Below are positions 1 to 37,654 of a stretch of 37,654 nt of DNA, in pieces. Origin of the DNA: Chitinophagaceae bacterium (GTDB taxonomy: Bacteria; Bacteroidota; Bacteroidia; Chitinophagales; Chitinophagaceae); assembly GCA_025449935.1 (NCBI GenBank), contig JANWIJ010000049.1:1-37654 (forward strand), in the 5' to 3' direction. The translations under genes and the position numbers were made by a program. Position 1 is the stretch's first letter, and each line of letters opens with the position of its first letter. Under the pieces are notes generated by a model that did not search any database, was not told where the DNA came from, and saw only the letters and a program-made list of their open reading frames with translations.

Positions 1-686
1 AAAGATTTTCCTTCGTCAAATTTGCCTGTAAGTAATCCAAACTGAAGGGTCATCCTGGCCATAATTCCATATCCTTTGGTAGCTGCTTCCTTTAATAAAG
101 GAACCGACTTTTGGTTCAACAGATTTAATACAAGCTGAAACCCGCTACCAGCAAGTGTTTTCATCAAATACTCCGCTTCGGGTCCCGGATCAAATGTATT
201 CAGCGAAAGACCCCAGTACCTGATTTTCCCCTGCCTGATAAGCAATTCCATAGCCTCCATGCAGTCCGCTTCCTCCAGCTGCCGGACTCTTGCAGTATGA
301 AGCTGGTAATAGTCGATCACTTCCCGTTTTAACCGGCGGAGTGATTGTTCGCAGGCTTTTAAGATATATGCTTTGGTATAATCAGTCATGAATTGTCCAT
401 CCCGCGATACATTGCCCACTTTCGTGGCAATGATCACCTCTTTTTCCTTTCCAATTGTCTTTCCTAATAATTGCTCTGAATGCCCTAACCCATAAATATC
501 TGCCGTATCAAAAAAATTAATTCCGGCATCAAGGCCAGCATGAATAGCCATCACAGAGGTCTTGTCGTCTGTATTTCCCCAACCGATCGCTGTATTTCCA
601 ATCATGGTGCCACCACCGATAGCCCAGGCACCAAAGCCTACTTCGCTTACCCGCAAATCCGTATTTCCAAATTTCCTGAATTGCAT
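1..686 (-). CDS. Aldo/keto reductase, partial (C-terminus outside the window)
   Basis: The reading frame opens with ATG at 684-686 and runs off the left edge without a stop, giving 228 residues of a protein that is usually about 320-330 residues. It is an NAD(P)H-dependent oxidoreductase of the aldo/keto reductase family (TIM barrel, cytosolic). The four catalytic residues are visible: Asp60 and Tyr65 in FFDTADIYG, Lys89 in IATKVG, and His130 in YYQLH. The motif DTADIYGLGHSE is typical of the group related to YajO and Tas. The substrate cannot be told from the sequence. The gene is divergent from the B12-binding protein gene at 745, with 58 bases between them. The family call is firm and the role is open. 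Confidence 0.9.
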   Translation of the reverse strand, partial: MQFRKFGNTDLRVSEVGFGAWAIGGGTMIGNTAIGWGNTDDKTSVMAIHAGLDAGINFFDTADIYGLGHSEQLLGKTIGKEKEVIIATKVGNVSRDGQFMTDYTKAYILKACEQSLRRLKREVIDYYQLHTARVRQLEEADCMEAMELLIRQGKIRYWGLSLNTFDPGPEAEYLMKTLAGSGFQLVLNLLNQKSVPLLKEAATKGYGIMARMTLQFGLLTGKFDEGKS

Positions 687-744
687 ACCTCAATTTACAA
701 TCCTCTAGCTCAAACAATGTATTTTCGTGACACAGATTTAACGT

Positions 745-1152
745 ATGAACCGACCTGTCAGAGTTTTGGTAGCCAAAGTAGGATTGGATGGTCATGACCG
801 CGGGGCAAAAGTCATCGCCACGGCTCTCCGGGATGCCGGCATGGAAGTGATATATACCGGCCTGCGTCAAACGGCTGAAATGGTCGTAAATGCGGCCCTC
901 CAGGAAGATGTGGATGCCATTGGGATCAGCATTCTTTCAGGTGCCCACATGACCGTTTTCCCCAAGGTAATTGATATGATGAAAGAAAAAGGAATGAATG
1001 ATGTGCTCCTCACCGGTGGAGGAATTATTCCCGAAGATGATATGCATAAGTTAAATGAACTTGGCGTAGGGAAATTATTCGCTCCGGGTACAGCTACTTC
1101 CGAAATCAGTGATTATATAAAGGGCTGGGTAAAAGACCACAGGAATTTCTAA
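745..1152 (+). CDS. Stand-alone cobalamin-binding subunit of an acyl-CoA mutase (methylmalonyl-CoA mutase C-terminal type)
   Basis: This 135-residue protein is only the B12-binding Rossmann domain of the methylmalonyl-CoA mutase family. The base-off/His-on signature DxHxxG is DGHDRG at residues 15-20, with His17 as the lower cobalt ligand. The SxL motif is in SILSGAH and the GG motif is in [11 protein letters not shown]. Free-standing small subunits of this kind pair with a separate large catalytic subunit, as in isobutyryl-CoA mutase or the two-part mutases of archaea and some bacteria. No large subunit lies in the window. Nine bases separate it from the downstream enoyl-CoA hydratase gene, so the two are probably co-transcribed. 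This suggests carbon-skeleton rearrangement in branched-chain or propionyl-CoA metabolism. The exact substrate (methylmalonyl-, isobutyryl- or another CoA ester) is unknown. Confidence 0.88.
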
Positions 1153-1161
1153 ACTATTCGT

Positions 1162-1938
1162 ATGTACCAGACACTATTAACTTCAGCAGAAAATCATATT
1201 CTAACGGTTACCATCAATCGGCCCGACAAGCTGAATGCGCTCAATAAAACGGTGTTTGATGAACTGAATTCAGTGCTGGATGAAATAGCCGGCAATACCG
1301 GAATAAGATCGGCGATTATTACCGGGGCCGGGGCCAAGGCTTTTGTCGCGGGTGCAGACATTTCTGAATTTAACGGTTTAGACAAAGCGCAGGCAATGGC
1401 ATTGGCCAAAAGAGGCCAGGATACTTTTTTTAGAATAGAAAATTCAACTAAACCAATCGTGGCGGCGGTAAATGGATTTGCACTGGGGGGAGGTTGTGAA
1501 CTCGCCATGAGTTGCCATTTCAGGGTTGCTGCCGAGCATGCAAAATTTGGCCAACCCGAGGTGAACCTGGGTCTGATACCTGGTTATGGCGGAACCCAGC
1601 GGTTAGTCCATCTCCTAGGCAAAGGGAAAGCCATGGAGTTGCTGATGTCGGCACATATGATAGATGCGAACGAAGCGAAACTGCTGGGATTGGTGAACTA
1701 TGTAACTACACCGGAAACGCTGTTGGATCACACCAGGAAGATCCTGGATCTCATTAATTCAAAAGCCCCGTCTGCCATAGCAGGTTGCATCAAAGCAGCC
1801 AATGCTGTTTTTGATGAAAAAACCGATGGCTATGATACAGAAATAAAGGAATTTGGAAAGGCATTTGGTACGGAAGACATGAAAGAAGGGATAACCGCAT
1901 TCCTCGAAAAAAGGAAACCAAATTTCACCGGGAAATAA
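1162..1938 (+). CDS. Enoyl-CoA hydratase (crotonase family)
   Basis: The 258-residue crotonase-fold enzyme should add water to trans-2-enoyl-CoA in fatty-acid or branched-chain acyl-CoA breakdown. The oxyanion-hole segments are AFVAGADISEF and NGFALGGGCELAM. Both glutamates of true hydratases are present: the one in GGGCELAM and, exactly 20 residues later, the one in FGQPEVNLG. These match Glu144 and Glu164 of the rat enzyme, which argues for hydratase rather than isomerase or decarboxylase activity. The C-terminal part (GITAFLEKRKPNF) closely resembles classical short-chain crotonases. The length is normal. It follows the B12-binding subunit with a 9-base gap and converges with the NlpC/P60 gene, the two stop codons lying 2 bases apart with no clear terminator between. 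Confidence 0.93.
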   Translation: MYQTLLTSAENHILTVTINRPDKLNALNKTVFDELNSVLDEIAGNTGIRSAIITGAGAKAFVAGADISEFNGLDKAQAMALAKRGQDTFFRIENSTKPIVAAVNGFALGGGCELAMSCHFRVAAEHAKFGQPEVNLGLIPGYGGTQRLVHLLGKGKAMELLMSAHMIDANEAKLLGLVNYVTTPETLLDHTRKILDLINSKAPSAIAGCIKAANAVFDEKTDGYDTEIKEFGKAFGTEDMKEGITAFLEKRKPNFTGK

Positions 1939-1940
1939 AT

Positions 1941-2558
1941 TCACTTGAAAAGTTCATCCGGGAACACCCGGATCACTTTTACAAATCGTCCCAGGTAATA
2001 ATTGCCCAGGGCTGTAATCACCACTCCTTTTGCTTTACCGGATGTAGAATGAATAAAATTGAGTTGCCCTTGCTCCACACTTTCTACGATCCCCATATGG
2101 CCAACGATCCGGATTGTACTGTCGGTCCCGGTAAACAAAATCAGGTCGCCCGGTTTAGCCATCTTAATTTCAACGTCTTTCCCATAATCCGTAAAGTCAA
2201 CCGAAGAACGCGGCACAGTAATATTAAAATGGTTGAACACGTAAGTGATAAACCCGGAGCAATCAAATCCCTGGCGGGGATCAGTGGATGCATACAGGTA
2301 TGGGATCCCGATCAGCGTCCTCGCAAAAGCAACGATCGAATCCGGTGTTACTTTTCCGGGTATGTTTTCTTCACTGGTTAAAACGGTTTTCACTTTGCCG
2401 GGTTTTACGACCGGTAACTGATCGGTTCGTTTGGTCATGGTGACTGTATCTGCAGCCAATTCCGGACCAGCAGGCTTTTTTTTATCTGTACAGGATGTTA
2501 AAGCAATAGCGGAAACCAACGAAAAGAATATATAGCGCAAGGCAGGTAAATAAATCAT
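1941..2558 (-). CDS. NlpC/P60 family lipoprotein, probable cell-wall peptidase
   Basis: This 205-residue lipoprotein has a hydrophobic N-terminus ending in the lipobox LTSC (Cys23), so it is probably processed by LspA and anchored in a membrane. Residues from about 70 form an NlpC/P60 cysteine-peptidase domain with the expected triad order: Cys100 in GFDCSGF, His154 in VGHMGIVE and His170 in FIHSTS. Such enzymes usually cut gamma-D-glutamyl-diamino acid bonds in peptidoglycan stem peptides. It is the last gene of a tight reverse-strand run: the fucosidase stop is 6 bases upstream of this start. That pairing with glycan-processing enzymes suggests cell-wall or glycopeptide salvage, but this is inference. 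Confidence 0.92.
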   Translation of the reverse strand: MIYLPALRYIFFSLVSAIALTSCTDKKKPAGPELAADTVTMTKRTDQLPVVKPGKVKTVLTSEENIPGKVTPDSIVAFARTLIGIPYLYASTDPRQGFDCSGFITYVFNHFNITVPRSSVDFTDYGKDVEIKMAKPGDLILFTGTDSTIRIVGHMGIVESVEQGQLNFIHSTSGKAKGVVITALGNYYLGRFVKVIRVFPDELFK

Positions 2559-2564
2559 AAATAA

Positions 2565-3983
2565 CTATTGTTGTGCCAGCTGTTGATTAATCAGGTAGGC
2601 GGCCACACCGATAATATTATCATGACCTTTTGCATCCCGGAGGTTAACCTTAAGAGATGTGATGGTCGTTGCGGGGAATGTTAGGATCCGTTTCCTGCCA
2701 ACACTGCTCCCTTGAATTTCGTGTACCAGATTCTTATCATTGTACAAACCGATCCGGAAGCTTCGTATCGTCTGGCCAAGGTGGATGGCTTCCCGGAGAA
2801 TGATACAGTTAATGGTGGTTGGCCGGGGGAGCTCAACAATAAAGTTCTGGAGATTGATACTGTAGCCTGACGAAGCTGAATCAAAACGGCGCAACAACAA
2901 TTCATTTGAGGTAAGCTCTTCTTTTGTGAACTGGTAAAAGCTATTAGATTCTTTAAGCCGGTTATCGCGGAAATTCTCATCCCGGAGCTTTTTAAAGCCC
3001 GTTAAAGCAGCAATATCTTTTTCATTTACCAAGCCACGCTGATCAGGGGGGACATTTAATAAAAGATTAGCTCCCCTGCCCACGGATTTTAAATACAATT
3101 CAAAAAGTTTTTCGGGCGTCTTCACTTTTTCATCTTCCGCCGCATGCCAGAACCATCCGGGCCGTATGCTCACATCGCACTCAGCGGGAATCCAGTATTT
3201 CCCATTGTAATTTCCCTGGTTCAATGTATCAACCGGTGGAGCACCCTCTCCTCTCTTAAAACCGGATGTATCGAGGAAATTCCAGTTAGGGTCACCGGCA
3301 ATTCCCTGCTCGTTGCCTGTCCAGCGGATATCTGGCCCGATATCGCTGAATACAACCGTCCTGGGAGAATATTGTTTTACGGTCCTTTCAAACAACTTCC
3401 AGTCATAAACCTGTTTTTTACCATTGGGTCCTTCCCCGTTGGCACCATCCCACCATAATTCCCAAACGGGTCCATAGTTCTGAAGAATTTCCTTCATCAT
3501 CCCGGCAAACACATTATTGTATTTGGCGGTGCCATAGTCGGGGTGGTTTCTGTCCCAGGGTGAGAGATAGACACCAAATTTCAAACCGGCTGCCTTGCAC
3601 GCAAGTGATAATTCTTTCAATATATCCCCTTTACCCTCCTTCCATTTGCTTTCGCGGACGGTGTGTTTAGAAAATTTACTTGGCCACAAACAAAAGCCAT
3701 CATGATGTTTGGCCGTAATTATAATGCCTTTGGCACCTGCCGCTTTTGCTACTTCACACCACTGGCGGCAATCTAAGAAGGTTGGGTTGAAAAGATCTTC
3801 AGGTTCAGTGCCCTCACCCCATTCCTTATCTGTAAACGTATTTGGCCCAAAATGCATAAATAAATAAAACTCTGTTTCATGCCATGCCAGTTGTTGCCTT
3901 GTAGGAAGGGGGCCGGAATAGGGTTCCTGTGTGCCGGCACTTAATGCAAGAAGTACAGAAAGAGTGAAAAAAATTGTTTTCAT
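2565..3983 (-). CDS. Alpha-L-fucosidase, glycoside hydrolase family 29, secreted
   Basis: The 472-residue enzyme carries a cleavable signal peptide (about residues 1-18). GH29 features are clear: MHFGPNTFTDKEWG near residues 43-56, the active-site strand KHHDGFCLW at 92-100, and ELWWDG at 175-180, whose Asp179 should be the catalytic nucleophile. Residues from about 350 to the end look like a beta-sandwich carbohydrate-binding domain of the F5/8 or discoidin kind. This architecture and length fit the Bacteroides-type enzymes that remove terminal fucose, possibly the alpha-1,3/1,4-specific subfamily, although specificity cannot be read from the sequence. It sits between the phosphodiesterase-like gene (3-base gap upstream) and the NlpC/P60 gene (6-base gap downstream), so the three are very likely one operon. 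No SusC/SusD pair is nearby, so this is not a standard polysaccharide-utilisation locus. Confidence 0.93.
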   Translation of the reverse strand: MKTIFFTLSVLLALSAGTQEPYSGPLPTRQQLAWHETEFYLFMHFGPNTFTDKEWGEGTEPEDLFNPTFLDCRQWCEVAKAAGAKGIIITAKHHDGFCLWPSKFSKHTVRESKWKEGKGDILKELSLACKAAGLKFGVYLSPWDRNHPDYGTAKYNNVFAGMMKEILQNYGPVWELWWDGANGEGPNGKKQVYDWKLFERTVKQYSPRTVVFSDIGPDIRWTGNEQGIAGDPNWNFLDTSGFKRGEGAPPVDTLNQGNYNGKYWIPAECDVSIRPGWFWHAAEDEKVKTPEKLFELYLKSVGRGANLLLNVPPDQRGLVNEKDIAALTGFKKLRDENFRDNRLKESNSFYQFTKEELTSNELLLRRFDSASSGYSINLQNFIVELPRPTTINCIILREAIHLGQTIRSFRIGLYNDKNLVHEIQGSSVGRKRILTFPATTITSLKVNLRDAKGHDNIIGVAAYLINQQLAQQ

Positions 3984-3986
3984 GCT

Positions 3987-5081
3987 TTATTTCCGCATTT
4001 TTAAAACATAGTGTATCTCCTCAGCAATCGGGTGAGCGGCGGAATAGGTATAACCCATGAGCCGGGCGATGGTTTGTGCAAATTGCTTTTGATACAATTG
4101 CATTTCCGCTTTCAATTCCCCTCTTTCCGGGGTATCCGGACCCAGGACAGCAAACCATATTTCATGCGAATCCAGGATCTCATTGTTATGACTGGTCCAT
4201 TCTTCTTTTTTCCGGTCTCCCCTTCCGTGATCAGTTGTTATAAAGAGGGTTGTCTTATTCCTGTATTGGGGATCTTTTTGAACAAAGTCCCAGATTTCTT
4301 TTATCCATGCATCTACCTGTTGCCCGGCATCCAGGTAAGAACGATACTGTCCGGCATGTGCCCATTCATCGGTTTCACCGTAAGCAATGTAAAGCACCCT
4401 TGGCTTTCTTTTTTTTAGCCACTCCATGGCAGCGTGATGCGTAAAGACATCAAAGCATTCATCTTCATGCCAGGGCTTGTATGAATCTTTTAATAATTTA
4501 TTCAGCATGGCCTCATTGGCCGTGGGTGTCTTTCCGCCGGTTTTATCAAAACCAGCGAAGACGGGTATCTTACTTCTCTCCTGGTTTAATATCCGGTCAA
4601 AAGCATTCCACGCCCCAAAAGCTGCAACCCGGCCCCTGATCCGTGGTTGCTTATTCAGAAACTCCAGTACGGTTACATGGGGGTTAGCGGGATAGCTGTT
4701 AGAATTAATAGCGGTATCTGCATAGCCGGTCATAATCTCGCTATAGCCGGGATAACTGAACCAGTACGGGTTTGCATTATCCACTTTACTTCCTGAAATC
4801 CTGTTACCAAACAGTTGTCCCTTTTCAACCAGGGTGCTCCAGAAAAAAGGCATCAATTTTTTACGGCGTGCTTCGTCATTATCACCCCAGTATTTATCAA
4901 AGATGTAAGCGCTGTCGCCCTCGTTAAACCGCTTATCGTTGGCGATAGCTGAATCCATTCCCTTAAAAACCTCCTGCCAGCGGAAACCATCTGTAGTGAT
5001 AATAATGATATTCTCTGTTTGCTGTTGCGCGTGGCCGGAAATAAATGCAATTATAAAAAGGAGCGTGTACAGAAATTTCAT
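3987..5081 (-). CDS. Secreted alkaline phosphatase/phosphodiesterase superfamily protein
   Basis: A 364-residue protein with a signal peptide ending near Ala18 (ISGHAQ), so it is periplasmic or secreted. It belongs to the alkaline phosphatase superfamily, close to the type I phosphodiesterase/nucleotide pyrophosphatase group. Metal-binding parts visible are ITTDGFRW (Asp31), the nucleophile region WFSYPGYSE (residues 107-115), GETDEWAHAG (Asp238, His242) and ITTDHGRGD (Asp284, His285). Bacteroidota homologues are often labelled phosphoglyceromutase or sulfatase, but the substrate is unknown. It is the first gene of the operon with the fucosidase and the NlpC/P60 lipoprotein. That setting suggests removal of phosphate (or sulfate) esters from glycans, which is inference. 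It is divergent from fumarase. Confidence 0.85.
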   Translation of the reverse strand: MKFLYTLLFIIAFISGHAQQQTENIIIITTDGFRWQEVFKGMDSAIANDKRFNEGDSAYIFDKYWGDNDEARRKKLMPFFWSTLVEKGQLFGNRISGSKVDNANPYWFSYPGYSEIMTGYADTAINSNSYPANPHVTVLEFLNKQPRIRGRVAAFGAWNAFDRILNQERSKIPVFAGFDKTGGKTPTANEAMLNKLLKDSYKPWHEDECFDVFTHHAAMEWLKKRKPRVLYIAYGETDEWAHAGQYRSYLDAGQQVDAWIKEIWDFVQKDPQYRNKTTLFITTDHGRGDRKKEEWTSHNNEILDSHEIWFAVLGPDTPERGELKAEMQLYQKQFAQTIARLMGYTYSAAHPIAEEIHYVLKMRK

Positions 5082-5150
5082 GACAGCAATTTAGCATCAT
5101 ACGCGGAACTTAAAAAAACGAAAATCAGGTATCTGTGTTTGCGTTTGACC

Positions 5151-5158
5151 TACCTTTG
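5151..5158 (+). promoter_or_regulatory. Bacteroidota -7 promoter element upstream of fumC
   Basis: TACCTTTG is an exact match to the Bacteroidota consensus TAnnTTTG, 30 bases before the fumarase ATG. I find no convincing -33 TTTG at the right spacing, so the call rests on the -7 element and its position. Confidence 0.5.
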
Positions 5159-5188
5159 CGGCATTGTTTTTAAACCACAATTTGTTTT

Positions 5189-6586
5189 ATGGAATACCGG
5201 ATCGAAAAGGATACGATGGGGGAAGTAAAAGTGCCTGCCGCGGCCTATTATGGTGCCCAAACGCAGCGGAGCATTGATAATTTCAGGATTGCCCAGGATA
5301 TCAATAAGATGCCGAAAGAAATTATCGAGGCATTTGCTTACCTGAAAAAAGCTGCTGCCATCACCAACTTTGAAGCCGCGGTATTACCAAAAAATAAATC
5401 GATATTAATCGGTAAAGTATGTGATGAAATCCTGAAAGGGAACCTGGACGATTCCTTTCCACTTGTCGTTTGGCAAACCGGGAGTGGCACACAAAGTAAC
5501 ATGAATGTAAACGAAGTAATTGCTTACCGGGGCCATGTACTAAAAGGGGGGAAATTGACAGATAAAGAGAAATTCCTCCATCCCAATGATGATGTGAATA
5601 AGTCCCAGTCGTCGAATGACACTTTTCCAACGGCCATGCATATTGCCGCCTATAAAATACTGGTGGGAACGACTTTGCCAGGCATTAAAAAGCTCAGGGA
5701 TACACTGGCAAAGAAAAGCAGGAAATACATGAAGGTGGTTAAAATCGGCCGCACTCATTTTATGGATGCCACACCCCTGACAGTTGGCCAGGAATTCAGT
5801 GGCTATGTATCCCAATTGGATCATGGCATGAAAGCCATTAAAAACTCGTTGGCGCACCTGGGTGAACTGGCCCTCGGCGGCACGGCTGTAGGTACAGGCA
5901 TCAACACCCCGCCTGGGTATGACAAGAACGTCGCAAAACATATTGCCCGCTTAACAGGTCTGCCTTTTATTACTGCGGAAAATAAATTTGAAGCATTGGC
6001 CGCTCATGATGCGATCGTAGAAGCCCATGGCGCCCTGAAAACTGTAGCTGTCAGCTTAATGAAGATTGCCAATGACATCCGCATGTTATCCTCGGGTCCC
6101 CGGAGTGGTATCGGGGAAATTTTCATTCCGGATAATGAACCCGGCTCTTCCATAATGCCCGGGAAAGTGAATCCAACGCAATGTGAAGCCCTCACCATGA
6201 TTGCTGCCCAGGTGCTTGGTAATGATGTTGCCATTAATATTGGCGGCGCAACAGGTCATTTTGAATTAAATGTTTTCAAGCCGGTCATGATTTACAATTT
6301 CCTGCACAGTGCAAGATTAATTGGGGATGGTTGTGTTTCTTTCAATGACAGGTGCGTTGCAGGCATTGAACCAATCGCGGCAAACATTCAGAAACATGTT
6401 GACAACAGCCTGATGCTGGTGACTGCTTTAAACACTAAAATCGGGTACTACAAGGCAGCTGAAATAGCCCAAAAAGCCCATAAACAGGGTACCACTTTAA
6501 AGGAAATGGCGGTAAGACTTGGATACCTGTCTGAGGCCCAGTTTGATGAGTGGGTTAAGCCTGAAAACATGGTCGGAAGGCTATAA
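5189..6586 (+). CDS. fumC: Fumarate hydratase class II
   Basis: The 465-residue enzyme of the fumarase/aspartase superfamily interconverts fumarate and L-malate in the TCA cycle without an iron-sulfur cluster. Substrate-binding segments are [11 protein letters not shown], the [14 protein letters not shown] loop, and the superfamily signature [11 protein letters not shown] at residues 319-329, which lies on the loop carrying the catalytic serine. The following stretch [13 protein letters not shown] and the class II length favour fumarase over aspartate ammonia-lyase. It stands alone on the forward strand behind a TACCTTTG promoter element. No clear hairpin follows the stop. Confidence 0.96.
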
Positions 6587-6739
6587 CGGGCGTATAGTAA
6601 AAACACTTACAGGACTGTTGAGGAATCAATAATTTTTCATTTTTTACTTGGTAATACTTGCATATCTGGTGCTTTTATTTTTATCTTAACAGTCGATTTC
6701 AGCCCTGGATCCAACCCTTAAAACTATAAATCCGCCCAT

Positions 6740-6964
6740 ATGAAAAGTAAAGCCCGTTCCATTTCTTATTTTTCAGCCAACCCGTTGAAAAGTGTTTCCA
6801 ACGAATCTTTAACTGCAGTAAAAAAAGACACCCGGTCTCCTTATTTAAAAGCTGTCTTATCCGGCAGCAACAGGAGCCTTATTACCGGCAGTGACTTATC
6901 AGGCACCGACAGGGATGCAGCATTGCGCTATATCCGTGAAAGCCGGATGTTACAAAAAAAATGA
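6740..6964 (+). CDS. Small orphan protein, 74 residues
   Basis: I do not recognise this protein. It is basic and serine-rich, with no signal peptide or membrane segment, and ends in a short helical-looking stretch (DRDAALRYIRESRML). It is judged real for four reasons. It has an ATG after an AT-rich leader. Its codon usage resembles that of its neighbours. No competing gene lies on either strand. A strong terminator follows 50 bases after the stop. The 150 bases upstream contain no other feature I can name. It could be a lineage-restricted small cytosolic protein. Confidence 0.6.
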   Translation: MKSKARSISYFSANPLKSVSNESLTAVKKDTRSPYLKAVLSGSNRSLITGSDLSGTDRDAALRYIRESRMLQKK

Positions 6965-7013
6965 TCCGGGTCGCTTAAACTGGATTACCAGTAAAACCCT
7001 GAGCATATCTTAC

Positions 7014-7044
7014 AACAAAGCCCCCGTTTGGGGGCTTTGTTTTT
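7014..7044. terminator. Bidirectional rho-independent terminator
   Basis: A perfect 12-base stem, AACAAAGCCCCC (7014-7025) pairing with GGGGGCTTTGTT (7030-7041), closes a GTTT loop and is followed by more Ts. It lies between the small forward gene ending at 6964 and the reverse dehydrogenase gene ending at 7069, so it can serve both. Confidence 0.9.
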
Positions 7045-7068
7045 CAGGTCTGTTTTAAACCCGAGTCC

Positions 7069-8901
7069 TTATTTCTTGATGAATTTTTCGATCTGTACTT
7101 CCAGGTCATACCCGTTATATAATTTCAGGATATAGGAACCCGGTGTAAAGGAACCCACCTCAACAGAGAAATTGTTTTTATAGCTGGTTTCTTCTTTTAA
7201 CATACGACCATAGATATCATAAATCTGGACCAGCAATGGTTTCCTTAATTCTTTTTTCCCCTGGATATGCAGCGTGCTTATAACAGGGTTAGGATATATT
7301 TGAACCAGGTCTTTCACAACCGGAGGACCCCCAGGAGGATTTGGGTTGATTGGGAGGGTAATAAGCGCTTTATAGCTGAGTTTAAGCACTTTTCCGCCAT
7401 CCGGTGTGGGATCATTGGACCCGTTAAATCCGCCCGTAGGCCCGGAAGTTGAGCCGGTGCTGTCGATTACGATCCAAAAAGTTCCACTGTTCGCCTCCGG
7501 GTGAATCGCCACATCCCTTACCCGCCAGCCATGCAGCAACGGGAAAGTATCGACTGAATTGGTAGAGGAAGAACTGTCCACAAAATCCCCGGTTGATTTT
7601 AATTTTAACCGGTACATCCCGTATTTGAGGGAGGTGACGAGCAATGAATTTTTCCAGCCCGGTATATTGCCTTTATAGAAATCAATACTGGAGGGTGCTA
7701 TTGTTCCCCAGGTGAAAATATTTGATCCATCAGCGGGGATAGCGGAGGCTGGCCAGTTGAAAGTAGCGAACAGGGGCCGGCGCATACTATTCGTGGTCGC
7801 CCATGTACTCTCATTATAATTGACCAGGAGGGATGCAAGACGGTCATTATTGGCAAAAGCATCCAGGGAAGAATAGTTATTATCACTTCCCATCCCCGCA
7901 ACTTTTGGCCACCCGTAATTACCGCCGGATAATATATTGTTTACCTCATCGTCTGATTTGTCACCATGCTCAGAGCTGTACAATCGCCAGGTGCTGTTGG
8001 CATAACCCCACACTACTCCCTGCGCATTTCGATGACCGAAACTATAGACCGGCGTCTTTAAGGAACTGAATTCGGGCACACTGTGATTAAAAGGGTTGTC
8101 ATTGGGTATCCACAGTCTCCAGGTATTATAATCATGGTTAACACCATAAGAAGGATCCCCGTCAGGTTCAGTGTTTAATCGCAATATTTTACCCTCGCAG
8201 GTATCAAGTGTCTGCGCATAATTAGTCCTGGACGCATTATTAAACTGCCCGGCTCCCATATCACCAATTGTATAATATAGCCTGAATTTGTTATCGGGCC
8301 CTTCCGTAACAGGACTGATGGTCAATCTTCCTGAATTATGATCATTACTGCCGGGCAGGTTTGATAACACCGTATCCATGATCGTAAGTGTATCTCTTTT
8401 GGGAACACTGGTGGGGTTACCCGGGTCCGCGGCAAAATAAAACCGGCATCTTACAATTTTTGTACGGAAATAACAGGGATTGTTCGAGCTTGGGCATGTT
8501 TGCTTCTTATAAACATAAGAAAGATAGACCCATCTCTTATTCACGTCGGTCATAAACTCCGGGTGTATGACTAAGCCCTGCATTCCACCCTGTGGCCACC
8601 TGTTGGAAGTCCGGTCAAAGTTGATTTCACCTGTTCCCAATGGAATGTTTAACACTTCCTGGGGAGGATCATTTTTGTCCGAAGTAGATCTTGCAGAACT
8701 GATACGTAATACCCGGTATCCCCTTGCTTCTGTAATCCATAATGAATCGTCAGGTCCATAAGTAATTTCCCAGGGGTATCCCAGGTTCTTTGCCACCGTA
8801 TCCATATTAAAAAGGATCGTAGTAGAATCTGCAACCTGCGCCTGAAGCGGTATAGAAAAAACACAGGAAGAAATACAGATAATAAATAATGGCGTTTTCA
8901 T
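7069..8901 (-). CDS. Secreted glucose/sorbosone dehydrogenase-like protein with T9SS sorting domain
   Basis: About 610 residues from the ATG at 8899-8901. A longer frame reaches 8931, but this start gives a clean signal peptide (MKTPLFIICISSCVF, cleavage near LQAQ). The central part resembles the glucose/sorbosone dehydrogenase beta-propeller family: GYPWEITYGPDDSLWITE near the start, then DHNSGRLTISP and YYTIGDMGAGQF. Family members can be PQQ-dependent sugar oxidases, though many homologues have no proven cofactor. The last 80 or so residues form a type A T9SS C-terminal domain (IYPNPVISTLHI, YDIYGRMLKEE, GSYILKLYNG). The protein is therefore expected to cross the outer membrane through the Por/Gld secretion system. 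It is divergent from another T9SS cargo gene. Confidence 0.88.
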   Translation of the reverse strand: MKTPLFIICISSCVFSIPLQAQVADSTTILFNMDTVAKNLGYPWEITYGPDDSLWITEARGYRVLRISSARSTSDKNDPPQEVLNIPLGTGEINFDRTSNRWPQGGMQGLVIHPEFMTDVNKRWVYLSYVYKKQTCPSSNNPCYFRTKIVRCRFYFAADPGNPTSVPKRDTLTIMDTVLSNLPGSNDHNSGRLTISPVTEGPDNKFRLYYTIGDMGAGQFNNASRTNYAQTLDTCEGKILRLNTEPDGDPSYGVNHDYNTWRLWIPNDNPFNHSVPEFSSLKTPVYSFGHRNAQGVVWGYANSTWRLYSSEHGDKSDDEVNNILSGGNYGWPKVAGMGSDNNYSSLDAFANNDRLASLLVNYNESTWATTNSMRRPLFATFNWPASAIPADGSNIFTWGTIAPSSIDFYKGNIPGWKNSLLVTSLKYGMYRLKLKSTGDFVDSSSSTNSVDTFPLLHGWRVRDVAIHPEANSGTFWIVIDSTGSTSGPTGGFNGSNDPTPDGGKVLKLSYKALITLPINPNPPGGPPVVKDLVQIYPNPVISTLHIQGKKELRKPLLVQIYDIYGRMLKEETSYKNNFSVEVGSFTPGSYILKLYNGYDLEVQIEKFIKK

Positions 8902-8938
8902 AAATAGGATTTGGTTCTTAAAACTAATCATTATTTAA

Positions 8939-8984
8939 CCCCGTATCAATAGGGCTTTTCACAGGTAAAAGATGCGGGGTTTTT
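8939..8984. repeat. Inverted repeat between two divergent T9SS-cargo genes
   Basis: CCCCG (8939-8943) can pair with CGGGG (8975-8979), enclosing a second short stem CTTTT/AAAAG. The right arm is followed by a T run on the forward strand, which looks terminator-like. It sits upstream of both genes rather than downstream of either, so it may be an operator or a barrier to read-through. The pairing is seen directly; the role is unknown. Confidence 0.4.
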
Positions 8985-9080
8985 GATAGGAATAACAGCA
9001 CATATTCCTATTGTTTTGGGTAGGCCGTTAATCTAATTTTATTACCCGGAGTCCGACTTGTGAACCTGAAAATCCGTTCT

Positions 9081-11393
9081 ATGAAAAAAACTGTACCCGG
9101 TTTATTTATAGTAAGATTTGTTTTGCTGACTGCAATGTTCTGCATCAGTCCACTGATAAATTTTGCTCAGACTATCGACTTTGGTAAAAGTTATATCAAC
9201 GTAACCAAAGGATTAAATGGCGGTACCGTTGAAACCGGTGACACGCTGGAGATACGGGCCTCTTTCGTGGTTCGTTCGGGAACGTACGACAGTTGCCGGT
9301 ACCAGGATGTAGTTCCTGCAGGCACTGCTTATATCATCAATACCGTAAGGGTTCTGACAAACGAAGGAAAGATCTACAAACAGTTTACTGACGCATTTGG
9401 GGATGATGCAGGCTGGCGGAGTGGTGCTAATATCACCATACATTTAGGTTATAATACAGCCGCAGCCCCGGCCACTGCTTTCCGGAGGGGCAGAGTGGCC
9501 AACACGCATAAGCCATCGTTTTATGGCAGTTCCTGCATTATGATTGCTTCGTACAGGGTGAGGGTTACTGCAGCCACCGGAAGCAATATCAGTACAGGCG
9601 GGGGGAATATGACCTATAAAAACGGGATCCTGGCTGTGCAAACATTTACTTTTCCGTCCAACCTTGTCAGGGTATATACCAATTACGGTATCTGCGCCAA
9701 TACAATTGGCGCCAATTCAATCGGAACCGAGTTTAATGGTACGTTTGGTACCGGTCAACCCCGCAACCGGGGTGTATCGGCCAATGTGCCGGTGGGATAT
9801 ACTTACCAGGTCTTTACTACAAATGCACCTAACGACTATAACTATGGGGTGGCTAATAATACGTCAACCCGCACAGCATACACCACTTTAAATACCTGGG
9901 CTAAACCTGACCCCGATCCCGATGGAGGAGGTCCGTTAACCACACACCGGGTTTTTAGTGTTTGGGATATTATTGGTGATCATACGGGAGCGGCATCACT
10001 ATCTGCCGGAAACCCGGCCGCAGATACGGTTGCTAATCCAAATGCCGGGTATATGCTTGTGATCAATGCTGCCTACCGGATTGACTCAGCATTCCAGCAA
10101 ACTATTTCAGGACTTTGTCCAAATACCTATTATGAGATCTCCTGCTGGATGAGGAACATTTGTTCCAAATGTGGTTGCGATTCGAATGGTAAAGGCGCAA
10201 CAAATTCAACCGGTCCTCCTTTTTATATTCCTTCCGGTTTGGGTGACTCATCCGGAGTGAGACCAAACCTGACTTTTGAAGTAGACGGTATCGACTACTA
10301 TACAAGCGGGGATCTTGTCTACAACGGTCAATGGGTAAAAAAAGGCTTTACCTTCCTAACCGGCCTGACCCAAACCAGCTTTACCCTTAAGTTTTTCAAC
10401 AATGCCCCGGGAGGTGGTGGTAACGACTGGGCACTGGATGATATATCAGTTTCCACCTGTTCGCCCAATATGCGCTATTCTCCATCACTTAATCCAATTG
10501 TCTGCGACAGCAACGTGATAACAATTTATGATACGGTGCGCTCCTTCTTTAATAACTATGTTTATTATAAATGGCAGCGAAGCACGGATGGCGGAGCCAG
10601 CTGGTCGGATATAACAGCGCCGGCAGGGCCTGCAATCCCTTTCTGGAACGGGACAGCCTGGGAATACGTCACTTCTTATACCATTCCCGTCGGTCAAACA
10701 CTGGTAATAAACAATGGTGATATGTACAAACTGGTGGTGGCAACCACCCTGGCCAACCTCTCGGATATCAACTGCCGGTTTACCGACCAGGGAAACATAA
10801 TCACTTTAAATGTCATTGATTGCGGGATCCCGCTGGCAACCCAGCTGATATCATTTACAGGCAGCCTGGATAATCAAATCGCCCGGTTAAAATGGATAAC
10901 CACCGGCGAGAATGAACCTTTGTTATTTGAGGTGGAAAAAAGCACGGATGGCATTAATTTTTCATCCATCGTGTCAATTAATAGTTATAACGATTATGTG
11001 TCTGAACAAAGTATTTATTCTTATACAGATCCTGTACCAATCACCGGCAAAACGTATTACCGCGTTGCAATGAGAAATGGTGCCGGGCAGTCCAGGTACA
11101 CCAAAACAATCCAGTTATCGGCTACTGCTGCGCCGTTTTCGTTTATCTCGGTTATTAACCCTTTCGGCCATCAGCTAAGTTTCGATATATCTTCTGGAAA
11201 TAATGGCAAAGCAGATGCAGAGCTGATAGATGCCGCGGGGAAAGTAATAAGAAAGAGTGTTTTTTACATCAGCTCGGGCACCAACCGTTTTGTTTTGGAT
11301 AATACCGGTGATCTCGCAGCCGGTATCTATTTCCTGAAAGTACAATCCGGGGGTATTATTATCCAGAAAAGGGTCATGAAGCAAAACCAGTAA
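9081..11393 (+). CDS. Large T9SS-secreted surface protein of unknown function
   Basis: About 770 residues from the ATG at 9081. An in-frame GTG at 9060 exists, but the ATG gives a proper signal peptide (MKKTVPGLF through PLINFAQ). The N-terminal half resembles a bacterial adhesin-like beta-sandwich (GDTLEIRASFVVRSGTYD). The middle contains a cysteine-bearing insert CSKCGCDSNGKG and then a jelly-roll-like stretch (LTFEVDGIDYYTSG through NDWALDDISVSTC), similar to carbohydrate-binding domains. The last 80 or so residues are a T9SS type A sorting domain (IDAAGKVIRKS, AAGIYFLKVQSGG). It is likely exported and attached to the cell surface or released. No catalytic motif is recognised. It converges on lspA, 12 bases away. 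Confidence 0.85.
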   Translation: MKKTVPGLFIVRFVLLTAMFCISPLINFAQTIDFGKSYINVTKGLNGGTVETGDTLEIRASFVVRSGTYDSCRYQDVVPAGTAYIINTVRVLTNEGKIYKQFTDAFGDDAGWRSGANITIHLGYNTAAAPATAFRRGRVANTHKPSFYGSSCIMIASYRVRVTAATGSNISTGGGNMTYKNGILAVQTFTFPSNLVRVYTNYGICANTIGANSIGTEFNGTFGTGQPRNRGVSANVPVGYTYQVFTTNAPNDYNYGVANNTSTRTAYTTLNTWAKPDPDPDGGGPLTTHRVFSVWDIIGDHTGAASLSAGNPAADTVANPNAGYMLVINAAYRIDSAFQQTISGLCPNTYYEISCWMRNICSKCGCDSNGKGATNSTGPPFYIPSGLGDSSGVRPNLTFEVDGIDYYTSGDLVYNGQWVKKGFTFLTGLTQTSFTLKFFNNAPGGGGNDWALDDISVSTCSPNMRYSPSLNPIVCDSNVITIYDTVRSFFNNYVYYKWQRSTDGGASWSDITAPAGPAIPFWNGTAWEYVTSYTIPVGQTLVINNGDMYKLVVATTLANLSDINCRFTDQGNIITLNVIDCGIPLATQLISFTGSLDNQIARLKWITTGENEPLLFEVEKSTDGINFSSIVSINSYNDYVSEQSIYSYTDPVPITGKTYYRVAMRNGAGQSRYTKTIQLSATAAPFSFISVINPFGHQLSFDISSGNNGKADAELIDAAGKVIRKSVFYISSGTNRFVLDNTGDLAAGIYFLKVQSGGIIIQKRVMKQNQ

Positions 11394-11405
11394 CCAGGAG
11401 AGTTT

Positions 11406-12107
11406 TTATAATACCTGCATTTTATCACTCACTTCCGTACCGGTCTCCACCGTGGAATGAGTTTCCTGGTGAGAATGTTTTTTGAAGAATCTCTTTTGAA
11501 AAATCAGTAAGGTGATCACACCGGCGGAGATAGAAGCATCAGCGATATTGAAAATAGGACTGAAAAACTCAAACTCATCGCCACCGACAAAAGGGAACCA
11601 GGATGGAAATTGGCCCCTGAACATCGGGAAATATAACATATCAACCACGCTCCCGTGCAGGAACGAGCCATAACCATCGGAAGAAAAAGAAGCAATGCCG
11701 GAATAGCTCACATAATCATTGATGGCCGCATCATAGTGGAGGCCTTTGTCAAAGATCATCCCATAAAACATACTGTCTATTAAATTACCAAGGGCCCCTG
11801 CATAAATTAAGGCCGCACAAACAATAAATCCTCTTTTATATTGCTGCCTGACAATTTTTCCCAGGTACCAGGTACCAAATATTACAGCAGCCAGGCGGAA
11901 AAGTGTCAGCACCATCTTACCCGTTTCATTCCCAAACTTCCAACCCCATGCCATGCCCGGGTTCTCAATAAAGTGCAGCCGGAACCAGTCCATACCCATC
12001 ACCCTGACAACTTCGCCGGTAGGATGGGATGTTTTTATCCAGATCTTTATAGCCTGGTCTACCACTATAATTGCGATGATAATAAATATGGCACTTCTCA
12101 GCTTCAA
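11406..12107 (-). CDS. lspA: Lipoprotein signal peptidase (signal peptidase II)
   Basis: An inner-membrane aspartyl peptidase that cleaves prolipoproteins before the lipidated cysteine. It shows the family's four membrane segments and conserved boxes: VVDQAIKIWIK, FIENPGMAWG, GALGNLIDSMFYG, VVDMLYFPMF and FNIADASISAG. The catalytic aspartates are in VVDML and IADAS. At about 234 residues it is longer than the E. coli enzyme because of inserted loops, as is normal in Bacteroidota. No ATG is available. I prefer the TTG at 12107, which starts MKLRSAIFIIIAIIVVDQ. The other TTG at 12128 (giving 240 residues) overlaps a TATATTTG promoter match. Several lipoproteins in this window are its probable substrates. 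Confidence 0.92.
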   Translation of the reverse strand: MKLRSAIFIIIAIIVVDQAIKIWIKTSHPTGEVVRVMGMDWFRLHFIENPGMAWGWKFGNETGKMVLTLFRLAAVIFGTWYLGKIVRQQYKRGFIVCAALIYAGALGNLIDSMFYGMIFDKGLHYDAAINDYVSYSGIASFSSDGYGSFLHGSVVDMLYFPMFRGQFPSWFPFVGGDEFEFFSPIFNIADASISAGVITLLIFQKRFFKKHSHQETHSTVETGTEVSDKMQVL

Positions 12108-12125
12108 TGTATAAGTTTTAATGGG

Positions 12126-12133
12126 CAAATATA
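12126..12133 (-). promoter_or_regulatory. Candidate -7 promoter element for lspA
   Basis: Read on the reverse strand, this is TATATTTG, an exact TAnnTTTG match. It lies 19 bases before the TTG at 12107 and overlaps the alternative TTG at 12128, which bears on the start choice. Immediately upstream, an inverted repeat TTTTTAACA/TGTTAAAAA (12136-12144 and 12165-12173) fills the gap to the murF-alr stop. Confidence 0.35.
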
Positions 12134-12173
12134 AGTTTTTAACAGCCTGTTGTTTAGCCTTTGTTGTTAAAAA

Positions 12174-14564
12174 TCACTCCTGGAAATAAACCCGCTTTAC
12201 CCGTTGTGAAACACCGGTCATTATTTCGTAAGGTATTGTTCCTGCCCATGTTGCTAACTGTTGTACCGGAGGTTGCTCACCAAATATTATTACTTCATCC
12301 CCTTCTTTTATCCCGGTCTTCCCGGTAATATCTACCATAAACATATCCATGCAAACTGCACCGATTACCGGTACCTGGTGGCCATGTATGACCACTCTTC
12401 CAATACCATTTCCCAGCCGGCGGGGATATCCATCTGCATACCCAAGACGGATAGTCGCAATTACAGAATCCTTTTCAACAATACTTTTCCTGTTATAGCT
12501 TACGGACTCCCCTTTTTTAAGCTGCTTGATCTGTGCAATAGTTGATTTCAATGTAGCCACGGTCTGCAGGTTTAATTTTCCTGAACCGGCACTGTCCACT
12601 CCATAAAGCCCAATTCCCAGCCTCACCATATCAAGCTGTAACGCCGGATGCCGGATAGCGGCCGCCGAATTCGCTATATGGCGTATAAAAGCATAACCGA
12701 GCCTGTCCCGCAGTTTTGATGAAGCCAGATCAAACACCTTAAACTGCTCAAGCGTAAAGGCATCCTGACCCGCTTCCTCGCTTGCCGCCAGGTGAGTAAA
12801 TACAGTTTGAATTTTAAACGCAGAAGTAGCTTGCAGAGTACTGGCAAGCTGTTCAATGTCATTCCCCGGGAACCCCAACCTGTTCATACCGGTTTCAATT
12901 TCAATATGAACAGGATACTGCTCTACTTGTTCTTTCTTTAAAAATTGATCAAAGGAATCCACCAATTCAAAAGAATACAATTCCGGCTCCAGGTTATTCT
13001 CTATAATTGATTCAAACGCATTTCTTTCAGGGTTCATCACCATGACAGGAAGTGTAATCCCGGCTTTTCTTAGCTCCACCCCTTCATCCGCATAAGCTAC
13101 CCCCAGGTAATCTACTTTATGATACTGCAGGATCCCCGCTATTTCAGCACCCCCGCTTCCATAGGCAAATGCTTTTACCATTGCCATCACTTTTGTCGAT
13201 GGCTTCAGGTATTTCTGGTATTCCCTGAGATTATGAACAATCGAACTGAGATTGATCTCGAGGACTGTCTGGTGTGCCTTCTGTTCCAGCAAATGAACAA
13301 TTCTTTCAAAAGCAAAAATCCTCGCTCCTTTGATAAGGATGGATTCATCTTTAAAGGTGGAAAAACGGAAATGGCGGATAAAATCATCTGTAGATGAAAA
13401 TGTTTCGATTTCCAGTTCATTATCTGTTCCTGAATTAATATTGGCCGCAATGTGCTCGCCTATCCCGATGAGACGGTTGATCTTATGTTTTTTAAGGCTG
13501 GCTTTTACCAGTGCATACAGTTGCGCCGGAGGTAAAGAACTTTGCAAGAAATCGGAAAGGATGGCTGTCTTTTTTGAACCCGTACGTTGCTGCTCCAAAA
13601 AATTAAGTGCGATTTCCAGCGAACTGGTATCTGTGCTGTAACTATCATTGATAATAGAACAGCCATTGATACCTTTTTTTAATTCGAGCCGCATGTTTAC
13701 GGGCATCAAACCACTCATCCGGTTACCGATGACATCATTTTCATATCCGAGCATCAGCATCACCTGCCAGCAGGTAATGGCATTCTGGATGGATGCATCA
13801 TCAGTAAAAGGTATGTTTATTGAAATAACTTCGTCTGCCGATTCCTGCTTTTTTGCCAGGATGGTTGTATTGTTACTATCACGTTTTAGTTCAACGCTGC
13901 ATAGCGAAGGCGGTTGCGTGGCATTTTTAAAAAGCAATCTCTTTTCTTTTTCCTTCAGCTCCCTGGATGCAAATCCTTCGCTGTGTGCCTCGCCTATATT
14001 GGTCAATACCCCAATTCCGGGCTGAATGATTCGCTCCAGTTTTTCCATTTCTCCCGGCTGGGAAATACCTGCTTCAAAAATACCCAGGGTATGGTCTTTA
14101 TTTATTTGCCAGACACTAAGCGGAACGCCGATCTGGGAGTTATAACTTTTAGGACTGCGTACGATATTATAATCAGCATGCAACAGCTGGTACAGCCATT
14201 CTTTTACGATCGTTTTTCCATTGCTGCCGGTAATGCCAATAACGGGAATAGTAAATTGTGCCCGGTGCCAGGCCGCCAATTCCTGCAAAGCCTCCAGCGT
14301 ATCGTTTACGTGTAAAAAAACAGCCTCCGGGTAAAGATCAGGGGCAGGCAACCCGGAGACGACAAAATTGCGGACCCCTTTTTTGTACAATTCGGGAATG
14401 AACTGCTGGCCATCCTTGCGAAGACCTTTCAGGGCAAAAAATAGCGAAGTGGCCGGTGCGTAGACTTTCCGGCTATCCAGCAAAAGATGCTCAATCATTG
14501 CATTCCCTGCAATGGTTGTCTTTGCGTGAATGATACGGGCAATATGACTAACCGGGTAACTCAA
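12174..14564 (-). CDS. murF-alr: Bifunctional UDP-MurNAc-tripeptide:D-Ala-D-Ala ligase / alanine racemase
   Basis: A 796-residue fusion typical of Bacteroidota that joins two cell-wall steps. The N-terminal half (to about 420) is MurF, which adds D-Ala-D-Ala to UDP-MurNAc-tripeptide using ATP; its P-loop is GITGSNGKT at residues 110-118. The C-terminal half is a PLP alanine racemase making D-alanine; the PLP lysine is Lys464 in MVKAFAYGSGG, and RLGIGLYGVD and ADGYPRRLGNGIG are typical. The start is a TTG (14562-14564). No in-frame ATG exists between the upstream stop and the MurF N-terminal pattern YPVSHIARII, so a non-ATG start is needed. The gene begins 21 bases after the TerC stop, which suggests co-transcription. 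Confidence 0.95.
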   Translation of the reverse strand: MSYPVSHIARIIHAKTTIAGNAMIEHLLLDSRKVYAPATSLFFALKGLRKDGQQFIPELYKKGVRNFVVSGLPAPDLYPEAVFLHVNDTLEALQELAAWHRAQFTIPVIGITGSNGKTIVKEWLYQLLHADYNIVRSPKSYNSQIGVPLSVWQINKDHTLGIFEAGISQPGEMEKLERIIQPGIGVLTNIGEAHSEGFASRELKEKEKRLLFKNATQPPSLCSVELKRDSNNTTILAKKQESADEVISINIPFTDDASIQNAITCWQVMLMLGYENDVIGNRMSGLMPVNMRLELKKGINGCSIINDSYSTDTSSLEIALNFLEQQRTGSKKTAILSDFLQSSLPPAQLYALVKASLKKHKINRLIGIGEHIAANINSGTDNELEIETFSSTDDFIRHFRFSTFKDESILIKGARIFAFERIVHLLEQKAHQTVLEINLSSIVHNLREYQKYLKPSTKVMAMVKAFAYGSGGAEIAGILQYHKVDYLGVAYADEGVELRKAGITLPVMVMNPERNAFESIIENNLEPELYSFELVDSFDQFLKKEQVEQYPVHIEIETGMNRLGFPGNDIEQLASTLQATSAFKIQTVFTHLAASEEAGQDAFTLEQFKVFDLASSKLRDRLGYAFIRHIANSAAAIRHPALQLDMVRLGIGLYGVDSAGSGKLNLQTVATLKSTIAQIKQLKKGESVSYNRKSIVEKDSVIATIRLGYADGYPRRLGNGIGRVVIHGHQVPVIGAVCMDMFMVDITGKTGIKEGDEVIIFGEQPPVQQLATWAGTIPYEIMTGVSQRVKRVYFQE

Positions 14565-14585
14565 TTCGTTAGTGCGCTGCGAAAA

Positions 14586-15578
14586 TTATATACTCTCATC
14601 CGTTACATCTTCAGGCCCACCTTTTTTCTTCATGAAAATGGAATAAAAAATTGAACCTGCCAGGCATACCATGATTACGCCAAGGGAAATAATTACCTGT
14701 ACGGTCTTATCAGGGATCAACTGGTTTATCCAGGTCTGGCAAAGCATCTTGAGCCCGATAAAAGCCAGGACGATGGCAATACCCTGTTGCAGGTAATCGA
14801 ATTTACTCACGGCACCCCTCAGCAGGAAAAATAAAGAACGTAGTCCCAGCACCGCAAAAATATTTGATGTATAGATCACCATCCTGGCTATTTCACGATG
14901 CTCATCTGAATTATCAACAATCCCCATTACTGCCGGGATAGAATCGAGGGCGAATACCAGGTCAATGGCTGCCAGCATTATTACCACCACGAATAAAGTA
15001 GTATAAAATTTTTTCCCGTTCTCCCTCACCACATATTTACCATCTCCATCGTGGGGTACAAGCGGCAGAATCTTTTTCATCCATTTGTATATCCTCGTAT
15101 CATGCGGCTCAAACTCCTCATCATCACTGGCCGTAAACATTTTATACCCCGTATACACCAGGAAGACACCGAAAACATATAAAACCCAATGGAACTTCTC
15201 GACCAGTGCCACCCCCACCGTAATAAAAACGATCCGGAATACGATTGCCATCAGTATCCCGATAAGCAATACCCGTCCAAAATGCTTTTCTTTCACTGCA
15301 AATGAAGAAAAGATGAGAATGAAAACAAAAATATTATCAATGCTCAGGCTCCATTCCATCAGGTAGGCGCTGAGATATTCCAGGCCGGCCTTCTGGCCAT
15401 TTTCCACCCACATAAAAACAAAAAATGCCAGCGCTAAGCCTACCCAAAAAAATGTTTGGTACAAGGCTTGTTTAATGGTGATCTTTTTGCCTTTTTTACT
15501 GAGCAGGCCGAGATCGAACACCAGCGCCAGCACCAGTACAATTCCAAAAACTATATAAGTAATCTGATCCTTTGTCAT
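14586..15578 (-). CDS. TerC family integral membrane protein
   Basis: A 330-residue protein with about eight hydrophobic segments. The family's charged membrane motifs are present: WSLSIDNIFVFILIF in the first half and IDLVFALDSIPAVMGI in the second, with LGLRSLFFLLRG after it. TerC and Alx relatives are implicated in manganese export and in metal loading of exported proteins; older annotations call them tellurium resistance proteins. No other ter genes are near, so tellurite resistance is not supported. A TATCTTTA promoter-like element at 15600-15607 precedes it. It may head a transcript that continues into murF-alr and lspA. Confidence 0.92.
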   Translation of the reverse strand: MTKDQITYIVFGIVLVLALVFDLGLLSKKGKKITIKQALYQTFFWVGLALAFFVFMWVENGQKAGLEYLSAYLMEWSLSIDNIFVFILIFSSFAVKEKHFGRVLLIGILMAIVFRIVFITVGVALVEKFHWVLYVFGVFLVYTGYKMFTASDDEEFEPHDTRIYKWMKKILPLVPHDGDGKYVVRENGKKFYTTLFVVVIMLAAIDLVFALDSIPAVMGIVDNSDEHREIARMVIYTSNIFAVLGLRSLFFLLRGAVSKFDYLQQGIAIVLAFIGLKMLCQTWINQLIPDKTVQVIISLGVIMVCLAGSIFYSIFMKKKGGPEDVTDESI

Positions 15579-15599
15579 TGGTAAAATTTATGCAGGTTC

Positions 15600-15607
15600 T
15601 AAAGATA
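15600..15607 (-). promoter_or_regulatory. Candidate -7 promoter element for the TerC gene
   Basis: On the reverse strand this reads TATCTTTA, one base from TAnnTTTG, 22 bases before the ATG. No clear -33 box is seen. Confidence 0.3.
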
Positions 15608-15626
15608 CACCGCCCTCTGCAGCCAG

Positions 15627-17378
15627 TCAGCGGGCATATTTCCTTTTTCTCAGCTGTTGGTACAACCATCCCAGCAGCAGTACCAGCAATACCGGCAGGG
15701 CAATATTGATAAACTGCCATACACTTTTTTGGGCAGTGACCTTCTTTGTATCCAGCAGCCTGAGAACAATATCCTTATTTCTTGTTTCACTGATAGCGGG
15801 ATCGTTAACCAGGTACTCGATACAGCTCAGTAAAAATTCCCGGTTAGCCACAGGAATAAAATATTTCCCAAATTCGGATTGCTTTTGATATTCTGTATAG
15901 GTAAATTTATTCCAGCCCATCAGCAAAGGAACGGACTGCCTGTCGGCTCCATCACCCGGAATTAATTCATTCAGCACCATATCCCCGTCTGACACCACGA
16001 TCATTTTATTGGCGGCAGACGCATTTTGAAATTGAATCCCACGGGCTGTCAAACTATCTATTGCTGATTTGGTTATCCTGTTCTTAAACATCGAAGTGAA
16101 ATTGCCTTCGAGCAACATGGCGACCGGAATGGCATTGCGTTTGAACTTTTCATCCTCCGGTACATTTTTATTTTCATTCAGGCTGATCAATGCCGGTGTG
16201 CTGATGGTCCGGGAATTAGGTGAAGTAACCAGCAACGGGGTTTTTATTACCCCCGCAACCTGGATGGTATCAATGGAATTGGCAAAACGGCTGGCCACAT
16301 AACCAAGATTTTTATTGAATGACCGTCCCGCGGATGGAGAAAGAAGGGGAAAATAATTCCAATGAAGAAATTCATACTGGGGATTATCCATGGAACCTCC
16401 GACCACAAAAGGAATCATATCGCATTGCAGGTCCATGACCAGGTCAGTATTGATCCGCAGACCGTAGCGGAAGAAAAGATCCGTCAGGTTGAGGTTCCGG
16501 TCATAGGCGACAGTCTCAGGTTTAAAGGCGAGACTGTCCTGTTCCGCGTAGAGGTTGTCTATAAAACACAGCAACTTTCCTCCGCGCATTACAAACTGAT
16601 CGATCTTAAACTTTTCATCATCACTGAAATCCTTTGCAGGCTTTACGATCATCAGAACGTCTGCTTCGGCGGGCACGGAACCACCCGACAAATCAAATGG
16701 GCCAAAGCGATAATCTTTAACCAGGGTCCGTTCCAGGTCAATAACTCTCGCATCCGTTGGCTCCCCGTTTCCCACTGCATAGGCTATTGCCGGTGTTTTT
16801 GCTTTGGTCATTTTATCAAGCGCATTGGCAAACTGGTATTCCATCAACGCTTCGGCGCTGTTGATCTCATCCTGCGAAATCCTTCCGCTTGCCCCGGGGT
16901 ATAGATTGACAAGGGATTGCTTTCCTTTGTACCGGATCACCGCGACGGGGAAAATGATATTACTGCTTTCCCCTGCCTTTTTCTGAACGGTCAGGTTAAT
17001 GGGCACTGCTCCCATACCAACCAGGGAATCGCCGTAAGTTGTTTTACCGCCCGGCATTTCATCGAGGGGAGAAATAAAACGGTAGTGAATTTTTGATCCA
17101 TTCCTGTCCTTGAGTAATTGAAGAAACTCTTCTGTACTGGCTGCCAGTTTCCTGAAACCGGAAGGAAAATCTCCTTTCAGGAAAACATCTACCTGTACTT
17201 CTCCATCCAGGTTTTTTACCAGGTTTTTTGTAGCGGTACTGAGGGTGTATCTTTTTTCTTTTGTCAGGTCCACCCGGGCATGAAATACTGCAGCGAGGTA
17301 ATTGACAGCGAGCAGCAGCACCAGCAGCATCAGCCACCAGTATTTTGAAGCAAATATTTTTTCTATCCCTCTTTTCAT
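15627..17378 (-). CDS. gldG: Gliding motility ABC transporter substrate-binding protein GldG
   Basis: A 583-residue protein with one membrane segment at the N-terminus (WWLMLLVLLLAVNYLAAVF) and one at the C-terminus (IALPVLLVLLLGWLY), enclosing a large periplasmic ABC-type uncharacterised domain. This layout and segments such as RVDLTKEKRYTLS and VMRGGKLLCFIDN are characteristic of GldG. With GldF and the ATPase GldA it forms an ABC transporter needed for gliding in Flavobacterium; GldA is not encoded in this window. The start ATG overlaps the gldF stop by 4 bases (ATGA), so the two are translationally coupled. Confidence 0.93.
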   Translation of the reverse strand: MKRGIEKIFASKYWWLMLLVLLLAVNYLAAVFHARVDLTKEKRYTLSTATKNLVKNLDGEVQVDVFLKGDFPSGFRKLAASTEEFLQLLKDRNGSKIHYRFISPLDEMPGGKTTYGDSLVGMGAVPINLTVQKKAGESSNIIFPVAVIRYKGKQSLVNLYPGASGRISQDEINSAEALMEYQFANALDKMTKAKTPAIAYAVGNGEPTDARVIDLERTLVKDYRFGPFDLSGGSVPAEADVLMIVKPAKDFSDDEKFKIDQFVMRGGKLLCFIDNLYAEQDSLAFKPETVAYDRNLNLTDLFFRYGLRINTDLVMDLQCDMIPFVVGGSMDNPQYEFLHWNYFPLLSPSAGRSFNKNLGYVASRFANSIDTIQVAGVIKTPLLVTSPNSRTISTPALISLNENKNVPEDEKFKRNAIPVAMLLEGNFTSMFKNRITKSAIDSLTARGIQFQNASAANKMIVVSDGDMVLNELIPGDGADRQSVPLLMGWNKFTYTEYQKQSEFGKYFIPVANREFLLSCIEYLVNDPAISETRNKDIVLRLLDTKKVTAQKSVWQFINIALPVLLVLLLGWLYQQLRKRKYAR

Positions 17379-18097
17379 TGCCGCTTTAACATGTTTCGGT
17401 TTGTGATGGTAAAAAACAGGAAAATAACACTGATGAAATACACGACATCCCTTGTATCGATCAATCCGCGGCTAATACTCCGGTAATGAAAATCAATCCC
17501 CGCCATTTCCACCAAATAGTCAGGACCGTTGGTGAGCGCAGGCAGACGGCTGATCGCACTAAAACCATAGTATAACAAAGCACAACCCATTATGGCAGCA
17601 ATAAAAGCAACGACGGCGTTATTGGTAAAGCTGCTGCAACAAATACTGATGGCAGTAAAAACGGCTGCCAGGAAAAATAACCCGATATATGAACCGATGG
17701 TAGCGCCGGTGTCCAGGCCTTCACCGGAAGAAAGTTTCTGGATCGAAATAATATAAATAAGTGTCGGCAGTAATGCGATAAAGACAACCAGCAGGCAACC
17801 GAGGTACTTGCCACCCAGGATCTGCCAGCGGCTCAGTGGCCGGGTTTGCAGGATCTCGTAAGTGCCCGTTTTAAATTCTTCTGAAAAACTGCGCATGGTG
17901 ATGGCAGGAATCAGTAACAAAAGTATCCAGGGAGCGAGTTGAAAAAAACGGTCTAAGGTGGCGTAGCCGAAATCAAAAATATTATCATCAAAAACAAAAA
18001 GCACCAGCCCGTTTACCACGAGGAAAACGATAATGGCGATATAGCCTGTAAGACTGCTGAAAAATTGCCGGAGTTCTTTTTTACAAACGGACCACAT
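17375..18097 (-). CDS. gldF: Gliding motility ABC transporter permease GldF
   Basis: About 240 residues with six hydrophobic segments of the ABC-2 permease type. MRSFSEEFKTGTYEILQTRPLS is cut here to the tell-tale core SEEFKTGTYEIL, which is conserved in gliding-type permeases, and the N-terminus MWSVCKKELRQFFSS matches family starts. The ATG at 18095-18097 is preferred over a TTG 18 bases upstream. GldF acts with GldG (4-base overlap) and an ATPase encoded elsewhere. The transported substrate is unknown in the family. Confidence 0.93.
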   Translation of the reverse strand: MWSVCKKELRQFFSSLTGYIAIIVFLVVNGLVLFVFDDNIFDFGYATLDRFFQLAPWILLLLIPAITMRSFSEEFKTGTYEILQTRPLSRWQILGGKYLGCLLVVFIALLPTLIYIISIQKLSSGEGLDTGATIGSYIGLFFLAAVFTAISICCSSFTNNAVVAFIAAIMGCALLYYGFSAISRLPALTNGPDYLVEMAGIDFHYRSISRGLIDTRDVVYFISVIFLFFTITNRNMLKRQ

Positions 18098-18165
18098 AGG
18101 CTTGGAATGATGCAAAATAAGTCAAAGCTTCTATATTTCAAGGCAATGGATTTATTACAGATAAT

Positions 18166-18189
18166 AAAAATCCCCCCGTACCGGAGGGA
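18166..18189 (-). terminator. Rho-independent terminator after the isc genes
   Basis: On the reverse strand TCCCTCC pairs with GGGGGGA (one G-T pair) across a short GGTAC loop and is followed by TTTTTATT. It lies just past the iscA stop and separates the isc run from gldF. Confidence 0.75.
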
Positions 18190-18220
18190 CGTTTTATGTC
18201 AAGTTCGGTGTGCTGGTTCT

Positions 18221-18574
18221 TTATACGGCGAAACTCTCACCGCAGCCGCAGGTGCGGCTGGCATTGGGATTACTGAAGTAAAATCCCTTGCCATTTAATC
18301 CATCAGAAAAATCCAGTGTCGTGTTTACCAGGTAGAGAAAACTCTTTAAATCGGTCACCACCTTTATTCCATTGTCCTCAAACACCTGGTCCATTGGTTT
18401 TGCCTCGTTATCAAAATCCAATTTGTAACTCAATCCTGAACAGCCGCCGCCAACGACCCCCACCCGTACAAAATAGGATGGGTCGTTCTGCACACCGGCA
18501 TCTTTCATCAATTGATGGATTTTTGCCCTGGCCCTATCGCTTATATAAATTGCGTTAGCTAATTCGACACTCAT
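18221..18574 (-). CDS. iscA: Iron-sulfur cluster assembly protein of the HesB/IscA family
   Basis: A 117-residue A-type carrier that receives or delivers Fe-S clusters. The three conserved cysteines are Cys45 in GGGCSGLSY and Cys109 and Cys111 in the C-terminal CGCGESF. It follows iscU after 79 bases on the same strand, completing an iscS-iscU-iscA order. No hscA, hscB, fdx or iscR is seen beside it. It could equally be named SufA or ErpA by sequence alone; the neighbourhood supports IscA. Confidence 0.92.
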   Translation of the reverse strand: MSVELANAIYISDRARAKIHQLMKDAGVQNDPSYFVRVGVVGGGCSGLSYKLDFDNEAKPMDQVFEDNGIKVVTDLKSFLYLVNTTLDFSDGLNGKGFYFSNPNASRTCGCGESFAV

Positions 18575-18653
18575 ATTTTTAAGCCGGTAGTTAGTGGGAA
18601 ATGTCGGGTGGGGTTTGCCCAGCTTGCTACTTGTTATTTCCCCATTTACTTAA

Positions 18654-19073
18654 TTAATGAACCACACTTTCATCAAACTTCAGGGCAGGCAAACCATTTT
18701 TTACCCGGTAATCATTCACGGCTGCTTTGATGGCATCTTCGGCCAGTACTGAGCAGTGGATTTTTACAGGAGGCAGGTTCAGCTCTTCCACGATCGTCAT
18801 ATTGTCAATCGTCATGGCTTCATCAACGGACTTACCTTTCAGCCATTCCGTCGCCAGGGATGAAGAAGCGATAGCGGAACCACAACCAAAGGTTTTGAAT
18901 TTGGCATCTTTAATAACGCCGGTTGTTTCATCCACTTCAATCTGGAGACGCATCACGTCGCCGCACTCCGGAGCACCCACCAGGCCTGTGCCCACATTTG
19001 ATTTAGTTTTATCCAGTGTTCCTACATTTTTTGGATTCTGGTAGTGGTCGATCACTTTTTCTGAATATGACAT
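18654..19073 (-). CDS. iscU: Iron-sulfur cluster scaffold protein IscU
   Basis: A 139-residue scaffold on which Fe-S clusters are built from sulfur supplied by IscS. Cluster ligands are Cys37 and Asp39 in PECGDVM, Cys64 in FGCGSAI and Cys107 in IHCSVLAEDA. The HscA-recognition motif LPPVK is at residues 100-104. Length and spacing match the classical IscU group rather than SufU. It lies between iscS and iscA on the reverse strand. Confidence 0.96.
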   Translation of the reverse strand: MSYSEKVIDHYQNPKNVGTLDKTKSNVGTGLVGAPECGDVMRLQIEVDETTGVIKDAKFKTFGCGSAIASSSLATEWLKGKSVDEAMTIDNMTIVEELNLPPVKIHCSVLAEDAIKAAVNDYRVKNGLPALKFDESVVH

Positions 19074-19195
19074 GGTACAAAATTTAAAAATTAGATAATA
19101 GGAAATGTGAACATCATACTTTATTGATCACAACTCCTGTTTTAAGCGCTTTACCTGGCATGCAATTTCAACAGTTGCACATCCGCACATTCACT

Positions 19196-20413
19196 TTAAT
19201 GATGAGCCCATTCAATGCTGTTCATATCAATTCCTTCCTTGTACATTTCCCACAGCGGACTCATATCCCTCAGCTTATTTACCGTTTTGGTTACCTGTTC
19301 AATGGTATAATCGATCTGGTCTTCTGTTGTAAACCTGCCCAGTCCAAAACGAAGCGAACTGTGTGCCAGGTCATCTCCCAGGCCCAGCGCCTTTAACACA
19401 TAGGACGGTTCCAGGGAGGCAGACGTACAGGCCGAACCTGACGAAACCGCAATGTTTTTATTGAAACCCATCATCAATCCTTCCCCTTCCACGTATTTGA
19501 AGGAGATATTTGTTACATGCGGAAGTTTATGTTCTTTATCCCCGTTCAGGTAAGATTCTTCCACTTTCAGTAATTCAGTTTGCAGCTTATCTCTCAGCTT
19601 GCTGATCCTCTTCGTTTCTTCCTCCATTTCATTCAGGCAAATTTCGCAGGCTTTACCAAATCCGACGATGCCGGGTACATTTAAGGTACCGCTCCTCATT
19701 CCTCTTTCATGGCCACCCCCGTCAATTTGCGCGGTCACTTTAACCCGTGGATTCTTACGACGGACATATAAAGCACCAACACCTTTAGGTCCATACATTT
19801 TATGGGCCGTAAAAGCCATCAGGTCAATCCCGTCTTTATTTACATCCACCGGTATTTTACCAACCGCCTGAACGGCGTCAGTAAAAACAAGTACACCATG
19901 CTTTTTGGCAATGGCACTTATTTCTTTCATTGGCATGACAGTACCAATTTCATTATTCGCATACATGATGGCGATAAGAATCGTCGTGGGTTTAATAGCG
20001 GCTTCAAGTTCATTAAGATCGATCAGCCCGTTATCTTTTACTTTGAGGTAGGTCACCTCTCCCCCTTCTTTTTCAATATGCTTACAGGTATCCAGCACCG
20101 CTTTGTGCTCAATATTACAGGTAATGATATGGTTGCCTTTACTCGCATACATTTCGAAAACACCTTTTATCGCCAGGTTATCGGCTTCCGTAGCCCCGGA
20201 AGTGAAGATGATTTCTTTGGGATCTGCCCCAATCAGTTTTGCCACCTGCTCACGTGCATAGTCAACTGCTTCTTCCGCCTGCCATCCAAACGGGTGGTTC
20301 CGGCTGGCCGCATTTCCGAAATTGTTCGTAAAATAGGGAACCATGGCATCCACCACCCTTGGATCACAGGGGGTAGTGGCATTATGATCAAGGTAAATGG
20401 GAAAATTCAACAT
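19196..20413 (-). CDS. iscS: Cysteine desulfurase IscS
   Basis: A PLP enzyme converting L-cysteine to alanine and passing persulfide sulfur to IscU. From the ATG at 20411-20413 it has about 405 residues, the usual IscS length, starting [16 protein letters not shown] longer frame from a TTG at 20449 would run through the promoter and is rejected. The PLP lysine lies in [12 protein letters not shown], and the catalytic cysteine in the loop [14 protein letters not shown], the group I desulfurase form. The C-terminus ([13 protein letters not shown]) matches the IscU-binding tail of IscS. It is the first gene of the isc run. Confidence 0.96.
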
Positions 20414-20446
20414 AAAATGTACTAATGGTTTTGTTTCAATTAAACA

Positions 20447-20454
20447 CAAAATTA
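20447..20454 (-). promoter_or_regulatory. Bacteroidota -7 promoter element upstream of iscS
   Basis: The reverse strand reads TAATTTTG, an exact TAnnTTTG match, 33 bases before the iscS ATG. Its position supports the ATG at 20413 as the true start. Confidence 0.5.
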
Positions 20455-20542
20455 GCTTAAATGGTTCTAACTGAAAGGGGTAATTTCGGTTTGCCGGCCG
20501 ATTTTACTGAAATCGAAACCCCCGCTACTCAATTCTTTATTT

Positions 20543-20944
20543 ATGCAAAAAATTGAACATATCGGAATCGCCGTAAAAAGCCTCACCCATTCAGTTCCTT
20601 TGTTTGAGCAGCTGCTTAACAGCCTATGTTACAAGACCGAACTCGTTGAGGGTGAAAAAGTCAATACGGCCTTTTTCAAAGCCGGTGAGACCAAAATAGA
20701 GCTGCTGGAAAGTACGGACGCTGAGGGTGTTATTGCCCGTTTCATTGAAAAAAAAGGGGAGGGCATCCATCATATTGCCTTCGAAGTTACCGATATGGAG
20801 ACAGAGGTGAAAAGGTTGAAAAAAGAGGGTTTTTTGGTGCTGAATGAAGTCCCTAAACCTGGGGCAGATAACAAAATGGTTTGTTTCCTGCATCCAAAAA
20901 CAACGAATGGAATCTTAATTGAACTATGCGTGGAAAAGAAATAG
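20543..20944 (+). CDS. mce: Methylmalonyl-CoA epimerase
   Basis: A 133-residue protein of the vicinal oxygen chelate fold that interconverts (2R)- and (2S)-methylmalonyl-CoA, needed between propionyl-CoA carboxylase or succinyl-CoA and the B12 mutase. Metal-ligand positions are visible: His6 in IEHIGIAV, His in GEGIHHIAFEV, and Glu in ILIELCVEK near the C-terminus. The length is standard. It stands alone, divergent from iscS and convergent with rnc. With the B12-binding subunit at 745-1152 it indicates an active methylmalonyl-CoA route in the organism, although the genes are 19 kb apart. Confidence 0.94.
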   Translation: MQKIEHIGIAVKSLTHSVPLFEQLLNSLCYKTELVEGEKVNTAFFKAGETKIELLESTDAEGVIARFIEKKGEGIHHIAFEVTDMETEVKRLKKEGFLVLNEVPKPGADNKMVCFLHPKTTNGILIELCVEKK

Positions 20945-20973
20945 CAGGCGGCCAGTTTATTGCGGGATGTTTC

Positions 20974-21720
20974 TTATGCTTCCTCTCCGATTGAATCAGC
21001 ATTGATGATCCCGAGTTTTTCTACAGCCACCTGGGCGGCTATCTGCGAAGCGTCTTTCTTATTAAAAGCTTTCCCTTCTGCGATATTTTTTCCATCCAGT
21101 ACGGCCGCGACCGTAAATAACCGGCGGCCATTTTCCAACTTTTCATTCAGGGTTTCAAATTCAAGCACTTTGCCGTTTTTGTTCGCCCAGCCATATAGTT
21201 TATTCTTGTGATTTATTTCAAGCAGTTCCAGGTCATCCATAAACATATGGGGAAGTATGATATAATCCAGTACCCATTTACTCGTTTTTTTATACCCGTG
21301 ATCAAGGTAGATTGCACCAACCAGCGCTTCGAGGGTGTTTCCAAATATCTGGCTCACTTTCAGGGAACCATCCAGTTTATTGTACAGCGTAATCTTTTTC
21401 AGACCCATCCTCACGGCAATCTCGTTCAATTGCTGGCGGTTAACCATCTTGCTGCGCATCTCCGTCAAAAATCCTTCTTCCTTGTAAGGATAACGTTTGA
21501 AAAGATAATCAGCAATCAGGGCACTTAATACGGCATCGCCCAGGTATTCGAGCCGTTCATTGTTTTCATCGGCCCCTTCCCGGACCGACCGGTGGGTGAG
21601 TGCTGTTTTGTATAATGAAATATTTCCCGGCTTAAAACCAAGAATGTTTTTAAGCTCTTTCTTAAAAGAGGATCCGGAATGTTTATTAAAAAAAATCTTC
21701 AGGAAATCCACGGTAATCAA
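20974..21720 (-). CDS. rnc: Ribonuclease III
   Basis: A 248-residue double-strand-specific endoribonuclease that processes rRNA and other structured RNAs. The catalytic signature NERLEYLGDAVL lies at residues 54-65 (Glu55, Glu58, Asp62), and the second acidic site is NTLEALVGAIYLD with Glu131. At the position equivalent to E. coli Asp114 there is Asn128; the essential Glu117 equivalent is kept. A double-stranded RNA-binding domain follows from about residue 173 (NHKNKLYGWAN through KDASQIAAQVAVEKL). It starts 19 bases after the fabF stop, in the conserved acpP-fabF-rnc order. Confidence 0.95.
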   Translation of the reverse strand: MITVDFLKIFFNKHSGSSFKKELKNILGFKPGNISLYKTALTHRSVREGADENNERLEYLGDAVLSALIADYLFKRYPYKEEGFLTEMRSKMVNRQQLNEIAVRMGLKKITLYNKLDGSLKVSQIFGNTLEALVGAIYLDHGYKKTSKWVLDYIILPHMFMDDLELLEINHKNKLYGWANKNGKVLEFETLNEKLENGRRLFTVAAVLDGKNIAEGKAFNKKDASQIAAQVAVEKLGIINADSIGEEA

Positions 21721-21739
21721 GCTACGAAAAAATTTTCAA

Positions 21740-22993
21740 TCAGGTTTTATACTTTTTTACAATGACACAGGCATTGTGTCCGCCAAAGCCAAACGTATTG
21801 CTGAGTGCTGCCCGCACCTTCCGGGGCTGTGCTTTGTTAAAGGTGAAATTTAACCGGGGGTCCAGTTCAGGATCATCTGTAAAATGATTGATCGTAGGGG
21901 GCACTATATCATGAACAACGGCCTGGATGCTGGCGATTGCTTCAATAACACCGGCGGCACCGAGGCAATGGCCGGTCATTGATTTTGTAGCGCTAACGTT
22001 CAGTTGGTAGGCATGCTCCCCAAAAACGGCTGTAATCGCTTTTACCTCGGCACCATCCCCGATGGGGGTTGAGGTACCGTGGGTATTGATGTAATCAATT
22101 TCATCGGGCTCCATTCCGGCATCATCCAATGCAACAATCATTACATTTTTCGCCCCTAATCCTTCGGGATGCGGAGCTGTAATATGATGGGCATCCGCGG
22201 TAGCACCGCAACCAGCCACTTCGCAATATATTTTTGCTCCCCTTGCTTTTGCATGCTCCAGTTCTTCCAGCACCAGGATACCGGAAGCCTCTCCCATCAC
22301 AAATCCATCCCGGTCCTTATCATAGGGACGGCTGGCTGTTTTGGGATCATCATTTCTTTCGCTCATGGCTTTCATCGCATTGAATCCGCCTACACCTGCT
22401 TCGCTGATCACTGCCTCACTGCCGCCTGTTAATATAATATCTGATTTTCCCAACCTGATCAGGTTGAATGCATCCATAATAGCATTGGTGCTGCTGGCAC
22501 AGGCACTGACAACTGCAAAATTGGGACCGCGCAAATTATGCCGCATGCTGATCTGGCCGGCGGCAATATCCAGTATCATTTTCGGAATGAAGAAGGGATT
22601 AAAACGGGGTGTACCATCTCCTCTTGCAAAATCGGTGACTTCGTGCTGGAAAGTAATCAAACCGCCGATACCACTGGCAAACACAACACCTACACGGTCC
22701 GGGTTGATGTTTTCTTTATTCAGGCCGGCATCGGTCATCGCCTGGTCGCTTACCACCAGGGCAAGCTGGGTAAAGCGGTCTATTTTCCTGGCTTCTTTTT
22801 TATCGAGGAACTGTATAGGATCAAACCCTTTGATCTCACAGGCAAACCGGGTACGGAATTTAGACGCATCAAACAACGTGATCATATCAGCGCCGGACAC
22901 GCCATTAATCAGCCCGTTCCAATAATCCACGACATTATTACCCAACGGAGTAAGAGCGCCCATGCCTGTAACAACAACTCTTTTTAATTCCAT
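21740..22993 (-). CDS. fabF: 3-oxoacyl-[acyl-carrier-protein] synthase II
   Basis: A 417-residue condensing enzyme that elongates acyl-ACP with malonyl-ACP in type II fatty-acid synthesis. The Cys-His-His active site is complete: Cys165 in VSACASSTN, His305 in NTHGTSTPIGD and His342 in SMTGHCLGAAG. The length equals typical FabF. Its carrier protein gene acpP lies immediately upstream on the same strand, separated by a 144-base spacer with a terminator and two palindromes. rnc follows 19 bases downstream. Confidence 0.97.
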   Translation of the reverse strand: MELKRVVVTGMGALTPLGNNVVDYWNGLINGVSGADMITLFDASKFRTRFACEIKGFDPIQFLDKKEARKIDRFTQLALVVSDQAMTDAGLNKENINPDRVGVVFASGIGGLITFQHEVTDFARGDGTPRFNPFFIPKMILDIAAGQISMRHNLRGPNFAVVSACASSTNAIMDAFNLIRLGKSDIILTGGSEAVISEAGVGGFNAMKAMSERNDDPKTASRPYDKDRDGFVMGEASGILVLEELEHAKARGAKIYCEVAGCGATADAHHITAPHPEGLGAKNVMIVALDDAGMEPDEIDYINTHGTSTPIGDGAEVKAITAVFGEHAYQLNVSATKSMTGHCLGAAGVIEAIASIQAVVHDIVPPTINHFTDDPELDPRLNFTFNKAQPRKVRAALSNTFGFGGHNACVIVKKYKT

Positions 22994-23027
22994 ATAGCGG
23001 GAAGATACTTCAGTTTATTCAAAAGAT

Positions 23028-23068
23028 AAAAAACCGCCTTCGCTGTAATTAGAACAGACAGAAGGCGG
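23028..23068 (-). terminator. Rho-independent terminator between acpP and fabF
   Basis: On the reverse strand CCGCCTTC (23061-23068) pairs with GAAGGCGG (23034-23041), with an inner TGT/ACA pairing, and is followed by six Ts. It lies after acpP and before fabF, so it should reduce read-through and raise acpP mRNA over fabF mRNA. Confidence 0.85.
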
Positions 23069-23083
23069 AGTTAATTTATTCCC

Positions 23084-23101
23084 TGCCTGCCACGGCAGGC
23101 A
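23084..23101. repeat. Palindromic element, 8-base arms
   Basis: TGCCTGCC and GGCAGGCA form a perfect inverted repeat around a 2-base centre. It resembles the short GC-rich REP-like palindromes scattered in Bacteroidota intergenic DNA, though I see only one copy here. Confidence 0.6.
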
Positions 23102-23105
23102 TGCT

Positions 23106-23129
23106 GTTATCTGTCCGGGGACAGGTAAC
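23106..23129. repeat. Second palindrome just after the acpP stop
   Basis: Arms GTTA-n-CTGTCC and GGACAG-n-TAAC pair over 24 bases with one imperfect pair and a 2-base centre. It begins 9 bases past the acpP stop codon (reverse strand) and 5 bases from the neighbouring palindrome at 23084-23101. Confidence 0.6.
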
Positions 23130-23137
23130 GTAGTAGA

Positions 23138-23374
23138 TTACTTAGCGTGCTCTTCCAGGTACGTAACAGCCTGGCCAACTGTAGTGATGGTTTCAGCCTG
23201 TTCGTCGGGGATGGAGATATTGAATTCTTTTTCGAATTCCATAATTAGTTCAACAGTATCTAATGAGTCGGCGCCGAGGTCATTGGTAAAAGATGCTTCA
23301 CCGGTAACCTCTGCTTCGTCAACACCCAGTTTGTCAACGATAATCTTTTTAACTCTTGATGCGATGTCTGACAT
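23138..23374 (-). CDS. acpP: Acyl carrier protein
   Basis: A 78-residue acidic helical protein that carries growing acyl chains on a phosphopantetheine arm. The attachment site is Ser37 in the motif [11 protein letters not shown]. Size and sequence match primary-metabolism AcpP. It is the first gene of the acpP-fabF-rnc cluster, with its own TATTTTTG promoter element at 23401-23408 and a terminator after it, in keeping with the need for abundant carrier protein. Confidence 0.97.
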
Positions 23375-23400
23375 GTTCTTAAAGTTTTGTTTATTGGGTG

Positions 23401-23408
23401 CAAAAATA
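23401..23408 (-). promoter_or_regulatory. Bacteroidota -7 promoter element upstream of acpP
   Basis: The reverse strand reads TATTTTTG, an exact TAnnTTTG match, 26 bases before the acpP ATG. Confidence 0.5.
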
Positions 23409-23588
23409 TACTTTTTGAATTAATCAGCGCCGGAAAGGTGGTTTTTTCCGCTTTTCATCCAATAAGCTGAGAACGAGGGAATAGCAATGACCTGAATTTG
23501 CGGGCGGAGTGAAATTAATGCCCGTAAACGGTTGGCGATATTATAAGTTCTTTGTATTTTGAAGCTCTCTCTATTAATACTCTTAGTA

Positions 23589-24017
23589 ATGGCGCTGAAA
23601 ATTATCGATCATGGTAGTTTCGAATACAAACAAATGGTGAAACTCCGGGAAGATATTTTGCGCAAACCGCTTGGACTCAGCATATCTCCGGGTGAGCTCG
23701 AACTGGAAAAGGAGAACATGCTGATCGGGGCATTCGAAGATGAAGACATGTTAGGTTGCTGTATGCTGGTGGAAAAGGATACTTCATCTGTTCGCTTAAG
23801 GCAAATGGCTGTTTTGAATGATCTGCAGGGTAAAGGCATTGGAAGAGCCCTGATGAATTTTGCCGAAAACCTTGCCCGGGACAGGGGCTATGCTGTTATT
23901 TTCATGCATGCCCGGAAGAATGTGGTGGGTTTTTATGAAAAGATGGGCTATGTTGTCGCCGGTGATGAATTTACTGAGATAACGATACCACACTTCCTGA
24001 TGGAAAAAAAGTTATAA
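23589..24017 (+). CDS. GNAT family N-acetyltransferase
   Basis: A 142-residue protein from the ATG at 23589; a TTG 30 bases upstream would add a leader unlike the family. The acetyl-CoA-binding motif A is LRQMAVLNDLQGKGIGRAL, with the pyrophosphate loop QGKGIG, and the C-terminal motif B region is NVVGFYEKMGYVVAG. Substrate is not predictable; it resembles the ElaA/PhnO-like small acetyltransferases found widely in bacteria. It is a single gene, converging on the YcxB-like gene with 14 bases between stops. Confidence 0.88.
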   Translation: MALKIIDHGSFEYKQMVKLREDILRKPLGLSISPGELELEKENMLIGAFEDEDMLGCCMLVEKDTSSVRLRQMAVLNDLQGKGIGRALMNFAENLARDRGYAVIFMHARKNVVGFYEKMGYVVAGDEFTEITIPHFLMEKKL

Positions 24018-24031
24018 CCTTCAACCTGTTC

Positions 24032-24514
24032 TTATTTCCCTTTTTTTACTTTCCCTTTAATGAGCTGCCGCAGTTCATATACTTCATCACTGTCTTTACA
24101 TCCACTTTTTGGAACCAGTAAAAAAGACCGGCTGTCAAAATACAGGTGAAAGAAATGAGGGCTTTCCATATATGTTTTTAGTGACCCCCACAACCATGAT
24201 TTAGATCCCCGCTCATGAGCCAGTGTAAACTGGTCTTCTTCAAAGCTCATACTGAAAGTATGTTTGAAGGTAACCGCCCTCCGGTATACCATGCCGGGTA
24301 AAATAAACCAGAAACTGATCATCAATACAATCCACAGGAAAGAACCAACCAAAAAAGCCATAGCGGTTATTTTCCCCAGGAAGTACAACGTAATAGAAGC
24401 AAGCGCAAAAACATTCACCAGTATCAGCATGATGCGGATCTCAGGACGGCTGATAAAATGATACCGGAGTGCCTGTATCACCTGTCTTTTATCATATCCA
24501 AAATAAATGGTCAT
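24032..24514 (-). CDS. YcxB-like membrane protein
   Basis: A 160-residue protein with two adjacent membrane segments (about residues 29-47 and 51-73). These are followed by a soluble domain with the YcxB-type pattern, FSMSFEEDQFTL then SWLWGSLKTYMESPHFFHLY and FLLVPKSG. The function of the family is unknown. It begins 13 bases after the stop of the PhoD-like gene, so the two are probably co-transcribed. The C-terminus is strongly basic (GKVKKGK). Confidence 0.75.
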   Translation of the reverse strand: MTIYFGYDKRQVIQALRYHFISRPEIRIMLILVNVFALASITLYFLGKITAMAFLVGSFLWIVLMISFWFILPGMVYRRAVTFKHTFSMSFEEDQFTLAHERGSKSWLWGSLKTYMESPHFFHLYFDSRSFLLVPKSGCKDSDEVYELRQLIKGKVKKGK

Positions 24515-24527
24515 TCACGTATTGATT

Positions 24528-25868
24528 TTAAGGCGTCTTTAATTCCTTTTCCGAAACGGACCACTCCCCGAGCTTATCTCCCTTTACCCCAAAATATTCT
24601 ACCGTTAATTTTCTTTCTCCTCTTTTGCCACTGAAAGAAAATTTTCCATAATTCTGTTTTTCATCCAGGGCCAGTAACCGGTAGGGGTTGTTATTTTCGG
24701 GAGTTCCAAATTTATGCGTACCGGAAGTTAACGGAGACACGGTAATATCATACAGCGAATAGGTGCCGGGCCTGTCAACTTTTATGATCTCGCTGTGATG
24801 CCGGTCCCCCGTCAGGAATACGACACCATTGATCCGGTATTCTTTCAAAAAATTCATCAGCTCGTCATACTCGGCGGGAAAATCCCACCATTTGTCAAAA
24901 GGAGAAACCGGGTTCAATACCTGGCTGCCAAGGGTAATGATTTTAAATGTTGCTGTGCTGTAGAGAAGTGAATTTTTCAACCATTCCATTTGCTGTTTTC
25001 CCAGCATTCTTTTTTCAGGGTTTGGTTTTCCATCTACCGAATCTTTCATCCGGTCAGCGCTGCGCCACCAGCGGTCATCGGTCATAAAAATATCAGCATC
25101 CCCGTAGTTGATCATGGTATAAATGCCCTGCCCGTTCTCCCCGGAAGAAGGATTACAGAAATATTTATTGAAAATGTTCCGGCTGGCTTCTTTAAGAATA
25201 TAGTTTTTACCGATGTCATTCGGCCCGTAATCATGATCATCCCAAATAGCCAGGTGCGGCATTGATTTCAGGAAATTTTGCAGAATGGGAACGGCCCTGT
25301 CATGACTGGCCCTGTACCATAGTCCCCATTCGCTGTAATAATCCACCTCGCGGGTATACCAGGCATCGCCCAGCCATAACATGAAAGCTGATTTTTCTTT
25401 TGCCATTGCTTCAAAAATGGAAGAATCTTTTCCATAAGGAGTTCCCGGACGGTCAAAGACCGGCTCATTGAAATAGGCGCAGGAACCGGTCAGGAAACTA
25501 AAGTCCGGTACTGGTTTGCGCCATTGCCACAAATCCTTGGTGGTAAATTCTCCGCCATAATTTGTCGCTTTCCCATTGATCCAAATTTTATACTGGTAAG
25601 TTGTATTAAAATCCAGTCCACCGACGGTAAACTGCAGGGGATTGAATTCGTTTCCCAGGATTCCTTTATAGAGGATAGTCCTGGTCTTCAACTCAGCTTT
25701 TTTATTGTATTGCAGGGAAACAGATTTTACTTCCGGCGACACTTCCACCCAGATCCGGGCATCTCTCAGTTCAACCGGGCCAAGCATCGGCCCGGATATA
25801 ACCCGGGGCTGGGCATAGCTGAAGACGGCGGTAAAAAAAATGGTAAGGAGCGAAATACAATTTTTCAT
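24528..25868 (-). CDS. Secreted PhoD-like alkaline phosphatase/phosphodiesterase
   Basis: About 446 residues from the ATG at 25866-25868, with a signal peptide ending near FSYAQ; a GTG 18 bases upstream is less likely. An N-terminal Fn3-like domain (VISGPMLGPVELRDARIWVE) precedes a calcineurin-like metallophosphoesterase domain of the PhoD family. Metal-binding motifs are LTGSCAYFN, LWLGDAWY, IWDDHDYGPND and LTGDRHHSEI. PhoD enzymes act on phosphate mono- or diesters outside the cytoplasm. No Pho-type regulatory site is visible. Confidence 0.9.
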   Translation of the reverse strand: MKNCISLLTIFFTAVFSYAQPRVISGPMLGPVELRDARIWVEVSPEVKSVSLQYNKKAELKTRTILYKGILGNEFNPLQFTVGGLDFNTTYQYKIWINGKATNYGGEFTTKDLWQWRKPVPDFSFLTGSCAYFNEPVFDRPGTPYGKDSSIFEAMAKEKSAFMLWLGDAWYTREVDYYSEWGLWYRASHDRAVPILQNFLKSMPHLAIWDDHDYGPNDIGKNYILKEASRNIFNKYFCNPSSGENGQGIYTMINYGDADIFMTDDRWWRSADRMKDSVDGKPNPEKRMLGKQQMEWLKNSLLYSTATFKIITLGSQVLNPVSPFDKWWDFPAEYDELMNFLKEYRINGVVFLTGDRHHSEIIKVDRPGTYSLYDITVSPLTSGTHKFGTPENNNPYRLLALDEKQNYGKFSFSGKRGERKLTVEYFGVKGDKLGEWSVSEKELKTP

Positions 25869-25920
25869 TGCAACTATTTTGGACACACAAGGTAAGCCAG
25901 AAATGAAAGTGATGGGAATG

Positions 25921-25953
25921 AAAAAACCGGTTTTACTTTCGTAAATCCGGTTT
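25921..25953 (-). terminator. Rho-independent terminator after the collagen-like gene
   Basis: On the reverse strand AAACCGG and CCGGTTT (25924-25930 and 25947-25953) pair, extended inward by TTTAC/GTAAA around a 4-base loop, and are followed by Ts. It lies 25 bases past the stop at 25978. Confidence 0.85.
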
Positions 25954-25977
25954 CATCTCAGATAGCAAATATTTTAA

Positions 25978-26658
25978 TTAACGTGGAACTTTCAGGAGTG
26001 CACAAACCCTTTCATAAGGCATCGCTTTCAATTGTTCGGCCGTATAACCCGTTCCGCCGACACCGTTGCTGCTTCTTCCGGCTACACCACCGGGTATCAG
26101 TATGTACCTGAACTGTGCACCGGCTCCCAAACTTCCAAAAGGAGGTATGGTGGCAGGGCTGTTAACCAAATAGAAATAGAAAATAATTTTATTCAGTGCC
26201 GGACGGTTACCAATCTCCACAAGCTGGGCGGCACTGGTAAACAACGATGGTAATTGTATGGGATTGTTGCCTGATAAGGTCCACCTGTAATAGGTTAAGA
26301 TAACACCCTGGTCCAGGATAGCCTGTGTTAACGAGGGTGCAGCCATGATATATCTCTTTGCATTTCCGGCAGGAACCGAGATGGATGCCATCACAGAATC
26401 TCCCCAGGTACCTTCAGCTGTCCAGGCGGAATAAATCACGTTGGCCGTTCCGGCAGGGCCTTGCGGACCAACAGGGCCAGTAGGGCCTTGCGGACCAGTA
26501 GGACCGGTGGGGCCAGTTGGACCCGTTGCACCATTTCCGCCATTTGGACCTTGTGGTCCGGTTGCACCGGCGGGGCCTTCAGGACCTTCCTTTGTACAGT
26601 TGACAGCTATAAAAGCGATGGCTAATAGTAATAGCGAAAGAGATTTGATCTTCCTCAT
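25978..26658 (-). CDS. Collagen-like repeat lipoprotein
   Basis: A 226-residue protein with an N-terminal hydrophobic segment ending at Cys21 (IAVNC), a plausible though not ideal lipobox. Residues 25-72 are 16 unbroken Gly-X-Y triplets, rich in GPT, GPQ and GPA, which should form a collagen-like triple helix. The C-terminal 150 residues ([13 protein letters not shown] onward) are a separate globular domain that I do not recognise beyond similarity to proteins with the same stalk. The layout suggests a trimeric, surface-anchored stalk with a head domain. It is divergent from the beta-barrel gene at 26857 and has its own terminator. Confidence 0.87.
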
Positions 26659-26804
26659 AAAGTTTGATTTGGCTGTTAATTAGTTTCGGTTTTAAAAGTA
26701 AAGGGAAAAATCCGCTTCACCAAGAGAACTTAAAGTTAGAGGAAAAATAGGCATTTCATTTGGGCCGCCAAAAAATAATTTTACTCCCGGTTTATGCGAA
26801 AAAC

Positions 26805-26812
26805 TATATTTG
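26805..26812 (+). promoter_or_regulatory. Bacteroidota -7 promoter element for the beta-barrel gene
   Basis: TATATTTG is an exact TAnnTTTG match 44 bases before the ATG at 26857. It lies downstream of the in-frame ATG at 26794 and so argues that the longer version is not translated. Confidence 0.55.
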
Positions 26813-26856
26813 TTACTCATCCCGGCAACCTTTTTTCCGGTAAACAAAACCAGTAT

Positions 26857-27606
26857 ATGCAACTCAAAAAAATCCTTCTTTTTACATTTTTTGCAGCCCT
26901 GCATTATACCGGGAATGCACAGTTTAAGAAGGGTGATAAAATGGTGGGGACTTCCCTGGGGAGTGTCTTTTTTAATTCAGGAAATTCAGCCGTTTCCTTC
27001 CCGGATTTTAACGGCTACTCAAGTAAAACCACCGGTTATGGCTTAAGGATCGAACCCGTATTCGGGTGGTTCGTTTCTGATAAAACTGCGGTGGGTGCAT
27101 CCCTTAATATTAACCCTTCCGGCCAGAAGATCCGTTACAAAGATAACAGCACCACTTTCCAGGAGGATAAAACAAATTCATTCAACATTGGCATCGGTGG
27201 ATTTGCCCGCAACTATTTCAATTCCGGCAATGGGTTGATACCCTTCGGACAGTTTGGTTTTAACCTGGGCATCAGTTCCATGAACACCGAAGGTTTCGGT
27301 TTTTATTCCGGCCCGCCTGGTTACAAAAATACCTACGACGGTAAATCATCCGGTGGCTTTTTTGCCAATGCTTCGATCCAGTTCGGCCTCACAAAAATGG
27401 TGGGTGAAAATACGGGCCTTGATTTCTTTGCGGGCTATACTTATTCCTATAATAAGAACACATTGAAAACCACTACATCCACAGACCTGGATCTTGATGG
27501 AGATATAGACTTTACTTCCACCAATGAACCTACCACCAAATTCACCAATCATGGGTTTATACTGGGTGTAGGATTACAGGTTTTTTTGAAAGGAAAAAAC
27601 AAATAA
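26857..27606 (+). CDS. Outer-membrane beta-barrel protein
   Basis: About 249 residues from the ATG at 26857, which begins a good signal peptide (MQLKKILLFTFFAAL, cleavage after GNAQ). An ATG at 26794 would add 21 residues unlike a leader and lies before the promoter element. The mature part shows alternating hydrophobic strands with aromatic ends and Gly-rich turns typical of small OmpA/OmpW-like porin-family barrels (GYGLRIEPVFGWFVSDKTAV, SFNIGIGGFARNYF, HGFILGVGLQVFLKG). The function is unknown. Such proteins are common in Bacteroidota. Confidence 0.82.
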   Translation: MQLKKILLFTFFAALHYTGNAQFKKGDKMVGTSLGSVFFNSGNSAVSFPDFNGYSSKTTGYGLRIEPVFGWFVSDKTAVGASLNINPSGQKIRYKDNSTTFQEDKTNSFNIGIGGFARNYFNSGNGLIPFGQFGFNLGISSMNTEGFGFYSGPPGYKNTYDGKSSGGFFANASIQFGLTKMVGENTGLDFFAGYTYSYNKNTLKTTTSTDLDLDGDIDFTSTNEPTTKFTNHGFILGVGLQVFLKGKNK

Positions 27607-27628
27607 ACCAGTTAACGCTGTCAAACAA

Positions 27629-27653
27629 CAAACCCCGGTGATGCCGGGGTTTG
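27629..27653. terminator. Bidirectional rho-independent terminator
   Basis: A perfect 10-base stem CAAACCCCGG/CCGGGGTTTG with a TGATG loop lies between the forward beta-barrel gene and the reverse DksA-type gene, whose stops are at 27606 and 27675. Confidence 0.88.
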
Positions 27654-27674
27654 CTTATTTTGAATATGGTATGA

Positions 27675-28496
27675 TTACTTATTCATCAGCTGCTTGGCCT
27701 CGATGCTCAGGGTGGCATGAGGTACAGCTCTTAACCTCGCTTTATCAATCAGCTTCCCGGTTACCCGGCAAATGCCATAGGTTTTATTTTCGATCCGCAT
27801 CATCGCCTTTTCAAGGTGATCGATGAAAGTGATCTGCCTGCTTGCCATCTGGCTTAGTTGTTCCCGTTCCATACTTACACTGCCATCTTCCATGGTCATG
27901 TAGCGGGCTTCGTCCATATCACCGCCTTCATCCTTGCGGGTGATTAATCCCTGTAAATAGGTCAGCTCTTTCTTCGCAGCATCCAGTTTCCGCTGGATGA
28001 TTTCCCGGAACTCGGTCAGATCACCATCGGAGTAGCGCATGGTTGGTCCTGTAGATTGGTAAGCCTGTTTATCGAGCACTGATTTTGTAAACTCCGGTTC
28101 ATATTTCACCGAGCTTTTAGTAGTTGTTTTGGGAATCACCATTTTAAGAGGTTTAGGCGGTTCCTTTTTAATAACCGGTTTAACCTTGGGTTTAATTGAA
28201 ACCAATGATTTGGGGTCAACTGTACCGGGTTTTTTAACCACGGGTTTTTGAGCCGGGGCTTCAGGTTTTGCGGCTACTTTAGGTGCCGGGCCGGCAGCCG
28301 GACGGGCAGATTTAGCCACTGGTTTTGCGACTACTTTCGGGGCCGGTTTCTTAGCAACATGTTTTGCTGCTTTCTTCGGGGCCGGTTTCTTGGGTGCAGA
28401 TTTTTTCACAGTTTTCTTTGCTGCCGGTTTTTTCGCAGCTGCTTTTTTAACGGGTTTGGCAGCCTTTTTAGAGGCATGTTTCTTTTTTGTAGCCAT
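27675..28496 (-). CDS. TraR/DksA family protein with histone H1-like N-terminal tail
   Basis: A 273-residue protein in two parts. Residues 1 to about 90 are almost entirely Lys, Ala and Pro (KKAAAKKPAAKKTVKK style), like histone H1 tails, and should bind nucleic acid non-specifically. From about residue 155 comes a DksA/TraR domain: a coiled coil with an acidic tip (DEGGDMDEAR), then the globular end YGICRVTGKLIDKARLRAVP. Only one of the four zinc cysteines of classical DksA remains, as is usual in Bacteroidota members. DksA proteins bind RNA polymerase and tune rRNA and stress promoters, often with ppGpp. It starts 3 bases after the ileS stop, so it is co-transcribed with it. Confidence 0.88.
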   Translation of the reverse strand: MATKKKHASKKAAKPVKKAAAKKPAAKKTVKKSAPKKPAPKKAAKHVAKKPAPKVVAKPVAKSARPAAGPAPKVAAKPEAPAQKPVVKKPGTVDPKSLVSIKPKVKPVIKKEPPKPLKMVIPKTTTKSSVKYEPEFTKSVLDKQAYQSTGPTMRYSDGDLTEFREIIQRKLDAAKKELTYLQGLITRKDEGGDMDEARYMTMEDGSVSMEREQLSQMASRQITFIDHLEKAMMRIENKTYGICRVTGKLIDKARLRAVPHATLSIEAKQLMNK

Positions 28497-28499
28497 ACA

Positions 28500-31400
28500 T
28501 TACCCTTTTTTTAAAACAATGACTTTTAATGATATATCGTTCACATTGATGTCGGTACCGCCAGTTAATTCGGGTACCAGTTCCAGCTTGTCGGCCAGAA
28601 TTTCGGCGCAAATATAGTCTTTATACCGGGCCAATGAATCATTTAATCCATTTGGTGCTGATACTTTAACTTCTATCCTGTCCGTAAGATCAAAACTATT
28701 ATCCTTCCTTATTTTCTGTATCCTGTTCACAAATTCACGGGCATTTCCTTCAGCTTCCAGTTCCGGGGTAACGGTTACATCCAGTGCCACGGTCAAACTC
28801 CCCTTGTTGGCCACTGTCCAGCCTGGAATATCCTCACTGCTTATCTCCACTTCCGCTAGCTGTAATATTACAGGTTCGTTATCAATTGACAAATTATATT
28901 GACCTTCTTTTTCCAACCGGGCAATGTCATCCTGGGTGAATTCCGCCAATGCCGCGGATACTGCTTTCATCCGCCCTCCCATTTTTTTCCCCAGGGCCAC
29001 AAAATTGGGTTTGATCTTTTTACTGATAAAAGTATTATCCGGGCCGGGATATTCTATTTCTTTTACATTCACTTCCGCTTTTATTAAATCCTCCACCTTT
29101 TGCAGTTGTTCTTTCATGGAGGCATTGATCACGGGGATCAACACTTTCTGCAAAGGTTGACGGACTTTCAGGTTCACCCGCTTGCGAAGCGATAATATTA
29201 AGGACGAGGCATCCTGCGCCAATTGCATTCTTTCTTCCAGTGATTCATCAATAAATGATTCATTGGCTGATGGAAAGTCTGCATGGTGCACTGATTCTGC
29301 GCTGAAACGGCCTGTTACCTTGTTCAGGCACTGGAAAACAACATCGCTGAAAAAAGGAGAAACAGGTGCAATTAATCTGGTGATGGTTTCCAGGCATTCA
29401 TATAAAGTCTGGTAAGCACAAATCTTATCCTGTTCATATTCTCCCTTCCAGAAACGGCGACGGCAAAGACGGACATACCAGTTACTTAAATGTTCATCGA
29501 CAAAATCCTCAATGACACGGCCGGCCTGAGTGGGTTCGTAGTCATCCATGTATTCATTTGCTTTCTTCACCACCGTATTAAGCGAAGAAAGTATCCAGCG
29601 GTCAATCTCGGGACGTTGCGCCAAAGGAATATAATCTTCCCTGAAAACAAAGCCATCCACATTGGCATAGAGAGCGAAGAACTGGTACGTGTTATACAAA
29701 GTACCAAAGAACTTACGCTGCACTTCTTTAATTCCATCCAGGTCAAACTTCATATTATCCCAGGGCGAGGCATTGGTAACGAGATACCATCTTGTAGCAT
29801 CAGCGCCAAAGGTTTCAATGGTTTTAAATGGATCGACCACATTCCCGAGCCGTTTGCTCATCTTGTTACCGTTCTTATCCAATACCAACCCGTTTGAAAC
29901 ACAGGTTTTATACGCCACACTGTCAAACAGCATAACCGCGATGGCATGCAGGGTATAAAACCATCCCCGGGTCTGGTCAACACCTTCAGCGATATAATCG
30001 GCGGGAAAATTTTTCTCAAATGTTTCTTTATTCTCAAATGGGAAATGCCATTGGGCATATGGCATTGCCCCGGAATCAAACCACACATCAATCAGGTCAG
30101 GTACCCGTTTCATGGGTTCACCTTTTTTACTAACCAGGATGATATCATCCACATAAGGTTTGTGCAGGTCAAGAATCCCTTCGTGCAGGTAATGTTTATT
30201 GACATCCTCTCCCAATACCTCGTTGGCCTTCCGGATACCCGCATTTAATTCTTCAATGGAACCGATACAAACTTCTTCATCACCTTCTTCTGTTCTCCAG
30301 ATTGGCAACGGGGTTCCCCAGAATCTTGAACGGCTAAGGTTCCAGTCCACCATGTTTTCCAGCCAGTTACCAAAACGTCCCTCACCGGTTGATTTTGGTT
30401 TCCAGTTGATGGTCTTATTCAACTCCACCATCCTTTCTTTGACGGCAGTTGTTTTAATGAACCAGGCATCCAGCGGGTAATAAAGGATGGGTTTGTCGGT
30501 ACGCCAGCAATGCGGGTAGTTGTGTTCGTATTTTTCAACTTTAAAAGCCCGGTTCTCTTTTTTCAGTTTAACACTGATATCAACATTTACGTCAACATAG
30601 TTTGGGTCATCTTTATAATTCTTTACATACCGGTTGCTGAATTCACCCAGCCCATCCACAAATTTACCTTCCCTGTCCACCATCGTCAGAATTCCAATAT
30701 TGTATTTCTTTCCCACTTTAAAGTCATCGGCTCCAAATGCCGGCGCTGTGTGCACGATACCCGTACCATCGTCGGTGGTCACAAAACTATCCGTCATAAC
30801 CCGGAACGGTTTTGCACCGGGAGTGATTTCCTGTATGGTTTTTAAAGAATTGGCTTCATATGGTAGCAGTTGTTCGTATTCGGCACCTTCTATGTTTTGG
30901 CCTTTAAACTCAGTAAGGATTTTGTAAGGAATATTTTTACCGTCATGCTGGTAAGCACCAAAATCTGCATTCAGGTTTTCCGGTTTAAAATACTTGCCCA
31001 ACAACGTCTTTGCCAGCACGATGTTGATCGTGTTGTGTAAATAGGGATTAATGGTTTTCACCAGCACATAATCAATATTGGGGCCAACCGTCAATCCTAA
31101 ATTGGAAGGAAGTGTCCATGGAGTTGTGGTCCAGGCAAGAAAGAACACTTCTTCATTGCCAGCTGCATCAAATAAAAATTTGGATTGCTTATTTTTTACC
31201 GCTTTAAACATGGCAACTGCACTTGTATCCTTCACATCTTTGTAGGTCCCGGGCTGGTTAAGTTCATGCGAGCTCAACCCTGTTCCTGCGGCCGGTGAAT
31301 AGGGCTGGATACTCACACTTTCATACAACAATCCTTTTTTATATAATTCACTGAGTATCCACCAGAGTGTTTCGATATACTCATTTTTAAAAGTGATATA

Positions 31401-31853
31401 GGGGTCGTCCAGGTCAACCCAGTATCCCATCTTGCGGGTAATGTCATCCCATTTGTCTTTGTATCTTAATACCGCTTCCCGGCATTTTTGGTTGTATTCT
31501 TCAACAGATATTTTTTTGCCGATATCTTCCTTGGTAATACCCAATTCTTTTTCAACACCTAATTCTATGGGCAGGCCATGTGTGTCCCAGCCGCCTTTTC
31601 TTTTTACCTGGAAACCTTTCATGGTTTTGTAGCGACAAACCAGGTCCTTCAGTGTTCTTGAAATAACATGGTGGATACCTGGCATACCATTGGCACTGGG
31701 AGGGCCTTCATAAAATACAAATGGTGGAGCCCCTTCCCGCAGGGTCACACTTTTTTCAAAAGCCTGTTTTTCAGACCATTGCCCGAGAATTTCCTGCTCA
31801 AAAGCCGGCAAATTAAGTCCTGTAAATTCCCTGTATTTGACACGCATAGCCAT
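28500..31853 (-). CDS. ileS: Isoleucyl-tRNA synthetase, type 2, with swapped GxHH signature
   Basis: A 1117-residue class I synthetase that charges tRNA-Ile. Its length and sequence match the eukaryote-like type 2 group (IleRS2), not the roughly 940-residue type 1 enzyme. The class I signature HxGH is replaced by GIHH (residues 59-62, within GPPSANGMPGIHHVI; bases 31668-31679). The KMSKR loop is at residues 664-668. The CP1 editing domain is present (TTPWTLPSN, GTGIVHTAPAFGADD), followed by an anticodon-binding region (NWYVRLCRRRFWKGE). The first ATG is 31851-31853. An ATG two codons later (31847) would fit better with the TACCTTTG promoter element at 31867-31874. No second ileS is seen in the window. 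Confidence 0.97.
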   Translation of the reverse strand: MAMRVKYREFTGLNLPAFEQEILGQWSEKQAFEKSVTLREGAPPFVFYEGPPSANGMPGIHHVISRTLKDLVCRYKTMKGFQVKRKGGWDTHGLPIELGVEKELGITKEDIGKKISVEEYNQKCREAVLRYKDKWDDITRKMGYWVDLDDPYITFKNEYIETLWWILSELYKKGLLYESVSIQPYSPAAGTGLSSHELNQPGTYKDVKDTSAVAMFKAVKNKQSKFLFDAAGNEEVFFLAWTTTPWTLPSNLGLTVGPNIDYVLVKTINPYLHNTINIVLAKTLLGKYFKPENLNADFGAYQHDGKNIPYKILTEFKGQNIEGAEYEQLLPYEANSLKTIQEITPGAKPFRVMTDSFVTTDDGTGIVHTAPAFGADDFKVGKKYNIGILTMVDREGKFVDGLGEFSNRYVKNYKDDPNYVDVNVDISVKLKKENRAFKVEKYEHNYPHCWRTDKPILYYPLDAWFIKTTAVKERMVELNKTINWKPKSTGEGRFGNWLENMVDWNLSRSRFWGTPLPIWRTEEGDEEVCIGSIEELNAGIRKANEVLGEDVNKHYLHEGILDLHKPYVDDIILVSKKGEPMKRVPDLIDVWFDSGAMPYAQWHFPFENKETFEKNFPADYIAEGVDQTRGWFYTLHAIAVMLFDSVAYKTCVSNGLVLDKNGNKMSKRLGNVVDPFKTIETFGADATRWYLVTNASPWDNMKFDLDGIKEVQRKFFGTLYNTYQFFALYANVDGFVFREDYIPLAQRPEIDRWILSSLNTVVKKANEYMDDYEPTQAGRVIEDFVDEHLSNWYVRLCRRRFWKGEYEQDKICAYQTLYECLETITRLIAPVSPFFSDVVFQCLNKVTGRFSAESVHHADFPSANESFIDESLEERMQLAQDASSLILSLRKRVNLKVRQPLQKVLIPVINASMKEQLQKVEDLIKAEVNVKEIEYPGPDNTFISKKIKPNFVALGKKMGGRMKAVSAALAEFTQDDIARLEKEGQYNLSIDNEPVILQLAEVEISSEDIPGWTVANKGSLTVALDVTVTPELEAEGNAREFVNRIQKIRKDNSFDLTDRIEVKVSAPNGLNDSLARYKDYICAEILADKLELVPELTGGTDINVNDISLKVIVLKKG

Positions 31854-31866
31854 TCTAAAAAGAGGG

Positions 31867-31874
31867 CAAAGGTA
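31867..31874 (-). promoter_or_regulatory. Bacteroidota -7 promoter element for ileS
   Basis: The reverse strand reads TACCTTTG, an exact TAnnTTTG match, 13 bases before the first ileS ATG and 19 before the second. Transcription would start about 6 bases downstream, leaving almost no leader for the first ATG. Confidence 0.5.
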
Positions 31875-31905
31875 TGAAAATAAACGGCCGCATTCAGTAC
31901 TGCAT

Positions 31906-31937
31906 AAACGAAAAGAACCTCCGGGGCAGGAGGTTCT
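31906..31937 (-). terminator. Rho-independent terminator after the DUF6607-type gene
   Basis: On the reverse strand a perfect 9-base stem AGAACCTCC/GGAGGTTCT (31914-31922 with 31929-31937) and a 6-base loop is followed by TTTTCGTTT. It separates this gene from ileS. Confidence 0.85.
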
Positions 31938-31956
31938 CCGGGATTCTTATTCCGGC

Positions 31957-32904
31957 TTAATTAAGTTGGGCGGTTTCAGCTTTGTCCTGCCCGGTAAACC
32001 GTCCAATTTCTGCTTTTATGACGCCATCAATTTCCGCGGCTGTGATTTTTTTAGCAGCATACTTGCTGGAAAGATCGATCAGGTATTCGTGGAGGAACTT
32101 ACCATCAATTTTGTTCTTGAGTGAAATCGTATTCCGGGAGCCAATATAATCAGCCCATACTTTTCTAACACGGCCCCAATAATCTTTGTTCTTTTCCCAA
32201 TATTCCCTGGCAACTGCACATTCTTTTTCGTTAATTCTTTTATAGGAGTTCCATCCTTTTTCTTCTACCAATACTTTATCCATTCCATGGCTGCGGATGA
32301 TTTTTTCATTGTCCTGTTCATGCAGGTAACCAGTATCTCCAATATTAATGCGGTTTGTTCTTTTTAGAATATTGTAATCGTCCCGGACCGAATATTCTCT
32401 CCGGGGCAAAGGTGCATCCGCCGTGCTTTGCCAGGTGATCCTGTTGTCAACCTGGACAAACTGGCTGATCCCCTGGTAGCGTGGCTCATCGGCAACTTCC
32501 CAAATGGTTTGCGTCCATTTCCCCATTACCTGTTCTGCCGGAATCATCTCTTTCACCCAGGTTCTGTCGCCTTTATATCGCCAGATTACAGGATTCTCAT
32601 AGGTCCATTCTTCCCGCCAGTGTTTTACAACGACAGTGGGTGATACGATCAGTAAATGTTGAATGACCATTTTCTTATCCGTTATTTCGATTGGCAATGC
32701 CAGTTCGGCGGTGCCACCTGTTTCTTCCCGGTCATGGTATTTATAATCCGGGTTTGAAGAAAATGTTTCCGCATATTTAAAATTCACTTCAAAACATCCG
32801 CAAAGTTTCTCAATGACCTGCCTGCCACCCGGGAGATCATTCGTTTGTCCCTGTACCGATAAACATACCATTGCTGCTGCCAAAAACCCCGTAAGTCTTT
32901 TCAT
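31957..32904 (-). CDS. DUF6607-type secreted protein of unknown function
   Basis: A 315-residue protein with a signal peptide (MKRLTGFLAAAMVCLSVQGQ). The sequence (KLCGCFEVNFKYAETFS, VVVKHWREEWTYENP, APLPRREYSVRDDYN) matches what I recall of the DUF6607 family. It contains many conserved Trp, Tyr and Arg residues but no known catalytic motif. No function is established. It lies downstream of the HmuY and TonB-dependent receptor genes on the same strand, separated from them by a terminator, and has its own promoter block. That block shares CTTTGCGGGCAA with the receptor gene. A part in haem or iron handling is therefore inferred from context only. Confidence 0.75.
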   Translation of the reverse strand: MKRLTGFLAAAMVCLSVQGQTNDLPGGRQVIEKLCGCFEVNFKYAETFSSNPDYKYHDREETGGTAELALPIEITDKKMVIQHLLIVSPTVVVKHWREEWTYENPVIWRYKGDRTWVKEMIPAEQVMGKWTQTIWEVADEPRYQGISQFVQVDNRITWQSTADAPLPRREYSVRDDYNILKRTNRINIGDTGYLHEQDNEKIIRSHGMDKVLVEEKGWNSYKRINEKECAVAREYWEKNKDYWGRVRKVWADYIGSRNTISLKNKIDGKFLHEYLIDLSSKYAAKKITAAEIDGVIKAEIGRFTGQDKAETAQLN

Positions 32905-32917
32905 GTCGTTTTCCTGT

Positions 32918-32929
32918 TTGCCCGCAAAG
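32918..32929 (-). promoter_or_regulatory. Promoter block of the DUF6607-type gene
   Basis: Reverse strand reads CTTTGCGGGCAA, containing the TTTG end of a -7 element (TTCCTTTG). It begins 25 bases before the ATG. The same 12 bases occur before the TonB-dependent receptor gene. Confidence 0.45.
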
Positions 32930-32953
32930 GAACAACTATAGGGGAAGGAAGGC

Positions 32954-32990
32954 TTACGGAATAAGAAAAGCAGTTTACGGAATAAGAAAA
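32954..32990. repeat. Two 16-base direct repeats, 21-base period
   Basis: TTACGGAATAAGAAAA occurs at 32954-32969 and again, identical, at 32975-32990. A third partial copy, TTACGG, lies at 33000-33005 in the loop of the HmuY terminator. The repeats stand just upstream of the DUF6607-type promoter, on one face of the helix, as expected for a tandem operator. Confidence 0.7.
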
Positions 32991-33016
32991 ATCATCCCCT
33001 TACGGTGGATGATTTT
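32985..33016 (-). terminator. Rho-independent terminator after the HmuY gene
   Basis: On the reverse strand ATCATCC pairs with GGATGAT (32991-32997 with 33007-33013), extended by flanking A-T pairs, and is followed by TTTTTCTTATT. The T tract is part of the first direct repeat met by polymerase. Confidence 0.75.
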
Positions 33017-33035
33017 CAAATATTGATCGTGCAGT

Positions 33036-34436
33036 CTACCCTCTTTTGATCAGCACAGACTCATAAGCCGGGTATCCTCTTTCGCCATTCTGGGTCAGCG
33101 CGGTGAATCTCAGTTTATAGTAATTATTATTCCCATCCCGGATAATATAATAACGATCCGTTCTTACAGCCGGAGAAGAAGTGGGTCCGCCACCGGAGCG
33201 CCAGTCGGAGCCGATAGCGGTTTGGGTGGTCAAAAAGGTTTGAGCAGCGATATTTGTAGAGTCAAAATCGGCAAAAGCTTTAGTGGCTGTCATCACTTTG
33301 GCCACCTGCACATTCCGGTTTATGATAATAATGTCCTGGAAGAGATAGGGCACTTCACCGGCGCCAAAGTTCGTGGTATTGGAAAAATAGCTCCAGGCCA
33401 TATCCCATTTCTTTTTTTCGGGCTCCACGTTCACTGAGCCGTTATCAAATGATATATACTTAAAGAAATATTTATCGTCTTTGGCAATATTCATTTCCTG
33501 GAAACTGGTTGCGGAAATATCTGCGTACTGAAGCGTATAACCTCCGCCTGCATAGCGGATGATCCTTACTTTTTTCCATCCTCGTGCCGGGGCAGGGTTA
33601 CCCGGACCGGTTCCGCGGTTGACTATATATACTTTATTGTCGGTGGCTATGGAACTAATCGCCCCGATGGCTGTCCTGGTTAAATCGCCATTCGGATAAT
33701 CAATATAGGGCAATGATACCGGGGTGGGCGCAAACTGGTTAAACGCAACCTCGGCCGAAAAACCAATCGTGTCTGCCGCAGTTACCTGGGTAAGGTCATT
33801 TTTGGCTAGTTGTTTTGCCATCATCGCCGATGATGAATTCAGTATCACCCTGAAATCATCCGGACCCGTATAAAAACCCAGGTCCCAGTTCCCACGGTTC
33901 ACGGGAGTTTCCCGGTTCGCACTCAGGTCAATAAAAGTTTTATTTGGAAATAAAGCCCCGCCACCATTGATAACCGCGGAGGTGGATCCGGATACCAGTT
34001 CAGCAAAATTCAGTGCAAGTTGCTTCCGGTTACCGATAAAAACCGGTGACGCGGAGCTGTATATATCAAAAAGGAGTTGCTCATCCCCATCAAATAAAAC
34101 CCCGTTTACTTTTGAAACAGTAAATGAAGTTTCGGTGTTTCCCGATGGAATTAAAAGCTGGAGTTTCCCGGCTGCCGCGGCAGGTGTAGTAACATAATCA
34201 GTCGCGTAAAATACGCCCTGTTCCGCGATACTGATCGTGACCGCTATATCCCTGTCTGTCGGCCGCTCTAATTTTATTTTAAAATTAATACTGTTTTCTG
34301 AAGCCGTAATACCCTGTTGGCTTGTTTCAAAGTTGACCAGGTTATCCGGCAACATGGCCTCTCTCTTGCGGCAACCGGAAACCAGGACAGTTATTAATAA
34401 TGTTACGGTAATTATTTTTAGCATTTGCTTTTTCAT
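33036..34436 (-). CDS. HmuY family haem-binding lipoprotein with N-terminal Calx-beta-like domain
   Basis: A 466-residue lipoprotein (lipobox VSGC, Cys22). Residues about 33-128 resemble a Calx-beta domain (NFKIKLERPTDRDIAVTI, then SGNTETSFTV and DGDEQLLFDI). The rest is HmuY-like: GNWDLGFYTGPDDFRVILN, KKWDMAWSYFSNTT and PYLFQDIIIINRN are typical of the family. In Porphyromonas, HmuY is a surface haemophore that passes haem to the TonB-dependent receptor HmuR. Here the gene starts 41 bases after the receptor stop, so they form an operon. The extra N-terminal domain makes it about twice the length of P. gingivalis HmuY. The haem ligands cannot be assigned safely from sequence. Confidence 0.87.
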   Translation of the reverse strand: MKKQMLKIITVTLLITVLVSGCRKREAMLPDNLVNFETSQQGITASENSINFKIKLERPTDRDIAVTISIAEQGVFYATDYVTTPAAAAGKLQLLIPSGNTETSFTVSKVNGVLFDGDEQLLFDIYSSASPVFIGNRKQLALNFAELVSGSTSAVINGGGALFPNKTFIDLSANRETPVNRGNWDLGFYTGPDDFRVILNSSSAMMAKQLAKNDLTQVTAADTIGFSAEVAFNQFAPTPVSLPYIDYPNGDLTRTAIGAISSIATDNKVYIVNRGTGPGNPAPARGWKKVRIIRYAGGGYTLQYADISATSFQEMNIAKDDKYFFKYISFDNGSVNVEPEKKKWDMAWSYFSNTTNFGAGEVPYLFQDIIIINRNVQVAKVMTATKAFADFDSTNIAAQTFLTTQTAIGSDWRSGGGPTSSPAVRTDRYYIIRDGNNNYYKLRFTALTQNGERGYPAYESVLIKRG

Positions 34437-34477
34437 GTTGTATAAAAATTTATTGTGATCGTAGTTCCTGTTTTCAA

Positions 34478-36514
34478 TTATTTTTTCTCCCAGTTAAAGA
34501 CAAGGCCGGTAAAAAATGAACGGCCTGTAGCCACATTCAAACCCCCGCCGGAATGAATGCCCCCACTGGTAAAACTGTTCCGGATGCGATCGACATCAAA
34601 CAGATTCCGGGCTCCGCCATTCCATGAAAAATTCCGGAACAGTTTCTTGGTAAAGGTGAAATCAGCCATATGATATCCTTTTGTTTCAGCAGGTACGATA
34701 TCAGGGCCACTGGCCACGTAGCTGGGTCGTTTACCGGTGAATTTGTAAAAAATGTTCAGGTCCAAACCGATCCGGGAGAGCGAATAGCCGGCTGCTGCAT
34801 TTATTTCGCCTGACCATTGCAATTGGGGCAATGATTGATCTGCCTCGGAATAATCATTATAATACCCGGTGTAAGAAGCGCCCACTGATATATTCCATTG
34901 CTTGTATTTCACCATCGTATTAAGATGGGTCCCTGCTGTATTGCTATTGGAAATATTCGCTGTTAACACCGTATCTGATGTAGCCGAATACGCATAATCG
35001 ATCAGGTTTTTTACCTGGTTATAAAAACCGCCCAATACCGTGGTGTATGCCACCTGGTTCGGTGTAATTTTTTTCCAGGTCAGGGAACCATTAAAACTGT
35101 GCGAGGTTTCCGCTTTTAGGTCTGTATTACCCAGGATAGTGTGATTGGCATCCATAAAATTAAAGTACAGCTCCCGCAGGGAAGGAGACCTGAAGCCCCT
35201 GGCATAGGATACACGCAGGTCCAGTTTGTCTGATAAGGCAAATCTTGTATTCAGGGATGGTATAAGGGGTGGCGCATCATACACCGAATTGCGGATAACC
35301 CTTAACCCCGGTCGGATGCTGATCTTTGCCGAAGGGGTGATCTCGGAAGTTACAAAGAAGGCGAAGTCGTTCACTTTATTCTTCCCGGTTTTCAACCTTT
35401 CTCCATCTCCCTTTTCCAGGTTGATATCAATACCGGGCTGGAAAGAAACCCATGATGATAATTTATGAAATACGGTTCCGCGGAAAACGAACCCCGTAAA
35501 GTCAACCACAGACTGGTGGCCTGCACCCGGATCAAGACGCACGTCGCCATTTTCCTTATTTGTTGTTGTTGAAAAAACCTGCCGCCTGAAACCCGTGTAG
35601 GCGGCCTGCGCCTGGAAGTTCAGGTTATTATTTACATAATAAGCAGCCTGCAATTGCTGCATCAGCCGCCGGGAAAGATACTCCTGGTCGTAAGCAAGGG
35701 TATCGCCGGAATTTGGTTCGGGAAAAGAAGCAAAATCACCGGGGTTAGTGATCACTTCATCCAGGCCTTCCAGGCGGTAGCGTATATTAAGTTTGCCTTT
35801 TGTATAAGCTATAAATCCGTTAGCGATCAATTGGTCTTTTTTATGCCAGGCAAGTTCCCTGCCAACCGCTGTGTCTTTCCATCCTCCAAAATAGTTATGG
35901 CCGAATGCTCCACCAATCTCCAGGGATTTATGTTTCCACCGAAACCCCACATACTGGTTATGAATACCCTGGTTGATACCATACTCACGGCCGATGGTTT
36001 CTTCGTGCAGCTTTGCAGTTACGGAGAACTTTGAAGCACCGGCTTTTTTGGTAATAATATTAATAACACCGGCCAAAGCATCAGCCCCATAGATAACCGA
36101 CATAGGTCCTTCCACGATCTCGATACGTTCAACGGAGTTGATATCGATCTGGTTAATGTCTATTTCATTGGAGATACCCTGGCGCCCCGTTACCGGTATA
36201 CCATCCACAAGAATCTTTACATTCTGCCCCTTCAATCCCAGCATGGTGATGCCCGAACCGCCGGTGGAAAGGTCCTGTGAAAAACGAATATTCAGTTCCT
36301 GCTTTAGCACATCCTGGAGTTTGGTAGCCGCTTGTTTTTGTATCCTTTCGCCGGAGATTACCCGGACCTGGTATACTGAATTTTTTACTGACTGTGGTTT
36401 ATACTGGCCGGTAATAACTACTTCGCTAAGCTCTTTTGCCCGGGTGGTATCTTCCTGCGCTGATATTATTCCTGAAGCTAGAGCTGCTAACAGGACTGTG
36501 TAAATTTTTCTCAT
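34478..36514 (-). CDS. TonB-dependent outer-membrane receptor, probable haem/iron uptake
   Basis: A 678-residue receptor with a signal peptide ending near ISAQ. A TonB-box-like ELSEVVITG follows at about residues 29-37. The plug domain has ATKLQDVLKQELNIRF, GLKGQNVKILVDGIPV and VERIEIVEGPMSVIYGADALAGVINI. A beta-barrel reaches the C-terminal RSFFTGLVFNWEKK. There is no CarboxypepD-regulatory or SusC-type N-terminal extension, which places it with the BtuB/FepA/HmuR-like receptors rather than SusC. The HmuY gene immediately downstream points to haem as the substrate; a siderophore or cobalamin is a lesser possibility. The 352-base upstream gap holds the candidate control sites listed separately. 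Confidence 0.92.
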   Translation of the reverse strand: MRKIYTVLLAALASGIISAQEDTTRAKELSEVVITGQYKPQSVKNSVYQVRVISGERIQKQAATKLQDVLKQELNIRFSQDLSTGGSGITMLGLKGQNVKILVDGIPVTGRQGISNEIDINQIDINSVERIEIVEGPMSVIYGADALAGVINIITKKAGASKFSVTAKLHEETIGREYGINQGIHNQYVGFRWKHKSLEIGGAFGHNYFGGWKDTAVGRELAWHKKDQLIANGFIAYTKGKLNIRYRLEGLDEVITNPGDFASFPEPNSGDTLAYDQEYLSRRLMQQLQAAYYVNNNLNFQAQAAYTGFRRQVFSTTTNKENGDVRLDPGAGHQSVVDFTGFVFRGTVFHKLSSWVSFQPGIDINLEKGDGERLKTGKNKVNDFAFFVTSEITPSAKISIRPGLRVIRNSVYDAPPLIPSLNTRFALSDKLDLRVSYARGFRSPSLRELYFNFMDANHTILGNTDLKAETSHSFNGSLTWKKITPNQVAYTTVLGGFYNQVKNLIDYAYSATSDTVLTANISNSNTAGTHLNTMVKYKQWNISVGASYTGYYNDYSEADQSLPQLQWSGEINAAAGYSLSRIGLDLNIFYKFTGKRPSYVASGPDIVPAETKGYHMADFTFTKKLFRNFSWNGGARNLFDVDRIRNSFTSGGIHSGGGLNVATGRSFFTGLVFNWEKK

Positions 36515-36524
36515 AAATAATTTA

Positions 36525-36536
36525 TTGCCCGCAAAG
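36525..36536 (-). promoter_or_regulatory. Promoter block of the TonB-dependent receptor gene
   Basis: Reverse strand reads CTTTGCGGGCAA, preceded by TAAT, giving a near match to the -7 element. It begins 22 bases before the ATG. The same 12 bases precede the DUF6607-type gene at 32918-32929. Confidence 0.45.
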
Positions 36537-36586
36537 ATTATTGAAGAATGTTTTTATTTTATCACATCATTGTCATGAGAGGAGAT

Positions 36587-36596
36587 GATAATTATC
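36587..36596. promoter_or_regulatory. GATAATTATC palindrome, possible Fur-like operator
   Basis: A perfect 10-base palindrome about 73 bases before the receptor ATG. It resembles the GATAAT/ATTATC halves of Fur boxes, but it is short and AT-rich, so the assignment is tentative. Confidence 0.25.
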
Positions 36597-36628
36597 TTTT
36601 ACAAATAAATGACAGCCCCGGTAATCAA

Positions 36629-36660
36629 ATCATAGTGCGGGATGATGCAGATCATAATGC
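36629..36660. repeat. Direct repeat, 22-base period, upstream of the receptor gene
   Basis: ATCATAGTGC (36629-36638) and ATCATAATGC (36651-36660) differ by one base and are 22 bases apart. They are bracketed by two CCCCGGT copies with ACAG and CTGT at the outer ends. Confidence 0.45.
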
Positions 36661-36812
36661 AATCACCCCGGTCTGTTTTTTATGGGCGCAAAATTGTAAC
36701 TCTTCAAGGTGAGAGAAATGCCGGATCGGGAAAACAATTGCCGGAAAAGGGAAACTGACCTAGCGGTGACAATATGCAACAATAGTGACACCGTCAATGA
36801 ACAGGTATTAAA

Positions 36813-36846
36813 ATAAAAAAAGGCTGCTCATGATTGAACAGCCTTT
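36813..36846 (-). terminator. Rho-independent terminator after the DUF4920 gene
   Basis: On the reverse strand AAAGGCTG pairs with CAGCCTTT (36819-36826 with 36839-36846), extended by TCA/TGA, and is followed by TTTTTTATTTT. It lies 20 bases past the stop at 36867. Confidence 0.88.
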
Positions 36847-36866
36847 AGCTTCTTACCGGCAGGGTG

Positions 36867-37343
36867 TTAGTCAATAATAACTATTCCCTTAGCCATCACC
36901 CGTACTTCCTTTTGAGGTTGTGTAATGGCCGCAATTTCTTCTTTTGATTTCTTCGCATCTTCCGCATAGTGCTTCAACTCGGCAACCGAAGTTGTTTTAA
37001 TTTTTACTTCACCGTCAATCACCACTGTTTTCCCAACCGCTGCCACCGGCAGGAAGAAACCATAATCCTTCATTTTTACCATGGCGGTCTCACCATTTTC
37101 CAGTTCCAGTTTCAGCCAGCAGCCTTTTTTGGGACATACCTCTGTGATCCGGGCTTTAATCTTCCCATCGACAGTCTCGGTTCCGCCGTTCAATTTTGCT
37201 ACCGCATCTTTGATGGTTATCGCGCCATCCGTGGTTACCTTTTCGCCATACCAGTCACCTGGTTTTGCATCGCCTGCGGGGGGCTGCGCATTGCCTGCAA
37301 TGGCAAAGGCAGTCAAAAACAAAGTCAGGAATATTCTTTTCAT
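36867..37343 (-). CDS. DUF4920 domain secreted protein
   Basis: A 158-residue protein with a signal peptide (MKRIFLTLFLTAFAIAGNAQ). The mature part is a small OB-fold-like domain with the family pattern DGKIKARITEVCPKKGCWL, GETAMVKMKDYGFFLP and GKTVVIDGEVKIK. The Cys-x4-Cys pair (CPKKGC) is characteristic. The family is common in Bacteroidota periplasm and is unassigned in function; the paired cysteines suggest redox or metal contact. It has its own promoter (TATCTTTG at 37379-37386) and terminator, so it is a single-gene unit beside a cytochrome c peroxidase. Confidence 0.85.
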   Translation of the reverse strand: MKRIFLTLFLTAFAIAGNAQPPAGDAKPGDWYGEKVTTDGAITIKDAVAKLNGGTETVDGKIKARITEVCPKKGCWLKLELENGETAMVKMKDYGFFLPVAAVGKTVVIDGEVKIKTTSVAELKHYAEDAKKSKEEIAAITQPQKEVRVMAKGIVIID

Positions 37344-37378
37344 ATCTATCTTTTTATGGGATATAAATGTTTGGACAG

Positions 37379-37386
37379 CAAAGATA
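37379..37386 (-). promoter_or_regulatory. Bacteroidota -7 promoter element for the DUF4920 gene
   Basis: The reverse strand reads TATCTTTG, an exact TAnnTTTG match, 35 bases before the ATG at 37343. Confidence 0.5.
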
Positions 37387-37408
37387 GCTGTTACCGGGAA
37401 ATAGTTGC

Positions 37409-37654
37409 CTATTGGGGCAAAACAGGTTTGGTAATTTCCACTGGCGGTGCGGAAATAGCATGGAGAAAGGCTTCCAGGTCCTTCATCTCGCCTTTATTTA
37501 AGTTGACCATTTGCACCAGGGGATCATAATGAGCGACCCCGCCTTTACTGTAAACTACCAGGATATTCCCCAGGGAATGCTGGCTGCCATCATGCATCCA
37601 CGGTCCCGTCCTGGCAACATCTCTTAACGAAGGAGTTTTAAACTTTCCTGTGTC
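37409..37654 (-). CDS. Di-haem cytochrome c peroxidase (MauG/CcpA family), C-terminal fragment
   Basis: Only the last 81 residues are present; the frame is open to the right edge of the window, so the N-terminal part and both CxxCH haem sites lie outside. The segment FKTPSLRDVARTGPWMHDG is the family hallmark, with the methionine in PWMHDG in the position of the axial ligand of the high-potential haem. It is followed by HSLGNILVVYSKGG and the closing EMKDLEAFLHAIS. These periplasmic enzymes reduce hydrogen peroxide or carry out related oxidations using electrons from small cytochromes. Confidence 0.9.
   Translation of the reverse strand, partial: DTGKFKTPSLRDVARTGPWMHDGSQHSLGNILVVYSKGGVAHYDPLVQMVNLNKGEMKDLEAFLHAISAPPVEITKPVLPQ

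Follow-up and report, generated by a model that had tools for sequence, protein, structure and literature searches.

The isoleucyl-tRNA synthetase (IleRS) gene, ileS, of the window, a stretch of 37,654 nucleotides from a Chitinophagaceae bacterium, encodes an enzyme in which the first histidine and the glycine of the class I signature HXGH have changed places, giving GIHH. This is almost certainly the housekeeping type 2 IleRS (ileS2) of the organism and a member of the described G/AXHH subgroup, and the swap is the usual form in its relatives, not an oddity of this organism. A survey of the phylum Bacteroidota suggests, further, that GXHH is probably a phylum-wide ancestral state that never reverted; the whole phylum would then charge isoleucine with a swapped signature and would be intrinsically hyper-resistant to mupirocin, with the swap coupled, in the window's class, to a serine at the site equivalent to E. 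coli Tyr-59. The features that the analysis draws on are as follows.

27675..28496, minus strand: DksA/TraR-like zinc-finger protein, 273 aa (PF01258, 3e-08), downstream, three bases after ileS
28500..31853, minus strand: ileS, isoleucyl-tRNA synthetase type 2 (TIGR00392, Pfam domains, and solved relatives)
29850..29864, minus strand: second class I motif KMSKR, residues 664 to 668 (script on the translation)
31668..31679, minus strand: swapped class I signature GIHH, residues 59 to 62, codons GGT ATC CAC CAT (read from the DNA and by script; aligned on IleRS2 structures)
31695..31697, minus strand: Ser-53 (GPPS-ANG), at what we take to be the E. coli Tyr-59 position (translation read by eye)

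Identity and type of the ileS product

The gene is a single long frame with an ATG start that encodes 1117 amino acids. Its product scored 1024.9 bits against TIGR00392, the curated equivalog for ileS (cut-off, 621.4 bits), and Pfam placed in it the class I core (tRNA-synt_1), an anticodon-binding domain (Anticodon_1), and a C-terminal DUF5915 at residues 921 to 1115. A C-terminal zinc finger domain is a feature of type 1 IleRS. Pfam found no zinc finger family in the ileS product (E ≤ 0.001), which places it with the type 2 enzymes. In a phmmer search of solved structures, the closest chains were 8c8w, 8c8v, 8c8u, and 8c9d (833 to 844 bits over residues 19 to 1106), all titled isoleucine-tRNA ligase; the 844 bits for 8c8w compare with 360 for 8c9f, 351 for 8c9e, and 336 for 1ffy, each of the last three aligning in two stretches. 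From passages of Brkic et al. 2023 (PMC10485003) and from the chain lengths, we infer that the four closest chains are P. megaterium IleRS2 and that 8c9f and 8c9e are its IleRS1; the same passages suggest that 1ffy is S. aureus IleRS1. With the type of each chain assigned in this way, the protein lies nearer to the IleRS2 than to the IleRS1 structures.

The type 2 assignment also agrees with shorter marks. Passages of PMC4861432 give Tyr-59, NKIL, and SSL as marks of type 1 and describe a type 2 group that is without these and has HYPFE. When the translation was read by eye, Tyr-59, NKIL, and SSL were absent, and the marks seen were the serine of GPPSANG, SRTL, and YTL. At residues 603 to 607 stands HFPFE, one residue off the HYPFE of 8c8w, with which it aligns. 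The preliminary description of this DNA, which had reported 1117 residues with type 2 features, was thus correct on both counts.

That description had also placed GIHH at residues 59 to 62 in the stead of HxGH and had called for an alignment with IleRS1 and IleRS2 enzymes of known structure. The codons from 31679 to 31668 encode exactly these residues, and the alignment, once run, matched them, with no gap, to the class I signature of solved IleRS2 ("pgihh" stands opposite "PGVHH" for 8c8w and opposite "PHVGH" for both 8c8v and 8c8u), in a protein that is nearer IleRS2; the motif as printed in the structures is GVHH in 8c8w and HVGH in 8c8v and 8c8u. With glycine first and histidine third, GIHH has the pattern that defines the G/AXHH subgroup (glycine or alanine first, histidine third). 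The KMSKR loop, which had been called intact, is so and starts at residue 664.

Distribution of the swapped motif

Homologues were gathered with search patterns that did not contain the motif, and the best 80 of at least 567 confirmed among at least 593 stretches were read; many of these records are titled as Chitinophagaceae or other Bacteroidota. All of the best 80 carry GIHH (a narrower expression had caught 79), which speaks against both chance and sequencing error as its source. The ileS of a cultured environmental relative, Terrimonas ferruginea DSM 30193 (L016), likewise reads GIHH. The KMSKR expression matched 78 of the same best 80 homologues and had no match in 2.

To this we added a sample of 247 genomes of the phylum, in which the start of ileS was read in 67 genomes covering all 43 families. 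GIHH was found in 59 of these, GVHH in 7, and GMHH in 1, and the canonical motif in none of the 67 ileS genes read. The expression used here specified a proline before the motif and a histidine at its end and left any residue free in the first three positions; no gene of the 67 failed it. The 67 were chosen with the help of a narrow DNA pattern, with 44 genomes that lacked a match, 2 that had a match elsewhere only, and 21 that had a match in ileS. Since the two sets overlap (at least L054/L163 and L046/L162 are the same contigs), the counts from the 80 and the 67 are not additive. Kept outside the 67 were the organism's own genome; L123 and L188 (truncated ileS start in genome G115, also GIHH); second copies of loci already counted (L164, L165, L172, and L173); pattern matches outside ileS (L148 and L149); and stretches that do not include the IleRS N terminus (L170, L171, L174, L175, L186, and L187). 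The motif count also made no use of L001 to L007 (own genome) and L088 to L107 (from the pattern for the canonical motif).

Two DNA patterns were set aside as measures of spread. The narrow pattern for the swapped motif matched 51 of the 247 genomes and was rejected as too narrow, because it required a codon with T in the middle before the proline, where the fetched genes have K, R, T, Q, or A. Its matches on contig C61 of G104 and contig C2 of G184 fall outside any ileS frame, and all 67 are still GXHH. A pattern for the canonical motif matched in at least 235 of the 247 genomes and was dropped, with no count drawn from it; it is too loose for IleRS because other class I synthetases also carry HXGH. 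One of its two matches in the own genome lies in a weak TIGR00392 match on contig C85, a 710-aa frame.

The second class I motif and the Tyr-59 position vary with class. KMSKR is found in 31 of the 33 fetched genomes of the window's class and in 1 of the 34 from elsewhere in the phylum, and KMSKS in 30 of those 34. We take Ser-53 to be the equivalent of E. coli Tyr-59, an assignment that rests partly on the E. coli sequence. The residue at this position is serine in every one of the 33 genomes from the window's class and threonine in all 34 from the other classes. The equivalence also draws on PMC4861432, passages of which link Tyr-59 to pretransfer editing and report phenylalanine or threonine at this position in eukaryotic and eukaryote-like (type 2) enzymes; the word "serine" has no occurrence in its main text.

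Proposed mechanism and predicted response to mupirocin

A swap of this kind is already known, since the G/AXHH variant was published in PMC10485003. Passages of that paper count G/AXHH in 86 IleRS2 among 379 IleRSs and in no IleRS1, describe the swap as found and tolerated in IleRS2 and not in IleRS1, and report a mupirocin Ki that is up to ~1,000-fold higher; motif exchanges in three IleRS2 enzymes shift Ki by ~175- to 820-fold (Table 1 of PMC10485003). These passages bear out the preliminary statement that the swap is tolerated only in an IleRS2 background and raises mupirocin resistance by orders of magnitude. For D. radiodurans IleRS2, with its natural ALHH, the mupirocin Ki is given as 6.6 mM (PMC10485003); for S. 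griseus IleRS2, which is said to have the same noncanonical motif (PMC10485003), it is given as ~10 mM (PMC4861432). Among the literature matches listed, the word GXHH occurs in PMC10485003 only, and the main text of that paper has no word beginning with Bacteroidetes, Bacteroidota, Flavobacter, or Chitinophag; in the portions of the literature covered, mupirocin measurements for enzymes from this phylum were not met.

Like the enzymes of S. griseus and D. radiodurans, the window enzyme is of type 2 and has positions one and three of HXGH exchanged; compared with this subgroup, it combines GIHH with KMSKR and with serine at the Tyr-59 position, as known here from sequence. P. megaterium IleRS2 (taken as 8c8u, 8c8v, 8c8w, and 8c9d), at 833 to 844 bits its closest solved relative, differs in that its wild-type motif is the canonical HVGH and in that the organism also has an IleRS1, according to passages of PMC10485003.

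The P. megaterium work suggests how such an enzyme could function. In that IleRS2, the motif helix is shifted by 1.7 Å toward the KMSKS loop, which is why a histidine in the third position can serve catalysis, and in modeling this histidine clashes with mupirocin (passages of PMC10485003). By extension, the third-position histidine of the window enzyme would take over the work of the first histidine of HXGH enzymes. Because the same residue would clash with mupirocin, binding of the drug is expected to be very weak, and homology together with the motif points to hyper-resistance of this enzyme. Uptake or efflux could set whole-cell susceptibility regardless of the target.

The swap may also be an old family trait whose first advantage lay in the tuning of catalysis or editing, resistance being a by-product. 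This account is compatible with the enzyme being the housekeeping type 2 IleRS, and we regard it as possible but somewhat doubtful. It would fit the presence of GXHH in all 67 genomes whose ileS was read across 43 families, with the canonical motif in none, and the change that accompanies the swap at the editing-linked Tyr-59 position in the window's class. However, uniformity by itself does not identify the selective force, and when GXHH was put into IleRS2 enzymes that lack it, there was a cost in Km and kcat and Ki rose strongly, which the authors read as a sign of selection by the antibiotic (passages of PMC10485003).

Copy number, neighborhood, and inheritance of ileS

The preliminary description had tied innate resistance to this being the only ileS and had called for a search of the whole genome. 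The own genome (3,501,364 bases in 118 contigs; completeness, 100; contamination, 0.34) yielded a single match above the TIGR00392 cut-off when all 11 candidates were scored; the runner-up, at 215 bits in an 880-aa frame, is taken to be ValRS. TIGR00392 exceeded its cut-off in all 14 control genomes, which include those of E. coli and B. subtilis, and since it also finds type 1 enzymes, an IleRS1 in the own genome would have shown up. No second full ileS was found among the 11 candidates scored with TIGR00392 in the own assembly, and, as far as that assembly shows, the gene is the only one. A sole ileS with a swapped motif would make the organism innately hyper-resistant to mupirocin.

Across the phylum sample, 246 of the 247 genomes, the own one among them, gave a single match at E ≤ 1e-150; three candidates were scored per genome, and a threshold this strict might miss second copies that are fragmentary or diverged. 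When every candidate was scored at E ≤ 1e-40, one ileS over the cut-off was seen in 16 of 17 genomes (7 plus 10; in three, ileS is split into pieces of one frame), with any other match below it. The genome with no match at the stricter value, G176, is rated 100% complete; at 1e-40 its one match, in an 873-aa frame, stays under the cut-off. Separately, contig C10 of G115, a genome of the same genus, carries a second ileS start with GIHH at ~300 to 800 (L188, 5580 bases) that passes into an unrelated tail after ~75 codons. Three pieces of 216 to 425 bases there are 77 to 82% identical to G115's full ileS start and its upstream stretch, and DUF4920-like and TonB-receptor-like frames were seen by eye on the same contig; a chimeric contig, a foreign contig, and a real fusion are the candidate readings.

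Among the loci of the best 80 of at least 567 homologues, 75 offer over 900 nt of room, and in every one of these a DksA-like homologue follows ileS on the same strand at a distance of up to 1500 nt; that this gene is kept after ileS indicates a housekeeping setting. In the window, the first half of the DksA/TraR-like protein is rich in Lys, Ala, and Pro and histone H1-like (41 K, 25 A, and 23 P in residues 1 to 140), and 75 similar frames, found by expression at the 80 loci (best of at least 567), have 18 to 37% Lys before the last 110 residues. Elsewhere in the window, a protein with collagen-like repeats (PF01391, residues 25 to 70) is encoded at 25978 to 26658 on the minus strand. Upstream of ileS, past a DUF6607 gene, an HmuY-domain protein (PF14064) adjoins a TonB-dependent receptor (33036 to 36514, minus strand); the top NCBIfam match of the receptor is a haem-receptor model, with 135.8 bits where the cut-off is 316.85, and the two are possibly a haem uptake pair.

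These observations bear on whether the gene might instead be a horizontally acquired mupirocin-resistance ileS, like mupA or mupB, beside a normal ileS, which we consider highly improbable. The protein is homologous to MupA and MupB over most of its length and matches their NCBIfam models (NF000257, 809.2 bits; NF000258, 789.2 bits), as expected for homologous enzymes, but both scores are far under the curated cut-off of 1900 bits. Unlike MupA and MupB, the window gene is the only ileS found, with no other full ileS in the own genome, and it stands in a conserved neighborhood, with the DksA-like neighbor present in all 75 relatives that have room (among the best 80 of at least 567). Acquisition was rejected on this single copy and conserved place, and the sequences suggest that vertical inheritance within the phylum, not acquisition as a resistance gene, is the most likely origin of ileS. 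The chance that the swap is merely apparent, produced by faulty sequencing or assembly or by decay of the gene, is negligible. The homologue survey refutes this reading, as separate records show the same four residues in all 80 homologues (best 80 of at least 567), and the frame is open across 1117 aa.

For this single gene, nothing new follows; it is ordinary for its lineage and of a kind already described. Our small additions are that no canonical motif was met among the ileS genes read from the phylum sample and that the Tyr-59 position holds serine (33/33) in the window's class and threonine (34/34) in the others. Annotators can take GXHH as the normal state of an ileS of this kind; it should be read neither as an error nor as evidence of acquired resistance. 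The larger genome sample indicates that a highly conserved class I motif can be rearranged and, in a type 2 background, kept across all 43 sampled families.
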